In this document: piece by piece, positions 1 through 64,000 of the stretch
Layout: every line of letters begins with the position of its first letter
How positions within the stretch are numbered: position 1 is the first letter of the stretch
Source: Thermococcus piezophilus
GTDB lineage: Archaea; Methanobacteriota_B; Thermococci; Thermococcales; Thermococcaceae
Direction of reading: 5' to 3'
Assembly: GCF_001647085.1 (NCBI RefSeq)
Contig: NZ_CP015520.1
Location: 1,054,001-1,118,000, forward strand
Length of the DNA stretch: 64,000 nucleotides
The notes under the pieces: generated by a model
What the model saw: the letters and a program-made list of their open reading frames with translations, nothing else
Databases searched by the model: none
What the model was told of the DNA's origin: nothing
Made by a program: the position numbers and the translations under genes

Positions 1-101
1 GATGTTGCTGTTAATATTGTTTCGAAAGCAAAGGTCGAAAGGCCTGCAATTAAAACCATCGCCGTTGTAAAGGCCTCGAGTGGGATGTCGGGGTTCGTCA
101 C
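1..101 (-). CDS. Partial N-terminus of a probable membrane protein
   Basis: Only the first 33 or so codons lie in the window; the rest runs off the left edge. It starts at GTG 101 (or the adjacent GTG at 104), overlapping the last codons of the PadR gene, and a GGAGGG ribosome binding site lies just upstream inside that gene. After a short polar start the segment becomes hydrophobic (AMVLIAGLSTFAF), as for a first transmembrane helix. Tight overlap suggests translational coupling with the regulator, so it may be the regulated membrane protein or transporter. No family can be assigned from this fragment. Confidence 0.55.
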   Translation of the reverse strand, partial: MTNPDIPLEAFTTAMVLIAGLSTFAFETILTAT

Positions 102-454
102 CACTGCTCCCTCCTTTCTATTATTCGAACTATCTCATTTATTTCACCCCTCAGCTCGGTTAGAACTTCCCTTCCAAGATCCGTAATTCTGTAATACTTC
201 CTCGGCCTTCCGCCGACCTCGGCCCAGAAGTCCTCAACGAGTCCGTACTTCTTCAGGCTCTTGAGGAGGTCGTAGAGAGTTCCCTCGCTCGGAACAAGCC
301 TTCCACTGCTCAGCTTCTCAAGCTCTTTCCTTATCGCATATCCGTGCATCTCTTCTCTCTTTTCTAAGAGAGAAAGGACTAAATAGGAGTAAAGACCGGA
401 GCGTAAGTCCTTGAGAAGCTTTTTGAGTGCCCTTTCCTTTTTGTTACCAAGCAA
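98..454 (-). CDS. PadR-family transcriptional regulator
   Basis: A 118-residue winged-helix repressor of the PadR family. The N-terminal DNA-binding domain shows the family pattern HGYAI...L then SEGTLYDLLKSL and the wing GGRPRKYYRITDLG, followed by a short C-terminal helix for dimerisation. The TTG start at 454 is supported by GGTGA seven bases upstream; no ATG occurs early. It sits between a broken YhfC-type membrane gene and the membrane gene running off the left edge, all on the minus strand and nearly contiguous. PadR proteins usually repress a neighbouring transporter or membrane protein in response to a ligand; the ligand here is unknown. Confidence 0.85.
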   Translation of the reverse strand: MLGNKKERALKKLLKDLRSGLYSYLVLSLLEKREEMHGYAIRKELEKLSSGRLVPSEGTLYDLLKSLKKYGLVEDFWAEVGGRPRKYYRITDLGREVLTELRGEINEIVRIIERREQW

Positions 455-459
455 TCACT

Positions 460-1139
460 TCACCATATTACTTTTTCTTCCTCAGGCTTCTCGACCTTCA
501 CCCTGAGCGCGAGCGCTATTCCGGCAAAGATAACCTCGTGGCGTACATAAATGTCTCGCTCCCTGTTAGCTGGTAGTAGGCTGCCATTGAGTCAACGATC
601 GTATGCAGACCGACGATTGCAATCAACCCTTTCTTTCCGAAGCCTTCCCTGTATGCGTAGGCGAGGAAGACCGTTGTCCCTACATGGAAGAACACGGCGA
701 AGTAGCGCTCGATCTACGAGAGGAGGGCTGTGCTGACTGGAACATCCAGTGGGGTCTCGCTATCGCGGCAACGGCGGCGATTATTCCCACAAAGAAAGCC
801 TCGGTGACGCCGAATCAAGCCCCACGAAGAGAGCAGTCCTCAGGTCTTTCCCTTTAACGAGAATGTATTTGGTGCCCTCTGGATGAGGCCAGCAACAAGG
901 CCCAGCCACAGCGAGGCCGCTATGGTAAAGGCCGCCCCCTTGGCTATGACATCTGCGTTCGAGCGTATTCCCAGCGCCAGTAGAGGCAACTGCTGGATTG
1001 AGTTCTGGACGATTATCGCAATGAAGAATATCGCCAGCCCGAATACGAACTCTGACCACTTTGTCCTTTTGAAGCCTAAGAATTATATCGTGGTCCAAGC
1101 GAGCAAACCTCCCAGTATCGGGAACGGGAGGAGGTACAT
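460..1139 (-). pseudogene. Decayed YhfC-type intramembrane metalloprotease-like gene
   Basis: Minus-strand frames together read as a multi-helix membrane protein resembling the YhfC/DUF2324 family (putative intramembrane metalloproteases). Recognisable pieces are MYLLPFPILGG at the start, QNSIQQLPLLALGIRSNADV, GVTEAFF, IERYFAVFFHVGTTVF and GLHTIVDSMAAYYQL near the end. No single frame carries them: there are in-frame stops at 1085-1083 (TAA) and 716-714 (TAG) and at least three frameshifts, for example near 840, 735 and 535. The start ATG at 1139 follows GGAG, and the stop TGA at 462-460 overlaps the PadR ribosome binding site, so it was the first gene of the PadR operon. Family assignment is from memory of conserved motifs. 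Confidence 0.65.
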
Positions 1140-1144
1140 GGCAA

Positions 1145-1474
1145 TCACTCCTTTTCCATGACCACCGCAGTACCGTAGGCGTAAACCTCAGCAACACTAG
1201 AACCGACGTTCGCAGTTGCGAAGCGGACGTTTACAACGGCGTTGGCTCCGAGCTCCTTGGCGTGGAGTACCATCCTTTTCAGGGCCTCCTCCCTGGCCTC
1301 GGCTATCATCTGGGTGTACTCTTTCACTTCGCCACCTTTTATGTTTCTAAAAACGGCCATTATGTCCCTGCCCAGGTGGGTGGCCTTAACTATTCCTCCC
1401 CTAGCTATTCCCCTGATCTCAACTATTCTGTATCCGGGCACGCTTTCGGTCGTAACTACTATGATGTCCTCCAT
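1145..1474 (-). CDS. YbjQ/UPF0145 family protein
   Basis: A 109-residue protein of the YbjQ (UPF0145) family, whose small beta-rich domain assembles as a pentamer and has been called a putative heavy-metal-binding domain; its biochemical role is not established. Family features seen are the opening VTTESVPGYRIVEIRG, the central RDIMAVFRNIKGGEVKEYTQM and the end ELGANAVVNVRF...VYAYGTAVV. ATG 1474 has GGTGAC immediately upstream; a longer frame reaching 1681 lacks a ribosome site and overlaps dph2 antisense. The broken YhfC-type gene starts a few bases downstream, so the two were probably co-transcribed. Confidence 0.9.
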   Translation of the reverse strand: MEDIIVVTTESVPGYRIVEIRGIARGGIVKATHLGRDIMAVFRNIKGGEVKEYTQMIAEAREEALKRMVLHAKELGANAVVNVRFATANVGSSVAEVYAYGTAVVMEKE

Positions 1475-1518
1475 AACGTCACCCCCAATACATCGGACTT
1501 CGAGGTATATTGGGTGTG

Positions 1519-1562
1519 AAAATATAAAAATATTTCCCCCTTTTTTGGGGAAGAATTTTAAG
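1519..1562. promoter_or_regulatory. AT-rich divergent promoter region between ybjQ and dph2
   Basis: The 118-base gap between two divergent genes holds an A/T block at 1520-1535 (AATATAAAAATATTT) that can serve as a TATA element for the minus-strand ybjQ gene. A second TTTTAA element near 1555-1560 lies about 35 bases before the dph2 start. A C/G inverted block (CCCCC-T6-GGGG) lies between them. Assignments are by spacing only. Confidence 0.4.
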
Positions 1563-1592
1563 GCCTCATTATGAAGGCTCATTGGTGAGAGG

Positions 1593-2627
1593 ATGCACGA
1601 GATAGATGAGCGAGAGATATTGAAAGTACTTGGAGAGCTTAAAGCTAAGCGCGTTCTTATCCAGACTCCCGAGGGCCTCAAGCACGAGGCTCAGTTTCTG
1701 GCCGACTTTCTTGAAGAGAACGGGATAGAGGCAATAATAAGCGGCGACATCAACTATGGTGCCTGTGACCCTGCTGATAGGGAGGCGAAGGCCCTCGGTT
1801 GCGACGCGCTCATTCATCTCGGCCACAGCTACATGAAGCTCAACCTTGAGGTTCCCACCCTCTTTGTTCCAGCCTTTGCCAAAGTTGACGTTCTTCCTGC
1901 GCTGGAGAAGAATCTGGACGAGATTAAAAAGCTCGGGAGGAAGATAGCGCTCGTTACAACCGCCCAGCACATACACCAGCTGGAAAGGGCCAGGGAGTTC
2001 CTTGAAAATGGTGGCTTTGAAGTCCTCGTAGGTGATGGCGACGGAAGGGTAAGCTGGCGCGGCCAGGTTATCGGTTGCAACTTCACCGCCGCCAAAGTTG
2101 ACGCCGATGGGGTGCTTTTCATTGGTGCTGGATACTTCCACCCGGTTGGAGTTGCCCTGGCAGTCAGGAAGCCCACCCTAGCGGTAAACCCCTACAGTAG
2201 GGATGCGATATGGATGAATGAAGAGGCCGAATGGATAATACGAAAGCGCTGGGCCCAGATAGCGAAGGCTTACGATGTGGAAAAGTTCGGTGTCGTTGTA
2301 AGCACCAAGAAGGGGCAGCTTCGTCTGGGGGAGGCGAGGAGAATAATTAAGCTCCTCCGCGAGCACGGGAAGTACGCGAGGCTCATAGCCATGAACCACA
2401 TAAGCTATCCCGCTCTCGAAGGCTTTGACTTCGATGCCTATGTGGTAGTGGCCTGTCCAAGGGTGCCCATAGACGACGTCGAGAACTGGAGAAAGCCGGT
2501 TCTAACTCCACCTGAGGTGGAACTCCTCCTTGGCCTGCGCGAGGACTACGAGTTCGATGAAATCTTCGGGGGGAAGCGGGATAAGAACGAACCTTTTGGC
2601 ATAGCCCTCCACGGGGTGAGAGGTTGA
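1593..2627 (+). CDS. dph2: Dph2, diphthamide biosynthesis [4Fe-4S] enzyme
   Basis: A 344-residue 2-(3-amino-3-carboxypropyl)histidine synthase. It catalyses the first step of diphthamide formation on elongation factor 2, transferring the aminocarboxypropyl group of S-adenosylmethionine to the target histidine by non-canonical radical chemistry. Three cysteines that ligate the iron-sulfur cluster in the archaeal homodimer are present at about residues 58 (YGACDP), 162 (VIGCNF) and 288 (VACPR), one in each of three repeated domains. ATG 1593 follows GGTGAG. The stop overlaps the TTG start of the next methyltransferase (GGTTGA), indicating coupled translation. Confidence 0.95.
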   Translation: MHEIDEREILKVLGELKAKRVLIQTPEGLKHEAQFLADFLEENGIEAIISGDINYGACDPADREAKALGCDALIHLGHSYMKLNLEVPTLFVPAFAKVDVLPALEKNLDEIKKLGRKIALVTTAQHIHQLERAREFLENGGFEVLVGDGDGRVSWRGQVIGCNFTAAKVDADGVLFIGAGYFHPVGVALAVRKPTLAVNPYSRDAIWMNEEAEWIIRKRWAQIAKAYDVEKFGVVVSTKKGQLRLGEARRIIKLLREHGKYARLIAMNHISYPALEGFDFDAYVVVACPRVPIDDVENWRKPVLTPPEVELLLGLREDYEFDEIFGGKRDKNEPFGIALHGVRG

Positions 2628-3235
2628 GGAAAAAGCACCTTGCGATGATCCTTTCAAGGTTGAAAGGCTTTCCACAGCCGAAACCCGAATTGGAGCAGTA
2701 CAGAACCCCAGGAGACGTTGCGGCAGAATTGCTCTGGCTGGCTCACTCCATTGGAGACATTGAAGGTAAAGTCATCGCGGATTTGGGTGCCGGGACTGGA
2801 GTTCTGAGTGCCGGCGCATGCCTGATGGGGGCTGAAAGAGTCTACGCCGTTGAAATCGACGGGAAGGCTTTAAGAATCGCCAGGGAGAACGTCGAATCTC
2901 TCAGCCTTGAGAACTGTGTTGAGTTCGTGAACTTTGACGTCTCGGATTTTGCCCTCCGTGTTGATACTGTGGTAATGAACCCTCCCTTTGGCAGCCAGGT
3001 GAAGCATGCCGACAGACCCTTTCTTATGAGGGCCTTTGGGATAAGTGACGTTGTCTATTCCATTCACCTCGCGAAGCCTGAGGTGAGAAGGTTCATTGAA
3101 ACGTTCGTTAGAGATGCTGGTTTTTCAATAACTCATAGGATAACTATTCCTTTTGAGATTCCCGCCCAATTCTTCTTCCATCGAAAGAGACTGGAGAGGA
3201 TTCTGGTCGATATTTACAGGTTCGAGAGGACTTAA
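2624..3235 (+). CDS. METTL5-like N6-adenine rRNA methyltransferase
   Basis: A 203-residue Rossmann-fold SAM-dependent methyltransferase. Motif I is DLGAGTG (about residues 53-59), the acidic SAM ribose ligand is in VEID, and motif IV is NPPFG (119-123), the signature of amino-methyltransferases acting on adenine. Size and motif arrangement match the METTL5 group, which in eukaryotes modifies an adenine in the small-subunit rRNA decoding region; the archaeal substrate is inferred. The start is a TTG overlapping the dph2 stop, with GGGGTGAGAGG upstream. Pairing with dph2 places two translation-apparatus modification genes in one operon. Confidence 0.85.
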   Translation: MRKKHLAMILSRLKGFPQPKPELEQYRTPGDVAAELLWLAHSIGDIEGKVIADLGAGTGVLSAGACLMGAERVYAVEIDGKALRIARENVESLSLENCVEFVNFDVSDFALRVDTVVMNPPFGSQVKHADRPFLMRAFGISDVVYSIHLAKPEVRRFIETFVRDAGFSITHRITIPFEIPAQFFFHRKRLERILVDIYRFERT

Positions 3236-3246
3236 AATACCGACTG

Positions 3247-3262
3247 GCGAAAAGAATATATT
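3247..3262 (+). promoter_or_regulatory. BRE/TATA promoter of first helical-repeat paralog
   Basis: GCGAAAAGAATATATT reads as a BRE purine stretch followed by a TATA box, about 50 bases before the ATG at 3313. A near-identical element (GCGAAATTAATATATG, 4372-4387) precedes the second paralog, so promoter and gene appear to have been duplicated together. Confidence 0.6.
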
Positions 3263-3312
3263 GGATAACCCCCAACCAATAGTAGTTGCTATAATCGATG
3301 GTGGTGACTGTA

Positions 3313-4290
3313 ATGGGTGGTGTCTCTACCGATAAAATAATGGAGCTGATACTTTCTTGGCAGATGATGGATGCGGTTGAACTGTCTCGGGGTAGTGAGG
3401 AGGCACTTCTAGCACTTATTGACCTTGCTAGGGAGGAAGATAGAACCATAAAGATGAGGGCCCTTGCCGCGCTCGAGGAGGTTCTTAATGGGACCGACAG
3501 AAAGACGAAGTCTCTAATATTGAAGAGCGGTTTCGATGCAATAGTGGAGGCCCTCCATGAAGGAGATGAGCGACTTAACATGAGGGCCCTTAGGGTTTTA
3601 AAACGTCTGGTTGGGGAAACTCCCCTGCGGGAAAAACAGCTGGTGGACCTCGTGGATGCACTCGCTTCACTGGTTTCCAGGGGCGAAGGCCTGGCATGGC
3701 TCGAGGCGGTGGAGCTTGCGGCGAAGATATCCGTGCCCTCTCCCCCCGATGGAGTGCTCTCCCGCATGGCGTCTCTCCTCAACTCGCCTAACCTCCACGG
3801 AAAGGCACTGGCTTTGAGGCTGCTTCTCAACATGGGGCAACCGTCAAGTGAAAACTGGGGCCTTATCCTCAGGGGGACGGCGGAGCTCATAAGGAGTGGG
3901 AATCCTCTCCTCGTAGAAGTTGCCCTAGATGCATTGGCAGACATACTAAAGCTCCCGAGTACTATTCCTATGGAGGGAGTTCTTCGGGAAATTCTTCCGG
4001 TTCTCAAAGAGCTTACAAAGACCGCCGATAACTTAGTCCTGCGCGCGAGGGCCGGTGAAATTCTGGGGCTTTTGGAGGGCGCACTTTACAGTTACTACCG
4101 TTCGAGGCCGGAGGAAGCCAGGAATGTTGTTAAGAAGTTCCTGAACGCGGGTCTCATTGATGAAGCAATGATTCTCGCTCTGGTTGTGGGGGACTCTTCT
4201 CTGTTGCTTGGAGTCGACGGTGAAATGCAGCCTCCCGACGTGCTTGGTGGGACGTTCGATAAACTGCCTGGGTCACCGCGCGGGCCATAG
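3313..4290 (+). CDS. Helical (HEAT-like) repeat protein, paralog 1
   Basis: A protein of about 325 residues, almost entirely alpha-helical, with recurring 35-40 residue units of the pattern A/V-L-x-A-L-x-x-L/I, as in HEAT or Armadillo repeats (for example RALAALEEVL, RALRVLKRLV, VALDALADIL). It shares its opening block (LSWQ, then LLALIDLARE) with the next gene, so the two are tandem paralogs. No catalytic motif, signal peptide or membrane segment is visible, which suggests a protein-binding scaffold. ATG 3313 is chosen for GGTGA five bases upstream; an in-frame ATG at 3298 is possible. The C-terminal 60 residues have no counterpart in the paralog. Function unknown. Confidence 0.8.
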   Translation: MGGVSTDKIMELILSWQMMDAVELSRGSEEALLALIDLAREEDRTIKMRALAALEEVLNGTDRKTKSLILKSGFDAIVEALHEGDERLNMRALRVLKRLVGETPLREKQLVDLVDALASLVSRGEGLAWLEAVELAAKISVPSPPDGVLSRMASLLNSPNLHGKALALRLLLNMGQPSSENWGLILRGTAELIRSGNPLLVEVALDALADILKLPSTIPMEGVLREILPVLKELTKTADNLVLRARAGEILGLLEGALYSYYRSRPEEARNVVKKFLNAGLIDEAMILALVVGDSSLLLGVDGEMQPPDVLGGTFDKLPGSPRGP

Positions 4291-4371
4291 TGCTTGCCAC
4301 TCCTCACTTCCCCGGGAGTTGTGGAGGACCTAGTTAGTTAGGAGAACCACTTAAAATTTGTAAAGCGAAAA

Positions 4372-4387
4372 GCGAAATTAATATATG
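4372..4387 (+). promoter_or_regulatory. BRE/TATA promoter of second helical-repeat paralog
   Basis: GCGAAATTAATATATG lies about 25 bases before the ATG at 4413. That spacing puts transcription initiation at or next to the start codon, and no clear ribosome binding site precedes it, so the transcript is probably leaderless or nearly so. Confidence 0.6.
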
Positions 4388-4412
4388 TTCGAAATTTGAA
4401 TTATCTACTGTA

Positions 4413-5243
4413 ATGTCCCCGCGCAACACTCTATCAAAAGCCGAGCTCAGAGAGATTGTGCTTTCCTGGCAGATATTGGAGACGGTGAGACTGGCCTCCG
4501 AGGATGAGGGCCTTCTAATTCTCATTCTGGATCTTGCCAGGGAGCGGGATGATATCACGCGCCTTAGGGCGTTCATGGCCCTTAACGAGATTTTCAAAAG
4601 AACTGGTGGGGATGTGAAGAGCCGGGTTCTAAAGAACCATCTGGATGTGTTTATTGATACACTGACTGACGAAAACGAGAGAATAGTAATGAAGGCGCTT
4701 CGTGCTTTGGGGCACCTGGTTGAGGGTATTCCCCTTGAAGAGAAGGAATTCCTGGAGATAACAGAGGTTTTAACGAATCTTGTGGAAAATTCAAATCGTG
4801 ACATAGTGACGCTGGAAGCTATTGACGTGCTCTCAAAAGTTCGGCCAGTCAGAATGTCCGAATCCATAAACACCAAGATCAATAAACTCATCGGTTCCGA
4901 TGACCCATACTTAAAAACGATAGGGCTACGTCTTCTTGCCAATTCTTTTATTCCCTCTGACGACGTGGATGCTTTGAGACTCCTGCTTACTGAGGCATAT
5001 ACTCTCCTCTTTAGTGGAGAAGATTTCCTTTTGGAGTTGATTCTCGATGTGTTGGGGGATGTTATGAAGTACCCTCTTCCTGCGGACGTAAAAGATGAGG
5101 TCGTGAGAATCTCTAAAGTTGTGGGGGAGTTAATCCACCAAAAAGAGGATCCTCTGGTGCGTATAAAAGCCAAGGAGGTCTCTGGACGAGTTACATCTTT
5201 TATTTCTAGTTCACAGTCTGTCGGGGAGTTTCGCAGGTTTTAA
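4413..5243 (+). CDS. Helical (HEAT-like) repeat protein, paralog 2
   Basis: A 276-residue helical-repeat protein paralogous to the gene just upstream: both begin with an LSWQ-containing helix, followed by L-I-L-D/A-L-A-R-E and a unit RAF/LMALNEI. Further units include KALRALGHLV and LILDVLGDVM. No enzymatic motif, signal peptide or transmembrane helix is visible. It has its own promoter and is about 50 residues shorter at the C-terminus than paralog 1. An adaptor or scaffold role is the only inference the sequence supports; the family looks restricted to Thermococcales as far as I recognise it. Confidence 0.8.
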   Translation: MSPRNTLSKAELREIVLSWQILETVRLASEDEGLLILILDLARERDDITRLRAFMALNEIFKRTGGDVKSRVLKNHLDVFIDTLTDENERIVMKALRALGHLVEGIPLEEKEFLEITEVLTNLVENSNRDIVTLEAIDVLSKVRPVRMSESINTKINKLIGSDDPYLKTIGLRLLANSFIPSDDVDALRLLLTEAYTLLFSGEDFLLELILDVLGDVMKYPLPADVKDEVVRISKVVGELIHQKEDPLVRIKAKEVSGRVTSFISSSQSVGEFRRF

Positions 5244-5279
5244 AACTCTAACCTCAAGAATTCCTTGAGGGGTGCAAAG

Positions 5280-6605
5280 TTGGGGAAGCTCAAACTGAGC
5301 GATAGGCAGCTCTACGCGCTGATCGAGGCGGTAAAACTCGGTGAGGAGATCAAACCAAGCCAGAGTGCCAAGAGAAAGGCCTTCGCGAAATACCGAATCG
5401 ATGGGTGGGAGAATTCGAAGCTTACCGGTATCTTCTATTCAATTCAGCGGAGGCTCGGCCTGATAGACGAGATAATCGAGGAGCTGGTCGGAGTTTCGCC
5501 CTACATCCTCGACCCCTGGCTGAGGACGACGCTTAGGGTTGCCGTGGAGGTTGCCGTCTTCAGGGACCCGAGCGAGAAGACTAGGAGGCATTTGAAGGGC
5601 CTCGCCCAGTTTCTCTCGAGAAGAACACATCCATTCGTGGGCTATTACTACTATGACCTTCTCCCGAGGGTTCTGGAATACGTCCCCCAGCTTGACACCG
5701 AGGAGAAACGCCTCGAATGGGAATACCTGTTTCCCGAGTGGTTTATCCACAGGGTGAGGGAGCTCGTTGGGGAGGAAGCAGAGGAACTTCTCAAGGCCCT
5801 TAACGAGACCCTGCCAACGAGCATAAGGGTGAATCTCCTCAAGGCGAGCGTGGATGAGGTCGAGGACTACCTGAGGAATAAGGAAGTGCGCTTCGAGAGG
5901 AGCGAGAGGATTGAGACCGTTCTGAGAATCCTTGACCCATTCAATCCTAAGTGGCTCTTCAACAAGGGGCTTGCTATACCACAGGAAGAGGCAGCAGCGG
6001 TCGCCTCGCTCGTTTTGGCTCCCGAACTCGGGGAAACGGTGGTCGATTTGGCGGCCGCTCCCGGAGGCAAGACCGCCCACATGGCTGAGCTTATGAGAAA
6101 CGAAGGAAGCATTTATGCCTTCGACGTTGATAGAGCAAGGATAAAGCGCATGAAGGAAATTCTAAGGAGAGCTGGCGTTAAGATAGCTGAAGTAATCAAG
6201 GCCGACGGGAGGAGGGCTCCAGAAATCCTCGGGGAGGAGATAGCTGACAGAGTTCTTCTCGATGCCCCCTGCACGAGCGATGGAACCATAGCGAAAAATC
6301 CCGAGCTGAGATGGCGCCTCAGGGAGAAGAACATCCCTAAGGTCGTTTCCCTTCAGAGGGAGCTCATCGAGAGCGCCTGGAAGCTGTTGAAACATGGAGG
6401 AAGGATGCTCTACTCAACCTGCTCGATGCTGCCAGAGGAGAACGAAGAGCTAATTGAATGGTTCCTGGGGAGGCACGATGATGCCCGTTTGGTTCCCCTG
6501 AAGGGCCCCTATGATGAGGGATTCCTGCCCGGAACGATGAGGGCCTGGCCCCATAGGCACAGGACGATAAGCTTCTTCTATGCCCTGCTAGAAAAGAAGA
6601 AGTAG
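5280..6605 (+). CDS. RsmB/NSUN-type RNA cytosine-C5 methyltransferase with NusB-like domain
   Basis: A 441-residue SAM-dependent m5C RNA methyltransferase. The N-terminal 140 residues are helical and resemble the NusB-like RNA-binding domain of RsmB. The catalytic domain has motif I AAAPGGKT (about 258-265), motif IV DAPCTS with the release cysteine (about 331) and motif VI STCS with the nucleophilic cysteine (about 381). TTG 5280 is preferred because GGGGTG lies six bases upstream; an in-frame TTG at 5265 has no such site. A related enzyme lies at 32440-33792 on the other strand, so the two probably methylate different rRNA or tRNA positions. Confidence 0.9.
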   Translation: MGKLKLSDRQLYALIEAVKLGEEIKPSQSAKRKAFAKYRIDGWENSKLTGIFYSIQRRLGLIDEIIEELVGVSPYILDPWLRTTLRVAVEVAVFRDPSEKTRRHLKGLAQFLSRRTHPFVGYYYYDLLPRVLEYVPQLDTEEKRLEWEYLFPEWFIHRVRELVGEEAEELLKALNETLPTSIRVNLLKASVDEVEDYLRNKEVRFERSERIETVLRILDPFNPKWLFNKGLAIPQEEAAAVASLVLAPELGETVVDLAAAPGGKTAHMAELMRNEGSIYAFDVDRARIKRMKEILRRAGVKIAEVIKADGRRAPEILGEEIADRVLLDAPCTSDGTIAKNPELRWRLREKNIPKVVSLQRELIESAWKLLKHGGRMLYSTCSMLPEENEELIEWFLGRHDDARLVPLKGPYDEGFLPGTMRAWPHRHRTISFFYALLEKKK

Positions 6606-6609
6606 GGGT

Positions 6610-7692
6610 TCAGGTCTCCTTTTCGAGTTTTATCCTCAGCGGCTCTGCGAACCAATTAACGCGCTGCGGGAAGGGTATCTCTATGCCGGCCTCGTCAAGG
6701 GCCTTCTTCACTTTTGATATCAGCTCCGTTTTGACGTTGAACCATTTCTCACTCGGAGCCCATGCCCGGATCGAGAGTATAACCGCGTTGTCCCCAAGGT
6801 CTTCAACGAAAATGAGGGGCTCTGGTTCCGCCAGGACCAGGGGCATCTTGTCGAGGGTTTCCCTTATCACCTCGATGGCCTTTTCGATGTCTGCACTGTA
6901 GGCTATGCCGATCCTTACGTCCACCCTTCTGGCGGGGTACCCCTGGAGGTTGATTATGTTGCTGTTGAAGAGCTTTTCGTTTGGAATTCTGATAAGGGTG
7001 CCGTCCCAGGCCCGAATCCGAGTCGACAGGATTCTTATGTCCTCCACAACGCCCCCGAGCTCGCCTATTTTCACTGGGTCGCCGATGTTAAGGGGCTTAT
7101 CGAAGTACATGAAGAGTCCGGAGATGAAGTTCGAAACTACAGTCTGGGCTGAAAAACCGAGGACGATACCTGTTATTCCCGCCGCGGCGAGAAGGGCGCT
7201 CAGTTGAGTGCTGACTCCTGCAAAGTTGAGACTCAAAAAGAACGCCACGGTGATGAAGGTATAGTAGAATATCTTGGCCTTTATCTGCACGTCTGGGGAG
7301 GGCCTCCTGCCCGCGCTCATGATGAAGTAATCCTTGGACTTCCTGGCTATTAAGTAGGCGAAGTAAAAGAAGCCGACCGCGAAGGTTATGTTCCCGACCG
7401 TCGTCCGCAATATCGGGTAAGCCATTAAACCAATCTCAAAGAGGGACCATGTTATTCCCCCAAGGACGAACATGCGGAACACTATATCAGCGGTGTCCTC
7501 GTTGATTATCCACGTGAGGCTGGTCTCCTTTGATTCCCTGATTATGATTTTTCTGAGGGTCCTTCCAAGGATTATCATGGCAACTAGGATAACAACTGCC
7601 TTGATGGCCGTTTCTAATGTTATCCCAGCCAGTATTGGTTTCTCCAGGCCAGTGGGGAGAGTTGTGGTGGTATTATCCGTTAAGTTTGCCAT
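6610..7692 (-). CDS. mscS: MscS-family mechanosensitive channel
   Basis: A 360-residue small-conductance mechanosensitive channel that releases solutes on hypo-osmotic shock. It has an N-terminal helix, a central set of hydrophobic segments, then the pore-lining TM3 with the glycine/alanine pattern ALLAAAGITGIVLGFSAQ, followed by the cytoplasmic beta domain (FDKPLNIGDPVKIGELGG...IPNEKLFNSNI). ATG 7692 follows GGTGGTGA, which contains the stop of the upstream DUF432 gene, so the two are translationally coupled. It is larger than E. coli MscS, with extra N-terminal helices. Confidence 0.93.
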   Translation of the reverse strand: MANLTDNTTTTLPTGLEKPILAGITLETAIKAVVILVAMIILGRTLRKIIIRESKETSLTWIINEDTADIVFRMFVLGGITWSLFEIGLMAYPILRTTVGNITFAVGFFYFAYLIARKSKDYFIMSAGRRPSPDVQIKAKIFYYTFITVAFFLSLNFAGVSTQLSALLAAAGITGIVLGFSAQTVVSNFISGLFMYFDKPLNIGDPVKIGELGGVVEDIRILSTRIRAWDGTLIRIPNEKLFNSNIINLQGYPARRVDVRIGIAYSADIEKAIEVIRETLDKMPLVLAEPEPLIFVEDLGDNAVILSIRAWAPSEKWFNVKTELISKVKKALDEAGIEIPFPQRVNWFAEPLRIKLEKET

Positions 7693-7694
7693 TC

Positions 7695-8333
7695 TCACCA
7701 CCTCATCTTGAAGTTTGGTAGCGGTTCTGCCCTGTGGGTGGCCTTCAATGTTCCATCGGGCGGGTTTCCAGTGTTGTTGACCTCATAGGGCTCTTTGGTT
7801 GTCAGTATTACGAGCGGGTAGTATGCCCTCTCCGGGGAGTAGAACATGACGCTGTTCCTTATCGGGATGACGATCTTATCGACGAGCTTCCACTCGTCGG
7901 TTGGATTGTTTATCACGAGCTTTATAACACCGAGCTCATCGGGTGTTCTCTCGAGAAACTCGCTCACATGATAGCGCGCTATTACACCTACGTTATCCTG
8001 GCCGTAGAGCGCGTACTTCTCCCTACCGATCACGAAGCGGTCTATCATAACGTCTCCACTTTTGACTTCTATATCTATTGGAGTGGATAGGTAGCCTGTG
8101 AGCCTCTCCTTGGGTGGAATGGATAATCTGGACGAGAACTTCACCATGAGAAACTTGACTCCATAGCCCGTGGCAGGTGAGGGGAGTACATTAAACGCCC
8201 CTTTGCCCCGTTTTATCAGAACCCGAACATTGTCCCGCTTGTAGAGGATTTTATCCCCGGGCATCTCTACGAGGTGTATTTTTTTGTTGAGGATTTTGAT
8301 GAACTGCGTTTTGAGCTCGTGCTCTCCAAACAT
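7695..8333 (-). CDS. DUF432 family protein
   Basis: A 212-residue soluble protein that I recognise as DUF432, a family of unknown function common in Thermococcales. It has no signal peptide or transmembrane segment and is rich in predicted beta strands. Its stop overlaps the MscS ribosome binding site (two bases from the MscS start). The pairing suggests a partner or cytoplasmic modulator of the channel, but that is inference from context alone. TATA-like sequence GGATTTAAAG on the minus-strand side near 8355-8365 probably drives both genes. Confidence 0.75.
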   Translation of the reverse strand: MFGEHELKTQFIKILNKKIHLVEMPGDKILYKRDNVRVLIKRGKGAFNVLPSPATGYGVKFLMVKFSSRLSIPPKERLTGYLSTPIDIEVKSGDVMIDRFVIGREKYALYGQDNVGVIARYHVSEFLERTPDELGVIKLVINNPTDEWKLVDKIVIPIRNSVMFYSPERAYYPLVILTTKEPYEVNNTGNPPDGTLKATHRAEPLPNFKMRW

Positions 8334-8407
8334 GGATAAAAATTGGGGTTCAAGGATTTAAAGTTTGCCTGGAAATGTGGAAAAATTGGCAAAATAACGG
8401 AAGGGCC

Positions 8408-8643
8408 TCAGACCTTCTCGAAGCCTATGCCATAGAGCTTGAGGTAGGTGTACATGTTGGTTCCCAGGCAATGAAAACGTAAGTATCGCTGTATCCTCCC
8501 GTTTCTGAATGGGTTTCGCTCTTCGTGTACTGATGCTCTCCAGTATGGGCGGAGGAAGTGTCTCCTCCGCTTATGCAGCTGTTAGCACTCACAAAAAGCA
8601 AAATCACCAAGAAAATTGCAGAAACTACTTTACCTTTTTTCAT
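8408..8643 (-). pseudogene. Remnant of a lipoprotein gene
   Basis: The first 50 codons encode a signal peptide with a lipobox-like end (VSANSC followed by a Ser/Thr-rich stretch), typical of a Thermococcales lipoprotein. The frame then stops at 8425. In the next frame the DNA reads NMYTYLKLYGIGFEKV and a stop at 8410-8408, which looks like the true C-terminus, so a frameshift, and possibly a large internal deletion, separates the halves. About 76 codons in all is very short for such proteins. A genuine 72-residue lipoprotein is the alternative. Confidence 0.5.
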
Positions 8644-8745
8644 AATATCTCGACCTTTTCCTTAGGTTATACCTACCATATAGTTGAAATATTTAAACAT
8701 TAGCTACGGTGTAAGGTCGTCTTCATAGGTTTTTCCGAGCATGTG

Positions 8746-9393
8746 CTATCGTTCCCTCAAGAGTTGCTGAAATGATACTGGTACCTTCCCGAGCTTCTCC
8801 CCAACGTATCTCGCAAGGTCGAAAACGTGGGGAACCTTGGAGATTATTCCAACGTCTGCCGTTGCAACAACCTCGAAGGCCTTGAGCTTGGAATCTGGGT
8901 TCTTCACAAGTTTTATCTCACCGGAAAGACCGGACTCGACCAGCTTTTCTTCCGTCAGCTTCCTGATCTCGCCACTCTTTGGGACGTTTTTTCCATAGAA
9001 GAACACTGCATCTCCAACTTTCAGCTCCTTCAGAACATTCGCTATTTCCCCGAGCAGGTTCGGGGTCCTTTCGCTAAGCCCGTACTTCCCCTGATATTTT
9101 AAATCTCTGACCAGACCGTCCTCGCAGAGTATTGCCTTTCCCTCGAGGAGCGATTCGAGGGTTATAAGGACGTTAAAGCCGTCAATTGCTAAAACATTCC
9201 CAGCGAGCTCTTCCGGGCGGAGGAGCTTTTCCTTGACTTCTAAAATCCATCCATTGGAAAAAACGCATCTAGCTAATAGATGCCTCTCGTCGAGCGTTAG
9301 CCTATAGTGGTTGGCCACGAAGTCCAAGGCGCTTTTCTTACGGTAGCCCCTGTTGAGGAGGTACTTGAGGTCGAAGTAGGCATCGGGAAGCAT
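8746..9393 (-). CDS. DUF434 domain protein
   Basis: A 215-residue cytosolic protein beginning with the DUF434 pattern (DAYFDLKYLLNRGYRKKSAL) and continuing into a domain with AIDGFNVLITLES and a glycine-rich centre, as in archaeal DUF434/DUF5616 proteins. The IDGFN segment resembles the opening acidic strand of PIN-like nucleases, but no activity is known. Its ATG follows a purine-rich stretch; the HD-domain gene lies 20 bases away downstream of nothing shared, so an operon is possible but unproven. Confidence 0.75.
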   Translation of the reverse strand: MLPDAYFDLKYLLNRGYRKKSALDFVANHYRLTLDERHLLARCVFSNGWILEVKEKLLRPEELAGNVLAIDGFNVLITLESLLEGKAILCEDGLVRDLKYQGKYGLSERTPNLLGEIANVLKELKVGDAVFFYGKNVPKSGEIRKLTEEKLVESGLSGEIKLVKNPDSKLKAFEVVATADVGIISKVPHVFDLARYVGEKLGKVPVSFQQLLRER

Positions 9394-9413
9394 GGAGAAA
9401 GTTGGGATGAAGG

Positions 9414-10184
9414 TTAAATAACCTTCTCCATTACTTCCTCGCCGGCGTGTATCCTTATCCTCACCTTCCTGCCCAGCACCGAACTCTTGACCTTCTTCGT
9501 CAGTATCTCGTCCACTTGGAAGACTCCCGCGAGATGCTTCATGCGTATCTCAATTAATATCGGCTGCTCCTCATTTCCTTCCTTGATTTCGACGCTCTCT
9601 ATAGCCAATGCTGAAACTGCGTGAATATCAACGCGGTCCTTCTTGTGGACCAGTCTGCTCCTTCCTGCCTCCATGTCGCAGCCGTCCGCTATTGTCACCA
9701 GGCTCCCCTCGATCGTCGTGCACGGAACGTGCTCGTCGTGGGTGTAGATGGCGTTGAGCGTTAGCGCCTTTAGGAGGAGCCAGTCGTCTTTCTCGAACTC
9801 CTTGGCGAGCCTGTCAATGATGGGCTCTGCAAGGAAGACGCTGAACTCATAGTGGTTTATTCTGTGTATCATGTTGCCCAGGTCGTGGAAGAGCGCGCCG
9901 AAGGCCACTATGAACTTGCTCCAGCGGAAGGACTTACCGAGCTTTTCGGCGGTCGTCTCGATGCCGAACTTCTTGATGATCCTGAGCAGCTCTAGAGCCC
10001 GCCTCGTTGTGAGGAGAACGTGGATCGGCCCGTGGTCGTTGAACTGGTAGATGTTCAGTACTATGTAGTTGGCTGTCTCGAAGTAGTAAATGTGTTCCCT
10101 GAATGCCCTTTCGTACATCTGGTAGAGTTCGTCGTCTTCCATTAGTTCCTTAATCTCTTTCAAAAGATCCTCTTCGGTGTACAT
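9414..10184 (-). CDS. HD-domain phosphohydrolase
   Basis: A 256-residue protein with an HD-type metal-binding domain: HGPIH, then FHDLGNMIHR (the HD doublet), then a distal TIADGCDMEAGRSR carrying the final aspartate. Such domains hydrolyse phosphate esters such as nucleotides or cyclic nucleotides; the substrate is unknown. The last 60 residues form a separate small beta-rich domain. ATG 10184 is chosen because GGGTGG lies six bases upstream; an upstream in-frame GTG at 10193 falls within that ribosome site. Confidence 0.85.
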   Translation of the reverse strand: MYTEEDLLKEIKELMEDDELYQMYERAFREHIYYFETANYIVLNIYQFNDHGPIHVLLTTRRALELLRIIKKFGIETTAEKLGKSFRWSKFIVAFGALFHDLGNMIHRINHYEFSVFLAEPIIDRLAKEFEKDDWLLLKALTLNAIYTHDEHVPCTTIEGSLVTIADGCDMEAGRSRLVHKKDRVDIHAVSALAIESVEIKEGNEEQPILIEIRMKHLAGVFQVDEILTKKVKSSVLGRKVRIRIHAGEEVMEKVI

Positions 10185-10286
10185 ATTTCCCACCCGAATG
10201 CATGGAGAAAAGGAAGTTTTAAGGGTTTTGAACGCCTAGGCAAAAAGAACTCTTTGAATGGTTGTGGAGCTTGGACAGAAAATAGC

Positions 10287-10697
10287 TCACTCCAGCATTC
10301 CCTCAAGCTCGAGTATCTTCTTCGAGCGGAGATAAACCACGGGAATGCCCCTCGCGCGGAGCCTCTTTTTCAGCCCCTTATCGTTGGTGCAGACCACAAC
10401 GCGCTCGTTATTCAGTGCGAAGTCAAAAATCTGGTCGTCTATCATCCTTTCCCCAAAGCGGCCTATATCAACGGTCTCGAACCTCTCGACTAGCTTCTTC
10501 GCCATCCTGATGGCCATCAGATCCTTCCCGCGGGACTTTCTTTCGATGACGTCCAGCTCCTGAAGGACAACGTTTGGAATTACAATCCTGAACTTTATAT
10601 CGAGAACCCTGTTCAGCTCGGATATTATGTCGACGCCGAACTGCCCTGGAACGAGGAGAAAGTTGGTGTCTGGAATAACGAGCCACTCGCGGCGCAT
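10287..10697 (-). CDS. PIN-domain RNase (FCF1/VapC-like)
   Basis: A 136-residue PIN-domain nuclease. The four acidic residues of the Mg-dependent active site are visible: D in IPDTNFLL, E in VVLQELD, D in RMIDDQIFDFA and D in VCTNDKGLKKRL. The size and LKKRLRARGIPV end resemble archaeal Fcf1-like PIN proteins linked to translation genes. ATG 10697 is supported by GGTGG upstream. It follows the aIF2-gamma gene by about 30 bases, in the same order as in other Thermococcales, suggesting a role in rRNA or translation-related RNA processing rather than a toxin, since no antitoxin gene is adjacent. Confidence 0.88.
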   Translation of the reverse strand: MRREWLVIPDTNFLLVPGQFGVDIISELNRVLDIKFRIVIPNVVLQELDVIERKSRGKDLMAIRMAKKLVERFETVDIGRFGERMIDDQIFDFALNNERVVVCTNDKGLKKRLRARGIPVVYLRSKKILELEGMLE

Positions 10698-10726
10698 GGA
10701 GACCACCAGAAGGAAAGAAAAGAGGG

Positions 10727-11959
10727 TCACTCCTTGATGAAGCCGTAGCCTATGAGTCTCCACCTGCTGCCGACTTGCCTGCTGATGGCAACCCTGTCGC
10801 CGACCTCGGCACAGATGGGTATCTGCAGCTTGAGCTCGACTTCGTCCTTTCCGAGGCCGGTAACGAGGCCCATCGTCCTTGCCGTGCCGACGTTGAGGAG
10901 CAGGACTTCCCTCCTCTTAATCGGCTCGACCTTAAGCTCCTCCTCGGTTCCTACTACCCTCTCGAGAAGATGAACCTCAAGCCTGAGCTCATCCCAGACC
11001 GGCGGGAGCTTACCCGGCTTTCCGACGACGTTTCCAGCCATGAGGTCACCCTTAGTGAGGAACGGGTCGAGCTTGGTTCCCACTCCAACGAGACCTCCAG
11101 GATAGGCTTCCTCGACGAATCTTCCTCCTGCCTGGAGGGATACGATTTCGGTGGTTATCGGCTCGTACTTGATCCTGCCGTGCTCCTCGTAGGGAACGCC
11201 CGGGCGGATCTCTATCTCGTCGCCGACCTTGAGCTTGCCCTGGACTATCGAACCGCCGATGACTCCACCGACGAGCTTCTCGGGCTTGGTTCCGGGCTTG
11301 TTGACGTCGAAGCTCCTCAGAACAAGCATCTTTGGAGGCTTGTTCGGATCGTGCTCGGGCGTTGGGATGAACTCCTCTATTGCAGCCAGGAGAACGTCAA
11401 CGTTTGCTCCATGCAGGGCTGAAATAGGGATTATTGGAGCGTCTTCTGCCACAGTCCCCTTAACGAATTCTTTTATCTCGTGGTAGCGCTGTATGACCTT
11501 CTCCCTATCGACGAGCTCGATCTTGTTGAGGGCGATGACGATGTTCTTGTTGCCGACTATCTGGAGGGCCATGAGGTGCTCTCTCGTCTGAGGCATAACA
11601 CCTTCGTTTGCCGCTATGACGAGAACGGCTCCGTCCATGAGGGAAGCTCCGGCGAGCATGGTCGTCATGAGTGCCTCGTGTCCAGGGGCATCGATGAAGG
11701 AAACCCTCCTCTCGAAGTCAGTTTCAGCGCCGCAGTACGGGCACACAGGGGAGTTTGAATACCTGCTGCAGCTCGGGCACTTCCTTATCTCGGCATCGGC
11801 AAAGCCTATCTTGATGGTGATTCCTCTCCTCAGCTCCTCGCTGTGGGTGTCTGTCCAGATTCCGGTTAAAGCCTTGGTGAGTGTCGTTTTACCGTGATCA
11901 ACGTGACCAACCATTCCGATGTTGACCTCGGCCTGTCTAAACTCCTTCTTCTTTGCCAT
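10727..11959 (-). CDS. eif2g: Translation initiation factor aIF2 subunit gamma
   Basis: The 410-residue GTPase subunit of archaeal initiation factor 2, which with alpha and beta delivers Met-tRNAi to the small ribosomal subunit. Seen are the P-loop GHVDHGKTT, switch II DAPGHE, NKIE and the SAL base-recognition motifs, and a Cys4 zinc knuckle (CPSC...CPYC) near residues 58-74 characteristic of the gamma subunit. Domains II and III follow with the usual end GYGFIKE. It is the first gene before the PIN nuclease. ATG 11959 follows GGGGTGAG. Confidence 0.97.
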
Positions 11960-12078
11960 CTTCTCTCACCCCTAAATTTAGAGAGTTTGGGCATTTATTA
12001 AGGTTACCTCAGGGGAAGAACTCGAAGGACATGCTCCAAGGCAAGCAGAAAAGCAGTAAGTTGGGGAAAGGAGGAAGC

Positions 12079-12456
12079 TCAGAAGACGAGCTTCATGTTG
12101 ATCTGAACGATCTCGGGGCTGATGGTGTTGCCCCTGACGGTCTTCTTCCTCCTCTCACCCTTCTCCTTAGGCCTGAAACCCGGTCCCCTGGAGACTAGGA
12201 TCTTGACCCTCCTCGGACCATGGACATCGGGCCTCATGGGGAAGCCATCCTTGTCGGTTCCGCCGGTTATTTTGAGCTTGGCATCGGCCGGAATCTCCTC
12301 GCCGAATATCTCGGTGAGGTTGAGGCCAAGCTCCTTGGCGGAGAGTTCCTCTCCGATTCTCTTTCCAATGAGCTTCTCAGCCTCTTCGCCGCTTATCTCA
12401 ACCTGCCTGGCGATACCGTTCTTTGGGTTCGATATGACGAGTTTAAAGGTCGCCAT
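12079..12456 (-). CDS. rps6e: 30S ribosomal protein S6e
   Basis: A 125-residue archaeal S6e, the short form lacking the long basic C-terminus of eukaryotic S6. Conserved blocks are [10 protein letters not shown] at the start, [18 protein letters not shown] in the middle and the basic [12 protein letters not shown] before the end. GGAGG precedes the ATG. It lies upstream of aIF2-gamma on the same strand with 119 bases between, matching the order in other Thermococcales. Confidence 0.97.
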
Positions 12457-12577
12457 TTCCTCCCACCTCCTACGTCATTAGCGGGATTCATTGGGTAAAC
12501 CCCTTATCCACCATGGGCTGAGGGCTACCATTTAAAAAAGTTTCTTCTTCCAAAAAATTGAGAGGGAGCAAAGCTCC

Positions 12578-12883
12578 TTACTTCTGGCTCGGACGATATA
12601 CCCAGTTCCATAACCTAATCATATATTTAATGGTCGGCGGGTAACTCTGGATTACCTCCGTGATCTCCATGTTCTTTCTGAACGTCGGGGTTATGATCAC
12701 CTCTTTAAGGATCTCCCTGCTGGGTGCTTTCCGGATTGTATAGGCACCTCCGTCGAAGTTGTATGCGGCTAGGAATTCAACCCCCTTGGGCAGTTCGGTT
12801 GAAGAAAAGAAGTCGGCAGCTTCCTTTGCGGCAACCGCACTCTCGTCTATTGACCATCTATGAGTTACATGGTATACGGACAT
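12578..12883 (-). CDS. Conserved hypothetical protein
   Basis: A 101-residue soluble protein with a compact alpha/beta pattern (MSVYHVTHRWSID, then an alanine-rich helix, then a beta-hairpin with YTIRKAPS and a C-terminal aromatic helix). I do not recognise a characterised family; the ferredoxin-like size and His/Trp-rich start are the only hints. ATG 12883 has a full GGAGGTG five bases upstream, a strong ribosome site, so it is certainly expressed as a gene. It stands alone between S6e and the Sec61-beta promoter. Confidence 0.75.
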   Translation of the reverse strand: MSVYHVTHRWSIDESAVAAKEAADFFSSTELPKGVEFLAAYNFDGGAYTIRKAPSREILKEVIITPTFRKNMEITEVIQSYPPTIKYMIRLWNWVYRPSQK

Positions 12884-13133
12884 TGGCACACCTCCACGTA
12901 ATTCAATGAAATTTTAATGCATACCTGTCAGATGGGGCACCGTTGGGTGGGAAGAATCGCTGAGTTTCGTTGGTGCTTCAACTCGCGGCCTCACCCGGAT
13001 AGAACCTGTTACTGGGGCCTTTAGCTTATGTTATATAAAGCTTTTGGCTGGTATGTCTAAATATATATCGCGAAAAATCTTTACATAACTAAGGTTAAAT
13101 TGTGGGTGAGGGAATGGCCCACCATCAAAACTT

Positions 13134-13141
13134 TTTTATAC
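13134..13141 (+). promoter_or_regulatory. TATA box of the Sec61-beta gene
   Basis: TTTTTATA within AAAACTTTTTTATACCG lies about 40 bases before the ATG at 13179 and is followed by a GGTGAG ribosome binding site. The 290 bases between this gene and the divergent gene at 12883 hold no recognisable gene; a second TATA-like ATATAAAGC lies near 13034. Confidence 0.5.
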
Positions 13142-13178
13142 CGTGCCGAACTTAGGGATTTCGTAAGAGGTGAGAGGG

Positions 13179-13349
13179 ATGGCAAAAGAAAAGGCGACGC
13201 TACCACCCACTGGCGCCGGTCTCATGAGGTTCTTCGATGAGGATACCAAGGCAGTAAAGATAAGTCCAAGGGGCGTTATAGCCCTCACGCTGATACTCGT
13301 TGCTATGGAGTTGCTTCTTCACGCCTTTGGAACCCAGATCTTCGGTTAA
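13179..13349 (+). CDS. Preprotein translocase subunit Sec61-beta
   Basis: A 56-residue archaeal Sec61-beta subunit of the SecYEG translocon. The cytosolic N-terminus contains the family motif TGAGLMRFFDEDTKAVKISP, followed by one C-terminal transmembrane helix (VIALTLILVAMELLLHAF). ATG 13179 is preceded by GTGAGAGGG. It partly overlaps, by four bases at its stop, the convergent coiled-coil gene. Single-gene transcription from its own promoter fits the lack of neighbours on its strand. Confidence 0.95.
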   Translation: MAKEKATLPPTGAGLMRFFDEDTKAVKISPRGVIALTLILVAMELLLHAFGTQIFG

Positions 13350-14008
13350 ATGAAGCTAGTTTTCTTTAATCCCCTTGCGTTCAGTTCCTCGTTTATTATC
13401 GTCCTCACGACTTCTTCGAGCTGGGTCTGGATGAGCTTGTCTACGTCATCCTTTATTTTGTCGATGTCATGCCTCAGTCCTTCCAGGAGCCGTATGTAGT
13501 CCTTCGCCATTTCGAGCTGGCCTTCCTGCCTAATTAACTGCTCCTTGAGGTGTTTGAAGTCCTCCTTCATGACATGGAGCTTCCTGAGCTCCCTCTGTAG
13601 CTCGTCGAGCTGTTTGGTTAATGCGTAGTTCTCCTCTTTGAGCTTCTTTATAAGCCTCTCCTTGGCTTCAAGCTCGCGCACAAGGGCATTGTACTCCTCA
13701 GCTATCTGGGTAAGCCTTTCTATCTCCCTCAAGGGGGGCACTTTACCGTTTCCGAGGATTATAACGTCCGGACCCACGTTGACAATGTCATCGGGTTTGA
13801 TTTTCATTTTTTTCTCGTTGGAGAACATTCCTGGATGCTCGCCCTTTCCGAGGTTTTCCACGAGCTTCATCTTCAGGATAAAGTAGAACTGGTCGCCCTC
13901 AACCTCGACGTTGATGTCCGTCACGAATCCAAGTATCCTCCCCTCTGTGAGGGAAATCACGAACTTGTTAATGAGCTGATTGGCCTTGGCCTCGCTACCC
14001 TCTGCCAT
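13346..14008 (-). CDS. Coiled-coil protein with N-terminal beta domain
   Basis: A 220-residue protein. The first 95 residues look beta-rich (GRILGFVTDINVEVEGDQFYF...KIKPDDIVNVGPDVIIL), reminiscent of a PRC-barrel-like fold, and residues 97-205 form a long heptad coiled coil. No enzymatic motif or membrane segment is present. ATG 14008 has GGTGGTG upstream; a longer frame to 14569 runs antisense to the EngB gene and is not real. The gene is divergent from engB with under 100 bases between. Function unknown; a dimeric scaffold or DNA-associated factor would fit. Confidence 0.8.
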   Translation of the reverse strand: MAEGSEAKANQLINKFVISLTEGRILGFVTDINVEVEGDQFYFILKMKLVENLGKGEHPGMFSNEKKMKIKPDDIVNVGPDVIILGNGKVPPLREIERLTQIAEEYNALVRELEAKERLIKKLKEENYALTKQLDELQRELRKLHVMKEDFKHLKEQLIRQEGQLEMAKDYIRLLEGLRHDIDKIKDDVDKLIQTQLEEVVRTIINEELNARGLKKTSFI

Positions 14009-14101
14009 AAACACCACCGCGATTATTTGCCCCTTGGCGTACTTAACTTTTCCGCCAAGTCTTATAAAGTGAAAAACCTTCAACCCCATCCGGTGAGAGA
14101 C

Positions 14102-14731
14102 ATGATAATTTTCGTGGGGAGATCGAACGTTGGCAAGAGCACGCTCATCTTTCGCCTGACCGGAAAGCTGGTTAGGCGAGGCAAGCGGCCGGGGGTTACG
14201 AGAAAGCCTGTCGAGGTCAACTGGCGCAACAGAAGGGTCATCGATATGCCGGGCTTCGGATTCATGAGCGGCCTGCCGAAGGCCAGGCAGGAGAGGATAA
14301 AGGACGAGATAGTCCACTTCATAGAAGACAACGCCGACGAAATAGAGCTCGCGGTTCTCGTCATAGACGGCAAGAGCGCGCTGGAGATAATCGAGCGCTG
14401 GGAGAAGCGCGGTGAGATACCGATTGACGTCGAGTTCTTCCAGTTCCTCCGAGAACTGGGTATACCTACCATCGTCGCTGTGAACAAAATAGACAAGGTC
14501 AAGAACCTTCAGGCCACTATGAACCGTCTCGTGGAGAAGTTCGGGCTGAGCGGCACGTGGAACGACCACAGAGAAACCTTCGTGCCGATATCCGCCAAGT
14601 TCGGGAAGAACCTCGAGGAACTGAGGAGGCTCATGGAGAAGAAGCTCCAGGAAGGTAAGAAGAAGGAAAAAGAGCCTTCAGAGGACTTCGAGAACGATAT
14701 GGGTGATGGTCTCCTTGACGCCGTCGAGTGA
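14102..14731 (+). CDS. engB: EngB/YsxC-type GTP-binding protein
   Basis: A 209-residue TRAFAC GTPase of the EngB group, associated with ribosome assembly in bacteria. G1 is GRSNVGKST, the G3 region is DMPGFGFM, G4 is NKID and G5 is ISA. The GxVTRKP segment is the G2/switch I region. ATG 14102 follows GGTGAGAGAC. The last 54 bases overlap the 3' end of the convergent Lrp-type regulator. The lysine-rich tail is longer than in bacterial EngB. Confidence 0.92.
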   Translation: MIIFVGRSNVGKSTLIFRLTGKLVRRGKRPGVTRKPVEVNWRNRRVIDMPGFGFMSGLPKARQERIKDEIVHFIEDNADEIELAVLVIDGKSALEIIERWEKRGEIPIDVEFFQFLRELGIPTIVAVNKIDKVKNLQATMNRLVEKFGLSGTWNDHRETFVPISAKFGKNLEELRRLMEKKLQEGKKKEKEPSEDFENDMGDGLLDAVE

Positions 14732-15142
14732 GGCTATCTCCTCGAGTATCTCGTCGAGTCTGGTCTTGTCTGCCTCGATTATGAGGTCTATATCCCCGGT
14801 AACCCTGTAAATCTTCTTTATCCTGAGCTTCTTTATCTCCTCGTAAACGTGCTTTCTCTTAGTTGGCTCGATTCTAACAAAGACAAAGACGTCACCTTTC
14901 CTCTCTCCGAGGAGGTCGAGGGCCTTGTCGGTGAGGTCGATGAAGCCCCTTCCCGTTCTTATGTAGCCGAGCTCTTTGAGAATCTTGAGGTGGTTGCTGA
15001 GAGCCTGCCTGGTTATTCCCAGCTCTCCGGCAAGTTCATCCTGGGTCTTTTCAACGGTATGGACCTCTATTGTCTTGCCTTCGTCATAGAACTTCCTGAG
15101 CAGTCTAATTTGTCTTGGGGTAAGGGTGGGTTTCTCTTCCAT
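14678..15142 (-). CDS. Lrp/AsnC-like winged-helix transcriptional regulator
   Basis: A 154-residue regulator. Residues 1-75 hold a helix-turn-helix (TQDELAGELGITRQALSNHLKIL) followed by a wing, and residues 83-154 form a ferredoxin-like RAM domain typical of Lrp/AsnC proteins ([29 protein letters not shown]). That domain normally binds a small molecule and drives oligomerisation. ATG 15142 has GGAGG upstream. Its 3' end overlaps engB, so transcription of the two may interfere. The regulated genes are unknown. Confidence 0.88.
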   Translation of the reverse strand: MEEKPTLTPRQIRLLRKFYDEGKTIEVHTVEKTQDELAGELGITRQALSNHLKILKELGYIRTGRGFIDLTDKALDLLGERKGDVFVFVRIEPTKRKHVYEEIKKLRIKKIYRVTGDIDLIIEADKTRLDEILEEIASLDGVKETITHIVLEVL

Positions 15143-15314
15143 TTCCAAAACCTCCTTTGCAAGATTAGCGTTTATACCTTTTACGTCTTTTATTAAACCA
15201 ACTAATTTCAAGGTCAATGTCAAATTTTCTTGGCTTCTACACTGATAGCTCCAAGCTTCTTTTATAAGTCTTTCCCAAGATTAACTTTTTAATCCCCGCC
15301 TCCAACCAACTCAC

Positions 15315-16382
15315 ATGAACAAAGCGACCTACACCGAAGACGTCCCGGAGGACAGGTTTGAACTCCTTGAGCGGATTGCCAGTGAGGATAAGCCGCTTAA
15401 GGTAATGCTCATCGGCGGAACCGACAGCGGAAAGACCACTCTGCTGACGTTTTTAGCAAATGGTCTTCTTGAACTGGGCTTTAGGGTCGCTGTAATCGAT
15501 AGTGACGTTGGGCAGAAAGGAATTCTTCCTCCAGCAACCTTGAGCCTCGCCTTTCCGGAGGAGCGCTTCAAATCGCTGGGCGACCTGAGAGGGGTCGCTC
15601 ACTACTTCATCGGAACCACTTCTCCCGGCCAGTACGCCGGAGAGATGGCGGTGGGTGTTAGGCGCCTTACCGATATAGCGATCAACGAAGCCGACGTCGT
15701 TCTCATAGATACCACCGGATTTGTAACCGGTCCGGGCCTCGAGATGAAGCGTCTTAAGGTCGAGCTGATAAAGCCCGAACTTACCCTTCTCTTGGAGCGG
15801 ACGGACGAGCTGAGTCATCTGAGGAAGGTCCTTGCTCCTTACACGGAGATAATTGACCTCTCCGTGAGCCAGAAGGCAAGGGAACACTCGCAGGAAGAGC
15901 GTCGGGAAGTGAGGAAAGAGAAGTGGAAGACCTACTTTTCAAATGGAGAGCTCATCGAGGTGGATCTGAAGAAAATCGCCCCAACCGGGACGGAAATGTT
16001 CCTCGGCAGACCGCTGACGTCTGAGGAAAAGGATCTCCTCGCCGCCCTGTTCAAGTGGCTCGTGATTGCAGGCTGGAAAAATGAGCGCTACACCGTCGTT
16101 AAGGCCGATATGGAAAGCTTCCCAAGGCACTATAGCAAATCTGTAATCCACACTGTGGATTTTGAGAAGCTTAGCAACCTGCTCGTTGGCTTTATAGATG
16201 GAGACGGCCTGTGCCTCGGGGTTGGCATATTCAAGTGGGTAAACTTCAGCGAAATGAAAGCGCAAGTACTTACTCCGCTCACACCTGAGGAACTGGAGAA
16301 AGCCCTCGAGCTCAGGTTTGGGCGCATACGGGTGATTGAAACAGGCGAGGAACTTGGCCTCCTTCAGAGGAAGGAGCTGTAG
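15315..16382 (+). CDS. Clp1-type polynucleotide 5'-hydroxyl kinase
   Basis: A 355-residue archaeal Clp1/Grc3-family kinase that phosphorylates the 5'-OH ends of RNA or DNA using ATP. It shows Walker A GGTDSGKTT (about 34-42), Walker B IDSDVGQKG with the catalytic aspartate, the clasp TTSPGQY and the lid region with basic residues (RREVRKEKWK). The C-terminal domain ends GEELGLLQRKEL. The closest characterised relative is the Pyrococcus enzyme. It is probably involved in tRNA or RNA repair. A TATA-like TTTTATAAG lies near 15257. Confidence 0.92.
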   Translation: MNKATYTEDVPEDRFELLERIASEDKPLKVMLIGGTDSGKTTLLTFLANGLLELGFRVAVIDSDVGQKGILPPATLSLAFPEERFKSLGDLRGVAHYFIGTTSPGQYAGEMAVGVRRLTDIAINEADVVLIDTTGFVTGPGLEMKRLKVELIKPELTLLLERTDELSHLRKVLAPYTEIIDLSVSQKAREHSQEERREVRKEKWKTYFSNGELIEVDLKKIAPTGTEMFLGRPLTSEEKDLLAALFKWLVIAGWKNERYTVVKADMESFPRHYSKSVIHTVDFEKLSNLLVGFIDGDGLCLGVGIFKWVNFSEMKAQVLTPLTPEELEKALELRFGRIRVIETGEELGLLQRKEL

Positions 16383-16426
16383 CAAAGGTTTTTAAATTAA
16401 GAACCCAATAGAATTAGGTGGCCCTA

Positions 16427-17257
16427 ATGGAGCTCAAGGCGTTCGTTGAGATAACGAGGCCCCACAACTGCGTCCTTGCTGGGATTGTGGGTCTTCTAGG
16501 CTCTATAGTGGCGGTGGGCCACTTCCCGGACCTTAAAACTAGCCTGCTTGTCTTCTTAGTGGTCACCCTCGGCTGTGCCGGTGGAAACACGATAAACGAC
16601 TACTTTGACTACGAGATTGATAAAGTCAACCGACCAGATAGGCCCCTCCCGCGGGGGGCTATGGATAGAAAAACCGCCCTCTGGTACGCGATGCTCCTCT
16701 TCGCCGTCGGTATGGCCTTGGCTTACATGATAAACCGCTACGCCTTCATCCTCGCTGTCATAGCCTACGTTACGATGTGCCTCTACGCATGGAAGCTCAA
16801 GCCGCTCCCATTCATCGGGAACCTCGTGGTGGCTGGCCTTACGGGTGCGACGCCACTTTACGGTGCCGTCGCTGTTGAGCACTTCGGCCTGGCTGGCTAT
16901 CTTGCCATCTGCGCCTTTCTCGTGAACGTCGCGAGGGAAGTCATCAAGGATATAGAGGACGTCGAGGGGGATTTGGTAAAGGGTGCTAAGACCCTGCCCA
17001 TCATATGGGGAAAGAAAAAAGCCGCCTACGTCGGGTCGTTCTTTGCCCTGTTAACGGTCATTGCCTCATTCCTGCCTGTGAAAGCTGGTGTGGGTATTGG
17101 TTACTATGCCATGGTTCCTGTGGACGTGATTATACTCTACGCGGCCTATCTAATCCTGAAGAGCCAGGAGAGAGAGATGGCACGCAAATCACAGAAGTTG
17201 CTCAAGATGAGCATATTCCTTGCCGTTATGGCGTTCCTGATTGCTGCAATAGTTTAG
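16427..17257 (+). CDS. Digeranylgeranylglyceryl phosphate (DGGGP) synthase, UbiA family
   Basis: A membrane-bound prenyltransferase of 276 residues that adds the second geranylgeranyl chain to geranylgeranylglyceryl phosphate, building the archaeal diether lipid core. Two Asp-rich motifs bind Mg-pyrophosphate: NDYFDYEIDKVNRPDRP (about 60) and DIEDVEGD (about 170). Eight or nine hydrophobic helices are visible. ATG 16427 follows GGTGGCCC; an upstream GTG lies within that ribosome site. The next small gene starts 12 bases after the stop. Confidence 0.93.
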   Translation: MELKAFVEITRPHNCVLAGIVGLLGSIVAVGHFPDLKTSLLVFLVVTLGCAGGNTINDYFDYEIDKVNRPDRPLPRGAMDRKTALWYAMLLFAVGMALAYMINRYAFILAVIAYVTMCLYAWKLKPLPFIGNLVVAGLTGATPLYGAVAVEHFGLAGYLAICAFLVNVAREVIKDIEDVEGDLVKGAKTLPIIWGKKKAAYVGSFFALLTVIASFLPVKAGVGIGYYAMVPVDVIILYAAYLILKSQEREMARKSQKLLKMSIFLAVMAFLIAAIV

Positions 17258-17269
17258 GGGGTGAGTCTT

Positions 17270-17650
17270 GTGGAGTTTAGGGATGAGATAATCAAGAACC
17301 TTGAGGGAGAGGGCCTCTGGACGGTTATCACGTTCAAGACTCCCTACGGGCCAGGAGTTACGATGGAAAAGCTAAGCTCGGTCGTTGAGGATGCTGGATG
17401 GAAAGTAACATTCAAGGCCAACTGGTGGACTGCGGATATACCCTACGGCATCATCAGGATGGACCTCGAGAGGGAAGGAAAGGAGAAGATACTGCTCGGC
17501 AAGTGGATACTCAGCGAGGACTGTGCCCTAATCAAAGTGGAGAACTTTGACCTCGAACGCGGAAAGGATGAGTTCTTCCGCATGGTGGACAGCATAACCT
17601 CGACCCTCATCCACGACCCCGTGATAAGGACGATGAGGGAGCAGTACTGA
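17270..17650 (+). CDS. Conserved hypothetical protein
   Basis: A 126-residue soluble alpha/beta protein, with the features RDEIIKNLEGEGLWTVITFKTPYG near the start and a C-terminal helix. I do not recognise a characterised family. It starts at GTG 17270 after GGGGGTGAG and follows the DGGGP synthase by 12 bases, so it is co-transcribed with it. Whether it acts in lipid synthesis is unknown. Confidence 0.75.
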   Translation: MEFRDEIIKNLEGEGLWTVITFKTPYGPGVTMEKLSSVVEDAGWKVTFKANWWTADIPYGIIRMDLEREGKEKILLGKWILSEDCALIKVENFDLERGKDEFFRMVDSITSTLIHDPVIRTMREQY

Positions 17651-17749
17651 GGGGATGTTTTTAATTTTTAACTTTCCTAAGCTTTTTAATCCCTCACCTA
17701 AGACGAGTGGTTTGTAGAAAAAGAGTGAAGGAAATATTGAAAAGCTGAC

Positions 17750-18556
17750 TCACAGCGGCTCGTAGTAGCCTATCTCCGGTTCGTAGATTTCTCCCTCAGC
17801 TAAGAGCTTGGTTATGGCCTCTTCGATGAGCTCCTCGTCGAACTCCTTGGAGAGCTTCTTAACGATGAACTTGTGCGAGAGGGCCTTCTTCTTTTCGTTC
17901 AGCAGGTCGAGGACAGCCTTCTTGGCCTTCTCCAGCTCCGGGCTCTCTTCTGCCTTCTCCTCTAGTTCCTCCACTTCCTCCTCGAAGAGCTCCTCCTCGA
18001 GGTTTCTCTGTTCGAGCATTATGGTGTAGAGCTCGTCTATAGTGAGGAGCATGTCCTCGCTTACACCTTTGTTTTTGGCTATCACCTTGGCCTTCGCTGT
18101 GATGCCGTACTTGTCGTAAATCTCAAAGGCTATTTGGGCCTTCTTTGCGTGCTCGACCTTCTCCTTGAGGGTTTCGAAGCGGTGGAGTATCCATATGTTG
18201 GGGTGGACCGTAGCTATGCCCTCTACGAGTATCTGCTTGTCGTCGCGCCATTCGGCAACCTTGCCGATTATCTGGACGAGGTCACCCTTCTTCACGAGCC
18301 TTATAAAGCGGGTGTCGTCCCTAAACCCGAGAACCCATATCGTCCCTGTTCCGTCGTCTATCTGGAGCTTTCCGTAAGTCTCGTCGTCGCTTATGACTGG
18401 CTCGCGGACGACGGTCGCGACTACCTTAACGCGGTAGACCTTCCTCGCGTCCTTCGTTATCAGATAGTTGGGCTCGAAATCGCCCTCGCTCTTGACGTAG
18501 TATCCCTCTAGGATATCCTTTATATAAACCCTACTCGCTGGGAGGCGCTTCTTCAT
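17750..18556 (-). CDS. rpa32: Replication protein A, RPA32-like subunit
   Basis: A 268-residue subunit of the archaeal heterotrimeric single-stranded DNA-binding protein RPA. It has one OB fold (VKVVATVVREPVISDDETYGKLQIDDGTG, split by strands) and a long acidic helical region (about 190-230) ending in a winged-helix-like C-terminus (ALSHKFIVKKLSKEFDEELIEEAITKLL). ATG 18556 follows GGTGGTC and overlaps the RPA14 stop. It is the last gene of the RPA41-RPA14-RPA32 operon. Confidence 0.93.
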   Translation of the reverse strand: MKKRLPASRVYIKDILEGYYVKSEGDFEPNYLITKDARKVYRVKVVATVVREPVISDDETYGKLQIDDGTGTIWVLGFRDDTRFIRLVKKGDLVQIIGKVAEWRDDKQILVEGIATVHPNIWILHRFETLKEKVEHAKKAQIAFEIYDKYGITAKAKVIAKNKGVSEDMLLTIDELYTIMLEQRNLEEELFEEEVEELEEKAEESPELEKAKKAVLDLLNEKKKALSHKFIVKKLSKEFDEELIEEAITKLLAEGEIYEPEIGYYEPL

Positions 18557-18921
18557 TCTGACCACCACGCGAGCGCGCTCTCAACCTTTGGGAGAACTTT
18601 CCTCTCAAGTTCTCTAATCTCTTCGAGGGCTTCCAAATCGGCCTCGCTGAAGTCCTGTATGACCTCGCCGTAGATGTGAACCCCCTCGTCATTCCTTATG
18701 ACTCTCCCTATGACCCTGACGATTTGACCGTTCTGCGGGAGGACGTTCTCCTCGCTCTCGATAAGTATGACTCCAGTTCCGTCGTCGAGCCAGAAGGTGT
18801 AGTCCATCTTGTCGACCTTGAAGGCCTTTCCCATGAGAGCCACGCGGGTGTCGTCCTCGGTTATTTCTCCTATTTTCCTCTCGACGGCCGGCTTGCGCCG
18901 CCTGTACCTAACCTCCTCCAT
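18553..18921 (-). CDS. rpa14: Replication protein A, RPA14-like subunit
   Basis: The 122-residue small subunit of archaeal RPA, a single OB fold (GEITEDDTRVALMGKAFKVDK...LDDGTGVILIES...GQIVRVIGRVI) followed by a helix used for trimerisation. Its ATG lies immediately beside the RPA41 stop and its own stop overlaps the RPA32 start, so the three subunits are translated in a coupled fashion. In Pyrococcus the trimer supports strand exchange and replication. Confidence 0.93.
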   Translation of the reverse strand: MEEVRYRRRKPAVERKIGEITEDDTRVALMGKAFKVDKMDYTFWLDDGTGVILIESEENVLPQNGQIVRVIGRVIRNDEGVHIYGEVIQDFSEADLEALEEIRELERKVLPKVESALAWWSE

Positions 18922-19986
18922 TCACAGCACCTCCTTGAGGACCTCCTTCAGCTCGGCCCTCACCCGGCTTATCTCCCTTCTGTAGTCCACCTCGTCCCAG
19001 CCGAAGGCCTTCAGTATTAGCCCGAGGAACTTGTCGTCCACCACGTTGCCCCTGACCACTATTTCCCTGCCGAGTAGGTAGTAGTACTCCTCTTCTGCGA
19101 GCTTCTTACTGGCTTCCTTGGCGGTCAAGCCCTCCTCCATGAGCTCCCTCATCCTCTCGGCTATCTCTTCCGGATCCTTTCCGATAAGCTCCGCCGCGTC
19201 GTCCCCAAAGAGAGTTGTCCTGATGTAGCCGGTGGAGTCGTCAAGGCCAAAGTCAATGATGGTTATCTTTATCGGGTGAACCTCGCCGTGCTCGGGGCAC
19301 ACCCAGGTGTCCGTTGCGGGCTCGTAGTCAACCTTTCTCCTGCACTCTGGACAGGCGTCGTAAACGGTAACGCGGTATAGCCTCGCTATAGTTCCGCGAA
19401 CCTCAACGAACCTCTCACCGCCCATCAACTCACCTATATTGACGCGCCTGTAGTTGTAGCTCCTCACATCTTCGAGCGGTGGGATTTCTTCAACGCGCGG
19501 ATCCTCTGGATTGAGTATTATCCTCGTCCTGAAGTTGGCATGGAGTTCTATTCCGGACCTGCCCTCCCTGATGCTCGGGTCTATAATCTTGATTACATCT
19601 CCTGGGTTAAGCTCGTTGTAGTACTTGGCCACTTGACTGTCCCAGAGGACGAGCCTGGCTTTTCCGGTGGAGTCGTAAATTATCACGTTGGCGACCTGGC
19701 CGCTCGAGCCGTCCCTCCGCTGGTACTCCCTCGGCGGGTACTTCCTCAGTATCCTCGCGACTATGTTCACGTTGGTCATCCCGGGAACGAGATCTGCTAT
19801 GTGAAGGAGCTCTTCTCTCCCCTCCAAGTTGATTCCCAACTCTTCGGCGAGCATTAAAGCCGCGGCATGCTCGGAAATTCCCTCGCGGGAAGCTATCTCC
19901 GCTATCTTCTCTTCGATTTCGTCTTTGGAGAGACCCTTCTGCCTCTCTATCATCTCGATGATTTGTTCCTTGGTCAGCACTCCCAT
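18922..19986 (-). CDS. rpa41: Replication protein A, large subunit RPA41
   Basis: A 354-residue large subunit of archaeal RPA. An N-terminal helical region is followed by an OB fold (MTNVNIVARILRKYPPREYQR...VRLVLWDSQ-like core), a second OB fold containing a zinc finger (CPEC...CPEH near 210-235) and a C-terminal OB fold. It binds and protects single-stranded DNA in replication and repair. ATG 19986 follows GGTGAG. A TATA-like GTATTTAAAC on the minus-strand side near 20020-20030 probably drives the operon. Confidence 0.95.
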   Translation of the reverse strand: MGVLTKEQIIEMIERQKGLSKDEIEEKIAEIASREGISEHAAALMLAEELGINLEGREELLHIADLVPGMTNVNIVARILRKYPPREYQRRDGSSGQVANVIIYDSTGKARLVLWDSQVAKYYNELNPGDVIKIIDPSIREGRSGIELHANFRTRIILNPEDPRVEEIPPLEDVRSYNYRRVNIGELMGGERFVEVRGTIARLYRVTVYDACPECRRKVDYEPATDTWVCPEHGEVHPIKITIIDFGLDDSTGYIRTTLFGDDAAELIGKDPEEIAERMRELMEEGLTAKEASKKLAEEEYYYLLGREIVVRGNVVDDKFLGLILKAFGWDEVDYRREISRVRAELKEVLKEVL

Positions 19987-20110
19987 AGAACTCACCTTAA
20001 TGGTAATAATGGGTGCGGGTATTTAAACTTTTCTCTAGGGGCTGAGTTCTTAGAAAAGAGCGTTCTGTTTCTTTTATGGGCAGAAATAAGGGAACTGAAA
20101 GGTTAAGAAA

Positions 20111-20686
20111 TTACTCTTCGCCTTCTGAAGCCGCCTCACCTTTCTCGAGCTTCTCAATTAAATCGCTGTACTCAGCGTGAACCACTTTCTTGAAGGCCTC
20201 CTTGATTATCATTGGATCGTTTTCAGGGAATCCGTAGAGCTCAGCAAATTTGGGCGTTGTTCCGAGGAGCTTTGTCCTCTCGTAGGGTTCGGCATAGATG
20301 AGGCCCATCTCCTGTAGCTTCCTTATGTGCTCGTAGGCCTGGCTCCCGCGGAGCTTCACGAGCCTGCTCTGCTCTATCGGCTGAAGATAAGCTATAAGCG
20401 CTAGCGTTTTCAGCTCGCCCGCCCTCAAATCGGGCCTCGGCATCATGTGGATAACTTTTTGAGAGTACTCCTGCTTCACCTGCATCACGTACTTGTCTCC
20501 GAGAACGCGCACCACTTCGATTGCACTCTTCCGCTCTGCATATTCCGCTGCGATAAGTTCGATGAGCTTTTCGAGATAATCCAGCGACTTTATTCCCAAA
20601 GCTTTGGACAGTTCTTTAACGCTCAGTGGCCGTCCAGAAACGAAGAGGGCTGCTTCAACAAGGGCCTTGTCTTCTATGAGTCCCAT
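20111..20686 (-). CDS. scpB: ScpB, chromosome segregation/condensation protein
   Basis: A 191-residue ScpB homolog, the kleisin-associated tandem winged-helix partner of SMC-ScpA complexes that organise chromosomes. Conserved features are EAALFVSGRPLSVKEL at the start and TLALIAYLQPIEQSRLVKLRG in the second winged helix. ATG 20686 has GGAGGTGG upstream. No scpA is in the window. The acidic tail is not conserved in bacterial ScpB. Confidence 0.9.
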   Translation of the reverse strand: MGLIEDKALVEAALFVSGRPLSVKELSKALGIKSLDYLEKLIELIAAEYAERKSAIEVVRVLGDKYVMQVKQEYSQKVIHMMPRPDLRAGELKTLALIAYLQPIEQSRLVKLRGSQAYEHIRKLQEMGLIYAEPYERTKLLGTTPKFAELYGFPENDPMIIKEAFKKVVHAEYSDLIEKLEKGEAASEGEE

Positions 20687-20728
20687 TATTACCACCTCCT
20701 TGGAAATTTGAACCTCCTCTTATAGGGT

Positions 20729-21770
20729 TTACTCTCCAAGGAGAATCCTCCTGATGGTGCGGTACTTCTTCTCCCAGGCCGCCTCGTCGACCACCACTAA
20801 GAGGGAGCCGTTTCTAACTACGACCATGTCTCTAAGGATCGCCAGGAACTTGACAACTGCAGTGATGCCGTTGTATATCGTTAGATACTCGATGCCGTCT
20901 AGTATTATGACGCCGGTGAGTCCATGCATCTCTGCCTCGCGCAGGTACCTGTTAGAAAGCTCGAGCATTTTGGCCAGGTTCGTGGGGTGAATTGCGTTCT
21001 CCCCCCTCGTGTTGGTGATGAAGTATGTTCTACACGTTTCTGGAGGGGATACATCCCTAACAAAAGCTAAGGCTGGGTATTCCCTAAACATCTCTTTCAT
21101 CTTGCGGTATTCATCACTGGGAATCAGCTTGACTCCGGGCTCGATGTTGGCCTTTACCGGATTCTTCAGCTTGATGAACTCTTCGGAAAGCATATGCAGG
21201 CCATGAAGTATACTAAGAGAACCGTAAGTATGGCCCCTAAAGTGAAGCCTATCGGGGCGAACCAATCCACACCCCTGAGGAAGGGATAATCCATCTCGTG
21301 AAGTCCCATCAGAAGAACCATCCACCCAGCCCTTTTGGCGCTCTTGAAGCTCTCCTCGCTGGCGTGCAGTATGAATAGTCCAAACAGGACAACAAAGAAA
21401 GCGGAGACACCGTAGGGGATGCCCACTATGGAAACCCGGCCCTTACCCAAGGTTACACTGTACATGGCGGCAATCAGGGGGGAGTGGCATATATGAAGGC
21501 GTGTTTGGTATTCCAGCCGAGCTCCTCGGAGAGAAATATTAGTGAGCCGAGAAATAGCACGGAGGAAAACGCAGCTTCGGTGATTGTTATAAGCCGGAGG
21601 ATGCCCAGGGCGTCGGAGACTATGCTGAGAGCCGCGATTATTCAGGCGAGGGACCATACAAAGGCGGACCTTCTTCGGGAGCGGAGGTATACTATGAGAA
21701 GAATCATTGAGACTGTCAGTTTTGCAAGCAGACTGAGTGTCTGGCCAACCAGCAAGAGGGATTTATTCAT
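20729..21770 (-). pseudogene. Broken DUF835 membrane protein gene
   Basis: Read across three frames this is a membrane protein with several N-terminal helices (start ATG 21770 after GGTGAG) joined to a cytoplasmic DUF835 domain (MLSEEFIKLKNPVKANI...GVIILDGIEYLTIYNG...VVVDEAAWEKKYRTIRRIL). DUF835 is frequent in Thermococcales and distantly resembles RecA/KaiC-like domains. The frame is broken by TGA at 21644-21642 (probably a former Trp codon), by a missing base at the G run 21477-21482 and by another near 21195. The DUF835 part alone could still be made from the internal ATG. The gene follows scpB with 42 bases between. Confidence 0.75.
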
Positions 21771-21875
21771 GTTGCTCACCTATGGATGCCCAAGTATATC
21801 TTTGGACTTCAAAGCCTAAAAACTTTAACTTACTATCTAACCACAAAATGGCCGTTGGATGCCTCCGACCGCAAT

Positions 21876-21885
21876 CTTTATAAAC
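21876..21885 (+). promoter_or_regulatory. TATA box of 5S rRNA/tRNA-Asp unit
   Basis: CTTTATAAAC lies about 27 bases before the predicted 5S rRNA 5' end, the expected archaeal spacing. The unit is not linked to 16S/23S genes in this window. Confidence 0.7.
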
Positions 21886-21906
21886 CCATCCCGATAGCTC
21901 AATAGC

Positions 21907-22033
21907 GGTACGGCGGTCATAGCGGTGGGGTTACACCCGGTCTCGTTTCGACCCCGGAAGTTAAGCCCGCCAGCGATCCCGGGTGTACTGCCCTCCGAGA
22001 GGGGGCGGGAAACCGGGGACGCCGCCGGCCACC
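21907..22033 (+). rRNA. 5S ribosomal RNA
   Basis: About 125 bases with the 5S rRNA architecture: terminal stem GGCGG...CCGCC, the loop GTTTCGACCCCGGAAGTTAAGC and the helix CCCTCCGAGAGGGGGCGGG. It closely resembles Thermococcales 5S rRNA. Ends are estimated from the terminal helix and are accurate to a few bases. tRNA-Asp follows after about seven bases. Confidence 0.93.
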
Positions 22034-22039
22034 CAAAGC

Positions 22040-22117
22040 GCCCGGGTGGTGTAGTCAGGCCCATCATACGGGACTGTCACTCCCGTGACTCGGGTTCAAA
22101 TCCCGACCCGGGCGCCA
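22040..22117 (+). tRNA. tRNA-Asp (GTC)
   Basis: A complete cloverleaf with acceptor GCCCGGG paired to CCCGGGC, discriminator G, anticodon GTC in the loop GACTGTCACTC, T arm GGGTTCAAATCCC and encoded CCA. No intron. It is co-transcribed with the 5S rRNA, a common arrangement in Thermococcales. Confidence 0.96.
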
Positions 22118-22188
22118 TCCCAAGTTTCTAAGCATCAAATTTTGTGGCAGTCGGTACTGGGTTTGAAACCTAAGCTCGCCGGGGTAAA

Positions 22189-22197
22189 GTTTTTAAG
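22189..22197 (+). promoter_or_regulatory. TATA box of tRNA-Lys
   Basis: GTTTTTAAG lies about 27 bases before the 5' end of tRNA-Lys. Confidence 0.55.
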
Positions 22198-22223
22198 ATG
22201 TCCCCCTGTTATCCCATCGGGAT

Positions 22224-22301
22224 GGGCCGGTAGCTCAGCCTGGTTAGAGCGCGGGGCTTTTAACCCCGTGGCCGCGGGTTCGAATCCCGTCCGGCCCGCC
22301 A
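22224..22301 (+). tRNA. tRNA-Lys (TTT)
   Basis: Complete cloverleaf with acceptor GGGCCGG paired to CCGGCCC, discriminator G, anticodon loop CTTTTAA (anticodon TTT), T arm GGGTTCGAATCCC and encoded CCA. No intron is present. Confidence 0.96.
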
Positions 22302-22476
22302 TTAGCCCTTTCTGACGAAAGCGCCGCTTTCACTTCGTTCAGGCACCCTTGACGGATAGCGGGAATTTTTGAGTGATTATGATGGCTGAGTTGTGAGAGA
22401 GCGTTCATTAAGTGTTGGTTATGTTTTTGTGGGTTCCTTGTTTGGCTGTTCATCCCCTGCTGGTTCGGAGTTAAGA
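22302..22476. other. Intergenic region downstream of tRNA-Lys, no gene seen
   Basis: The first part of a 387-base gap holds a short inverted repeat GAAAGC-GCC-GCTTTC (22317-22331) just after the tRNA, which may help end transcription. I see no open reading frame of interest and no RNA gene. The rest of the gap carries the hairpin, promoter and operator-like sites listed next. Confidence 0.5.
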
Positions 22477-22495
22477 TGACGCCCGTAGGGCGTCA
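22477..22495. repeat. Perfect 8-bp-stem hairpin TGACGCCC-GTA-GGGCGTCA
   Basis: A perfect inverted repeat with a three-base loop, followed by GTTTTGG. It could be a terminator for a transcript arriving from the left or a protein-binding site; the short T stretch fits a weak terminator. Confidence 0.5.
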
Positions 22496-22583
22496 GTTTT
22501 GGAGGGACTCTGTCAATAGTCCTTATCAATGGGGACCTCAAAATAAACCTGTAGCTTGACAAAGAATGCGACGTTAAAGACCA

Positions 22584-22593
22584 GACTTTATAA
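22584..22593 (+). promoter_or_regulatory. TATA box of the DtxR-type regulator gene
   Basis: ACTTTATAAC precedes the palindrome at 22597-22614 by a few bases, placing transcription start near 22612 and within or at the edge of the palindrome. Confidence 0.5.
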
Positions 22594-22596
22594 CAG

Positions 22597-22614
22597 TTGA
22601 CCAATTTTGGACAA
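22597..22614. promoter_or_regulatory. Near-perfect palindromic operator candidate
   Basis: TTGACCAATTTTGGACAA is an 18-base palindrome with a single mismatched pair, lying between the TATA box and the start of a metal-dependent-type regulator. Its position is that of an autoregulatory operator that would block RNA polymerase. A second, shorter palindrome TTGGGCAACCTAA lies at 22663-22675. Confidence 0.55.
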
Positions 22615-22688
22615 ACTTCGCAAAGGCAAAGTTTGTGAGGAGCGAAAACTACTTAAACATTTTTGGGCAACCTAACGCGGTGAGGGCG

Positions 22689-23126
22689 TTGGAGATAAGC
22701 AAGAGGGAAGAGGAATACCTCGAGACCATGTACATCCTCCACAAGAACAAGGGTGTTATACGCGTCAAGGACATCGCTAAAATGATGAGGGTCAAGCCCC
22801 CAAGCGTCGTCGATGCTCTCAAAAAGCTCAGCGAGAAGGGTCTGGTCGAATATGAGAAGTACGATAGGATTCTTCTGACCGAGAAGGGTAAAGAGGTTGC
22901 CGAACAGACCTATTCAAAACATCTCCTCTTGACTAAGTTCTTCATAGACATCCTCGGCATACCCCCCGAGATAGCGGAGCATGACGCCTGCCAGTTTGAG
23001 CACTATGTGAGCGAGATAACTGTGCAGAGGATAAGGGAGTTTGCCCAGTTCATACAGGAGCAGTGCCCGTACGTGCTCAAGCAGTTCATTAAAGAAAAGC
23101 TGGCAGAGAATGAGGCTCTTGAGTGA
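22689..23126 (+). CDS. DtxR/MntR-family metal-dependent regulator
   Basis: A DtxR/MntR-family repressor of 145 residues. The N-terminal winged helix reads EEEYLETMYILHKNKGVIRV-KDIAKMMRVKPPSVVDALKKL, followed by the metal-binding dimerisation domain (EIAEHDACQFEHYVS...), with His, Cys, Glu and His ligands. TTG 22689 is preferred for GGTGAGG upstream; GTG 22635 in frame is the alternative and would add 18 residues. The gene probably represses itself and metal transport genes in response to Fe or Mn. No transporter is adjacent. Confidence 0.85.
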   Translation: MEISKREEEYLETMYILHKNKGVIRVKDIAKMMRVKPPSVVDALKKLSEKGLVEYEKYDRILLTEKGKEVAEQTYSKHLLLTKFFIDILGIPPEIAEHDACQFEHYVSEITVQRIREFAQFIQEQCPYVLKQFIKEKLAENEALE

Positions 23127-23163
23127 TTCTTCTGCGTACTTTTCAAAAAATATTGTGTGGGGA

Positions 23164-24498
23164 TTAGATGACCCCACCGAGGTATGCGAAGTAGGCTATG
23201 AACACCAGGACGAGGATGTACATAAGCGGGTGGATCTCCTTCCAGCGGCCGCTGAAGACCTTGAGCAGTGTGTAGCTTATGAAGCCCATTCCTATGCCGT
23301 CCGCTATTGAGTAGGTGTAGGGTATAGTTATGAGCACGAGGAACGCCGGGATGGCCTCTGTTGGGTCGCTGAAGTCGACCTCCTTTATGGCGCTGAGCAT
23401 GTAGTAACCCACTATGACCAGCGCTGGAGCGGTGGCGAAGGCTGGAATGGCCTGGGCCAGCGGGGCAATGAAGAGGCCTATGGCTAAGAACAGGAAGCCC
23501 GTAACCAGGGCAGTCATTCCAGTTCTGCCGCCCTCTTCTATCCCCGCTGCACTCTCGATGTATGTTGTGACGGTTGAGGTTCCGAGGACCGCACCGACAG
23601 TTGTGCCGACGGCATCGGTGAGAAGGATCTTTTCTGCATCGGGTATCTTTCCGTCTCTGGTTATGAAACCAGCCTTGGCGCTCAGGCCAGTCACCGTTCC
23701 AAGAGTGTCAAAGAAGTCCACCATGAAGAAGGCAAAGATCACGCCGAGGGCACCAACGTTGAGCAGTCCCTGGAGGTCCATCTTCATGAAGGTGTAGCTT
23801 ATGTCCGGGGTCGAGAATAGTTGCTCGGGCCACGGTGCGGTTCCAGTAATCCAGCCGAGGATGCTGGTGGTTACGATGGAGATGAGCAGAGCGCCCTTGA
23901 TGCGGCGGGCAATAAGAACCGCAGTCAGGAAGAGGCCGAAGAAGAACAGCAGGATCTGCTTGCTCGCCAGTGCGGTGGTGTTCAGGCCTGTGAATTTGAG
24001 CACCCCATCCTGGACGAAAGCTGTGAGAAGGCCTATGTTGTTGAGGCCTATGAGCGTAAGGAAGAGGCCTATTCCAGCACCAACGGCGTACTTCTGGCTG
24101 AGTGGGATTGCGTGGATGATCGCGCTCCTAACTTTCGTGACGCTCAGGATGATGAATATTATACCCTCGACGAAGACAGCGGCTAAAGCCACCTTCCAGT
24201 CGTAGCCCATGCCCAAAACAACGCTGTAGGCGAAGTAAGCGTTGAGGCCCATTCCAGGGGCCAAGGCGAAGGGCTTCTTGGCGTAGAGACCCATGAGAAT
24301 CGTCGCAAAGCCAGCAGCTAAAGCCGTGACGGCGACGAGGGAGTCAAAGGCCTCCTTACCTATGGCATCGCTGAGGATCGCTGGATTAACGAAGAGGATG
24401 TAGGCCATTGTCATGAAGGTCGTAACGCCCGCTAACATCTCAGTCCTCATGTCTGTGCCGTACTTATCAAACTCAAAGTACCTCTCGAACCATCTCAT
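23164..24498 (-). CDS. AzgA-type purine permease (NCS2 family)
   Basis: A 444-residue membrane permease with 12-14 helices, of the AzgA branch of nucleobase transporters, importing adenine, guanine or hypoxanthine by proton symport. Typical motifs are the start RYFEFDKYGTDMRTEMLAGVTTF split over the first helix, GMGLNAYFAYSVV, and the central GTSTVTTYIESAAGIEEGGRTG loop near substrate. ATG 24498 follows GGAGGTGC. A stem-like inverted repeat lies in its promoter (24514-24533). Confidence 0.93.
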   Translation of the reverse strand: MRWFERYFEFDKYGTDMRTEMLAGVTTFMTMAYILFVNPAILSDAIGKEAFDSLVAVTALAAGFATILMGLYAKKPFALAPGMGLNAYFAYSVVLGMGYDWKVALAAVFVEGIIFIILSVTKVRSAIIHAIPLSQKYAVGAGIGLFLTLIGLNNIGLLTAFVQDGVLKFTGLNTTALASKQILLFFFGLFLTAVLIARRIKGALLISIVTTSILGWITGTAPWPEQLFSTPDISYTFMKMDLQGLLNVGALGVIFAFFMVDFFDTLGTVTGLSAKAGFITRDGKIPDAEKILLTDAVGTTVGAVLGTSTVTTYIESAAGIEEGGRTGMTALVTGFLFLAIGLFIAPLAQAIPAFATAPALVIVGYYMLSAIKEVDFSDPTEAIPAFLVLITIPYTYSIADGIGMGFISYTLLKVFSGRWKEIHPLMYILVLVFIAYFAYLGGVI

Positions 24499-24513
24499 GA
24501 GCGCACCTCCTTG

Positions 24514-24533
24514 ATTAGCTGATTTTTGCTAAT
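24514..24533. promoter_or_regulatory. Inverted repeat ATTAGC-N8-GCTAAT in the azgA promoter
   Basis: A perfect 6+6 inverted repeat lies between the putative minus-strand TATA (GCTTTAAAAAAC, about 24541-24552) and the azgA start. This is where a repressor would act; a purine-responsive regulator is a reasonable guess only. Confidence 0.45.
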
Positions 24534-24629
24534 AACTTAGTTTTTTAAAGCTTTTTTTGACAAAAATTTGTAAATAAGAAGTGCAGCTTTTTACTCTGGG
24601 GGACTATAGAAGGATACCAAAAAGAGGGT

Positions 24630-25634
24630 TCATTTGAGAATAGAAAACGAGCGAACCTCCACATCTACCCTTTCTGGCAGATCTTCCACCGAGAATGGAA
24701 GCTCATCAAGGAAACGCTCGGCCAGGATAAGCTCGTCTCCGATTTTAAGCCTGAGCCTTATCCTCCCTGGAAGGAGTTCGTAGTCCACTATCTCCGCCAT
24801 TTTCCCAGGCTTCACGTAAACGCTCTCCGGCCTGAAAAAGACCCGAACCTTTCCATCCCTTTCAACGTCGAAGCACAGTCCGCCTATGCAGGCCTTCCCA
24901 TCCTTGGCCTTCAGCTTAAGGATGTTGCTCAGCCCCAGAAAGCGCGCCACGAACTCGGTCTTGGGCCTGTAGTAAAGCTCCAGCGGCTTTCCAACCTGCT
25001 CCACGTGGCCGACGTTCATGACGGCTATCCGGTCGCTTATCGCCATTGCCTCTTCTTGGTCGTGGGTGACGTAGATGGTCGTTATCCCCAGCTCGCGCTG
25101 GATTCTCTTTATCTCGCTCCGTAACCTCTCTCGGATTTTAGCGTCGAGGTTGCTCAGCGGCTCGTCGAGGAGGAGAACCTCTGGCTCTATGACCAGTGCC
25201 CTTGCCAAAGCCACGCGCTGCTGCTGACCACCGCTCAGCTGCTCCGGATAGCGGTTTTCGAGTTCTTCCAAGCCTACAAGCTCAAGGGCCCACCTAACCT
25301 TCCTCTCGATTTCATCCCGTGGAAGTCTCTTAATCTCCAAGCCAAAAGCGATGTTATCAAAGACCGTCAGGTGAGGAAACAGCGCATAATCCTGGAAGAC
25401 TATGCCTATGTTCCTCTCGTAAGGCGGCAGTTCGTTCACGATATTCCCATTGAAGAGTATCTCTCCCTTATCTGGCTTTTCGAAGCCCGCTATCATCCTC
25501 AACGTGGTCGTCTTTCCACAGCCGCTCGGCCCCAGGAGCGTGAGAAACTCCCCATCCTTTGCCTTGAGGTAACCAATCTCCAGCCTGAAGTTTTCCCAAG
25601 CTTTGATAATATTCTTCAGTTCAACTCTCACCAT
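24630..25634 (-). CDS. ABC transporter ATP-binding protein
   Basis: A 334-residue ABC ATPase of the iron/thiamine/spermidine type. Walker A GPSGCGKTT, signature LSGGQQQR and Walker B VLLLDEPLSNLD are intact, followed by the H-loop in VTHDQEEA and a C-terminal TOBE-like regulatory domain. ATG 25634 overlaps the last codons of the permease gene, so the two are translationally coupled. No periplasmic-type binding protein gene is adjacent. Confidence 0.93.
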   Translation of the reverse strand: MVRVELKNIIKAWENFRLEIGYLKAKDGEFLTLLGPSGCGKTTTLRMIAGFEKPDKGEILFNGNIVNELPPYERNIGIVFQDYALFPHLTVFDNIAFGLEIKRLPRDEIERKVRWALELVGLEELENRYPEQLSGGQQQRVALARALVIEPEVLLLDEPLSNLDAKIRERLRSEIKRIQRELGITTIYVTHDQEEAMAISDRIAVMNVGHVEQVGKPLELYYRPKTEFVARFLGLSNILKLKAKDGKACIGGLCFDVERDGKVRVFFRPESVYVKPGKMAEIVDYELLPGRIRLRLKIGDELILAERFLDELPFSVEDLPERVDVEVRSFSILK

Positions 25635-27247
25635 ATCTCCTCACCTACCTTCTCTATCAGTATGAAGCCCGCTGTCGAGATGGCCATCAGGAGAACCGCC
25701 AGGGCGGAAGCCGAGCCGAACTGCCTCGCTCCAAGGAAGCGGTATATTGCCACAGTCATCGTGGTGTATTCCGGTGCCGCTAGCATGTAGGTCGCTCCGA
25801 GCTCGGCTATGCTTATTGCGAATGCGAATATCGAGCCAACGATCATCCCACCGAGGGCGAGTGGCAGCTCCACCTTCAGGAAAGCCTTCCACTCATTGGC
25901 TCCGAGGCTCATCGCGGCCTCCCAGAGGTTGGGCCTTATCTTCTTGAGGGACGTCGAAACGGCGCGGAGAACAAAGGGGTAAGCTATGACGGTGTGCGCC
26001 GCTATGATGAGGTATGCTGTGTAGTACAGCTCAGTATTGTGGAAGACTCTGATATAGCCCAGTCCGAGGGTTATTGCAGAGCTCGCCAGCGGGAGCATCA
26101 CGAGGACGTCGAAGAGTCTCTTCCCGCGGAAGTTCCAGCGGTGGAGGGCGTATGCTATAGGAAGGGCAATGACAACCGACAGCACTACCGTGGAGAAGCC
26201 GAAGAGGAGGGAGTTCCTTATGGCATCGAGCGTCGTTGCACCGAACATCGGGTTGAACTCTGCCGAGAAGATTCTCCTGTACCACTCTAGGCTCCACTCG
26301 CCATTGAACTGGAGCGAGTCGTAGATAACAGCTATTAGGGGTGCGATGATCAGGAGCAGGACGAGGATGGAGTAGAGGCCGATGAGAAGGCCCTTAACGC
26401 TGAGGATGTCCCTTTTTGTAAAGTTTCTTGGCTTCTGGAGAATCCTTTGCTCCTCGCGCTTCGCGTAGGCGTCGAGGCTTTTCAGGTAGAAGTACATGAA
26501 GAGCATGCTGAGGGCTATCTGGATTATGGCCAGTGCCGAACCAGTCTTGAAGTCAAGGAGCACCATTATTGACGTGAAGATGTCCACCTCTATGGTGGCG
26601 TACTGGTAGCCACTGAGGATGAGGGGTATGGAGAAGCTCAGGAAGCAGAAAACGAATGTGAGCATGGCAGAGGCAAAGATGGCGGGGGAAATCAGCGGAA
26701 GGGTGACCCTCCAGAAGAGCTTCCAGCCTTTGGCCCCGAGGGCCATAGCCATCTCTTCGTAGTGGGGATTAACGCGCTGCCACAGCGATGAGACCATCCT
26801 GATGACTATGGGGAAGTTGTAGAACGCGTGGGCGAGAAGGATGGCCTTCCACGAGTAAAGGACTCCCAAGTCCCTGCCTATGAGTTGGGTTATGAAGCCG
26901 CTCTTTCCAAAGAGGAGAATGTAACCCAAAGCTACCATCACGCTCGGCATGACGAAAGGAACCGTTAAGACGGCCTTCAGCAGGCCCTTTCCGGGGAAGT
27001 CATATTTGGCGAAGATGTACGCCCCAGGGAGGCCGAGGATGAGGGTGAGAAGCGTGGAGGCAACAGCCTGAGCTATCGTGAAGAGTATGACCCGTCTGTG
27101 GTATGCGTTCGAAAGAACGGGGGCTATATATTTGAGTGTCGGGCCGTTGTCCCACAGGCCCGTCTTTATTATGCTGATTAGGGGAACGTAGAAGAAGAAC
27201 ACAAGGAAGGCTATAGGAATCAGCACTGCGAGCTTCGAGAGCCTCAT
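25628..27247 (-). CDS. ABC transporter permease, fused double domain
   Basis: A 539-residue permease with two tandem BPD-type transmembrane domains, each with its EAA loop (EEMAMALGAKGWKLFW and EAAMSLGANEWKAFL), as in ThiP- or SfuB-like transporters of thiamine or ferric iron. About 12 helices. ATG 27247 is chosen over an upstream start that lies in the divergent P1 peptidase region. The substrate cannot be assigned without a binding protein. Confidence 0.9.
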   Translation of the reverse strand: MRLSKLAVLIPIAFLVFFFYVPLISIIKTGLWDNGPTLKYIAPVLSNAYHRRVILFTIAQAVASTLLTLILGLPGAYIFAKYDFPGKGLLKAVLTVPFVMPSVMVALGYILLFGKSGFITQLIGRDLGVLYSWKAILLAHAFYNFPIVIRMVSSLWQRVNPHYEEMAMALGAKGWKLFWRVTLPLISPAIFASAMLTFVFCFLSFSIPLILSGYQYATIEVDIFTSIMVLLDFKTGSALAIIQIALSMLFMYFYLKSLDAYAKREEQRILQKPRNFTKRDILSVKGLLIGLYSILVLLLIIAPLIAVIYDSLQFNGEWSLEWYRRIFSAEFNPMFGATTLDAIRNSLLFGFSTVVLSVVIALPIAYALHRWNFRGKRLFDVLVMLPLASSAITLGLGYIRVFHNTELYYTAYLIIAAHTVIAYPFVLRAVSTSLKKIRPNLWEAAMSLGANEWKAFLKVELPLALGGMIVGSIFAFAISIAELGATYMLAAPEYTTMTVAIYRFLGARQFGSASALAVLLMAISTAGFILIEKVGEEIW

Positions 27248-27332
27248 ACTCACAACTCGGTTTTGGCCGTTTATAAGCTTTGATTGGACAAAGTTGTTAA
27301 ACTCCTCACGAGAATCTTTACGGGGTGGCACC

Positions 27333-28376
27333 ATGAAGGCTCCCGAGCTGGGGATAAAGATTGGCTCCTACGCTCATGGGAAGAGAAACTCCATCGCTGA
27401 CCTAGGCGTCAAGGTTGGTCACTCGACGATAATCGAGGGGGATAGCATCAGAACAGGCGTTACCGTTCTCCTTCCACCAGTGAAGAATCCATACAAGGAG
27501 AGACTCTTTGCTTCAACCTTTGTTATGAACGGCTTCTCAAAGCCGATAGGCTTCGTTCAGGTGAATGAGCTCGGCTATATGGAAACTCCCATAGCTCTCA
27601 CCAACACGCTGGCCGTTTACACCGTCGCTAACGCGATGGTGAAGCATGTGATGGAGCTGAATCCGGATTTAAGGAGCGTCTCGCCCATGGTGATGGAGTG
27701 CAACGACTCCTACCTCAACAACATACGGGCGATGGCGGTCACAGAGGAGCACTACTTCGAGGCCATGAAAGGTGCGAGCCTGGACTTTGAGGAGGGCTCG
27801 GTTGGAGCGGGGACTGGAATGAGCGCCTTCGAGTTCAAGGGGGGAATAGGCTCGTCATCGAGGGTGGTTGAAATCGGTAGGGAAAAATACACAGTGGCAT
27901 CGCTCGTCTTGGCGAACTTTGGGAGGAGAGAGGACCTGACGATGGCAGGCGTTCCGGTAGGTATAGAGCTGAGGGACTACCCTGGCAGAGGAGCTTCCAG
28001 CAAGGGGAGCATCTCGATGGTTATCGCTACAGATGCCTCCTTAACGGCAAGGCAACTCGGCAGGCTTGCGAAAAGAGCCGTTGTCGGTCTCGCCAGAACA
28101 GGTGGATACGCCTACCACGGCAGTGGGGACGTTGTTTTAGCGTTCTCAACGGCCCAAACTGTTCCTCTCGACAAAGAGCCACATCTCATAAGCTTTCTGC
28201 CCGACAATGCCTTGAGCAGGCTTTTCAAAGCGGCAGCAGAGTCAACGGAAGAGGCGATAATTAACGCCCTCCTTCAAGCGAGGACTATGGAAGGCAACGG
28301 AAAGATTAGGTATGCGCTTCCCCTCGATAGGCTCCTCGAAATCATGGAGAAGTATGGAAGGCTCGAAAAAACCTAA
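27333..28376 (+). CDS. P1-family aminopeptidase (DmpA-like)
   Basis: A 347-residue P1/DmpA family N-terminal nucleophile peptidase that self-cleaves into alpha and beta chains. The family features are the GAGTGMSAFEFKGGIG loop and the KGSISMVIATDA segment, in which the Gly-Ser bond is the autocleavage site and the serine the catalytic nucleophile. ATG 27333 follows GGGGTGGCACC. The gene is divergent from the ABC permease. Family members cleave beta-amino or D-amino peptides. Confidence 0.88.
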   Translation: MKAPELGIKIGSYAHGKRNSIADLGVKVGHSTIIEGDSIRTGVTVLLPPVKNPYKERLFASTFVMNGFSKPIGFVQVNELGYMETPIALTNTLAVYTVANAMVKHVMELNPDLRSVSPMVMECNDSYLNNIRAMAVTEEHYFEAMKGASLDFEEGSVGAGTGMSAFEFKGGIGSSSRVVEIGREKYTVASLVLANFGRREDLTMAGVPVGIELRDYPGRGASSKGSISMVIATDASLTARQLGRLAKRAVVGLARTGGYAYHGSGDVVLAFSTAQTVPLDKEPHLISFLPDNALSRLFKAAAESTEEAIINALLQARTMEGNGKIRYALPLDRLLEIMEKYGRLEKT

Positions 28377-29209
28377 ACCTTTATTTCCTCATACTTCTTT
28401 TTCATTAAAAGCGCGTCCTCCTCAATTTTCGGACTCTCGCTTATGACGACACCTTTAACGCGGAACTCCCTGAGAACCCTCAACAGGTCCTCCCACCTCA
28501 TGTCACTCCCCTGAAGCGGCAAGTGCCTCTTCTCACCCTTCTCGGTGTACTCAATCCCGCTCATGTGAATGTGCATGTTGTCGAGGGCTTCTCTGCCTAA
28601 GCGGTCCTCGATGAAGCTCAGCATCTCGTGCCACTCCTCAATTGAGTTACACTTTCCTGCGTTCCTCGCGTGGGCGTGGGCGAAGTCTATTGTCGGGAGA
28701 ACCGTCTCAAGCTCCTCGCTCAACTTAACTATCTCCTTCAAATCTCCGAACTGGGTGGGCTTTCCTGTAAGCTCTGGCCTGAGCCAGACTTTAACTCCTT
28801 TGTCCATCAGCTCGCGCTCTACGTCTTCCAGCTCGTTTTTAATACGCTCGTAGACCCTTTTGGGGTGTTGCTTGAGGTAGTAGCCAGCGTGAAAAACAAC
28901 GCTCCAGCCGCCAGCATCGTAGAGCCTCTCTGCACTCTGGATTATCCTCCTTTTGCTTGCCTCGACCTTGTCCTTCTCGCTCGCGTTGAGGTTGATGTAG
29001 TAAGGCGCGTGAGCCGTTAATAGAACGTCATGCTTTTTCGCTACGTACTTTATCTTCTTCGCCAGCTCGGGCTTTACATTGATTCCGCGGACGAATTCGA
29101 GCTCCATAGCGTCTAAACCAAGGTTTCTCACATGGATTATGCCGTCTATCGTTGAGCGCTTTGGAGTGGAGAGCGGTATTCCGGCTGTTCCGAAGCGCAA
29201 CTTGTTCAT
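28373..29209 (-). CDS. Endonuclease IV-like TIM-barrel protein
   Basis: A 278-residue AP endonuclease 2 superfamily protein. Metal-binding residues typical of the family are visible: HAPYYINL, FHAGYY, RPELTGK, DFAHAHA, HIHMSGIEY and ESP near the end. Family members cut DNA at abasic sites or isomerise sugars; with all metal ligands present an endonuclease IV activity is plausible. The start is between ATG 29218 and ATG 29209; the latter aligns better with the family and lies ten bases from GGTGAG. Overlaps the P1 peptidase stop by four bases. Confidence 0.83.
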   Translation of the reverse strand: MNKLRFGTAGIPLSTPKRSTIDGIIHVRNLGLDAMELEFVRGINVKPELAKKIKYVAKKHDVLLTAHAPYYINLNASEKDKVEASKRRIIQSAERLYDAGGWSVVFHAGYYLKQHPKRVYERIKNELEDVERELMDKGVKVWLRPELTGKPTQFGDLKEIVKLSEELETVLPTIDFAHAHARNAGKCNSIEEWHEMLSFIEDRLGREALDNMHIHMSGIEYTEKGEKRHLPLQGSDMRWEDLLRVLREFRVKGVVISESPKIEEDALLMKKKYEEIKV

Positions 29210-29260
29210 CCTGAACATTCTCACCACCCAAAGAGAATTAGGGAAACCTAACTTATAAGC

Positions 29261-30322
29261 CTACCGTTCGATTTTTTCGCCTAGTATCTCCTCGAGCCGC
29301 TTAATGCTCTTCTCCAGCTCCTTCTCGAGGTGCTCCAGCTGGCGCTTTAGCTTTCTTATCTCCGACTCCTTTTCCTTAATTAACCTCTCAAGCTCCCAGA
29401 TTTCCTTTTCCTTCGAGCTGGCATGATCGAGTATTTCATCCTTCCTTTCCTTCAGCTCTCTGAGGAGACGTCTTTCCTCTGCTATTGCCTCAGCCCTCTC
29501 CTTGAGGTTCTCAATCAGCCACTGAGCGGTTTTCCTGTGTTTGCCCTCCAATTGCGGGTAAATCCTCTGGAGGAGTGAGATGAACTCGTCGGGCTTTTTC
29601 AGGGCGTAGGAGCTGTCCCCCACGAAATTGGAAGCTATCTCCTCGTGGAGCCTCATCCTCTTTATCGGCTTCTGGAGCTTGGAAGCCTTTGATCTTACCT
29701 CCAGCTCCTCACTTCTGACTTTCGAGGAGAGCTCTTTGATGCGTTTCTCGAGCTCATCAAGACCATGCTCCCTGTGGAATTCTTCAAGCTCCTTCTTTTT
29801 CTCTTCAACTTTTTCTCTGAGCTCGTCCCGTTCTCTCTCGATGAGCTCTATCTTCCTTCTCGTCTCCCTCTCGTTCTCGATAAGCTCCTCTATGTTAAGC
29901 TCCCCGAGGCTCTTTTTTGACACCTTTTCGTAATACTTCACATAGTCCTCGTTCAGCTTCTTGAGGAGGCGGTTGATGGCGTAAACGTCCTTTTCGAATA
30001 TCAGCAGGAGGTACTTTCCGTGCCCCACGTGGAGCTTCGCCAGATCCGGTAGCCTCTTTCCGAGGTCGTCCATTGTCTCGAGGCTCTCGAGGGCACGCCT
30101 GAGAGAGATAACGTAGTTCCTTTTCTCTGCCGTGACGATTTTCTTAATCCTGTCCTCGACGTCCTTGGGCACCTCTTTTCTTTCGAGGGCGTCTATTCTC
30201 TTCAGAATCTCTCTGACCTTCTTTTTCAGGCGCGTATTGTACTTTTTTTCGACTTTCTTGACTTCTCTCTCCGCATTCTTTCTCTGTTTTTTATATTCCC
30301 TAAGTGCTTGCTCCAGCTTCAA
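29261..30322 (-). CDS. Long coiled-coil protein
   Basis: A 353-residue protein composed mainly of charged heptad repeats (most of residues 1-80, 135-220 and 270-353), separated by a short globular insert (about 85-125 and 225-265). No catalytic motif, signal peptide or membrane segment. It overlaps the DUF373 gene by 23 bases and is thus translated from the same transcript. It may be a cytoskeletal or SMC-like accessory factor; function unknown. Confidence 0.8.
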   Translation of the reverse strand: MKLEQALREYKKQRKNAEREVKKVEKKYNTRLKKKVREILKRIDALERKEVPKDVEDRIKKIVTAEKRNYVISLRRALESLETMDDLGKRLPDLAKLHVGHGKYLLLIFEKDVYAINRLLKKLNEDYVKYYEKVSKKSLGELNIEELIENERETRRKIELIERERDELREKVEEKKKELEEFHREHGLDELEKRIKELSSKVRSEELEVRSKASKLQKPIKRMRLHEEIASNFVGDSSYALKKPDEFISLLQRIYPQLEGKHRKTAQWLIENLKERAEAIAEERRLLRELKERKDEILDHASSKEKEIWELERLIKEKESEIRKLKRQLEHLEKELEKSIKRLEEILGEKIER

Positions 30323-31433
30323 CTCTCTCCCATCCTCTTACTTTTCCCCTAAGGTAAATTCCAACGAGAACGGCAATCCCAACGTCAATGACGGCCAATA
30401 TGAGCTTCGTGAAGACCTCTATGTCGGATATCGTCAGTATCGCCATCGCGTATCTCGTCGTCAGGTCAATGGTGACCCACAAGGCCGGCATTATGAGTAG
30501 TGTTGAGATGTAGTACCAGATGTGGTAGTCCCTCCTCAAGTAAGCCTGGATAACGCGGCCCATTATCATGACTGAGACTCCGAGGATAAGCGAGGAGTTG
30601 AGGGCGTTTAAGTAAATGAGAGTTGCTAGTAGCGATGTGCCTGGCCATCCCCCTATCAGCTCCTTTGAGTACTCCTCCAGGCTTAGATAAGCGTTTATGG
30701 CCCCGCCGCTTATAATAAGCAGGCCCGCGATTACCGAAATTACGAATATAAACTGCCTCGCTAGAGTTTCCCTGACGTTGAGCCTAAAGCCCTTTGTGAA
30801 GAAGTATCCTCCAATGAAAAGGAGGATCGTCCCGGTGACCGTTGCGGAGACTATCTTGATGCTCTCAGGATACCAAACCGAGATGAGTCTGGAGATGCCG
30901 TACAGGAGAAGTATCATTCCGGGTATCCCTAGGACTACCTTGGCCACCTCGGGGTCGCTAAGTATCTCCCTCAAATATTTGTATATGATGTAGTAGGTCG
31001 TCTCGATTCCCTCGCTCTGCTTGATGACGACCCTGTGGGAGCTTATTATGGGTACCTTTGAGGTTATAATCGGGAAGATCTGCTCGTCTTCGGCACCATC
31101 AGTTACCGTTATGACTCCATCGGCCTGGAACCTTTCAAGAACCTCGTCCAGCTGTCTGCTCAGCTCCAGGTCGCTCTTAACGCCGACTTTGGGGTGGCCG
31201 GTTATAAGCGCGACCTCAACTTCCTCGAACTCGTCACCCCCATTGAGCTTGTCATAGAGCTTGACAGCGGCGTAGACAACGTTGGCGTCACTGTCCTCTG
31301 GATCGGCCAGGCTGAGCTTTAAGGCCGCATCTATGCAGGCGTCTCTCCCGATGACCGGGCCCTCTACCCCGGCCTTTTGTCCAAAATCGTCATCCCTATC
31401 TATCGCCAAAATCAGAGCCTTAATATCAACCAC
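30300..31433 (-). CDS. DUF373 family membrane protein
   Basis: A 377-residue archaeal DUF373 protein. The N-terminal 140 residues form a soluble domain (LILAIDRDDDFG...VYAAVKLYDKL...ITVTDGAEDEQIFPII), and the remainder has about six or seven membrane helices. The function is not known. GTG 31433 is read within GGGGTG, overlapping the end of the MTH1187-family gene, so translation is coupled to it. Confidence 0.87.
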   Translation of the reverse strand: MVDIKALILAIDRDDDFGQKAGVEGPVIGRDACIDAALKLSLADPEDSDANVVYAAVKLYDKLNGGDEFEEVEVALITGHPKVGVKSDLELSRQLDEVLERFQADGVITVTDGAEDEQIFPIITSKVPIISSHRVVIKQSEGIETTYYIIYKYLREILSDPEVAKVVLGIPGMILLLYGISRLISVWYPESIKIVSATVTGTILLFIGGYFFTKGFRLNVRETLARQFIFVISVIAGLLIISGGAINAYLSLEEYSKELIGGWPGTSLLATLIYLNALNSSLILGVSVMIMGRVIQAYLRRDYHIWYYISTLLIMPALWVTIDLTTRYAMAILTISDIEVFTKLILAVIDVGIAVLVGIYLRGKVRGWERVEAGAST

Positions 31434-31728
31434 CCCTTGCCTTCTCGAGGACTGATTTCACTTTATCCTCCATGTGAACATGCTTATCCCTTCTGTCATC
31501 GATTCTCACCGTTGTTGAAACCCTATCTGCCCCGAGCTTGAACATGAGCTCATGGGCTTCTTCGACTATATCGAAAGCCTCCTTCATGGTCGGAACCTCT
31601 ATGATAGTTGCCATCGGTGTCAGTTGATACTTAACACCTTTCTTATCTAAAAGCTTTACCACTTCGGCCACGTATCTGCTCAGGCTCTTCTCACCAAGGG
31701 GTACTATCACGAATTCCACGATGACCAT
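31426..31728 (-). CDS. MTH1187/UPF0045 family thiamine-binding-like protein
   Basis: A 100-residue ferredoxin-fold protein of the MTH1187 (UPF0045, YqgV) family, which binds small molecules such as thiamine in some members. Seen are VEFVIVPLGE, YQLTPMATIIE and the C-terminal DDRRDKH. ATG 31728 follows GGTGTCGA. It is the first gene of the operon with DUF373 and the coiled-coil protein. Confidence 0.88.
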   Translation of the reverse strand: MVIVEFVIVPLGEKSLSRYVAEVVKLLDKKGVKYQLTPMATIIEVPTMKEAFDIVEEAHELMFKLGADRVSTTVRIDDRRDKHVHMEDKVKSVLEKARGG

Positions 31729-31821
31729 CTTCGACACCTGGCTAAGTTTAGTTCGGCAATTTTTTAAACTTTGCGGGAAAGATAAATAACCATTCACCCG
31801 TAGATAGTTGGGGGTGATGGA

Positions 31822-32439
31822 ATGTACAGGATCAAGGATGAGTGGGGAGAGTTCCTCGTCATGCTAGCGAGGAGGGCTATAGAGGAGTACGTCCGTAACG
31901 GCAGAACGATAGAGCCCCCAGAGGGCACGCCGCCCGAGCTCTGGGAAAAGATGGGGGTTTTCGTAACCCTTAACCGTCATAATGTTCCACCTCAAATGTC
32001 TCTTAGGGGCTGCATAGGCTTTCCACTGCCGATCTATCCTCTAGTTGAGGCCACGATAAAAGCGGCCATCTACGCTGCCATCGATGACCCGCGCTTTCCG
32101 CCTGTGAAGGAGAGCGAGCTGGATGATATTGTCATTGAGGTCAGTGTCCTGACGCCTCCCGAGATTATAGAAGGACCGCCGGAGGAGAGACCGAGGAAGA
32201 TAAAGGTGGGCCAAGACGGCCTGATAATCGAGAAGGGGATACATTCAGGCCTGCTACTTCCTCAGGTGCCTGTAGAGTGGGGCTGGGACGAGGAGGAGTT
32301 TTTAGCTCAGATCTGCTGGAAGGCTGGATTGCCCCCCGACTGCTGGCTCGACGAGGACACCAAAGTCTACCGCTTCACAGCAGAGATATTCGAAGAGGAG
32401 TACCCGATGGGCCCGGTAAGAAGGAAGCCACTGGTGTGA
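31822..32439 (+). CDS. AMMECR1-domain protein
   Basis: A 205-residue AMMECR1 family protein with the signature LRGCIGFPLPIYPL near residue 62 and the pattern EVSVLTPPE. The family is found in archaea and eukaryotes and its activity is not established; the conserved cysteine suggests catalysis or thiol chemistry. ATG 31822 follows GGGGGTGAT. Convergent with the m5C methyltransferase at one-base separation. Confidence 0.93.
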   Translation: MYRIKDEWGEFLVMLARRAIEEYVRNGRTIEPPEGTPPELWEKMGVFVTLNRHNVPPQMSLRGCIGFPLPIYPLVEATIKAAIYAAIDDPRFPPVKESELDDIVIEVSVLTPPEIIEGPPEERPRKIKVGQDGLIIEKGIHSGLLLPQVPVEWGWDEEEFLAQICWKAGLPPDCWLDEDTKVYRFTAEIFEEEYPMGPVRRKPLV

Positions 32440-33792
32440 TTATTTTTTCAATTTCGCAATGAAGAAGCTGTTGCAGTCGTGCCTGTGCGTCCACGCTCTG
32501 AAGACTTTCTCCCCTATTTCAAGGAAGCCCCTATCGCCCCAGCTGAAGGGATAGTCGATAAGCTCAAGCTCGACCCGGTTTATCGCGAAGAGAACATTTT
32601 CCTCATCCTCGTCAACCCTTATAGAGCACGTCGAATACGTCATCTCGCCGCCGTCTCTCAGGTTCTCATGGGCGTTCCTCAGCATGTTCCTCTGGACGTT
32701 TATGATGCGCTTTATCTTCTTCTCGTCGAAGCGCCACTTGACTTCAGGGAACTGCCTGTAGGTTCCCGAGCTTGAACAAGGGGTGTCGAGGATTATTTTA
32801 TCGAACTTCTCCTTATCCCTGAAGCTCCGGCCGTCCGCGTGGACGAGCTTGACGTTTTTGATTTCGAGCAGTTTCATTTTCTCCTTCATGCGCATGAGCC
32901 TGTCGTAGGAATAATCAACCGCCACTATCTCGCCCCGGTTCTCCATCAGCGCCGCCGCGTGAAAGGTTTTGCTCCCTGGCGCTGCTGCCAGGTCAAGAAC
33001 TCTCTCGCCGGGTTCGGGGGCTAAAACGTGGGCGACGTAAGCTGAGGCTAAATCTTGGATAACGAACTTTCCTTCCTTGTACCAGTCGAGCTTCGTCACC
33101 GGAGTTCTGTATTCGAGGACCTTCAGGACGTCCGGAACGGGGGTCAGGGCCGTCTTCACGCCGTTCTCCTCAAGGTAGTCCCTCAGCGAGTCCACGTCGG
33201 TCGTAAGGGTGTTTGCTCTGACGTAGTACCTCTGCGGCCTGTTGTTGCTGAGGAGAAGCCTCACCGTCTCATCGTAGTCTAGGATCTCCACAGCGTACTC
33301 GACGTACCAGCGGGGGTGGGAGAAGCGGACGGAGAGCCATTCTATCCTGTCCCTCTCCTTGAGTCTCTTAAGTGCCTTCTCGACGTCGAACTTCTCTATC
33401 GAGTGCATGAGCGCGTTGACGAACTTGGCACGGGAGAAATCAAAGCGCTCCTTAACGACCCTGATTATCGAGTCCGTGGCCACAGCCGGCGGCACTTTCC
33501 TGAAGTGGATTTCGAAGGTTCCTATCCTCAGAAGGTTGGCCAGATAGAGGTCCAGATCTTCCACGCTTGAACCCTTGAGGACGGAGTTGATTATGAAGTC
33601 TATCTTCGCCCTCCACTTCTCGATTTCAAAGACGTAGGCGTGGGTCAGTCCCCTCGCCTTCTCGCGGTCTTTACCGGCAACCTTCTTAAAGACTCTCTCA
33701 AGGGCGTGCTTTGAGGACAGCTCGCGCTCCTCAACGAGCATCAAAGCATCCGCCACCACTTCCTGAAAGCTCACCCTGTAAAACAGCTCCAT
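32440..33792 (-). CDS. NSUN/RsmB-type RNA cytosine-C5 methyltransferase, second copy
   Basis: A 450-residue m5C methyltransferase with a helical NusB-like N-terminal part (about 1-140) and the catalytic domain. Motif I is DLAAAPGSKT, motif IV DTPCSSSGT and motif VI STCSIR, containing both catalytic cysteines. It is homologous to the gene at 5280-6605 but clearly diverged. Start ATG 33792 is chosen from homology to the protein start; no strong ribosome site is visible. Confidence 0.9.
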   Translation of the reverse strand: MELFYRVSFQEVVADALMLVEERELSSKHALERVFKKVAGKDREKARGLTHAYVFEIEKWRAKIDFIINSVLKGSSVEDLDLYLANLLRIGTFEIHFRKVPPAVATDSIIRVVKERFDFSRAKFVNALMHSIEKFDVEKALKRLKERDRIEWLSVRFSHPRWYVEYAVEILDYDETVRLLLSNNRPQRYYVRANTLTTDVDSLRDYLEENGVKTALTPVPDVLKVLEYRTPVTKLDWYKEGKFVIQDLASAYVAHVLAPEPGERVLDLAAAPGSKTFHAAALMENRGEIVAVDYSYDRLMRMKEKMKLLEIKNVKLVHADGRSFRDKEKFDKIILDTPCSSSGTYRQFPEVKWRFDEKKIKRIINVQRNMLRNAHENLRDGGEMTYSTCSIRVDEDEENVLFAINRVELELIDYPFSWGDRGFLEIGEKVFRAWTHRHDCNSFFIAKLKK

Positions 33793-33896
33793 GGCCGAGC
33801 CTTCGCAGGGAAGTTTAAAAAGGTGGTGGTGCAGTTCTACTTGAAGTCCCAAAACCTTTATTACCTCTAAAGGTGGGGTTAATTGTGGTGGGATGA

Positions 33897-34449
33897 ATGG
33901 ATCGGAGAAACACTGTAGTTGTGACGGTGTTGGGGATAATCATAATCTTGAGTGTTCATCTTTACGTCCAAAAAAGCGTTTGAACGCCAAGATTGAAGCC
34001 CGGCGGGACTGTGATAGGTCCTGGGTTCACCTCGTAACGTTTTCTACGCTGGTTGATGTTCAATTCCACTCCAAGAACGCGCTTGATGCGGTTCACTCAA
34101 ATTCCACGGACGCGTTTAACCTCTCCACCGTTGAGCTTGAAAGGGACTTTTTAGGCCTCTACAATCACCTCGTTGAGACTGCGATTTACCTTGAACTAGA
34201 CACGCTTAACGATTCCGTTTTGGAGATGACCAATACAGGGCCGTGTATAGATTTTTAAACGCGTCAATGGCAGATTTCTTGGATGGGACCGCCAACATCT
34301 CTGCCGTCCGCGAGGGGTTAAACCTGATTTACAATTTTGCCACAGAGTGGCGAGAGAACGGCAACTATCCCAGCGAAGAGATTTTGAAAGCCAATGCCGA
34401 GCTTCAGCAGAAGTGCAGTGCCCTTGTTCCAAAGGTTGTGAATCCTTGA
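33897..34449 (+). pseudogene. Frameshifted gene of a membrane-anchored helical protein
   Basis: Across three frames a single protein of about 184 residues is readable: an N-terminal anchor (MDRRNTVVVTVLGIIIILSVH), then RLNAKIEARRDCDRSWVHL, an acidic helical middle, and the C-terminal RFLNASMADFLDGTANISA...KVVNP. The two breaks are single missing bases at homopolymers: A6 at 33970-33975 and G3 at 34238-34240. The start ATG 33897 follows GTGGTGGGATGA. The family is unknown to me, probably Thermococcales-specific. Either a recent pseudogene or sequencing artefact. Confidence 0.7.
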
Positions 34450-34537
34450 TTGTTGGTCTTTTTTTCATTCTCTTTCTGATGAACCTCGATGGCGAAGTTT
34501 ATTAGTTCTGGATTCAATAATCCAACAGGTGTTGGTT

Positions 34538-37500
34538 ATGATCCTTGATGTCGATTACATCACAGAGGACGGAAAGCCTGTCATCAGGATCTTTAAGAAG
34601 GAGAAGGGTGAGTTCAAGATTGAATACGACAGAGACTTCGAGCCTTACATCTATGCACTCCTCAAGGACGATTCTGCCATCGAAGAAGTGAAGAAGATAA
34701 CGGCGAAGAGACATAACACCGTCGTCAAGGTCAAGCGTGCCGAGAAGGTGAAGAAGAAGTTCCTCGGCCGACCTGTTGAGGTATGGAAGCTCTACTTCGA
34801 GCACCCGCAGGATGTCCCGGCCATAAGGGATGAGATAAGGAAGCATCCCGCTGTGGTAGACATCTATGAGTATGACATCCCCTTCGCCAAGCGCTACATC
34901 ATAGACAGGGGCCTCGTCCCCATGGAGGGCAATGAAGAACTGAAGATGCTCGCCTTTGACATCGAGACGCTCTACCACGAGGGCGAGGAGTTCGGAACCG
35001 GGCCCATACTCATGATAAGCTACGCGGATGAGAACGAGGCGAGGGTTATAACCTGGAAAAAGATCGACCTGCCCTATGTTGACGTCGTCTCAACTGAGAA
35101 GGAGATGATAAAGCGCTTTTTGAGGGTTGTTAAGGAGAAGGATCCTGATGTTCTCATTACATACAACGGCGACAACTTCGACTTTTCATACCTCAAAAAA
35201 CGTTGCGAAAAGCTTGGGATAAGCTTCACCCTCGGGCGGGACGGAAGCGAGCCGAGGATACACCGCATGGGCGACCGCTTCGCCGTGGAGGTCAAGGGGA
35301 GGATTCACTTTGACCTCTACCCGGTCATAAGGCGCACCATCAACCTGCCGACCTACACCCTTGAGGTCGTTTATGAGGCGGTCTTTGGCAAACCCAAGGA
35401 GAAGGTATACGCGGAGGAGATAACCCTTGCCTGGGAGAGCGGCGAGGGGCTTGAGCGCGTTGCGCGCTACTCTATGGAAGATGCAAAGGCAACCTATGAG
35501 CTCGGAAGGGAGTTCTTCCCGATGGAGGCCCAGCTTTCGAGGCTGATAGGCCAGAGCCTCTGGGACGTGTCGCGTTCCAGCACGGGCAATCTGGTTGAAT
35601 GGTTCCTGCTGAGGACGGCCTATGAGAGAAACGAGCTGGTACCGAACAAGCCAGACGACAGGGAACTAGCGAGGAGAAGGAACAGCTACGCTGGCGGCTA
35701 CGTTAAGGAGCCCGAGCGCGGACTATGGGAGAACATAGCTTATTTGGACTTCAGATGTCACCCTGCTGATACAAAAGTCATTGTAAAAGGACATGGACTC
35801 GTTAACATAAGCGAGGTCAGGGAAGGTGACTATGTCCTTGGAATCAACGGGTGGCAACGTGTCAGAAAAGTCTGGGAGTACAATTACAAAGGAGAGTTAA
35901 TTAACATCAATGGACTCAGGTGCACTCCTAACCACAAGATACCAGTTGTCACTAAAAACGAGAGACAGACAAGGATAAGGGACAGTCTTGCTAAATCCTT
36001 TTTGACTCGTAAAGTTAAGGGACGGATAATTACAACCCCTATGTTCGAGAGGATAAGTAACTTTGAATCCACTCAGGTCAGTGAAGATGAAGTTCTGAAG
36101 GGAGAACTTGTGGGTATACTGCTTGCAGAGGGGACGTTGCTCAGAAAGGATTTTGACTTGTCACGCACCAAGAGGAGTATATCCCATCAATATCGGGTGG
36201 AGATAACGATTGGAAGCGAGGAGAAAGAGTTCCTCGACAGAATTGTCTACATTTTTGAGAAGCTCTTTGGGGTTACTCCTTCAATCACGAGGAAGGGGGG
36301 AACGAACGCGGTAAAAATCCAAGTGGCAAAGAAAAGGGTTTATCTTGAAATTGAAAAGCTGATGAACAACGTTGAGAATTTGCATGCTCCCTCAGTTGTT
36401 AGGGGTTTCTTTGAGGGTGATGGAACTGTTAACCGCGTTCGCAAGAGTATCGTCATTAGCCAGGGGACAAACAATGGGTGGAAGCTTGAGCTGATTTCAA
36501 AGCTCCTCAATAGGCTTGGAATCCCCTACAGTACTTACGAGTACCAATATACAGAGAATAGAAAGCGTCTCACAAGGCACATACTTGAGATAACAGGCAG
36601 GGATGGACTAATTCTCTTCCAGGTTCTCGCTGGATTCATTAGCTCTCACAAGAACGAGATGCTTCGGGAAGCTATCCAAAGTATAGAAATGAACAGACTC
36701 GAAAACAGCTCTTTTTATGAGCTCAGCGACTTCACCACGAAGAAGGAGTACTATGAGGGCAAGGTTTACGACCTGACTCTTGAGGGTAGCCCCTATTACT
36801 TTGCCAACGGAATACTGACCCACAATTCGCTGTACCCCTCTATCATAATCACACACAACGTCTCGCCGGATACTCTCAACAGAGAGGGCTGCAAGGAATA
36901 TGATGTCGCCCCTAAGGTCGGCCACAAGTTCTGCAAGGATGTTCCCGGGTTCATCCCAAGTCTGCTCGGTGCTCTGCTTGACGAGAGGCAGAAGATAAAA
37001 AGGAAGATGAAGGCTACGATAGACCCCCTCGAGAAGAAGCTCCTTGATTACAGGCAACGGGCAATAAAAATCTTAGCGAATAGCATTCTACCCGATGAAT
37101 GGGTTCCTTTGCTCATTGATGGAAGGCTCAAACTGACGAGAATCGGCGATTTTGTTGATAATGCGATGGATGAGGGGAACCCCCTAAAGAGCAATGAAAC
37201 CGAGGTTCTCGAAGTTTGGGGAATAAATGCCATTTCTTTCAACAGAAAGACAAAGATATCCGAGGTAAGGCCCGTCAGAGCCCTTATACGGCACCGCTAT
37301 CGCGGAAAAGTGTACAGAATAAAATTCTCCTCCGGCAGGAAAATCAAGGTCACGGAGGGGCACAGTCTTTTCACAGTCAAAAATGGGGAACTTGTGGAAG
37401 TTACCGGCGGGAAAGTAAAACCTGGGGACTTCATATCAGTTCCAAGGATGATTAACCTCCCGGAAAGGCATGAGAGGATAAACCTTGCCGATGTTCTCCT

Positions 37501-40500
37501 CAACCTTCCTGAGGAGGAAACCGCCGACGTCGTCTTAACTATACCCACCAGGGGGCGCAAGAACTTCTTTAGGGGCATGCTGAGAACCCTCCGCTGGATT
37601 TTTGAGGGAGAGAAAAGACCCAGAACGGCCCGAAGATACCTTGAACACCTCCAAAAGCTGGGCTATGTCAGACTCAAAAAATCGGCTACGAAGTTCTTGA
37701 TGAGAAAGCTTTAAGGAAATACAGGCGCTCTACGAGGTTCTTGCTGAAAAGGTTAGGTACAACGGCAACAAGAGGGAATACCTGGTTGCCTTTAATGACC
37801 TCAGGGATAAGATAGAGTTTATGCCTGAGGAAGAGCTTAGGGAGTGGAAGATTGGAACCCTCAACGGCTTTAGGATGGAGCCTTTCATTGAAGTCAACGA
37901 AGACCTTGCAAAGCTTCTCGGTTATTACGTTAGTGAGGGTTATGCAGGAAAGCAGAGGAACCAGAAGAACGGGTGGAGCTATTCGGTCAAGCTTTACAAC
38001 AATGACCAGAAGGTTCTCGATGACATGGAGAGGCTTGCATCGAAATTCTTCGGAAAGGTGAGACGCGGAAAGAACTACGTGGAGATGCCCAAGAAAATGG
38101 CCTACGTGCTCTTCAAGAGCCTATGTGGTACACTGGCGGAGAACAAACGAGTTCCTGAGGTCATATTCACCTCCCCCGAAAACGTGCGCTGGGCCTTTTT
38201 AGAGGGGTACTTCATAGGGGACGGCGACCTCCATCCGAGCAAGAGGGTTAGGCTTTCCACAAAAAGCGAGACCTTAGTCAACGGTTTGATAATCCTCCTC
38301 AACTCCCTTGGCATCTCGGCCGTTAAGATAATGTTTGAGAGCGGGGTGTACAGAGTTCTAGTTAACGAAGAACTATCGTTCCTTGGCAACAGCAAGAAGA
38401 AGAACGCCTATTACTTTCACGTAATTCCAAAGGAGATACTCGAAGACGTCTTCGAAAAGAGGTTTCAGAAAAACGTGAGCCCCAAAAAGCTTAGAGAGAA
38501 GATTAAGAGGAGCGAACTTAACCAGGAGAAGGCCAAGAGAATTTCCTGGCTTCTCGAGGGAGACATTGTGCTTGACAGAGTTGAAGAAGTCGAAGTTGAG
38601 GACTACAACGGCTACGTCTACGATCTAAGCGTTGAGGAGAATGAAAACTTCCTGGCAGGATTTGGAATGATATACGCTCACAACAGCTATTACGGGTACT
38701 ACGGCTATCCCAGGGCAAGGTGGTACTGCAAGGAGTGCGCTGAGAGCGTTACCGCCTGGGGCAGGGAATACATTGAGATGACGATAAGGGAAATTGAGGA
38801 GAAATATGGCTTTAAAGTGCTGTATGCGGACAGCGTCACCGGGGACACTGAGATAATCATACGGCGGAAGGGGCGTGTTGAGTTCGTCAGAATCGAGGAT
38901 CTATTTGAAAGGGTTGATTACAGAATAGGTGAGAAAGAGTACTGTACCCTTGATGGAGTTGAAGCCCTGACCCTTGACAACAGGGGGAAACTAGTCTGGA
39001 AGAAGGTTCCCCACGTCATGAGGCACAAAACTGATAAGAAGGTTTATCGCGTTTGGCTTACCAATAGCTGGCACTTGGAAGTTACCGAGGACCACTCCCT
39101 TATCGGCTACATCAACACCTCCAAGGTAAAGCCGAACAGACCGTTAAAGGAGCGGTTTGTTGAGGTTAAACCGGAAGAACTCGGAAAGTCAGTGAAGTCC
39201 CTCATAACGCCGAGAAAGGCCTTAGCCAAGAGCGTAAAACCAAACCCGGTTGCGGTTAAGTTCTGGGAGCTGGTGGGGCTTCTCGTCGGTGATGGCAACT
39301 GGGGTGGTTCTTCAAACTGGGCCAGATACTATGTTGGTCTCGCCTGTGGCAACGACCGGGACGAAATAGCCTGGAAAGTCCTCGAACCACTGAAAGAGAT
39401 GGGAGTAATCTCGAACTACTACGACAAGAGTAGGAAAGGCGACCTCTCGATACTCTCAAAAGGACTGGCGCGGTTCATGGTTAGGTACTTTAAGGATGAG
39501 AATGGGGAGAAGAGGATTCCTGGCTTTATGTTCAACATCCCGCGCGAGTACATTGAGGCTTTTCTTAGGGGTCTGTTTACGGCCGACGGAACGGTCAGCC
39601 TGAGGCGCGGCGTTCCAGAGATAAGGTTGACCTCCGTCAACGGGGTCCTCTTAGAGGACGTTAGAAAGCTCCTCTGGCTCGTAGGGGTTTCGAACTCGAT
39701 GTTCAGGAAAAGCAATCCAAACAGGTACAACGGAAAGGTCAGCGGCACATACTCAAAGCATATCCGCATCAAGGACAAGAAGGCCTTCGCCGAGAGGATA
39801 GGCTTCATCCTAGAAAGGAAGCAGAGGAAGCTCGTCGAAAATCTCAAGGAATCTATGATGAAAAAGAGGGTCTTCAAGTATGACTTTGACCTCGTGCAGA
39901 TTAAGAAAGTTGATGAGATACCCCACAATGGCTACGTCTACGACATAGAGGTCGAGGACACCCACAGGTTCTTTGCCAATGGAATACTCGTCCACAACAC
40001 GGACGGCTTTTATGCGACAATACCAGGAGCGGACGCTGAAACTGTCAAAAAGAAGGCTAAAGAGTTTCTTAAATACATAAACGCCAAGCTGCCCGGCCTC
40101 CTGGAGCTTGAGTACGAGGGCTTCTACAAGCGCGGCTTCTTCGTCACCAAAAAGAAGTACGCCGTTATCGACGAGGAGGGCAAGATAGTAACTCGCGGGC
40201 TGGAGATAGTCAGGCGTGACTGGAGTGATATAGCTAAAGAAACGCAGGCTAGGGTTCTTGAGGCTCTCCTGAAGGACGGTAATGTCGAGAAGGCCGTTAA
40301 GATAGTCAAGGAGATAACCGAAAAGCTGAGCAAGTACGAAATCCCGCCGGAGAAGCTCGTCATCCACGAGCAGATAACGCGCGAGCTGAAGGACTACAAG
40401 GCGACTGGCCCGCACGTGGCGATTGCCAAGCGCCTCACCGCGAGGGGAATAAAAGTCCGCCCCGGCACGATAATAAGCTACATCGTGCTTAAAGGCTCTG

Positions 40501-40700
40501 GAAGGATAGGCGACAGGGCCATACCCTTCGACGAGTTCGACCCAGCAAAGCACAAGTACGACGCTGACTACTACATCGAGAACCAGGTTCTCCCGGCTGT
40601 GATGAGGATTTTGGAGGCGTTCGGCTACCGTAAGGAGGACCTGAGGTATCAGAAGACAAAGCAGGTCGGCCTTGGGGCGTGGTTGAAGCCGAAGAAATGA
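34538..40700 (+). CDS. polB: DNA polymerase B precursor with three inteins, frameshifted in intein 2
   Basis: Family B DNA polymerase with 3'-5' proofreading. Spliced exteins total about 773 residues: 1-406, then 85, 49 and 233. Exonuclease motifs FDIET (D141, E143), YNGDNFDF and [10 protein letters not shown] are intact; polymerase motifs are DFR/SLYPSI (motif A), KILAN/S (motif B) and YAD/TDG (motif C), each interrupted by an intein. V93 of the uracil-sensing pocket is present. ATG 34538 follows GGTG. As written the frame ends at 37714 and resumes before 37821, so no full-length precursor is possible unless the two missing bases in intein 2 are errors. Confidence 0.95.
35756..36826 (+). mobile_element. 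PolB intein 1 (pol-c site), 357 aa
   Basis: Inserted after Arg406 in motif A. It begins with Cys ([10 protein letters not shown]) and ends with His-Asn (ILTHN) before Ser, the residues needed for protein splicing. A LAGLIDADG homing endonuclease is embedded, with motifs [11 protein letters not shown] and [12 protein letters not shown], both retaining an acidic catalytic residue. The frame is intact, so splicing and homing could both be active. Confidence 0.93.
37082..38684 (+). mobile_element. PolB intein 2 (pol-a site), 535 aa if repaired, frameshifted
   Basis: Inserted in motif B after KILAN. It begins with Ser ([11 protein letters not shown]) and ends YAHN before Ser. The length is 1603 bases, two short of a multiple of three. 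One base is missing at the A6 run 37676-37681 and another at the GG at 37724-37725; restoring both gives the continuous sequence of this intein class ([15 protein letters not shown], then [12 protein letters not shown]). LAGLIDADG motifs [12 protein letters not shown] and [13 protein letters not shown] lie in the intact second part. Confidence 0.9.
38832..39998 (+). mobile_element. PolB intein 3 (pol-b site), 389 aa
   Basis: Inserted in motif C between YAD and TDG. It begins with Ser ([12 protein letters not shown]) and ends VHN before Thr. LAGLIDADG motifs [11 protein letters not shown] and [12 protein letters not shown] keep both aspartates. Its frame is intact and its class matches the T. 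litoralis Pol-2 intein. Confidence 0.93.
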
Positions 40701-40849
40701 GTTCTGGGATTCGTGTTTCCTGTCTATTATTTCAACCGAATGGCCCTTTCTTCCTTTGCCCTGTTTCTCCGGCTCTTTGACTTCCATGATGTTTCATTGT
40801 ATCAATCCAAATGTGTTGATTTGGTGGATAAGACTGTTAAAAAGCCAAT

Positions 40850-41545
40850 TTAACCTCCCAACTCCTCCAGCACCTCCAGGATTTTCTCAACGCTCGGCAC
40901 ATCAAAGCCCCTCTCATGGATTCTCTTCATTTCCTCTGCCTCGGGATTAATCCAGACCGCCCACATTCCAGCGCTCAGCGCGCCTTTGAAGTCCTCCGTG
41001 TAGGTATCTCCTACGTGTATCGCTTCACTCGGCTCAACTCCGAAGGCCCTAAGGGGCTTTTCGAACATCTCGGGCATTGGCTTGTAAGCGAAGACCTCGT
41101 CCGCAAAGAAGGTCTTGTCCACGAACTTCATCAGCCCGAAGCGCTCAAGCAGAAGCCTTGTGTAAGAGCCCGGCCAGAACATCACGTTGCCCGTAACGGT
41201 GACCTTCAGGCCCTTCCTCTTGACGCCCTCAAGCGCCTCCTTTGCCCCCGGCAGAACGATTTCATCACCGACCTTAAGAACCGCCCTCGCGGCTGCCCTC
41301 CTTACGACCTCGACCTCTGTTCCGAGGAGCTCCGCCAAAAGTTCCTGGCTCTCCTCTAGGGTCCTCTGAGGATCACCTGCCGTTTCTGCCCTCATGCGCT
41401 TTATCCTCCCCCTTGTGAACATCATGCCTTCCACCACGTCGAGTATGCATACTCCCATGAGCTTGGACAGCTCAGCGGCCATAGCATCGAGCATGACGTT
41501 GAGGTCTAGGAGGGTGTTCCAGACATCGAATGAGGCGAGCTTCAT
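40850..41545 (-). CDS. HAD-superfamily hydrolase
   Basis: A 231-residue HAD phosphatase. Motif I is FDVWNTLL with nucleophile Asp, motif II is VTGN, motif III is the lysine near YKPMPEMF, and motif IV is HVGDTYTEDFKGA with the acidic Mg ligands. The alpha-helical cap lies between motifs I and II. Substrate unknown; small phosphorylated metabolites are typical. ATG 41545 follows GGTGAT. Confidence 0.88.
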   Translation of the reverse strand: MKLASFDVWNTLLDLNVMLDAMAAELSKLMGVCILDVVEGMMFTRGRIKRMRAETAGDPQRTLEESQELLAELLGTEVEVVRRAAARAVLKVGDEIVLPGAKEALEGVKRKGLKVTVTGNVMFWPGSYTRLLLERFGLMKFVDKTFFADEVFAYKPMPEMFEKPLRAFGVEPSEAIHVGDTYTEDFKGALSAGMWAVWINPEAEEMKRIHERGFDVPSVEKILEVLEELGG

Positions 41546-41585
41546 GCGTATCACCGGAGTGAGTTGGGGGAGGGGGAATAAAAAT

Positions 41586-42602
41586 TCAACGGTCCTTGCC
41601 CGAGAGGGTGAAAAGCCCTTCCATAAGCCCCGCCTCTCTCAGGACGGCCTTGATGTTTCTGAAGCGGGAGCGCATGACAAAGAGCTCGTAAAAGCCTTCT
41701 AGGTTGCCCCAGTGTCCGTAGGCCGAGAGGGCCAGATACATGATCTCTTTGGGCTTTAGCGTCCTTCCCAGGCTCTCGTTTAAGGTTCTTAATGCCGGTC
41801 TGATTCTCTCCAGAAGTCCCTCCCGCGCTATGAGGTGGAGCATTAAATCTTCAACGGTGGGCTTCTTCCACTCGATTAGCTCGTCCTCGAAGGGAAGGCC
41901 TATGATTAGGGGAATCACCTCTGTCTTCCCAACCCTAAAACCTGTGGCTGTTTTTTCTGGATAGAACAGAGAGAGCTTCCCGGTTATCGAGGCCATTGCA
42001 CTCTCTCTGTTGTCATCAACATCTATGGCGACTCCTATTTTGTCAACACTGAATTCAAAGACTTCCATCGCTCTGATAAAGTTGCCCAGGTTTCGGATGA
42101 CTCCCGAGTTGCCCTCGCTCGGAATCACTGCCAAAAAGCCATTTTCGTTTCTCAACAGCTCGAAGTTCTCGCGCTTGAAGACCCTCTCAATGAATTTTAG
42201 ATTCGCTGGAACTTCTCTGCTCTCTTTGAACTCGTAGAGCTTCTTAAAAACGGCCTTGAAGAACTTCGCGTCGGTTTTGCCCTCGACGAAAAGGACGCTC
42301 GCCAGGGATGGTCCTCCGGTAAAGCCACCCCGGAGATCGAATTCGAGGTATTTTCTCAGTTCGTAGGCCTCCCTTGTGGTTAGGGTCTTTCCAGTGTCTG
42401 AGTAAATAAGGAAATGTCTCTCGCTCTTGAACCTGCTGAGTATCAGGTCTATGAGCTCGAGGCTCGCTGTTACCACCGTCTCATCGCCTGTGAGCGATCC
42501 AACGATCTCAACGAGCTCCCTTCTATTCTTTCCATACTCCTGGAAAATCAGTGCGTTCTCATCTGCAAAGGCCTCAAATCTCTTTCCAGTGATAATCCTC
42601 AT
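41586..42602 (-). CDS. TOPRIM-like (DUF3226-like) protein
   Basis: A 338-residue protein. The centre contains VLFVEGKTDAKFF and later GVAIDVDDNRES, which read as the glutamate and DxD motifs of a TOPRIM fold, as in OLD-type nucleases and DUF3226 proteins. No ATPase or other domain is recognised. It starts directly after the stop of the DUF2391 gene (TGA-ATG), so the two are coupled. A nuclease or nucleotidyl-transfer activity is inferred from the fold only. Confidence 0.65.
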   Translation of the reverse strand: MRIITGKRFEAFADENALIFQEYGKNRRELVEIVGSLTGDETVVTASLELIDLILSRFKSERHFLIYSDTGKTLTTREAYELRKYLEFDLRGGFTGGPSLASVLFVEGKTDAKFFKAVFKKLYEFKESREVPANLKFIERVFKRENFELLRNENGFLAVIPSEGNSGVIRNLGNFIRAMEVFEFSVDKIGVAIDVDDNRESAMASITGKLSLFYPEKTATGFRVGKTEVIPLIIGLPFEDELIEWKKPTVEDLMLHLIAREGLLERIRPALRTLNESLGRTLKPKEIMYLALSAYGHWGNLEGFYELFVMRSRFRNIKAVLREAGLMEGLFTLSGKDR

Positions 42603-43063
42603 TCACTTCACCATATCAACAGTTATCGCTCCGATGACTGCAAAGGTGCTTATAAGTATGGTCGCGTTGAGGTACTGCTCCGTCGTAAAGTTGGCTATGC
42701 CGTTGATGCCGTAGAGGTATATCAGCCCGGCGGAAATCAGATACGCTATCAGGGTCACCGTGAGAAGTCTTTTTGGGACGTGGAAGAGCTCTTCTTTTTG
42801 AGGTTGCCTATCCGGGACTTCGCAATGAAGAGATACGCAATGGTCAGGGTCATGATGAGGATCACCAAGGAGCGCTCCACGGATATGTCCTTGGCGATTT
42901 CCCAAAGTTCGCCGGTGAAGAGGAATGGAAGGGCGAAGGTTACCGCTCCGATGATCTCCTGGGCTATGTCGTCCCACCCGAGCCTGTCGGGTGCCTTCTT
43001 TTCTTCGATCTCCCTGTGGAGCTCCTCAAGGCTGGCGTATATCTCGTCGAGCTTATTTTCCAT
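42603..43063 (-). pseudogene. DUF2391-type integral membrane protein, frameshifted
   Basis: Two frames combine to a protein of about 153 residues: an N-terminal amphipathic helix (MENKLDEIYASLEELHREIE), four or five membrane helices and the C-terminus TVDMVK. The break is a single missing base at the T5 run 42795-42799 (A5 in coding sense); with A6 the frame is continuous (GNLKKEELFHVPKRLL). ATG 43063 follows GGGGAAAGGA; a longer start at 43141 lacks such a site. Likely sequencing error or recent mutation. Confidence 0.75.
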
Positions 43064-43165
43064 TTCCTTTCCCCTTTCGCCCGTTGGTAAGTGCTCAGGT
43101 CGGGGTTTCATCATCCCATCAGCATTGGATTCACTCATCATCGCAGGAGGATTCTTCTCGGGAAA

Positions 43166-43175
43166 AGTTATAAAC
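43166..43175. promoter_or_regulatory. TATA element between DUF2391 and S-layer-like genes
   Basis: AGTTATAAAC is about 35 bases before the S-layer-like gene, which carries GGTGA close to its ATG. In reverse (GTTTATAACT) the same element could serve the divergent DUF2391 gene. Confidence 0.5.
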
Positions 43176-43206
43176 CTTGAGATTCACTTTAATTCGGTGA
43201 CGAACA

Positions 43207-44676
43207 ATGAAAAAGGCTTTAGCAATGTTTGTGAGCCTTGCGATTCTGAGCTCACTTTTCATGCCAGTTCAGGGAGCCGTTGCGGGCATTAACTCCGCTA
43301 ACTCCATAATAGTTCTTCCCACAACCAAGATAGTGAACGGTGTGCCGCTCCACATCGGTGAAGATGCGATAACCGGCTCGAGGCTTGGGGCTTTTCTGGT
43401 TCTCAATGGCATATCTCATGGAACTTACACCGCCACCGTTTCTGTTCCGGTTGAGTATCACAGTGTGATAATTCCCGATAACAACCAGACATACAAGCTC
43501 AATCCCATTGACATGCCTGACGTTGGGATAAACGTCAGTGACCAGCCGGTTGGTCATGCGGTTGTCGTTCAGGTCAACTTCTCTCGGGTTAGTTTCAACT
43601 CTACCAAGGGGATGGTGGAGTTCCTCGACAGGAGCATCGAAATAATATTCAACGAGAACACCACCCCCCTTAACATTGGAGGGGACTACAAGGTTGTCCC
43701 AACGACTGTGGACGGCAGGGACACTATGTACTTCTACTTTTACACAGAGGCCGATTCGGAATCCAAGGGCTTTGGAGATTCTATCATCGTTGGGGGATGG
43801 AAGATAAAAATGCTGGATATAAATCTCGACGTTTCCAAGATGCTCATCGAACTGACCTACCCCAGCGGCCTCATCAAGACCAAAACGATGACTAAGGACA
43901 AGTACTACGTTATGTATGTCGATGCCAACGGTGCGGAGGATTTCGAGGAGTACGATACCTATCCATCGGCCAGAATAAACGAGCTTCTCGAAGCTGGGGC
44001 GAGGAACGTCTTCCTCTTCACCCCGACGGACTTCTTCGTGGGGATAAACAACGTGCAGATGGTTACCTATGACTACTGGTACTACGAGAAGGTCAAGCAG
44101 TACTCGGATGGCGATGTCTATAATGGACAGTGGGTGTGGGATATAGACCCGGCCAATGGGCTCTACACCCTGTACCTCCACGTGAACGAGAGCCTCGCGA
44201 GCTTCCCGAGGGTCTTTATTGGAGAGGGAGATTCTATAAAGCTACCCACTGAGTGGGGTCTTGAACTAACTGCTGTTTTCACGAGGGATGAGAACGGCGC
44301 CATAACCGGAGTTGAAGGCTACCGCTTCGTCCGCGTTGCCACAGTTACCCGGACGATCTCAATAACCGCCCCAAAGGTTGAAGCGACTGGGAACGTCTAC
44401 GACTTCATCATCGAGGACACCGACCTTACAAGCCTGCCATCTGACAAGAACGTCATCATCATCGGTGGATGGGTTAGCAACAAGGCTTGGATTTTACTCG
44501 AGGATGTCTACGGTAAGGCGGTTATTGACGCCATCAAGGCCGAAGTGGAGCAGAACGGGTACGTGATAAAGGAGATGGACAATTCGGAGAATCCTCAGTA
44601 CAAGGTGATAATACTCGCCGGAAGGACCTATGAGGAAACTAAACTTGCTGTGGAAAAGTTCATGGGAGAAAATTAA
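43207..44676 (+). CDS. Secreted S-layer-like protein
   Basis: A 489-residue secreted protein with a signal peptide (MKKALAMFVSLAILSSLFMP...QGAVA) and mainly beta-rich domains with N-glycosylation sequons. The C-terminal 100 residues contain NVIIIGGWVSNKAWILLEDVYG and VIILAGRTYEETKLAVEKF, the repeated GG motif seen near the end of archaeal S-layer proteins. No transmembrane anchor follows, so it may associate with the S-layer non-covalently or be a minor component. ATG 43207 follows GGTGA. Confidence 0.75.
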   Translation: MKKALAMFVSLAILSSLFMPVQGAVAGINSANSIIVLPTTKIVNGVPLHIGEDAITGSRLGAFLVLNGISHGTYTATVSVPVEYHSVIIPDNNQTYKLNPIDMPDVGINVSDQPVGHAVVVQVNFSRVSFNSTKGMVEFLDRSIEIIFNENTTPLNIGGDYKVVPTTVDGRDTMYFYFYTEADSESKGFGDSIIVGGWKIKMLDINLDVSKMLIELTYPSGLIKTKTMTKDKYYVMYVDANGAEDFEEYDTYPSARINELLEAGARNVFLFTPTDFFVGINNVQMVTYDYWYYEKVKQYSDGDVYNGQWVWDIDPANGLYTLYLHVNESLASFPRVFIGEGDSIKLPTEWGLELTAVFTRDENGAITGVEGYRFVRVATVTRTISITAPKVEATGNVYDFIIEDTDLTSLPSDKNVIIIGGWVSNKAWILLEDVYGKAVIDAIKAEVEQNGYVIKEMDNSENPQYKVIILAGRTYEETKLAVEKFMGEN

Positions 44677-44804
44677 CATCTTATTTTATCCAGTTTCTCT
44701 AATTTTACCATCCTTTATTTGAGCCCGGAAATTTTCATATTTTTGATTTAAACGCTGAGTAATGCTTCTTTTAATTAATAAGTTTTTTGGTAGTGTGGGG
44801 TAAG

Positions 44805-44812
44805 TTTATATA
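44805..44812 (+). promoter_or_regulatory. TATA box of MFS transporter gene
   Basis: TTTATATA in GTAAGTTTATATACTC lies 24-31 bases before the ATG at 44836 with no ribosome binding site between, so the mRNA is probably leaderless. Confidence 0.6.
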
Positions 44813-44835
44813 CTCAAACCTTTATCTAAACGTTC

Positions 44836-46014
44836 ATGTCGCTGCAGAATTACAGAGGCTTTAGCAGGGACGCTTGGCTGCTCGTCGCGTATTCGTTCAT
44901 ATCTTGGTTGGGTGGCAACATAGCATGGTTCATATTCCCCTTCTACCTCAAATCGCTCGGTTTCAATTACGCTGGCATAGGTATCATCTTCTCGCTCTCG
45001 ACGCTGGCCCAGGCGAGCGTTCTACTGTTTTCGGGGCCACTGGGGACGAGAATAGGATATAAGAATGCCGTTCTCCTTGGTGTCTCACTAATGTTCCTAG
45101 GGAGAGCCTTTCAGGTTTTCTACCCGACGATTGCAATGCTCACGTTAGGTGGAGTACTCATAGGAATCGGCCTCGCCTTTGAGAGCCCCTCCTACATGGC
45201 CCTGCTGAGCGGTGAGGTGAGCGATGAAAAGAGGCACTATCTCTTCAGCCTTTCCTCCGCGATGGGAACCATTGGTTCCGCAGTCGGTCTCCTCTTAGCC
45301 GGCTTCCTGTCAAGGTACATGAGTTATCGAGAGGTCTTTGCCCTCGTGCTCTTTATAATCCCTATAAGGTTCCTGCTCGTGCTCTTCGTAAAGTCCGTGT
45401 TGGCGAACACCGAGAAGAGGCTCGACCTCAACAGGAGACTGCTCCTTAAAATCGGCCGCTTTGCATTGCCAAGTGCCCTCATCGGCCTCGGTGCAGGTGT
45501 TACCATCCCATACATGGGTCTCTATTTCAACCAGCGCTTTGGCACTAGCTTGGAAAGCATCGGCTGGCTCTTTGCCCTCCAGCAGTTCATAATGGGCATT
45601 GGAATGTTCGTCCTTCCAATGATAGCCGACAGGCTCGGCAGCGTTAAGACCATAGTTTCCTTCAACGGGAGCGCCAGCTTCCTGATAGCGGTCATGCCCT
45701 TCTCCTCAACCTTCCTCATAGCGGCGGTCATCTACACGGTGAGGACAATCCTCATGAACATAGTCAATCCGATATGGAACTCCTTCATGATGGGCTTCTT
45801 CTCCAAGGAGGAGCGCTCAACGGTGATGGCACTCAACAACCTCTCTTGGACGGCAACCTTCGGGCTGGGGCAGTATATCGGCGGTATGATCCTCGACTTC
45901 TCCCTCACCTGGCCGTTCCTGATAACGGCCCTCCTCTACGCACTCTCCATGGCGGTCTTCTGGGGGTTATTTCATGGGGCAGAGACAAAAGATTATAAGT
46001 CTCCATCGGCCTAA
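44836..46014 (+). CDS. MFS transporter
   Basis: A 392-residue major facilitator permease with 12 helices. The motif between TM2 and TM3 reads GPLGTRIGYK, and a similar element occurs in the second half (ADRLGSVKT). The substrate cannot be assigned. It precedes the DHH nuclease gene by about 40 bases on the same strand. Confidence 0.88.
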   Translation: MSLQNYRGFSRDAWLLVAYSFISWLGGNIAWFIFPFYLKSLGFNYAGIGIIFSLSTLAQASVLLFSGPLGTRIGYKNAVLLGVSLMFLGRAFQVFYPTIAMLTLGGVLIGIGLAFESPSYMALLSGEVSDEKRHYLFSLSSAMGTIGSAVGLLLAGFLSRYMSYREVFALVLFIIPIRFLLVLFVKSVLANTEKRLDLNRRLLLKIGRFALPSALIGLGAGVTIPYMGLYFNQRFGTSLESIGWLFALQQFIMGIGMFVLPMIADRLGSVKTIVSFNGSASFLIAVMPFSSTFLIAAVIYTVRTILMNIVNPIWNSFMMGFFSKEERSTVMALNNLSWTATFGLGQYIGGMILDFSLTWPFLITALLYALSMAVFWGLFHGAETKDYKSPSA

Positions 46015-46052
46015 GTGGGACGTAGTGAGAAAACTTCTGGAGAGTGCGGGCC

Positions 46053-48278
46053 ATGGTCGTTAGAGACTGTCCCGAGTGTCACGGAACGGGTAAAGTCAAG
46101 GTCGGCGAGAAGGAGTGTGAGGTGTGCAACGGCTGGGGCTACGTTCCGGCTGATTTTAAGCTCGACAAGCAGCTCAAAGGCTACAGGAATTTGGATTACC
46201 TCGGTGTTGATGATGAGGTTGATGAGATTCCCTGTCCAGAGTGTCACGGTAAGGGCGTCGTTCCCGTCTACGACACCTGCCCTACCTGTGGCGGAACTGG
46301 AAGGGTTCTCGCCTGCGACATCTGCGGAAAAGTTAAGGGGCCTTGGGAGCCTGGCATGGAAACTACCTGGGTCTGTCCAGACTGTATGCGGAAGTACAAG
46401 GTCGTCTACATCCTCGATAAGACCTGCGACTACGAGGATGTTGAGGTCGGCAACATCTATAAGGGAACCATTGACAGAGTAGAGCGCTTCGGAGTCTTTG
46501 TCAAGCTTAACCCCCATGTAACGGGCCTCATCAAGAGGAAAGACCTTCTTGGCAGCAGGGATTACGTTCCGGGTCAGGAGATACTCGTTCAGGTTCTCGA
46601 TGTGAGGCCTGACAAGCGCGAGGTCGACCTCATAGAGTCGACCCTCAAGCACTACAAGGAGGTCGTCGTTAGAAAAGAGCTTCCGGTTACGCCGATTGGT
46701 GAACTCAAGAATGACATGGCCGGGAAAACCGTGAGGATACGCGGTAGGGTCACTCAGATACAGGTCACCGGCGGCCCTACGGTCTTCACTATAACCGACG
46801 GAACGGGCATAACATGGGCGGCCGCCTTTGAGGCACCGGGCGTTAGGGCCTATCCTAACATAAACGTCGGCGACATCATTGAGATAATCGGAAAGATAGC
46901 CTTCCACTCCGGCGAGATACAGGTAGAAGTCAGCGACATGGCCCGCCTCTGGGGTCCGGAGGCGGCTGCAGTAAAGAAGAAAATCGAGGAGGAGCTCGAC
47001 AGGAAGGCCCAGCCCGAGGACGTTGGCTTCCTCGTGGAGAGCGAGGTTCTGGAGAAGCTCAAGCCGAAGATAATGAAGGCCGCCTTCATGATAAGGCGTG
47101 CCATCTACGAGGGCAGGCCGATACTGCTGAGGCACCACGCGGATGCGGACGGCTATACCTCTGGTCTGGCGCTCGAATATGCAATAGTCCCGCTCATCGA
47201 GGAAGTTTCCCCGGACCCCGGCGCGAGGTGGAAGCTCTTCAAGCGCAGACCGAGCAGGGCGCCCTTCTACGAGCTTGAGGATGCCCTCAAGGACATAATC
47301 TTCATGGTCGAGGACCACGAGAAGTTCGGCGATCCATTACCGCTCGTCGTCATAGTAGACAACGGCGGAACCAGTGAGGACATTCCTGCCTACAAGCGCA
47401 TCAGGGCCTACGGCGTTCCGATAGTCGTCATCGACCACCACGACCCGAGGGAATGGGTAAGCGAGGACAAAGCCGCCGTCGATGAGTACGTCGACGTCCA
47501 CGTCAACCCCCACCACATCAAGCGCGGCTACTACGAACTAACCGCCGGAATGCTGGCAACTGAAGTGGCCCGCTACATAAACCCGGCAGTGGAGGACAAG
47601 ATAAAGCATCTGCCAGCCATAGCCGGAACCGGCGACAGGAGTAACGCACCAGAGTTCTACCAGTACCTTGAGATCGCCAAGAAGGCGAAGGGTCTAACCG
47701 AGGAGGACCTCAAGAAGATAGCCGAGGTTATAGACCACGAGGCCTACTTCTGGAAGTTCATGGACGGGCACGGCATAATCGACGAGATACTCCTCCTGAC
47801 GGGCAACCTGCAGAGGCACAGAATGCTTATCGACGCAATTTATCCAGAGGTCAGGGAGAAGCAGGAGAAGGCCCTTAGAGCTTCACTGCCGCACGTCAAG
47901 AGCGTCGTCCTGCCGAACGGCATAAGGTTCAACACCATAGACATAGAGCTCTACGCACCGAAGTTCAGCTACCCGAGCCCCGGCAAGCTGAGTGGCCTGA
48001 TCCACGACCACTTCAAGGAGAAGTACGGCGAAGACAGCCCGATATTAACCTTAGCCTACGGCCCGGACTTCGCGGTGGTGAGGGCTTCAGACGGCATGGC
48101 GGCATACAAATTCGACCTCAACGAGATAATACCCAAGCTCCAGGAGGCACTCCCGAGCGCTGGCATCGAGGGTGGCGGCCACAGCTACGCCGGCTCAATA
48201 AAGTTCTTCGAGGGTATGCGCAAGGAAGTGCTTGAGGAGTTCGCCAAGCAGGTGCTCAAGCTGAAGAAGAGCTCGTGA
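46053..48278 (+). CDS. DHH-family (RecJ-like) phosphoesterase with zinc-finger, S1 and OB domains
   Basis: A 741-residue protein. The N-terminus has DnaJ-type zinc modules (CPECHGTG, CPECHGKG, CPTCGGTG, CDICG...CPDC), then an S1-like domain (GNIYKGTIDRVERFGVFVKL), an OB fold (GKTVRIRGRVTQI), and a DHH phosphoesterase domain with HHADADGYTSG and VIDHHDP, ending with a DHHA1 domain (EGGGHSYAGS). Such archaeal proteins are RecJ-like nucleases; the closest functional match is inferred. ATG 46053 follows GGAGAGTG. Confidence 0.9.
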   Translation: MVVRDCPECHGTGKVKVGEKECEVCNGWGYVPADFKLDKQLKGYRNLDYLGVDDEVDEIPCPECHGKGVVPVYDTCPTCGGTGRVLACDICGKVKGPWEPGMETTWVCPDCMRKYKVVYILDKTCDYEDVEVGNIYKGTIDRVERFGVFVKLNPHVTGLIKRKDLLGSRDYVPGQEILVQVLDVRPDKREVDLIESTLKHYKEVVVRKELPVTPIGELKNDMAGKTVRIRGRVTQIQVTGGPTVFTITDGTGITWAAAFEAPGVRAYPNINVGDIIEIIGKIAFHSGEIQVEVSDMARLWGPEAAAVKKKIEEELDRKAQPEDVGFLVESEVLEKLKPKIMKAAFMIRRAIYEGRPILLRHHADADGYTSGLALEYAIVPLIEEVSPDPGARWKLFKRRPSRAPFYELEDALKDIIFMVEDHEKFGDPLPLVVIVDNGGTSEDIPAYKRIRAYGVPIVVIDHHDPREWVSEDKAAVDEYVDVHVNPHHIKRGYYELTAGMLATEVARYINPAVEDKIKHLPAIAGTGDRSNAPEFYQYLEIAKKAKGLTEEDLKKIAEVIDHEAYFWKFMDGHGIIDEILLLTGNLQRHRMLIDAIYPEVREKQEKALRASLPHVKSVVLPNGIRFNTIDIELYAPKFSYPSPGKLSGLIHDHFKEKYGEDSPILTLAYGPDFAVVRASDGMAAYKFDLNEIIPKLQEALPSAGIEGGGHSYAGSIKFFEGMRKEVLEEFAKQVLKLKKSS

Positions 48279-48347
48279 CACTTTTCCCAACCTTTTTAAA
48301 GGTGGAAGCTGAAGGTTTTTATGGTACAAGTTTTTGGAGGAGTCCGA

Positions 48348-48602
48348 ATGAAGGTTAAGGTTGAGGTTACTTTTAGAATGGGCGGTGTTTCTTACCGCGG
48401 CCACAGATGGGAGGATGACGTTCTCGTCTTCGAGTTCGAGAGGCTGGGGGATGCCTTTATCCAGGTTCTAAGCAAAAGGGTTGTGGAGGAGGAAGTTGAG
48501 CGCGAGCCCGCTAAGGTCCTCGTGGAGCTCCGCACAAAGGAAGGGGGCAAGATCTTTGGGACCGTTGAGAGGAACGGGGCTTACTACGCGGAGGAACCGT
48601 GA
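48348..48602 (+). CDS. Small conserved hypothetical protein
   Basis: An 84-residue protein, beta-rich (KVKVEVTFRMGGVSYRGHRWEDDVLVFEF split), with GGAGGAG before ATG 48348. No family recognised. Confidence 0.7.
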   Translation: MKVKVEVTFRMGGVSYRGHRWEDDVLVFEFERLGDAFIQVLSKRVVEEEVEREPAKVLVELRTKEGGKIFGTVERNGAYYAEEP

Positions 48603-48648
48603 GCCTTAGGTTTTTATACTTCCGATCGAACTCCCTACGGTGGTGCCC

Positions 48649-48864
48649 ATGTACATGGCGGAGTTCAAGCTTCGCTTTGGGGATAGGAAATGGCACGTCA
48701 GGAGGATAATCGAGGCTAACTCACTTGAAGAGGCCGAGGAGATGGCCGAGCGCTACGCCAAGGCCATGAACAAAGGTGAAGTCCTCTGGGAGCTGAGCTA
48801 CGTTATAGAGGCTGAGAGGCCGCTCCTCATAGGAAAGGAAGAGCTTGAGAAGCTCGGTGCCTAA
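48649..48864 (+). CDS. Small conserved hypothetical protein
   Basis: A 71-residue protein with beta and helical pieces (MYMAEFKLRFGDRKWHVRRI, then EEAEEMAERYAKAM). ATG 48649 follows GGTGGTGCCC. It may be co-transcribed with the preceding gene, 46 bases away. Confidence 0.7.
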   Translation: MYMAEFKLRFGDRKWHVRRIIEANSLEEAEEMAERYAKAMNKGEVLWELSYVIEAERPLLIGKEELEKLGA

Positions 48865-48915
48865 TTCCCTTTTTCTTCTCTGGGCGTCACGATTCGTAAA
48901 AATAAGAAAGAGAAG

Positions 48916-50091
48916 TCATTCCCTTACGAAAACCATCAGTCCCATCGCCAGCATGTTCATCAGCGCCGCGAAGGTGAATGAGTAGGTCAGTGAATAACTC
49001 TGCCAGAGCCAGCCCGCTATGACAGACGCTGGGAAGACGAAAACTCCGAAGACGGTGTGGTATGCTCCTATTACCGTTCCCTTCTCGAATTCCTTCGCTA
49101 AGTCAGCCATGTAGGCCCTCGGAATAGTGTCCTCGATGGCTATGTAGAGGCCGTAGAGAACGAAGGCCGCTATGAGCGTGTATGGGTCCTTGGCGTAGGC
49201 AAAAGTGAGGGAAGTGAGTGCTGCCAGGCCAAAGCCAATGGTTATCATCTTCTTCTTTCCGAATGTGTCCGAGTAAGTCCCGATGGGATAGGCTGATAGG
49301 GCGTAGATTAGGTTGAAAAGCGCGTAAAAGCCCAGTCCCTGAACGACTGAGAAGCCGAGCTCTTTCGCCTTCCAGAGGGTGAAGGCGTAGCTGTACCTCC
49401 CGAGCGCGCCAATGGCAACCACGAGCAGGAAAAGGCGCAGGTTCTTAGATTTGAGAGCCGAGATGCCCTTTACCTTCTTTACCTCGCCACCTTTGTCTTT
49501 GACCAGCAGTATGACGATGACGACTCCAATTAAGCCTGGAATAGCTGAGAGCAGGAAGAGATAACGGTAGGCGGTTTCCGCGGGCAGGCTTTTGAGTAGC
49601 TCCAAAATCGCTATCGCCGTGAGCGGTCCGGCCACCGCTCCAAGGGTGTCCATCATCCTATGGAAGCCGAAGGACTTGCCCGTCTTTCCCTTCTCGCTTG
49701 ATTCAGCTATAAGCGCGTCCCTCGGGGCGGTTCTTATTCCTTTGCCCACCCTGTCGAGAATCCTTAGGGTTACAAAGTCCCACCACGAGTGGACGAATGC
49801 AAGGGCCCCCTTGGTGATAGTGGAAAACAGGTAGCCGAAGGCCACGAAGAGCTTCCTTTTTCTAAAGCGGTCGCTGAAGTAGCCGAAGAGCACTTTAAAC
49901 AGCGAGCTCAGGCTTTCGATGAGGCCCATTATCGAACCGCTCGCGGCCTTTCCTATTCCGAGCACGTCAGTTAGATAAGTGGGCACAACTGGGGCTATCA
50001 TCTCGCTGCTCATGTCGTTGAGGAAGCTGACTATTCCGAGCAGGAAGACGTTCCAGCTCACTCCCAGAATTTTCTGTTCTTTCTTCTCCAT
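48916..50091 (-). CDS. MFS transporter in PadR operon
   Basis: A 391-residue 12-helix major facilitator protein with MFS motifs (FGYFSDRFRKRK between TM2 and TM3; IGTYSDTFGKKKM). It starts four bases after the PadR stop, so translation is coupled. Because PadR repressors often control drug exporters, a role in multidrug or toxic-metabolite export is likely; substrate unknown. Confidence 0.88.
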   Translation of the reverse strand: MEKKEQKILGVSWNVFLLGIVSFLNDMSSEMIAPVVPTYLTDVLGIGKAASGSIMGLIESLSSLFKVLFGYFSDRFRKRKLFVAFGYLFSTITKGALAFVHSWWDFVTLRILDRVGKGIRTAPRDALIAESSEKGKTGKSFGFHRMMDTLGAVAGPLTAIAILELLKSLPAETAYRYLFLLSAIPGLIGVVIVILLVKDKGGEVKKVKGISALKSKNLRLFLLVVAIGALGRYSYAFTLWKAKELGFSVVQGLGFYALFNLIYALSAYPIGTYSDTFGKKKMITIGFGLAALTSLTFAYAKDPYTLIAAFVLYGLYIAIEDTIPRAYMADLAKEFEKGTVIGAYHTVFGVFVFPASVIAGWLWQSYSLTYSFTFAALMNMLAMGLMVFVRE

Positions 50092-50094
50092 TCC

Positions 50095-50385
50095 TCATTC
50101 CTCCAGCAGCTCCCTGCAGAGCTCTCTAACCCTTGCCTTACCTTCCTCCAGTGCTTTTCTTCCAGGATCGGTTATCTCGTAGATTCTGACGCGCCTCCCT
50201 TCCCTGATCTCCCAGCGGCTCTTTAAGAGTCCACTTTTTTCCATGCTGTGCAGGAGTGGGTATATTGTCCCTGGGCTGACGTGGTAGTCGTGTCTTTTGA
50301 GTTCCTCCATCATAAAGGTGCCCGTGATGGGCTCCCTCCCTGCGTGGTGGAGGACGTGCAGAGTTAGGAAGTCGCGGTACTTCAT
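50095..50385 (-). CDS. PadR-family regulator of adjacent MFS transporter
   Basis: A 96-residue PadR-type winged-helix repressor (VSPGTIYPLLHSMEKSGLL, EGRRVRIYEITDPGRKAL). ATG 50385 follows GGTG six bases upstream. Its start codon is inside the palindromic cluster 50384-50413, so it probably represses its own operon, which includes the MFS gene. Confidence 0.9.
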   Translation of the reverse strand: MKYRDFLTLHVLHHAGREPITGTFMMEELKRHDYHVSPGTIYPLLHSMEKSGLLKSRWEIREGRRVRIYEITDPGRKALEEGKARVRELCRELLEE

Positions 50386-50413
50386 ATCGAACACCGATAT
50401 CGAAATCCGATAT
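50384..50413. promoter_or_regulatory. Double overlapping palindrome operator
   Basis: The sequence has the form ATATCG-N5-CGATATCG-N5-CGATAT: two identical ATATCG-N5-CGATAT palindromes sharing the central CGATATCG. The minus-strand TATA (TTTTTTAAATC, about 50419-50429) lies just upstream, so a dimer bound on each palindrome would cover the transcription start. This is a clear candidate PadR operator. Confidence 0.75.
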
Positions 50414-50433
50414 TGGGATTTAAAAAATTTTGG

Positions 50434-50820
50434 TCACTCGAGGACGTGCTTCTCAAGGACGTAGCAGTGGAAGGCTCCTTCAAAGACCTTCTCGTTCTTC
50501 CCGTTGAACACTTCGGCTTTCACGAGCTTCTTTCTACCCAGGTCTTCCTCAACCTTCGCCTTTGCGAGTAGTCTTTCGCCTGCCTTGACCGGCTTGAGGA
50601 ACTTTACCTCTGCCTTTCCAAGGACGACGGTCGGCTCGTTCACCACCAACATAGCAGCATAATCGGCAAGCCCGAAGGTGAAGCCGCCGTGAACGAGGCC
50701 GTACTCGTCGACGGCCATCTCTTCCGTCGTCTCAAGAACCACCTCAGCGTAGCCGTCTTCAATCTTCATGGGCTTTCCAACGAGCCTTTCAGAGGTTAGC
50801 CTGTGAGTTCTCTGCTCCAT
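50434..50820 (-). CDS. Hotdog-fold thioesterase (PaaI-like)
   Basis: A 128-residue hotdog-fold protein: EYGLVHGGFTFGLADYAAML is the helical sausage with the HGG motif of PaaI-type thioesterases, which hydrolyse acyl-CoA or related thioesters. ATG 50820 follows GGTGAT. Substrate unknown. Confidence 0.83.
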   Translation of the reverse strand: MEQRTHRLTSERLVGKPMKIEDGYAEVVLETTEEMAVDEYGLVHGGFTFGLADYAAMLVVNEPTVVLGKAEVKFLKPVKAGERLLAKAKVEEDLGRKKLVKAEVFNGKNEKVFEGAFHCYVLEKHVLE

Positions 50821-50928
50821 AACTATCACCGCTTTTTCTACTCTTTAAGAGCTTAAACCACTATCGGCCGAAAGGCCCAGATGCAAAGGTTTATTTATTC
50901 CGCCACCCTAAAAACGTTAGGTGGTCGT

Positions 50929-51327
50929 GTGCACCCTCTGAAAAGTGCGATAACATACAAAGGCTCTACTGAGTTCACGAGGAGTGAGCTGGTTGGAATA
51001 CTCGCCTTCAAGCTCAGATTAATGGACGTCAAGTCGGCCAAAGAGCTGATTGAAAGGTCGATCGAGAGCGGTCTCCTCGTGGAAAAAGACGGAATTCTGG
51101 TCATCAATGAGGCCCTGCTCGAGAGCGAGGAGGAGAGCGAGGATCTCTTCAATGCCCTGGTGGAGTACATCGCCCGTTCCCTTGGCTGGGACGAGAATGA
51201 TGTCCTTGAGGGGATAAAAGCTATGCGCGAGCGCTACGGCGACCTCGACGAGAGGCTTTTAGCTTATCTCTTTGGTCTCGACAAGGGCGTTGACATGTCG
51301 AAGTTTAAGGATAGACTTGAGGTCTGA
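50929..51327 (+). CDS. DUF2240 family protein
   Basis: A 132-residue protein of DUF2240, helical, with the opening HPLKSAITYKGSTEFTRSEL. GTG 50929 is preferred over an upstream ATG because the family begins here and GGTGG lies before it. Function unknown; the family looks like a DNA- or RNA-binding winged-helix protein. Confidence 0.8.
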   Translation: MHPLKSAITYKGSTEFTRSELVGILAFKLRLMDVKSAKELIERSIESGLLVEKDGILVINEALLESEEESEDLFNALVEYIARSLGWDENDVLEGIKAMRERYGDLDERLLAYLFGLDKGVDMSKFKDRLEV

Positions 51328-51391
51328 ATGGACGGGGTCGCACAATAAACGGTTTTAACCTTTCTCCCCAATTTCGTTATGGTGATTGGAG

Positions 51392-51937
51392 ATGCCCGAG
51401 GAGGCGCTTATCGTTGTGGACATGCAGAGGGATTTCATGCCCGGTGGGACACTGCCAGTCCCAGATGGGGATAAAATTATCTCCAAGTGCAACGGGTACA
51501 TCAAGAATTTCAAGAAGCGCGGGGCTCTGATAGTTGCCACCCGCGACTGGCACCCTAAGAACCATATCAGCTTCAAGGCACAGGGTGGGCCGTGGCCGAG
51601 GCACTGCGTTCAGGACACTCCGGGAGCAGAGTTTGTCGTTGAGCTGCCTCAGGATGCGGTGATAATCTCAAAGGCAACCGAGCCAGACAAGGAAGCCTAT
51701 TCTGGCTTCGAGGGGACGAATCTGGCAGAAATTCTGAGGGAGAATGGGGTAAAGAGTGTCTACGTCTGCGGCGTCGCAACTGAGTACTGCGTTAAAGCTA
51801 CCGCCTTGGATGCCGTCAAGAACGGCTTTGAGACTTACCTGCTCCTCGACGCGGTTAAGGGAATTAAGCCTGAAGACGAGGAGCTGGCTCTGAAGGAGCT
51901 TGAGAAAGCTGGCGTGAAGCTCCTTCCCTCTTTATGA
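51392..51937 (+). CDS. pncA: Nicotinamidase
   Basis: A 181-residue nicotinamidase converting nicotinamide to nicotinate in NAD recycling. Catalytic triad residues D10, K94 and C133 and metal ligands D52, H54 and H71 are all at the positions known for the Pyrococcus enzyme. ATG 51392 has GGTGAT upstream. Its last 74 bases overlap the 3' end of the convergent AI-2E transporter gene. Confidence 0.95.
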   Translation: MPEEALIVVDMQRDFMPGGTLPVPDGDKIISKCNGYIKNFKKRGALIVATRDWHPKNHISFKAQGGPWPRHCVQDTPGAEFVVELPQDAVIISKATEPDKEAYSGFEGTNLAEILRENGVKSVYVCGVATEYCVKATALDAVKNGFETYLLLDAVKGIKPEDEELALKELEKAGVKLLPSL

Positions 51938-52922
51938 GTCTTTTCCACTCTTTTAGGAGCGTCAGCAGGAGGTTCAGCACTATAGGCCCTATTATGAGGC
52001 CCTTGATTCCCATCGCCCACGTTCCGCCCACCATCCCGATGAAGACCAGCGTCTCGTCGAGGTCTGCGTTCTTCGCCACGAGGCGCGGCCTTATGGTGTA
52101 GTCTGGCAGCGGCGATACTAAGGCTGCCCCATAGATGGAGATGCCAACTGCGTGGAGGTACATGCCCTCCTTGACGAAGTAGGCTGCAGCTATCAGCCAT
52201 ATCATCCAGCCCTCGAAGAGTGGCACAAAGCTGAAGAAGAACGTTAGAAAGCCGGCAACTATGGCAGTGTACATGTCAGAGACGCGGAAGATTATGAAGC
52301 CGAGCGTCATGAGTACGCCTTTCACAACGTTGAGCAGGAGCCACGCCCTGACCAGCGCGCTCAGGGTTCTGCTCACGCTCTCCAGTATCTCCTCACCCAG
52401 GCGTCTGTTTTTTTCTGGCAGGGAAAGCTTGATCTGCTCCCTTATACTCGTTGAGTTGGCCAGCGCGTAGTAGAACACGAACAGGAACGTAACCAGCTGA
52501 AGGATGTACGTGGGAAGTGAGAACGCCCGTGTTGATAGGTATTCAGAGAGCTTCGGTACGAACTGCTCGGAAAAGCTCTGGATGAAGTCCGAAACCCCAG
52601 TCGGAAGGGGCTGGGTCATGAGCCAGTTGAAGAAGTCCACGACGTTGTAGTAGAAGGAAGATGCCACTTGGGCGGAAATCATTATCAGGTCGGCCGTTAT
52701 GACTCCACCGAGGCCCACCATTCCAATCGTCAGAAGGAGGGCTGATCTAGCCTCTCCGAACCTTGGGATGAGCCTCCTGTGGATCGGATAAACTGCATAG
52801 GCTAAGACAAGGCCAAAGAATATAGGCGTGAGTAGAGGGCTGACTGCCCTCCATGAGGTGTACAGTATGAGGAGGATTGTCACGGTCCAGGCGGCTACTT
52901 CGGTTCGCATTTTCCTCGACAT
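51864..52922 (-). CDS. AI-2E family transporter (PerM-like)
   Basis: A 352-residue membrane protein of the AI-2E/PerM family with seven or eight helices and the loop NLLLTLLKEW near the end; the substrate in archaea is not known. The hydrophilic C-terminal 20 residues are antisense to the nicotinamidase. Start between 52922 and the internal ATG 52910. Confidence 0.85.
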   Translation of the reverse strand: MSRKMRTEVAAWTVTILLILYTSWRAVSPLLTPIFFGLVLAYAVYPIHRRLIPRFGEARSALLLTIGMVGLGGVITADLIMISAQVASSFYYNVVDFFNWLMTQPLPTGVSDFIQSFSEQFVPKLSEYLSTRAFSLPTYILQLVTFLFVFYYALANSTSIREQIKLSLPEKNRRLGEEILESVSRTLSALVRAWLLLNVVKGVLMTLGFIIFRVSDMYTAIVAGFLTFFFSFVPLFEGWMIWLIAAAYFVKEGMYLHAVGISIYGAALVSPLPDYTIRPRLVAKNADLDETLVFIGMVGGTWAMGIKGLIIGPIVLNLLLTLLKEWKRLIKREGASRQLSQAPSEPAPRLQA

Positions 52923-52964
52923 ATTTATTAGGGCTATCCTTATAAACTATACGCGGTGTGGAAA

Positions 52965-53288
52965 ATGGAAGAGGAGCTCATTGAGAAGGCCCTGTCTTAT
53001 ATAAGCCGTGCAGAGTACTATCTGAAGGAGAGGCGCTTTGATATGGCCTATAACTCCTACATGGATGCCCTCTACACCATCGGGGCATACCTCGTTTACC
53101 GCGACACAGGTCTGCTCCTGCCGGCGAGGGAGCTTATGGGAATGCTCGAGAGCAGACATCCGGAGGTCTATGATGTCATAAAGCGATACTCCGAAATAAC
53201 CCTTTTTGACGAAGATACGGTAAGTGCTTTAAGGGATGACCTTGAAAGGCTTCGTGGGATGATGAGTTTGCCGAGTTCTGAGGAGTGA
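52965..53288 (+). CDS. HEPN-like helical protein
   Basis: A 107-residue helical protein (ALSYISRAEYYLKERRFDMAYNSYMDALY...), resembling HEPN-type proteins but without the R-x4-6-H active site clearly visible, so the family is uncertain. ATG 52965 follows GCGGTGTGG. Confidence 0.6.
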   Translation: MEEELIEKALSYISRAEYYLKERRFDMAYNSYMDALYTIGAYLVYRDTGLLLPARELMGMLESRHPEVYDVIKRYSEITLFDEDTVSALRDDLERLRGMMSLPSSEE

Positions 53289-53294
53289 TGAGCT

Positions 53295-53751
53295 TCAGAT
53301 GCTGACCCTCGATGAAATCACCACCTCTTCCTTCTTTATGAAGCAGGTCTCCTCTTGTATTATGCTCTTTAGGGTTTTGGCCATACCCATGTTGGCGTGG
53401 AGCGTTATTATCAGCATTCCCCTCTTCTGCATGTCCCCTGTGCGGGGTATGTGATGATGCTTATCGTTCTTTCATCTTCGAAAAGTCTAACATCCGCGCG
53501 GCCACTTTTAGGAAGAAGGCCTCACTCTTTTCCTCCCGCCATACACCAACTATCTACACAGTGTCCTTATGGTAGAACAGGTTCAGGAACGGTAGCGGCT
53601 CTTTGAGGGGCGTTAGATGGTGGATTTCTGCCCCTCTATAGAGGACCACCATTCTCCTCGCGGTTCCGATGTATGTGGAGCCGCAGAGGCTGTCGATATA
53701 GCGCCCCAAAGCTTCATAAACTATGTCGGTCGATTCACTCACCACAACCAC
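53295..53751 (-). pseudogene. Decayed conserved Thermococcales protein
   Basis: Fragments in different frames: N-terminal VVVSESTDIVYEALGRYIDS, middle SEAFFLKVAARMLDFSKMKER, and C-terminal MQKRGMLIITLHANMGMAKT...SRVSI. They suggest one gene of about 150 residues with at least two frameshifts. The pattern reminds me of the DUF257 family, but this is uncertain. Confidence 0.5.
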
Positions 53752-53801
53752 CTAATCTTATTTAGCGTCTCGCCATATATTGGAACTTACCGGTGATGGG
53801 T

Positions 53802-54485
53802 ATGAGGATAGTGGCTGCCGACACTGGCGGAGCAGTGCTCGATGAGAAATACAATCCGGTGGGGCTTATAGCAACCGCCGCTGTGCTCGTCGAGAAGCCC
53901 TACAGAACCGCAACGCTGAGCATCGTTAAGTACGCCAACCCGTTCAACTACGACCTCGGCGGGAGGCAGGCGATAAGGGACGAGGCCTTACTGGCGGTGA
54001 AGCTCACCAGAAAGGTCAAGCCCGACGTTGTTCACCTGGACTCAACGCTCGGAGGAATCGAGATTAGGAAGCTCGACGACGTGACCATCGATGCCCTCAG
54101 GATTTCAGACAGGGGAAAGGCGGTCTGGCACGAGCTCAGGAAGGACCTCCAGCCTTTAGCGAGACGTTTCTGGGAGGACACTGGGATAGAGATACTTGCG
54201 GTTGGTAAGGAGAGCGTTTCGGTTAGGATAGCGGAGATCTTCTCGGGCCTCTACTCAGCCAAGTGGGCGCTGGAATACGCGAGGGAGAACGGAAAAGCTA
54301 TCGTTGGCCTGCCGAGATACATGAAGGTCGAAATTCGCCCTGGGAAGATCTACGGTGAGAGCCTAGACCCAAGGGAGGGTGGCCTCTACGGTGAAATCGA
54401 GGCAGAAACTGAAGGCATTGCCTGGGAGCTCTACCCCAACCCGCTCGTGAGAACCTTTATGGTGCTCGAGGTGTGGAAGGAGTAG
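53802..54485 (+). CDS. DUF4152 family protein
   Basis: A 227-residue protein of DUF4152, containing MRIVAADTGGAVLDEKY and VHLDSTLGG, acidic residues arranged as in an RNase H-like fold. Function unknown. ATG 53802 follows GGTGATGGG. Confidence 0.82.
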   Translation: MRIVAADTGGAVLDEKYNPVGLIATAAVLVEKPYRTATLSIVKYANPFNYDLGGRQAIRDEALLAVKLTRKVKPDVVHLDSTLGGIEIRKLDDVTIDALRISDRGKAVWHELRKDLQPLARRFWEDTGIEILAVGKESVSVRIAEIFSGLYSAKWALEYARENGKAIVGLPRYMKVEIRPGKIYGESLDPREGGLYGEIEAETEGIAWELYPNPLVRTFMVLEVWKE

Positions 54486-54513
54486 AGAAGAAAACAATGG
54501 GATCAGAGAGGTT

Positions 54514-56433
54514 TCAACTTTTTCTCTCTAGCTCGCTCGGGAAATTTATCGCGTCGAACGGACAGAGCTGGTTGCAGACGCCGCAGCCGGTACAGAGGAG
54601 CTCGTCGATTTTCACCTTGTTAGTCTCTGGGTCGTAGACCAGAGCTGGACAGCCAGTCAGGAGTATGCAGGCCTTGCAGCCAGTGCACTTCTCCTCTACA
54701 ACTACGGGAATTTCGCCTATCTCACCGCGCCTTATCACAGGAATGACGCACTCCCGCCTAGCTATTATCACGGCCGGCCCTTTAACCTGCATGGCCTCCT
54801 TTATGGCCTCTCTCGTTGCCTTCAGGTCGTAGGGATCTACAGTCTTAACGTACTGGACTCCAAGCGCCTTGACAAGGGCTTCTATGTCTACCTCTTTGAA
54901 CTTCTTTCCAGTCTCGCTTCCCCCCGTTCCCGGATGCGGCTGGTGGCCGGTCATTGCCGTCGTCCTGTTGTCGAGTATCATGACCAAGACGTCCAGATTC
55001 TTGTAGACAGCATCAACCAGTGGCTGGATTCCGTTGTGGAAGAATGTAGAGTCTCCGATCGTCGCTATGATTTTTTTCTTTATTGCCACGCTCTGGCCGT
55101 TGGCTAGGCTTATGCTCGCACCCATCACGAACTCCGTCCAGATGGCCTCGAGCGGCGGGAGGAGCGAGAGGGCGTAGCAGCCTATGTCACCGTGTATTGG
55201 AACCGAGTAGCGGCCCAGCTTGAGATCCCTTAGAGCGTCTAAAGCTGCCCTGTATGAGCCCCTGTGAGGACAGCCGGGACACATCACCGGTGGCCTCTTG
55301 GGGGCGAGACTTTCCGCGTAGGCCACTTCTTCCGGCTTGGTGTATTCCTCCGCTTCCCTGCCTAGGAGCCTCAGCAGAGCGTTTCTGATGAGGCTTGGGT
55401 TGAGCTCACCTTCAAGGGGTAAGTGGACAGTCCTCTTGCCGTAGATGGGAACGTTGAGACCAGCTTCGTAGGCCGCTATTTTAACCTCCTCCTCGAGGAA
55501 GGGAGCGCCGTCCTCAATGACTATTGCGAAGTCAACCGTTTTGAGGAAGTCAACGACCAGCTTTCTCGGCAGTGGGTGTGGGGTGGAGAGCTTTAGAACC
55601 TTGAAATCGCCGTCGAGCTTTGGAAGAACCTCTCTCACGTAGTTGTAGGGTGCTCCTTCGACGATTATTCCAATCCTTCCCTCGCCCTCGACCCAGTTGA
55701 AGGGCATCGAGTTGAATTCCTCCTCAATCTTTCTCAGCGTCTCGTTGAGCCACTTGTGCCTCCTCCTGTTGCCATCCATGCTTGCCCTTACATAGCGCTC
55801 TATGTCCTTCTTGAACTTGGGCTCTCTGTTCAGCTCCACAAATTCTCCAACATCAACATCGGCCGTCGTGTGGTTCACCCTCGTGGTCGTTCTGAAGATG
55901 ACAGGGACTTTATGGCGCTCACTCAGCTCGTAGGCGTAGATGATCAAATCGTGGGCCTCTTGAGGATCGGCAGGCTCAAGAACCGGGAGAAGCGAGAGCT
56001 TTCCATAATACCTGTCATCCTGCTCCGTCTGGCTGGTATGCGGTCCCGGGTCGTCCGCGACGAGAATAACTAAGCCACCTTCAACGCCCGAATATGCCAG
56101 GCTCATCAGCGGGTCGGCGGCGACGTTTAGGCCAACGCACTTCATAGTTACGAGCGCCCTTAGGCCGGTGTATGCAACCCCGGCGGCCTCCTCCAGGGCG
56201 ACCTTCTCGTTGGGCGCCCACTCGGCGAAGACTTCTGGCTTGAGATGGGCAATTGTCTCGATGACCTCGGTTGAGGGGGTTCCTGGGTAACCAGTTGCGA
56301 AGACGACGCCCGATTCAAGGGCACCGTAGGCTATCGCTTCGTTTCCCATGAGAAGCTTTTTCTCACGTTTCTTGGCTTTGGACTTGACTAAATCAGAAGG
56401 ATAAGCCTTAACCGTCTCCACGATGACCACCAT
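54514..56433 (-). CDS. iorA: Indolepyruvate:ferredoxin oxidoreductase, alpha subunit
   Basis: A 639-residue TPP-dependent 2-oxoacid oxidoreductase alpha subunit. It oxidatively decarboxylates aryl pyruvates from aromatic amino acid catabolism to acyl-CoA with ferredoxin. Seen are GYPGTPSTE at the N-terminus, the TPP motif GDSTFFHNG, and two [4Fe-4S] motifs CTGCKACILLTGCP and CTGCGVCNQLCP at the C-terminus. No iorB is adjacent. ATG 56433 or GTG 56421 (closer to GGTGG) is the start. Confidence 0.93.
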   Translation of the reverse strand: MVVIVETVKAYPSDLVKSKAKKREKKLLMGNEAIAYGALESGVVFATGYPGTPSTEVIETIAHLKPEVFAEWAPNEKVALEEAAGVAYTGLRALVTMKCVGLNVAADPLMSLAYSGVEGGLVILVADDPGPHTSQTEQDDRYYGKLSLLPVLEPADPQEAHDLIIYAYELSERHKVPVIFRTTTRVNHTTADVDVGEFVELNREPKFKKDIERYVRASMDGNRRRHKWLNETLRKIEEEFNSMPFNWVEGEGRIGIIVEGAPYNYVREVLPKLDGDFKVLKLSTPHPLPRKLVVDFLKTVDFAIVIEDGAPFLEEEVKIAAYEAGLNVPIYGKRTVHLPLEGELNPSLIRNALLRLLGREAEEYTKPEEVAYAESLAPKRPPVMCPGCPHRGSYRAALDALRDLKLGRYSVPIHGDIGCYALSLLPPLEAIWTEFVMGASISLANGQSVAIKKKIIATIGDSTFFHNGIQPLVDAVYKNLDVLVMILDNRTTAMTGHQPHPGTGGSETGKKFKEVDIEALVKALGVQYVKTVDPYDLKATREAIKEAMQVKGPAVIIARRECVIPVIRRGEIGEIPVVVEEKCTGCKACILLTGCPALVYDPETNKVKIDELLCTGCGVCNQLCPFDAINFPSELERKS

Positions 56434-56505
56434 ATGCTATCTGTGCCGAGGGTTAAAACTCTATGCTCAGAAAAGTACCTGTAAAAATCGAAAAATTTTC
56501 GAAAG

Positions 56506-56758
56506 TCACTTTTCCCCTTTTTCCTTCTTTCCGTAGAATGCCCTGTTGGGTGTCCTAGTGAATGTATTGCTGATGCTCTGACGGCCGCTTGAGAAGGCAA
56601 AGATAGCGGCACCCATCAGGAATAAGAGAAGTATTACAATGGCCACTGAGGTGATGTCCTCCTTAAGGCCGATGGCCATCAGGACCACAGGTGCTCCGAT
56701 TATTCCAATGACCACGGGGCCATAAAGACCATAAGGAGCTTATATCCATTCTCTCCAT
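56506..56758 (-). pseudogene. Small two-helix membrane protein, frameshifted
   Basis: The downstream frame reads VVIGIIGAPVVLMAIGLKED then a second helix and a basic tail (YGKKEKGEK). The upstream start (ATG 56758, MERMDI) is in another frame, separated by one base near 56740. About 83 residues if repaired. An internal GTG start making 69 residues is the alternative. Confidence 0.5.
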
Positions 56759-56787
56759 GAAGAAACCCAAGATTTATCTTTCTTCCC

Positions 56788-57038
56788 CTAACGCTTCCTC
56801 CTGTCGTCGTAGAAGTATTTGGCGTAGGCCTGCGCCGGGGCGTCCATGATGGGTCTCTTTACTGTGAAGGCGTAGGTTATCAAAAAACGATTACCAGGCC
56901 AGCGGCAAATTATCCAATGAACCTGAACAGCAGGTAGAACGATGCCAGAAGGGTACCTATTATTACAAGAAGCACAACTCCAAAGATTCCGAACAGTATT
57001 TTATGCCCGTACCTCTTCATGAAGAGGTCGAAGTCCAT
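56788..57038 (-). pseudogene. Small membrane protein with internal stop and frameshift
   Basis: ATG 57038 after GGTGAG begins MDFDLFMKRYGHKILFGIF, a first helix, and hits TAA at 56912-56910. Just after, AAGLVIVF followed by LITYAFTVKRPIMDAP would form a second helix if one base were added in the A6 run 56882-56887. A genuine 42-residue one-helix protein is the alternative. The gene is directly upstream of the previous one. Confidence 0.5.
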
Positions 57039-57131
57039 AGGTCTCACCATAAACATTTCCTAGGCTATTGAGTAAGAACCTTCCGGGAGAAGCTTAAATA
57101 TTCTGGCTGAGAAAGTCTCAATGTGGTGGAA

Positions 57132-57419
57132 ATGAAGATTGGAGAACTCATCCAACTGCTCGACGAAACGATAGCCAACATTAAGATTGCCATAATAGCC
57201 AACCAGAACAGGGCCTTTGAGAGCCCGCACACGAGCTATGAGTTCACCCAGCGCGCTTTAGAGCTTCAGGAGGATCTTGATGACCTAATGAAGGCCAGAG
57301 AATACCTAAGCAAATTCGACCCGGAGGATGAGGCGGAGAACCACTTCTCCAAGGAAGAGCTCAGGGAGTTCCTAAAGATGCTTGAGTTGCTGAGAAACAC
57401 CGACGCCCACGTCTACTGA
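57132..57419 (+). CDS. Helical conserved hypothetical protein
   Basis: A 95-residue all-helical protein (MKIGELIQLLDETIANIKIA, ALELQEDLDDLMKAREYL) upstream of MazG by nine bases. ATG 57132 follows GTGGTGG. No family recognised. Confidence 0.7.
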   Translation: MKIGELIQLLDETIANIKIAIIANQNRAFESPHTSYEFTQRALELQEDLDDLMKAREYLSKFDPEDEAENHFSKEELREFLKMLELLRNTDAHVY

Positions 57420-57428
57420 GGTGGTTTC

Positions 57429-57962
57429 ATGGACTTCGGAGAGCTGGAGAGAAAGGTTGTGGTCTTCCGTGATGCACGAGGCTGGGCGAAGTATCACACG
57501 CCCAAAAACCTCGCCATCTCGGCAGTGGTTGAGCTCGGCGAACTTTTGGAGCACTTCCAGTGGGAAACCGACGAGGAGATTCTTGAACTCGCCGAGAACC
57601 CAACCAAAAGGGAAGCGATAGCCGACGAGATTGCGGATGTCATAATCTACATTACACTCCTCGCCCATGAGCTTGGAAACTACCTCTTCTTCTGTTTTAC
57701 GAGTAGGGGAACCAACACTAATCCAACTAACAAAGCTGGTCCGCAGATGTCTTTTGATTTTGTGTTCTCACTACGAGCCCAGGGTGGGGTAATAACTTTA
57801 AACACTGGTTCGTTCCACTTGCATGTCATGTTGTTTTCTCCTCTCTGGCATTCGAAGGTAATGTACTGCTCGCATTCACCACAGTACCCGCCGTACAGGA
57901 CTACTTTAAAAGTGGTTGCGTTAAGTTCAACCTCCCATCTGGTTATTGTGCTGTTCCAGTAA
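57429..57962 (+). CDS. MazG-like nucleotide pyrophosphohydrolase with replaced C-terminus
   Basis: The first 82 residues match MazG/dCTP pyrophosphatase proteins, which remove non-canonical dNTPs. The Mg-binding motifs are present (ELGELLE, then EIADVIIYITLLAHEL). After about position 57675 the normal 20-residue tail is absent and the frame runs on through about 95 unrelated codons antisense to the CGP-CTERM gene. The catalytic residues are retained, so activity of the chimera is possible. Confidence 0.7.
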   Translation: MDFGELERKVVVFRDARGWAKYHTPKNLAISAVVELGELLEHFQWETDEEILELAENPTKREAIADEIADVIIYITLLAHELGNYLFFCFTSRGTNTNPTNKAGPQMSFDFVFSLRAQGGVITLNTGSFHLHVMLFSPLWHSKVMYCSHSPQYPPYRTTLKVVALSSTSHLVIVLFQ

Positions 57963-58360
57963 CCTTTTTCCCAGTGCTCTCCGGTAATATTAGGCAGATA
58001 GTTTTTAACCCCCCATTGGTATTCTTCGAGAACCTTTAAGAGATTCCAGTCAGAAAGGTTGAATGGGACGGTTGGAGTGTGAGGGTAGTATGTGTCAAAT
58101 CTGTTTATCCTATTCCCGGATGAATAGTATGTGAGGGTTTTGATATGTGTCTCATTGTATGGAAGGATAGTGTATATTTTGTCAATCACTGAGTCATTAA
58201 GCGGGTTTAATGGGGGAGAAGTAGGGTGTGGGCCACCTTTATCTAATATCCATAACACGGTATCATTTTCTTTGAGAACATCCCAGATACTGATGGCATT
58301 TGTTTTTGGCAGTACGATAAGAAGGGAAAAAACGAAAAGAACAAAAGCGATCCTTTTCAA
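57680..58360 (-). CDS. Secreted protein with CGP-CTERM sorting signal
   Basis: A 226-residue secreted protein: signal peptide (KRIAFVLFVFSLLIVLP), a Trp/Tyr-rich beta domain with a CGECEQY motif and N-glycosylation sequons, and a C-terminal CGP motif (DICGPALL) followed by a hydrophobic segment and KQKKR. This matches CGP-CTERM, the Thermococcales sorting signal of exported proteins. TTG 58360 with GGAGGGATGAG upstream is the start, immediately after the metalloprotease gene stop. Confidence 0.82.
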   Translation of the reverse strand: MKRIAFVLFVFSLLIVLPKTNAISIWDVLKENDTVLWILDKGGPHPTSPPLNPLNDSVIDKIYTILPYNETHIKTLTYYSSGNRINRFDTYYPHTPTVPFNLSDWNLLKVLEEYQWGVKNYLPNITGEHWEKGYWNSTITRWEVELNATTFKVVLYGGYCGECEQYITFECQRGENNMTCKWNEPVFKVITPPWARSENTKSKDICGPALLVGLVLVPLLVKQKKR

Positions 58361-58363
58361 CTC

Positions 58364-61300
58364 TCATCCCTCCCAGTTGATCCTTAAATAGTAGCCGACT
58401 CCAGTGTACGGGCCAACCTTTGGAGTATAGTCTACCGGCAGTGTTGAATCTGGGATCCTATTAAAGTCTAAGTCAATATACAGTTTTGCATCCTGATCGT
58501 ACACTTCGTTATATGATAAAGTATGACCTATCGTAAGTAGGGCGAATACAACTTCCCACGCTGAGGTCATGTTCCGAGGTATCCGATTGATAATGTACGT
58601 TCTGTGCCAGTGAGTTAGCATTATCTCTTCTAGTTTGTCTAGATCGTTAGGCCCGTTGTGATCTTTTATGACTTTAATTAGCCCATATCCAAATTTTTCT
58701 CTCAGTTTTTTGTCGTATTCGAGGAGTTCGTTGTAGAACCAGTCGTAATCGTTCTTTTGGTTTGGATTGCCTTTTGTGCTTAGTTCGGTGGCTATTTTTG
58801 AATCGTCATGACCTTTCTTATTCCCTCGAATCCGCATATCCCGTACTCTGTTTCGAGCACATATTCCAGTGTGAATCCATCCGTATCTCCGTCCATATCA
58901 TAGTCCCATGAGAATGGTGCACCGTACTCGTCGTCAATACCAAAGACAAAGTGTGCAAGCTCGTGAGCCACGCCCCTGTAATATCCAAGGTTTTCCGGAG
59001 TGCCATACCAGTCCTTTTGGAGGTGAACGTAACCTTTGGGCACTGTTGAATTCTCTTTAAACCAGAGCCAGTACCTGAAACCATGACTAGTATAAAACCC
59101 GCCGGATTCCTCGATCCGTACCATTGAGTTCTCCCACTCTTCACTGCCCACCTGCACGTTGTTCTTTATGCTGATTTCAGCTATCATTGCGTAGCCATCG
59201 GTGTAATCGTAGATTACTTGGCTCGCCCTCTGAAAGCCTTTGATTAGTTTTTTGAGGTAATCCTCGTCAGCTTTCCAACCAATCGCGACTGAGAGCTTTA
59301 TCCCAAGAACGTCGGGCTTCGCGGGGGTCTTTCCCTATGAACAGCTCCACCGCGTTCGGGACTCCATCTCCATCGTAGTCGTAGTATGTGTCATTACGCT
59401 CTGGCGAGAACTTGTTGGTTCCAAGCTCTTTGTTAAGCTCCATCTCTCTGTGGAATGGTATCCCATCACCGTCGGCGTCGTTCAGCTTGATGAGGAACCA
59501 TATTTCTGCATCGTCCTCATCAACGTCCGTTGAGGTTGCAACGGCGTCAAAGGTCAGTGAACTCGTCTCAGTTGAGGTTTCTGAACTCGAAACTGACTCG
59601 GTGCTGAGGGTCTTGACGCTATCCTTCCCCTTCCTGAAAGTGAGCGTTGCCTCGTATTTGGCTTCGTTCTTGGCCTTTGGCGTTGCGTTGGTCGTGAGGT
59701 TGCTCATGTTGGCGTCTTTGTCTGCCCCCCGTGGGGGTTGCACTCACTTCATCGTTCAGCCTTATTGCCCTCACTTCGGCGTTCCACTTGTTGATGAGGA
59801 GGACTCTCCTCTGGGTCCCGTTGGGGAGTGTTAGGGTGAAGAGCACGGCTTCTTCAGGATTTGTGTATTGGTAGAGGGTTCCGCTCTGGTAGTCTTTTAT
59901 CTCCAGCTCGTCTATTCCGTCCCAGCCATGAACGTCTGTGATGTTTACAACGCTTAAATCGTAGCCAAGAGCCTCAAGCTCGTCGTAGTGCTTGGAGAAG
60001 GGTTCGATGTCGGTGCTTGAGTCTAAATCTCCACAAGAGCCGTCGCCACAGCCGCTCAGGTGGCCGTAACTGAAGTACTCTTTGTGGTCATCGGGATAGT
60101 CGTCGCCGCTCCAGGTTCCGGTTAGAGTGTTAAACACTATATGGGCAAATAGAGAGGATGTTGGTGAGATATCCAGCACGTTTTCTCCATCGTTCAGGTT
60201 TAACCACAAATCTATAGTCTCTGCGTTGTCTGGGATGTCAAAGGTGAACTTTGCTATTGCCTGCTCTTCTAGATTGCTGAAAATATTTTCTCCAAGGAGG
60301 GTTCTCTTTTCGTAGTCTGTGGTCATATATGCAAGTTGTGAGGTGTATACTTCTTGATATCTTCCGTTTATGAGTGTAAACGTTTTTAAGCTGACGTCTC
60401 CGCTAACTGCATCGAGTTCCCGGTACTTAAATATATAGACAGTCATCGTTGCGTCTCTAAACGGCTCTATATCCTCCGCGTTGCACCACCCGTCTCTTTC
60501 ACTGTCTGTAATAACTGTAACGTTCATTCTGTAGGTTTCCCCGACCTTTCCGTACTTGTCTACGTGGGTGAACTCAATGGTAACGTTTTCTTGGCAGTTG
60601 ATGTAATTGTATAGGACGAGATTCTTCTGAGGGCACCTGGGGAACGGGAAAACTGAAGCGTTCGCCAACGTTTACCCACACGTTTACAGTATCCCCCTCG
60701 GGGTCATAAACATAAACCTGGCCGGTGTTGTTCTCGTTGGCGTACACTTGGCCTGGAAATTCAACGCTCTCAATCCTCGGTGGGGAGTTGGACCTCACGT
60801 AGATCTTTCTGCTCCACTCGCTCGTTGAGCCGTCTTCGGCGGTCATTATTATCGTGAAGTTGTGATAGCCTGCAGTTGGCTGGCTCCAGATTAGATAAAT
60901 CCATCCTACTTTTTATGGGCGTAGATGAATCCTCTACTGAACTCATCAACTTTAGCCCCCATCAACCAAAAGCGTGAGCTGTATATCTTGAGTTGTATCT
61001 GTTGGATTTTTGGCTGTGATGTTGAACCTCAGGGGATAATCCATTACCGGAGTGTTATACCTTACTTCACTGATATATGGGTGGGGAGTAGCGTCTACGT
61101 GGAATGTCTTTCCAATGGTGGCAGTTTCTCCGTTGTAGTCTGGAACGAACCTGACTACCAGCGTGTGGTTTCCGGGAGTTGCTGTCCATACCTTGTAAAC
61201 GCTGTAGTATCTTACACTGTATTTCTCACGCTCACGTCTCTTTCAGTCCTTACCAGCGTACCGTCTACGTATACCTCTATAGTTCCGGTCCCGTCGAGTG

Positions 61301-62197
61301 CACCCCTGTTGTCCAGTTTCAAGGTCAGCGACATGTATTCCCCGTCTATCGGCGGATCTGGGTGTATTGTAATCCCCTCAATGGCAATCTCCGGTGATGC
61401 GTAGTACTGGTATCTTGAAATCACATTGCCCCAAGCGTCTATAAGGTACAGGACATCGCCATCGTTGTTTAGTATCGCGCTTTCTGGAGAGCTGGCTATC
61501 AAAATTTTTATGGGAGTGTAGGGGATGCGGAACTGCTGAGTTCTATTGAATGATCCCTGCCAAAAGCATCGATGCAATTATCTTTGGGTGTGTTCTTTAT
61601 CCAGCAGCTTGGGTTGTTATATGCATAATCATCGAGAAGGTGCCACCCTTCTAAGCTCTGAGATATAGAGCTGGGGTTATACAGGTAGGCATACTCGCCG
61701 GTTCCATCGTTGGTTAGATACTTAACGTCTATTATTTGAACCATGGAGCTGGTTGAAAGGAGTTCAACCTTAAACTCGTCGTTAATGCTCTCCGTTGATT
61801 GGACTGAATACGTGCTGACATCTTTTTCCCTTTGAATGGCTTCCAACGCTCTCCTTGGATTCCTCCAGAGGTAAGTTTTTATTATGGTGGGCTCGGTGCC
61901 GTTGTACCACTAGATCTGGAATATCAAGTCGGTTCCGTTCCAATGTGCGTTTCTGATCCTCATGTTCTCTGAAATCACCATTTCCCCGTTCAGTGTGCCG
62001 TTGAGAAGGGCTTCCATTAGCTTTAGTATTGCCCTTTTTTCCTCTGGAGCGGCGGTCTGGAGAGCGTTTAGGCACTTCTCGAAGAGTGGGTTAATAACGC
62101 CCCTTTCATTTTGGATGTCTGATGAGGCTCCTGTTGTCTGTGGCAGGCCGCTCAGTACGAGCAGCACGGCGAGAACTACTACAACCAATCGCCTCAT
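58364..62197 (-). pseudogene. Large secreted metalloprotease-like gene, multiply broken
   Basis: Across frames this reads as a protein of about 1275 residues: signal peptide (MRRLVVVVLAVLLVLSGL, ATG 62197); helical region; a lamin-tail-like domain (VKYLTNDGTGEYAYLYNP...LYLIDAWGNVISRY); a CARDB/Ig-like domain (PEIAIEGITIHPDPPIDGEY); another Ig-like domain (PPRIESVEFPGQVYANENN); two Asp-rich calcium-binding repeats (DADGDG, DYDGDG); a zinc-peptidase motif HELAHFVFGIDDEYG; C-terminus ending RINWEG. There is a TAG at 61912-61910 and about eight frameshifts, many at homopolymers. The CGP-CTERM gene begins four bases after its stop, so the two form an operon. Confidence 0.75.
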
Positions 62198-62275
62198 CTG
62201 TATCACTAGGGAAGGTCGTTGTATTGTGAGTATTGGAGATTGTGGATAAAAACATTTAGGAGACAAATTAAATTA

Positions 62276-62733
62276 TTACTCAAAGTGTTGTTCAAATGCC
62301 TTCCTCAGCCGCTTGACCTCTTCCCCGCTCATCCTGTTCTTCTCCCAGCGTTCCTTTAGGCTGAGGTTCTCGTCCTCCAAATCTAGAACGGCCTTCCTGA
62401 CGCCGCCCCGCGGGTGCCTGCAGTCTCCCTCCCATCTTGGAATCACATGCATGTGAAGGTGGGGAACCGTCTGCCCGCCGCCCTCCCAAGGTTAATGCCA
62501 ATGTTAAACGCATCAGGCTTGAGTGCCTTCTTCAGCCTCTCTATCGCGAGGTCTATGCCCCTGACCAGTGTGGCCTTCTCTTCTTCTGTCAGGTCTTCCC
62601 AGCGCTCGACGTGCCTCCTTGGAACCACTAGGAGATGCCCCCTGTTTGCTGGATACGAGTCAATCAGGATTCTGATTAGCCCGTCTTCGTAGAGTATCAA
62701 TTCCTCCCGGGGGTTGCAGAAGGGACAGTCCAT
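62276..62733 (-). pseudogene. HIT-family protein, frameshifted
   Basis: A histidine-triad nucleotide hydrolase/transferase of about 152 residues if repaired. The N-terminus has the CPFC zinc pair and ILIDSYPANRGHLLVVPRRH; the second frame has GQTVPHLHMHVIPRWEGD with the triad HxHxH, and then the C-terminus AFEQHFE. The break is one missing base at CCC 62485-62487 (GGG in coding sense). ATG 62733 follows GGTGTT. Confidence 0.8.
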
Positions 62734-62787
62734 GCCAACACCAAAGGCTTAAAACCACCTCGGAATAAAAACCCCTCGGTGGATGAG

Positions 62788-63009
62788 ATGGACGAGAGGC
62801 TCGATGCTTTAAAGAAGACATATCAAAAGTTCCTCGCCACTGGACTCGGGCTGATGCTCGTGGCGTTCGCGCTTATGATACTCCAGCCCCGCGACAGGTC
62901 GGTTTCGCTGGTCTTGGCAGTCATTGTCTTCCTGCTTGCCTTCATCCCGCTGGAGATTGCAAAGAGGATCGCCAGAAAGATGGCGGTTATGGCCCTTAGG
63001 GGAGAATAG
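62788..63009 (+). CDS. Small two-helix membrane protein
   Basis: A 73-residue membrane protein with two predicted helices (ATGLGLMLVAFALMIL and LVLAVIVFLLAFIPLEI) and a basic end. ATG 62788 follows GGTGGATGAG. It may be co-transcribed with the proteasome gene, but a promoter near 63011 makes this unclear. Confidence 0.7.
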   Translation: MDERLDALKKTYQKFLATGLGLMLVAFALMILQPRDRSVSLVLAVIVFLLAFIPLEIAKRIARKMAVMALRGE

Positions 63010-63086
63010 AAAAGCTTAATTAGGCGGTTCGAGAATTATCCCAAGAGAGTGGAAGGTATTGCGATAATCCATAGAGGTGATGTAAA

Positions 63087-63869
63087 ATGGCGTTTGTGCC
63101 ACCGCAGGCAGGCTACGACAGGGCTATTACCGTTTTCAGCCCTGACGGAAGGCTTTTCCAGGTGAACTATGCGAGGGAGGCAGTTAAGAGAGGAGCCACC
63201 GCGGTCGGTGTCAAGTGGAAGGATGGTGTCGTTCTGGCCGTTGAAAAAAGGATTACCAGCAAGCTCATAGAGCCGAGCAGCTACGAGAAGATATTCCAGA
63301 TAGACGACCACATCGCGGCAGCTCCTAGCGGTATAATAGCTGACGCGAGGGTTCTCGTTGATAGGGCCCGCGTGGAGGCTCAGGTCTACAGACTGACATA
63401 CGGCGAACCAGTCCCGCTTACCGTTCTGGTGAAGAAGATATGTGACCTCAAGCAGGCCCACACCCAGTACGGCGGTGTGAGGCCATTCGGTGCCGCCCTC
63501 CTTATGGCGGGGGTTAATGAAAAGCCCGAGCTTTTTGAAACCGATCCGAGTGGTGCCTACTTCGAGTGGAAGGCCGTTGCCATAGGCAGCGGCAGGAACA
63601 CGGCAATGGCCATCTTCGAGGAACACTACAGCGACGACTTTGACATGGAAGGAGCGGTAAAACTCGCCATCCTCGCCCTCGCGAAGACCCTCGAGGAGCC
63701 AACCCCAGACAGCATAGAGGTTGCTTATATAACCATGGAAGACAAGCGCTGGAAGAAGCTCGACAAGGACGAAGTCGCCAAGTACCTCGACGAAATCCTT
63801 GAGGAGATCAAGGAGGAGGAAGTCGAGGAAAAGGAAGAGGATTACTCGGAGCTCGACAGCAACTACTGA
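63087..63869 (+). CDS. psmA: Proteasome subunit alpha
   Basis: The 260-residue archaeal 20S proteasome alpha subunit, forming the outer rings and gate of the core particle. The gating N-terminus [20 protein letters not shown] is present, as are GRNTAMA and the acidic C-terminal tail ending in a YSELDSNY-type terminus that docks to the activator. ATG 63087 follows GAGGTGATG. The start of the exosome superoperon follows. Confidence 0.97.
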
Positions 63870-63879
63870 GGTGAGGGCA

Positions 63880-64000
63880 ATGCCCATCAGTGTTGACAAG
63901 GCAGTGATAGCGCGATTGAAGACCCACGGCGAGATCTTCGAGATACTCGTCGATCCTTACTTAGCGAGGGACTTCAAGGAAGGCAAGGACGTCCCCATAG
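63880..64000 (+). CDS. SBDS (Sdo1) ribosome maturation protein, partial
   Basis: The first 40 residues of the SBDS-family protein ([20 protein letters not shown]...ARDFKEG), which helps mature the large ribosomal subunit. It starts 10 bases after psmA with GGTGAGGG. The gene order psmA-SBDS is that of the archaeal exosome superoperon (Rrp4 and Rrp41 probably follow outside the window). Confidence 0.95.

What the first reader, a model, noticed from the sequence alone, without database searches (positions are those of the whole stretch)
50384..50413. Two interlocked ATATCG-N5-CGATAT palindromes at the padR-MFS start
The pattern ATATCG-N5-CGATATCG-N5-CGATAT spans the putative transcription start and the padR start codon. 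Sharing the middle CGATATCG suggests that two PadR dimers bind cooperatively, or in mutual exclusion, giving a sharp switch of an MFS exporter.
Basis: seen in the sequence. Interest (0 to 1): 0.65.

Follow-up and report, generated by a model that had tools for sequence, protein, structure and literature searches.

The report
PadR repressor's interlocked double operator
A 30-letter stretch of DNA at the start of a regulator-plus-pump gene pair in a heat-loving microbe is almost certainly the switch to which that regulator binds, and nearly the same switch recurs next to related regulators of chromate and other pumps across Bacteria, including about 1,900 plasmids, many of them antibiotic-resistance plasmids.

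Summary
Window 50384-50413 reads ATATCG-N5-CGATATCG-N5-CGATAT: two 17-bp palindromes with centres 13 bp apart. The exact 17-bp site occurs nowhere else in this 1.93-Mb Thermococcus genome. It lies just downstream of padR's TATA-like box. Its last arm contains padR's ATG, and the spacer before that arm holds a Shine-Dalgarno-like GGTG.

All 68 Thermococcaceae orthologues examined have the double site, and all are followed by the same MFS gene. Genus members lacking this padR lack the site there.

The same 13-bp interlocked architecture lies upstream of related PadRs in Dehalococcoidia (25/30), and of chrA-padR chromate-efflux modules in Proteobacteria, Staphylococcus, Fusobacteriota and Actinobacteria, including the integron module on about 1,900 plasmids. 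Only 1 of 936 control windows scores as high. A blind search with the 34-nt operator found one plasmid place, and it lies directly upstream of a padR-chrA pair.

Best explanation: an autorepressed exporter operon, with PadR dimers on both interlocked sites blocking transcription initiation until an unidentified ligand releases them. The operator assignment is strong. Simultaneous or cooperative double binding and a sharp switch are inferred only. PadR-exporter autorepression is known; this operator type and its cross-domain conservation appear undescribed.

The parts
50397..50413 (-). distal palindrome ATATCGGATTTCGATAT (TATA side); arms conserved, 5-nt spacer variable among orthologues
50384..50400 (-). 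proximal palindrome ATATCGGTGTTCGATAT; arms conserved, spacer nearly fixed
50395..50402 (.). shared middle element CGATATCG (right arm of one site, left arm of the other); nearly invariant in Thermococcaceae
   Evidence: positions 10-17: 60 distinct sequences, information 1.6-2.0 bits
50419..50427 (-). TATA-like box TTTTTTAAA (predicted)
   Evidence: start of the T/A-rich box usually 12 nt upstream of the distal palindrome's TATCG (51 of 68 orthologues)
50392..50395 (-). Shine-Dalgarno-like GGTG inside the proximal spacer (inferred)
   Evidence: proximal spacer region reads GGTGT, GGGAT, GTGAT or GGTGC, while distal spacers show no such preference
50383..50385 (-). padR ATG start codon, inside the outer arm of the proximal palindrome
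   Evidence: same in-frame position in 66 of 68 orthologues
50095..50385 (-). padR: 96-aa PadR-family winged-helix regulator, Rv3488/ChrI-like
   Evidence: Pfam PF03551 E 2.5e-18; PDB 5zhc (Rv3488) E 1.2e-22; NCBIfam Rv3488 family E 4.2e-31 but below its cut-off
48916..50091 (-). MFS transporter gene, 3 nt after the padR stop: presumed operon partner and regulated exporter
   Evidence: Pfam MFS_1 E 6.9e-47; found directly downstream of padR in all 68 Thermococcaceae loci

Best explanation
This is the autoregulatory operator of the padR-MFS operon. PadR, a small winged-helix dimer, recognises TATCG-N5-CGATA. Two such sites are interlocked with centres 13 bp apart, so that the inner arms fuse into CGATATCG. 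In this genome the array fills the space between the TATA box and the start codon, so bound PadR should stop RNA polymerase from being recruited or from starting. Most likely two dimers occupy the array together. When a ligand that the exporter removes (unknown here; chromate is likely for the chrA-linked relatives) binds PadR, the dimers leave and both padR and the MFS pump are made. Shown by sequence: the motif, its conservation, its one fixed spacing, its link to this PadR subfamily, and the operon partner. Inferred: binding by PadR itself, repression, double occupancy, ligand release. In Thermococcaceae one spacer also serves as the ribosome-binding site and one arm contains the start codon, which explains why only that spacer is conserved.
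For: Thermococcaceae: all 68 upstream regions score at least 16 of 20 arm bases at 13-bp spacing (66 score at least 18), and other spacings give almost none. In real-sequence control windows of the same loci only 1 of 936 reaches 16. Genus members without the orthologue lack the site there. MFS follows padR in all 68, while the upstream thioesterase gene is missing from the fetched flank in 19 that keep the operator. Dehalococcoidia: 25 of 30. A blind pattern scan of 197 genomes hit 27, and 22 of those hits lie directly upstream of this padR. A blind search of 72,556 plasmids with the 34-nt operator gave one place (E 0.02), in Tistrella, directly upstream of padR (48% identity) and chrA (60%). 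The same array lies upstream of chrA or padR in alpha-, beta- and gamma-proteobacterial, staphylococcal, fusobacterial and actinobacterial modules. Four PadRs outside the subfamily score 10-13. Both sites matter: outer arms are constrained like inner arms in Bacteria; in 8 Dehalococcoidia both sites show the same asymmetric form, TATCA-N5-CGATA, as direct repeats; the spacers do not obey a single 30-bp dyad.
Against: No binding or expression data. Some relatives have only one good palindrome (L056, L058) or none found (L084, L085, L088, several Acidobacteria). The two sites overlap by 4 bp of arm, so simultaneous binding could clash. The ligand and the MFS substrate are unknown.
Confidence: 0.86

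Rival explanations
1. PadR operator, but only one dimer binds at a time: the shared CGATATCG makes the two sites mutually exclusive, so the array raises local affinity or gives two alternative registers rather than a cooperative switch.
For: The arms overlap by 4 bp. Single palindromes exist in some relatives (L056, L058).
Against: One site would suffice for one dimer, yet both sites and the exact 13-bp spacing persist across Archaea and several bacterial phyla. Two dimers on one operator are already known for a PadR protein (LmrR, PMC5428041) and for QacR.
Confidence: 0.3
2. The motif is the site of another Thermococcales regulator, such as TrmBL1 (TATCAC-N5-GTGATA), and merely lies next to padR.
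For: Similar palindrome with an N5 spacer. TrmBL1 binds upstream of a PadR gene, PF1476, in P. furiosus (PMC4706686).
Against: The half-site distance differs (TATC-N7-GATA against TATC-N9-GATA). No TrmBL1 motif stands out upstream of any of the 68 orthologues (best 9 of 12 matches, like shuffles). The motif follows this PadR subfamily into Bacteria and is absent at that place from genus members lacking the padR.
Confidence: 0.03
3. The conservation reflects translation signals or RNA structure (ribosome-binding site, start codon, leader hairpin), not a DNA operator.
For: GGTG plus ATG explains part of the proximal half. The start codon overlaps the arm in 66 of 68.
Against: The distal palindrome lies upstream of the expected transcript start. 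In Bacteria the array lies at varying distances from the padR start or in front of chrA. The arms, not the spacers, are what is conserved there.
Confidence: 0.04
4. Chance, or conservation by common descent without function.
For: Orthologues of one genus share ancestry.
Against: Zero shuffles match. The motif is retained at PadR protein identities down to 40-50% across domains, with 1 of 936 control windows as good.
Confidence: 0.01

Closest known systems
ChrI (PadR-family regulator of the chrI-chrA1 chromate efflux operon, Bacillus cereus SJ1; PMC2936356)
   Same: PadR-family regulator in an operon with an efflux gene. ChrI expression is chromate-inducible. Several padR-chrA modules fetched here carry the same interlocked operator.
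   Different: The Thermococcus partner is an MFS pump, not ChrA. The paper reports no operator sequence. The ligand in Thermococcus is unknown. ChrI's own sequence was not compared here.
Rv3488 of Mycobacterium tuberculosis (PadR; PDB 5zhc, 5zhv, 5zi8, 7wh4)
   Same: Best solved relative (E 1.2e-22). Rv3488-like genes in Streptomyces and Rhodococcus carry a core CGATATCG, and in Rhodococcus the full array.
   Different: Score 107 against the NCBIfam equivalog cut-off of 140, so not called a member. M. tuberculosis's own promoter was not examined.
LmrR / canonical PadR operator (ATGT-N8-ACAT; PMC5428041, PMC4534193)
   Same: PadR winged-helix repressor that controls its own gene and an exporter. 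Two dimers can share one operator (2:1 on the lmrCD operator).
   Different: Different half-site (TATCG/CGATA) and spacing; two interlocked full palindromes rather than one imperfect repeat.
TrmBL1 / Thermococcales glycolytic motif (TATCAC-N5-GTGATA; PMC4706686)
   Same: Palindrome of similar look near Thermococcales promoters.
   Different: Half-site distance differs by 2 bp; no such motif at these promoters; global sugar regulon against a single-target operator.
QacR and RTP (two overlapping dimer sites on one DNA element)
   Same: Two dimers on overlapping palindromes or sites (QacR as cited in PMC5428041; RTP from own knowledge). PadR also matches Pfam RTP weakly (E 2.6e-4, below cut-off).
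   Different: Unrelated (QacR, TetR family) or different function (RTP, replication termination).

Membership tests
PadR family (PF03551) | PadR winged-helix domain above the gathering score | tested here: met
   66.3 bits against cut-off 27, residues 11-81
PadR family (PF03551) | canonical operator ATGT-N8-ACAT | tested here: not met
   the conserved site is TATCG-N5-CGATA. The canonical site is not itself required for family membership, which is defined by the protein domain; this bears on subtype
NCBIfam NF053635 Rv3488 family regulator | score above the curated equivalog cut-off (140 bits) | tested here: not met
   107.1 bits: a relative, not a called member
ChrI-type PadR-exporter autoregulatory module | padR adjacent to an efflux gene, in one transcription unit | tested here: met
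   MFS 3 nt downstream of padR; conserved in all 68 Thermococcaceae loci. Co-transcription itself was not measured
ChrI-type PadR-exporter autoregulatory module | chromate efflux transporter ChrA as partner | tested here: not met
   the Thermococcus partner is MFS_1; no ChrA hit in these loci
ChrI-type PadR-exporter autoregulatory module | shared operator | tested here: met
   interlocked 13-bp arrays upstream of chrA/padR in plasmid modules
ChrI-type PadR-exporter autoregulatory module | induction by chromate or another ligand | not testable with these tools
   needs expression or binding assays
TrmBL1 (TGM) operator | TATCAC-N5-GTGATA near the promoter | tested here: not met
   best match 9 of 12 in 68 upstream regions, as in shuffles

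The most novel reading that the evidence does not exclude
One PadR subfamily carries the same interlocked two-dimer operator across Archaea and at least six bacterial phyla. It works on top of entirely different transcription machineries and is attached to interchangeable exporters (MFS, ChrA, TauE/SafE, Na/Ca exchanger): a portable 'operator plus sensor' cassette whose DNA code has been kept while the pump was swapped. The operator of the chrA-padR module on about 1,900 plasmids is thereby predicted.
Probability: 0.6. Interest if true: 0.65.

Novelty: new variant of a known kind. Interest (0 to 1): 0.54.

Why it matters
Operators usually turn over quickly; one kept recognisably from Thermococcales to proteobacterial integrons is unusual and gives a direct view of how a DNA-recognition code stays fixed while target genes change. 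It predicts the regulatory site of the chromate-efflux module on about 1,900 sequenced plasmids, mostly of Enterobacteriaceae, and offers a two-dimer PadR operator that can be tested with a small thermostable protein. It also gives a regulated, single-target promoter for hyperthermophilic archaea.

Tried and rejected
TrmBL1/TGM site: no motif above shuffle level. Third site in the array: apparent 26-bp periodicity is the TATA box overlapping the pattern. One single 30-bp palindrome: distal and proximal spacers are not reverse complements beyond low levels. Conservation of the proximal spacer as an alternative in-frame GTG start: variants reading TCGTGATTCGATATG put a stop in that frame, so a ribosome-binding role fits better. 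The operator belonging to the upstream thioesterase: that gene is missing from the fetched flank in 19 of 68 loci that keep the site. A literature search for the operator string TATCGGTGTCCGATA found nothing; CGATATCG together with PadR gave eight papers, of which the only one about PadR regulators in its title has it in cloning primers. One viral contig (L140) holds an exact array, but no padR was found within the 1.9 kb held. No structure prediction was run, since Rv3488 is a close solved relative and DNA docking was not on offer.

Full report
OBSERVATION. The + strand at 50384-50413 reads ATATCGAACACCGATATCGAAATCCGATAT, exactly the pattern described. It is the only match in the window at up to three mismatches, and no dinucleotide shuffle reproduces it. 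In the whole 1.93-Mb genome the 17-bp palindrome ATATCG-N5-CGATAT occurs exactly only here, twice; one site with a single mismatch lies elsewhere. This is therefore not a dispersed motif but a single-locus one.

ANATOMY. The genes run on the minus strand. Read in that direction: the thioesterase gene ends at 50434; then a TATA-like TTTTTTAAA (50427-50419); then the distal palindrome (50413-50397); then the proximal palindrome (50400-50384); then padR from its ATG at 50385-50383; then the MFS gene 3 nt after the padR stop. With the usual archaeal TATA-to-start distance the transcript should begin inside the array (inference; no 5' end was mapped). padR encodes a 96-aa PadR protein (PF03551, E 2.5e-18) whose closest solved relative is Rv3488 of M. 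tuberculosis (E 1.2e-22). The MFS gene is an MFS_1 transporter of unknown substrate.

CONSERVATION IN THE FAMILY. Forty-five of 61 genus genomes hold a close PadR orthologue, and every one has the double palindrome directly in front of it. Genomes without the orthologue either have no match to the single-palindrome pattern or, in two cases, one isolated match at an unrelated place. Adding other genera of the family gives 68 upstream regions. All reach at least 16 of 20 arm bases at a spacing of 13 bp and 66 reach at least 18, while no other spacing comes near. All 68 are followed by the MFS gene; the thioesterase gene is missing from the fetched upstream flank in 19. Among 60 distinct sequences the middle CGATATCG is close to invariant (1.6-2.0 bits per position), the outer arms are strongly conserved, the distal spacer is variable and the proximal spacer is nearly fixed (GTGTT after the arm's G). 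The variants of the proximal spacer (GGTGT, GGTGC, GGGAT, GTGAT) all resemble a Shine-Dalgarno sequence about six bases before the ATG, and in 66 of 68 the ATG sits in the outer arm in frame with PadR. I infer that operator, ribosome-binding site and start codon are superimposed, which accounts for the asymmetry of conservation.

BEYOND THE FAMILY. The nearest bacterial relatives of this PadR are encoded next to chrA, the chromate efflux gene. The same interlocked array, with the same 13-bp spacing, lies in front of chrA or padR in these modules: E. coli integron TATCGAATTTCGTTATCGAATTTCGCTT, P. putida TATCGTGTTTCGATATCGTAATTCGATT, and Novosphingobium and Rhizobium; further Staphylococcus AATCGAATTACGATATCGTAATTCGATT, Agrobacterium, Hydrogenophaga, Cryobacterium, Rhodococcus, Cetobacterium and a clostridial plasmid. 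The region holding the integron version is present, at 99% identity or more, on 1,936 of 72,556 plasmid records. In Dehalococcoidia 25 of 30 relatives have it. Two more distant Thermococci families also have it (L107, L108), and several but not all Acidobacteria. In 936 control windows from the same Thermococcaceae and Dehalococcoidia loci only one reaches the score that all Thermococcaceae and 25 of 30 Dehalococcoidia promoters reach. PadRs outside the subfamily score 10-13.

BLIND TESTS. A blastn search of the plasmid collection with the 34-nt operator alone gave a single place (E 0.02), in Tistrella mobilis. It lies directly in front of a padR (48% identity) followed by chrA (60% identity to the integron ChrA). 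A pattern scan of 197 Dehalococcoidia genomes with up to two mismatches gave 27 genomes with a hit, and 22 of the hits lie directly upstream of this padR. These tests did not use the position of padR and so support the assignment independently.

MECHANISM. Co-occurrence with one PadR subfamily, position at its own promoter, and absence without the gene make PadR autorepression the best explanation. What remains inference is occupancy. Three facts favour two dimers: the spacing is fixed at 13 bp over very large distances; outer arms are as constrained as inner ones in Bacteria; and in eight Dehalococcoidia both sites carry the same asymmetric variant TATCA-N5-CGATA, that is, two equal copies in tandem. 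Spacers do not obey one long dyad. A PadR precedent for two dimers on one operator is LmrR (PMC5428041). Against it, the arms overlap by four bases and some relatives keep only one palindrome. I put simultaneous double binding at about 0.6 and mutually exclusive or single binding at about 0.3.

PARTNERS. In Thermococcaceae the partner is always the same MFS family; in Dehalococcoidia it is a 35-41% identical MFS, ChrA, TauE/SafE or a Na/Ca exchanger. All are membrane transporters. The regulator tree shows the Thermococcaceae proteins as one clade (99/99) among bacterial relatives, separate from three of the four other PadRs included (the fourth, on a very long branch, could not be placed); many inner forks are unresolved because the protein is short.

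COMPARISON WITH THE KNOWN. ChrI of B. cereus is a PadR-family regulator in a chromate-induced chrI-chrA1 operon, without a reported operator (PMC2936356). LmrR uses ATGT-N8-ACAT-like sites (PMC5428041). TrmBL1 of Pyrococcus uses TATCAC-N5-GTGATA and binds upstream of a PadR gene, PF1476 (PMC4706686); I could not tell whether PF1476 is the orthologue, but no such motif stands out in any of the 68 promoters. A search for the operator string TATCGGTGTCCGATA in 5.4 million open papers found none, and CGATATCG together with PadR gave no described operator that I could find. Subscription papers, including work on Rv3488, are not covered.

VERDICT. The general kind (autorepressed PadR-exporter operon) is known; the interlocked operator and its conservation from Archaea to plasmid-borne chromate modules appear undescribed.

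Noticed in passing
L062:1200-1227 (E. coli integron plasmid), L065, L070: The chrA-padR chromate module of class 1 integrons has an unannotated interlocked operator upstream of chrA; the region is near-identical on about 1,900 plasmids.
   Followed up: partly
L074, L075, L078, L080 and L090 (Dehalococcoidia): The same PadR type is followed by TauE/SafE or a Na/Ca exchanger instead of MFS or ChrA, hinting at interchangeable exporters and perhaps oxyanion ligands.
   Followed up: partly
L140:1188-1215 (viral contig IMGVR_UViG_3300009285_005054): An exact TATCG-N5-CGATATCG-N5-CGATA array in a viral contig without a padR in the 1.9 kb held; possibly an operator captured by a phage, or chance.
   Followed up: partly
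window 50434-50829 (-): A hotdog-fold (4HBT, PaaI-like) thioesterase gene directly upstream of padR, linked in most but not all Thermococcaceae; its relation to the exporter is unknown.
   Followed up: partly
L016 and L055 (orthologue loci): The padR ATG in the operator arm is ATT in these two species while the operator is intact; the start codon must lie elsewhere (GTG in the spacer or a downstream ATG).
   Followed up: no
L160 and L161 (Streptomyces plasmids): Rv3488-like padR genes have the core CGATATCG with weaker outer arms, beside DoxX and permease genes; suggests that the M. tuberculosis Rv3488 promoter should be checked.
   Followed up: no

Follow-up and report, generated by a model that had tools for sequence, protein, structure and literature searches.

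A 64,000-nucleotide stretch of the Thermococcus piezophilus chromosome (contig NZ_CP015520.1, positions 1,054,001 to 1,118,000; hereafter the window) carries on its minus strand the remains of a gene for a large secreted protein, followed directly by a small intact gene that is called here the partner. A truncated MazG-like gene lies beyond it on the opposite strand. The features of this region, in window coordinates, are listed below.

58364-62197, minus strand: pseudogene of a large secreted protein, disrupted by a single nonsense codon and about eight indels; other genomes have intact orthologs
62126-62197, minus strand: signal peptide MRRLVVVVLAVLLVLSGLPQTTGA, read from the sequence and nearly the same in the ortholog of genome G014
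61910-61912, minus strand: in-frame TAG in place of a tryptophan codon of the relatives (FQI*WYNG versus FQIWWYNG)
61398-61741, minus strand: lamin-tail domain (LTD, PF00932), whose match in the window is weak (E 0.0033) because a frameshift near 61520 cuts it
60510-61395, minus strand: CARDB/Ig-like region, boundaries approximate; the CARDB match is weak in the window (0.078)
about 59324-59482, minus strand: two TSP3-type calcium-binding motifs, DGDGIPFHREME and DYDGDGVPNAVELFIGKDP; the PF18884 match is weak in the window
58370-59313, minus strand: putative C-terminal metzincin-like peptidase domain (profile A1), split by a frameshift near 58800
58924-58965, minus strand: predicted zinc motif HELAHFVFGIDDEYG, that is HELAHFVFGIDDEY (HExxHxxxGxxDEY), kept in 27 of 27 complete relatives
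58807-58809, minus strand: invariant Met (M173), a Met-turn candidate that aligns with the Met of the M64 IgA protease
58367-58414, minus strand: conserved end GPYTGVGYYLRINWEG; the same tag occurs in displaced tail remnants of other genomes
57680-58360, minus strand: intact partner gene of family FAM1 (226 aa), with a signal peptide, an ectodomain, and a CGP-CTERM surface anchor; it starts 3 bases past the large gene
57429-57677, plus strand: MazG-like gene lacking its final ~25 codons; residues 1-83 match G014, and the remainder was not found

The original prediction, made from the sequence alone, had located the large gene correctly on the minus strand, with the signal peptide running from 62197 and the final stop at 58364, and the lamin-tail-like, Ig-like, DxDxDG, and HExxHxxxGxxDE motifs that it named are present on the remnant. 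Its further claim, that the window encodes such a protein, is not borne out, as the frame is broken by the TAG codon and about eight indels; an intact surface peptidase in the window is rejected on the same ground. Single-base indels lie near 61520, 61224, 60960, 60899, and 59327; in addition, 14 bases are missing near 60622 and 2 bases near 59728, and the frame shifts once more near 58800. In the rest of the window, only about four frameshifted genes, the adjoining HIT-family gene among them, occur over the ~50 kb that match G014 proteins, with all lesion rates estimated from the 64-kb window alone. The clustering of lesions in this gene thus points mostly to gene decay and not to general sequence error. 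Given this concentration, the 14-base deletion, the nonsense codon, and the lost end of the MazG-like gene, sequencing error was rejected as the sole cause, and some of the single-base homopolymer indels could be errors of that kind. Even if one or two of the indels should prove to be such errors, the gene is a genuine pseudogene, the decayed form of one that in other Thermococcus encodes a large secreted protein.

Other disrupted frames were encountered in the window. A HIT-family gene that adjoins the pseudogene (62292-62733, minus strand) is frameshifted near 62470, and its relatives are single frames of about 152-158 aa. Two genes, at 31429-31967 (minus strand) and 33971-34446 (plus strand), are seemingly split by single frameshifts relative to G014. 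At 34529-40700 (plus strand), adjacent frames of 1061 and 959 aa match one 1315-aa G014 protein and carry overlapping as well as extra stretches, indicating duplication or rearrangement of a large protein. At the 3′ border of the locus, the MazG-like frame (57429-57962, plus strand) has, in place of its own C-terminus, a sequence that continues into the partner gene in antisense orientation. This truncation, at the point where the partner array stops, looks as if it were a rearrangement scar, with the 3′ part of the array seemingly deleted.

Relatives of the peptidase end were found in 20 of the 94 Thermococcaceae genomes, the genome of the window included, and are also present in Thermococcus MAGs. 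A search with a profile of the tail (the C-terminal peptidase region) placed the family in 21 of the 94, and this profile found no tails outside the Thermococcaceae among 115 genomes of the phylum. Intact orthologs occur in G060 (a frame of 1298 aa), G014 (1325), G037 (1308), and G058 (1327), and several open frames of about 1300 aa occupy the same slot, between the HIT/proteasome-alpha cluster and an indolepyruvate oxidoreductase gene. The family has other recurrent slots, with neighbors named here from their sequences: copies in loci L042 and L054 lie by enolase, those in L049 and L050 by an eIF2-gamma-like gene, and those in L051, L052, and L090 adjoin a probable ADP-dependent sugar kinase gene. 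The heads in these slots are either long, with an LTD, or short.

Intact versions run from a signal peptide through an LTD, a CARDB/Ig-like part, a beta-rich region, and TSP3-type repeats to the predicted C-terminal metzincin domain. The domains that are weak in the window exceed the Pfam cut-offs in orthologs: LTD (cut-off 34.3 bits) in L047 (44.3) and L039 (37.6), CARDB (22.7) in L050 (26.6), and TSP3_bac (PF18884; 25) in L051 and L054 (33 and 26.5). These domain searches, together with the search for Thermococcus orthologs that had been proposed alongside them, uphold for the family the earlier reading of lamin-tail, Ig-like, calcium-binding, and HExxH parts. The TSP3 part bears weak similarity to the cell-cohesion protein MtsD and the gliding protein CglD; its motifs directly precede the C-terminal cassette, and the boundary of recombination between head and tail lies about here.

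A domain search of the window's own sequence returned no peptidase family match, and the evidence for a peptidase comes from the tail family. Profile A1 matches the window at 58801-59313 (E 8.5e-53) and 58370-58795 (E 7.9e-33). In an alignment of 20 tails, H118, E119, H122, Y131, M173, E181, and S183 are invariant and the GPYTGVxY end is constant; the remnant in the window ends in GPYTGVGYYL. Every one of the 27 complete tails has the pattern HExxHxxxxxx[DE][DE]Y, in which positions +11 to +13 hold two acidic residues and a Tyr. A chance occurrence of the motif is excluded by this conservation across 27 relatives and by the predicted catalytic residues being invariant in 20. An AlphaFold2 model of an intact tail, built from a 20-sequence input, reached a mean pLDDT of 87 and a pTM of 0.87, and its best Foldseek matches in the PDB were nearly all metzincins (best E 2.2e-3), with modest scores (TM normalised to the target of 0.3-0.44). 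They include snake-venom enzymes, ADAM33, ADAMTS4/5, TACE, MMPs, fragilysin, and the M64 IgA protease. The last of these is also the best PDB match by sequence (E 0.022), and its HEFGHGLLGLGDEY and downstream Met align with the motif and invariant Met of the tail. HExxH, a third ligand, the Met-turn methionine, and the modelled fold are thus all present, with modest scores for the fold and a predicted zinc coordination.

Igalysins of family M64 carry an extra residue ahead of the Gly and use Asp as the third ligand (PMC12237041), and the CLCA motif is HExxHxxxGxxDEY (PMC3650047). The likeness to CLCA-type proteins noted at the outset stands for the consensus, which M64 igalysins and CLCA proteins share; membership in Pfam M64 (PF09471) does not, because the best score in the 94 genomes was 15.9 bits against a cut-off of 26. 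The CLCA domain PF08434 had no match in A1 members, and a search of the 94 genomes gave zero matches, but the controls of that search were likewise zero. Judged by sequence and model, the tail is a metzincin-like peptidase of its own family, restricted to Thermococcaceae, with a predicted zinc geometry and a presumed activity. A metzincin-like fold is modelled around the HExxH motif and the 27 complete orthologous tails keep it, in agreement with the original prediction. The proposed surface peptidase likewise finds support in the orthologs, where fold and catalytic residues speak for a zinc peptidase that is secreted and carries LTD and Ig-like domains; the copy in the window is a pseudogene.

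Comparison of heads and tails reveals a mosaic. Proteins in L040, L041, and L042 have heads that are 85-90% identical and tails that are 31-43% identical. Nucleotide identity between the window and G014 is about 0.89-0.99 over much of the head and 0.64-0.70 in the tail, with the drop (about 0.89 to 0.64) lying near 59350, and the window tail is 64% identical in protein sequence to the G060 tail. Distances among the 27 complete tails correlate with those among their partners (Mantel r 0.78, p 1e-4), both in FAM1 (0.92) and in FAM0 (0.55). For the 17 proteins with heads, the tail-partner correlation is 0.81, or 0.77 with the head controlled, and the head-partner correlation of 0.37 drops to -0.09 with the tail controlled. 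Because partner divergence follows the tail and not the head, tail and partner form the unit of exchange, and sequence comparison shows them swapped as one cassette. The pairing follows partly from physical linkage and by itself is no proof of interaction. This cassette, the main feature of the locus, extends partly beyond 58364-62197.

Arrays of small secreted genes sit 3′ of the large gene, and six-frame translations searched with the tail profile revealed short decayed tails between the array genes. A downstream gene follows 59 tails or tail remnants, and in 54 of these cases the distance from the tail end to the start of that gene is between -13 and +34 bases, with modes at -6, 0, and +8 bases. 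Clustering took in 52 partners (two more, shorter than 150 aa, were counted as truncated) and gave families FAM0 (28 members), FAM1 (21), and FAM2 (3). FAM0 proteins have an N-terminal hydrophobic segment and about 310 aa; those of FAM1 have a signal peptide, a CGP-CTERM anchor, and about 238 aa. The anchor model TIGR04288 (cut-off 21) scores 21.2 bits in the window partner and 25.8 in that of L045. Complete tails precede 27 of the 52 partners, and partial or decayed tails precede 25 (24 in other genomes plus the window's own), all of which reach the full length typical of their family. The downstream partners that follow decayed tails have a pairwise dN/dS of about 0.2, a value that may date from the time before the cassette was displaced. 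Standalone or partial tail cassettes occur in L044, L049, L056, L091, and L108. Separately, L102 (9115-9375), L105 (10204-10434), and L106 (7453-7518) each hold a tail remnant, detected with the tail profile, and a full-length partner; the locus sequence examined around each contains no complete tail, and these isolated pairs resemble solitary immunity genes. A structure model of the partner (pLDDT 82) matched no known fold, inhibitor, or immunity protein in the PDB, and a Pfam search gave no informative match; a known inhibitor fold was rejected on these results.

In polymorphic toxin systems, a C-terminal effector is replaced from cassettes that carry their own immunity gene; the effector precedes the immunity gene, leftover immunity genes gather 3′, and toxin peptidases lie at the C-terminus (PMC3482391). 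The Thermococcus loci have an exported head with a recombined C-terminus, standalone tails and strings of leftover partners, and a tail-matched partner directly downstream. From the presence of all these layout features, we infer an effector role for the peptidase and an immunity role for its anchored partner, both exerted outside the cell. By sequence comparison, the locus has a polymorphic-toxin organisation: the putative peptidase stands where such systems have the toxin, and the partner where they have the immunity protein. The large protein would be exported by its signal peptide and would display an adhesive or presentation head (LTD, Ig-like, TSP3) with a metzincin-type zinc peptidase at its C-terminus. 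Comparison shows that an incoming cassette replaces the peptidase tail and the gene directly behind it, that older cassettes stay lined up downstream with decaying tails and intact partners, and that each partner matches its own tail in sequence lineage. In competing Thermococcus cells, the tail may cleave surface proteins that are essential, and the partner, held outside the cell by CGP-CTERM or an N-terminal transmembrane segment, may bind or block its cognate peptidase. A decayed effector beside an intact partner, as in the window genome, would be expected for retained immunity. By analogy, the window gene was probably once part of a polymorphic-toxin-like system in Thermococcus, with presumed toxicity and immunity, and is now a dead copy.

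One finding that speaks against the toxin interpretation is that every tail found belongs to one peptidase family, in a search that covered tails of that family only. In classical polymorphic toxin systems, the toxin activities that are exchanged are unrelated to one another. Makarova et al. (2014; PMC4158269) described variable loci in Thermococcus that encode a large zincin and Ig-fold protein and secreted neighbors; they suggested inter-microbial conflict and proposed that the zincin cleaves partners from its own locus into bacteriocin-like or signalling peptides. The partner would then be the substrate or effector and the peptidase its maturase. Secreted, anchored partners agree with this, and co-variation of tail and partner is also expected of enzyme-substrate pairs. 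However, the 24 intact partners elsewhere and the window's own, behind partial or decayed tails, resemble leftover immunity more than substrates bereft of their enzyme, and the peptidase forms the C-terminus of a presentation protein of very large size. The survival of intact partners next to dead tails, at a dN/dS of about 0.2, is easier to reconcile with immunity, and we regard maturation as rather unlikely.

The LTD, Ig-like, and TSP3 domains, and the weak similarity of the TSP3 part to MtsD and CglD, would also suit adhesion or kin recognition, in which tails serve as variable recognition domains and partners as their receptors, and the peptidase trims or rearranges proteins of the cell surface when kin meet. 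Such a role is among the readings proposed for the analogous VARTIG loci (PMC8416519), but the retention of catalytic residues in every complete tail favors an enzymatic role and makes it distinctly improbable. A secreted zinc peptidase in a peptide-fermenting genus might simply be an ordinary extracellular nutrient protease. This is extremely unlikely, because a digestive enzyme would not be expected to occur so patchily (21 of 94 Thermococcaceae genomes), to vary so strongly in its tail, or to be accompanied by displaced cassettes and arrays of partners.

Comparison with known systems helps to place the polymorphic-toxin-like interpretation. The architecture had seemed unfamiliar in Thermococcus, yet zincin and Ig loci are on record (PMC4158269), as are CLCA-like domains (CLCA_N) in Thermococcus sp. 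AM4 (PMC3650047). The window locus is very probably of the same type as the 2014 loci, which share the large secreted zincin/Ig-like protein, multiple secreted paralogs alongside, and high variation between species. We take these to be arCOG10027/10028/10066. The 2014 account, one paragraph long, is without tail-partner cassettes, head/tail mosaicism, or a metzincin assignment, and reads the peptidase as a processing enzyme. Like CDI, Rhs, and MafB (Zhang et al. 2012; PMC3482391), the Thermococcus loci have an exported head, a C-terminal effector position, standalone tails, effector-then-partner order, and leftover partners; unlike them, they have one effector family, outward-facing anchored partners, a hyperthermophilic archaeal host, and an activity that is predicted. 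VARTIG (arCOG07710; Makarova et al. 2021; PMC8416519) is also a Thermococcales system with a large Ig-containing protein 5′ of a variable array, a recombining C-terminus, small downstream homologs of that C-terminus, and branch-specific membrane neighbors, and its authors found no toxin. In VARTIG, the tail is an Ig domain that closes with D[ND]NxxxG[GD] and lacks any recognised enzyme, whereas the metzincin-like tails here carry HExxH and end in GPYTGVGYxM (GPYTGVGY in common), and VARTIG membership was rejected. M64 igalysins (Thomasclavelia IgA protease) share HExxHxxxGxxDE, the extra residue before Gly, the Asp third ligand, the Met-turn, and a weak profile match, but the tails stay below the Pfam cut-off in 94 genomes and the accessory domains differ. 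CLCA metalloproteases (M87) share the consensus HExxHxxxGxxDEY, but no von Willebrand A domain was seen in the Thermococcus family.

As far as the literature searched goes, four results are new: the assignment of the tail to metzincins, with its motif and Met-turn; the tail and partner cassette, of which no earlier report was found, along with its remnants; the mosaic of heads and tails; and the pairing of tail and partner in quantitative terms. It is possible, and we suggest it tentatively, that these loci mediate contact-dependent antagonism in hyperthermophilic archaea, in which the swapped part is always a metzincin that acts outside the target cell, surface-anchored inhibitors confer immunity, and recognition occurs outside the cell. 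With an exchanged tail that has an identifiable catalytic fold and a matched partner, the hypothesis of a conflict system in Thermococcales can be put to a direct test using recombinant proteins, and the arrays preserve a record of the strains between which cassettes were exchanged. If true, a surface-acting peptidase warhead met by outward-facing immunity proteins would be an unusual polymorphic-toxin design.
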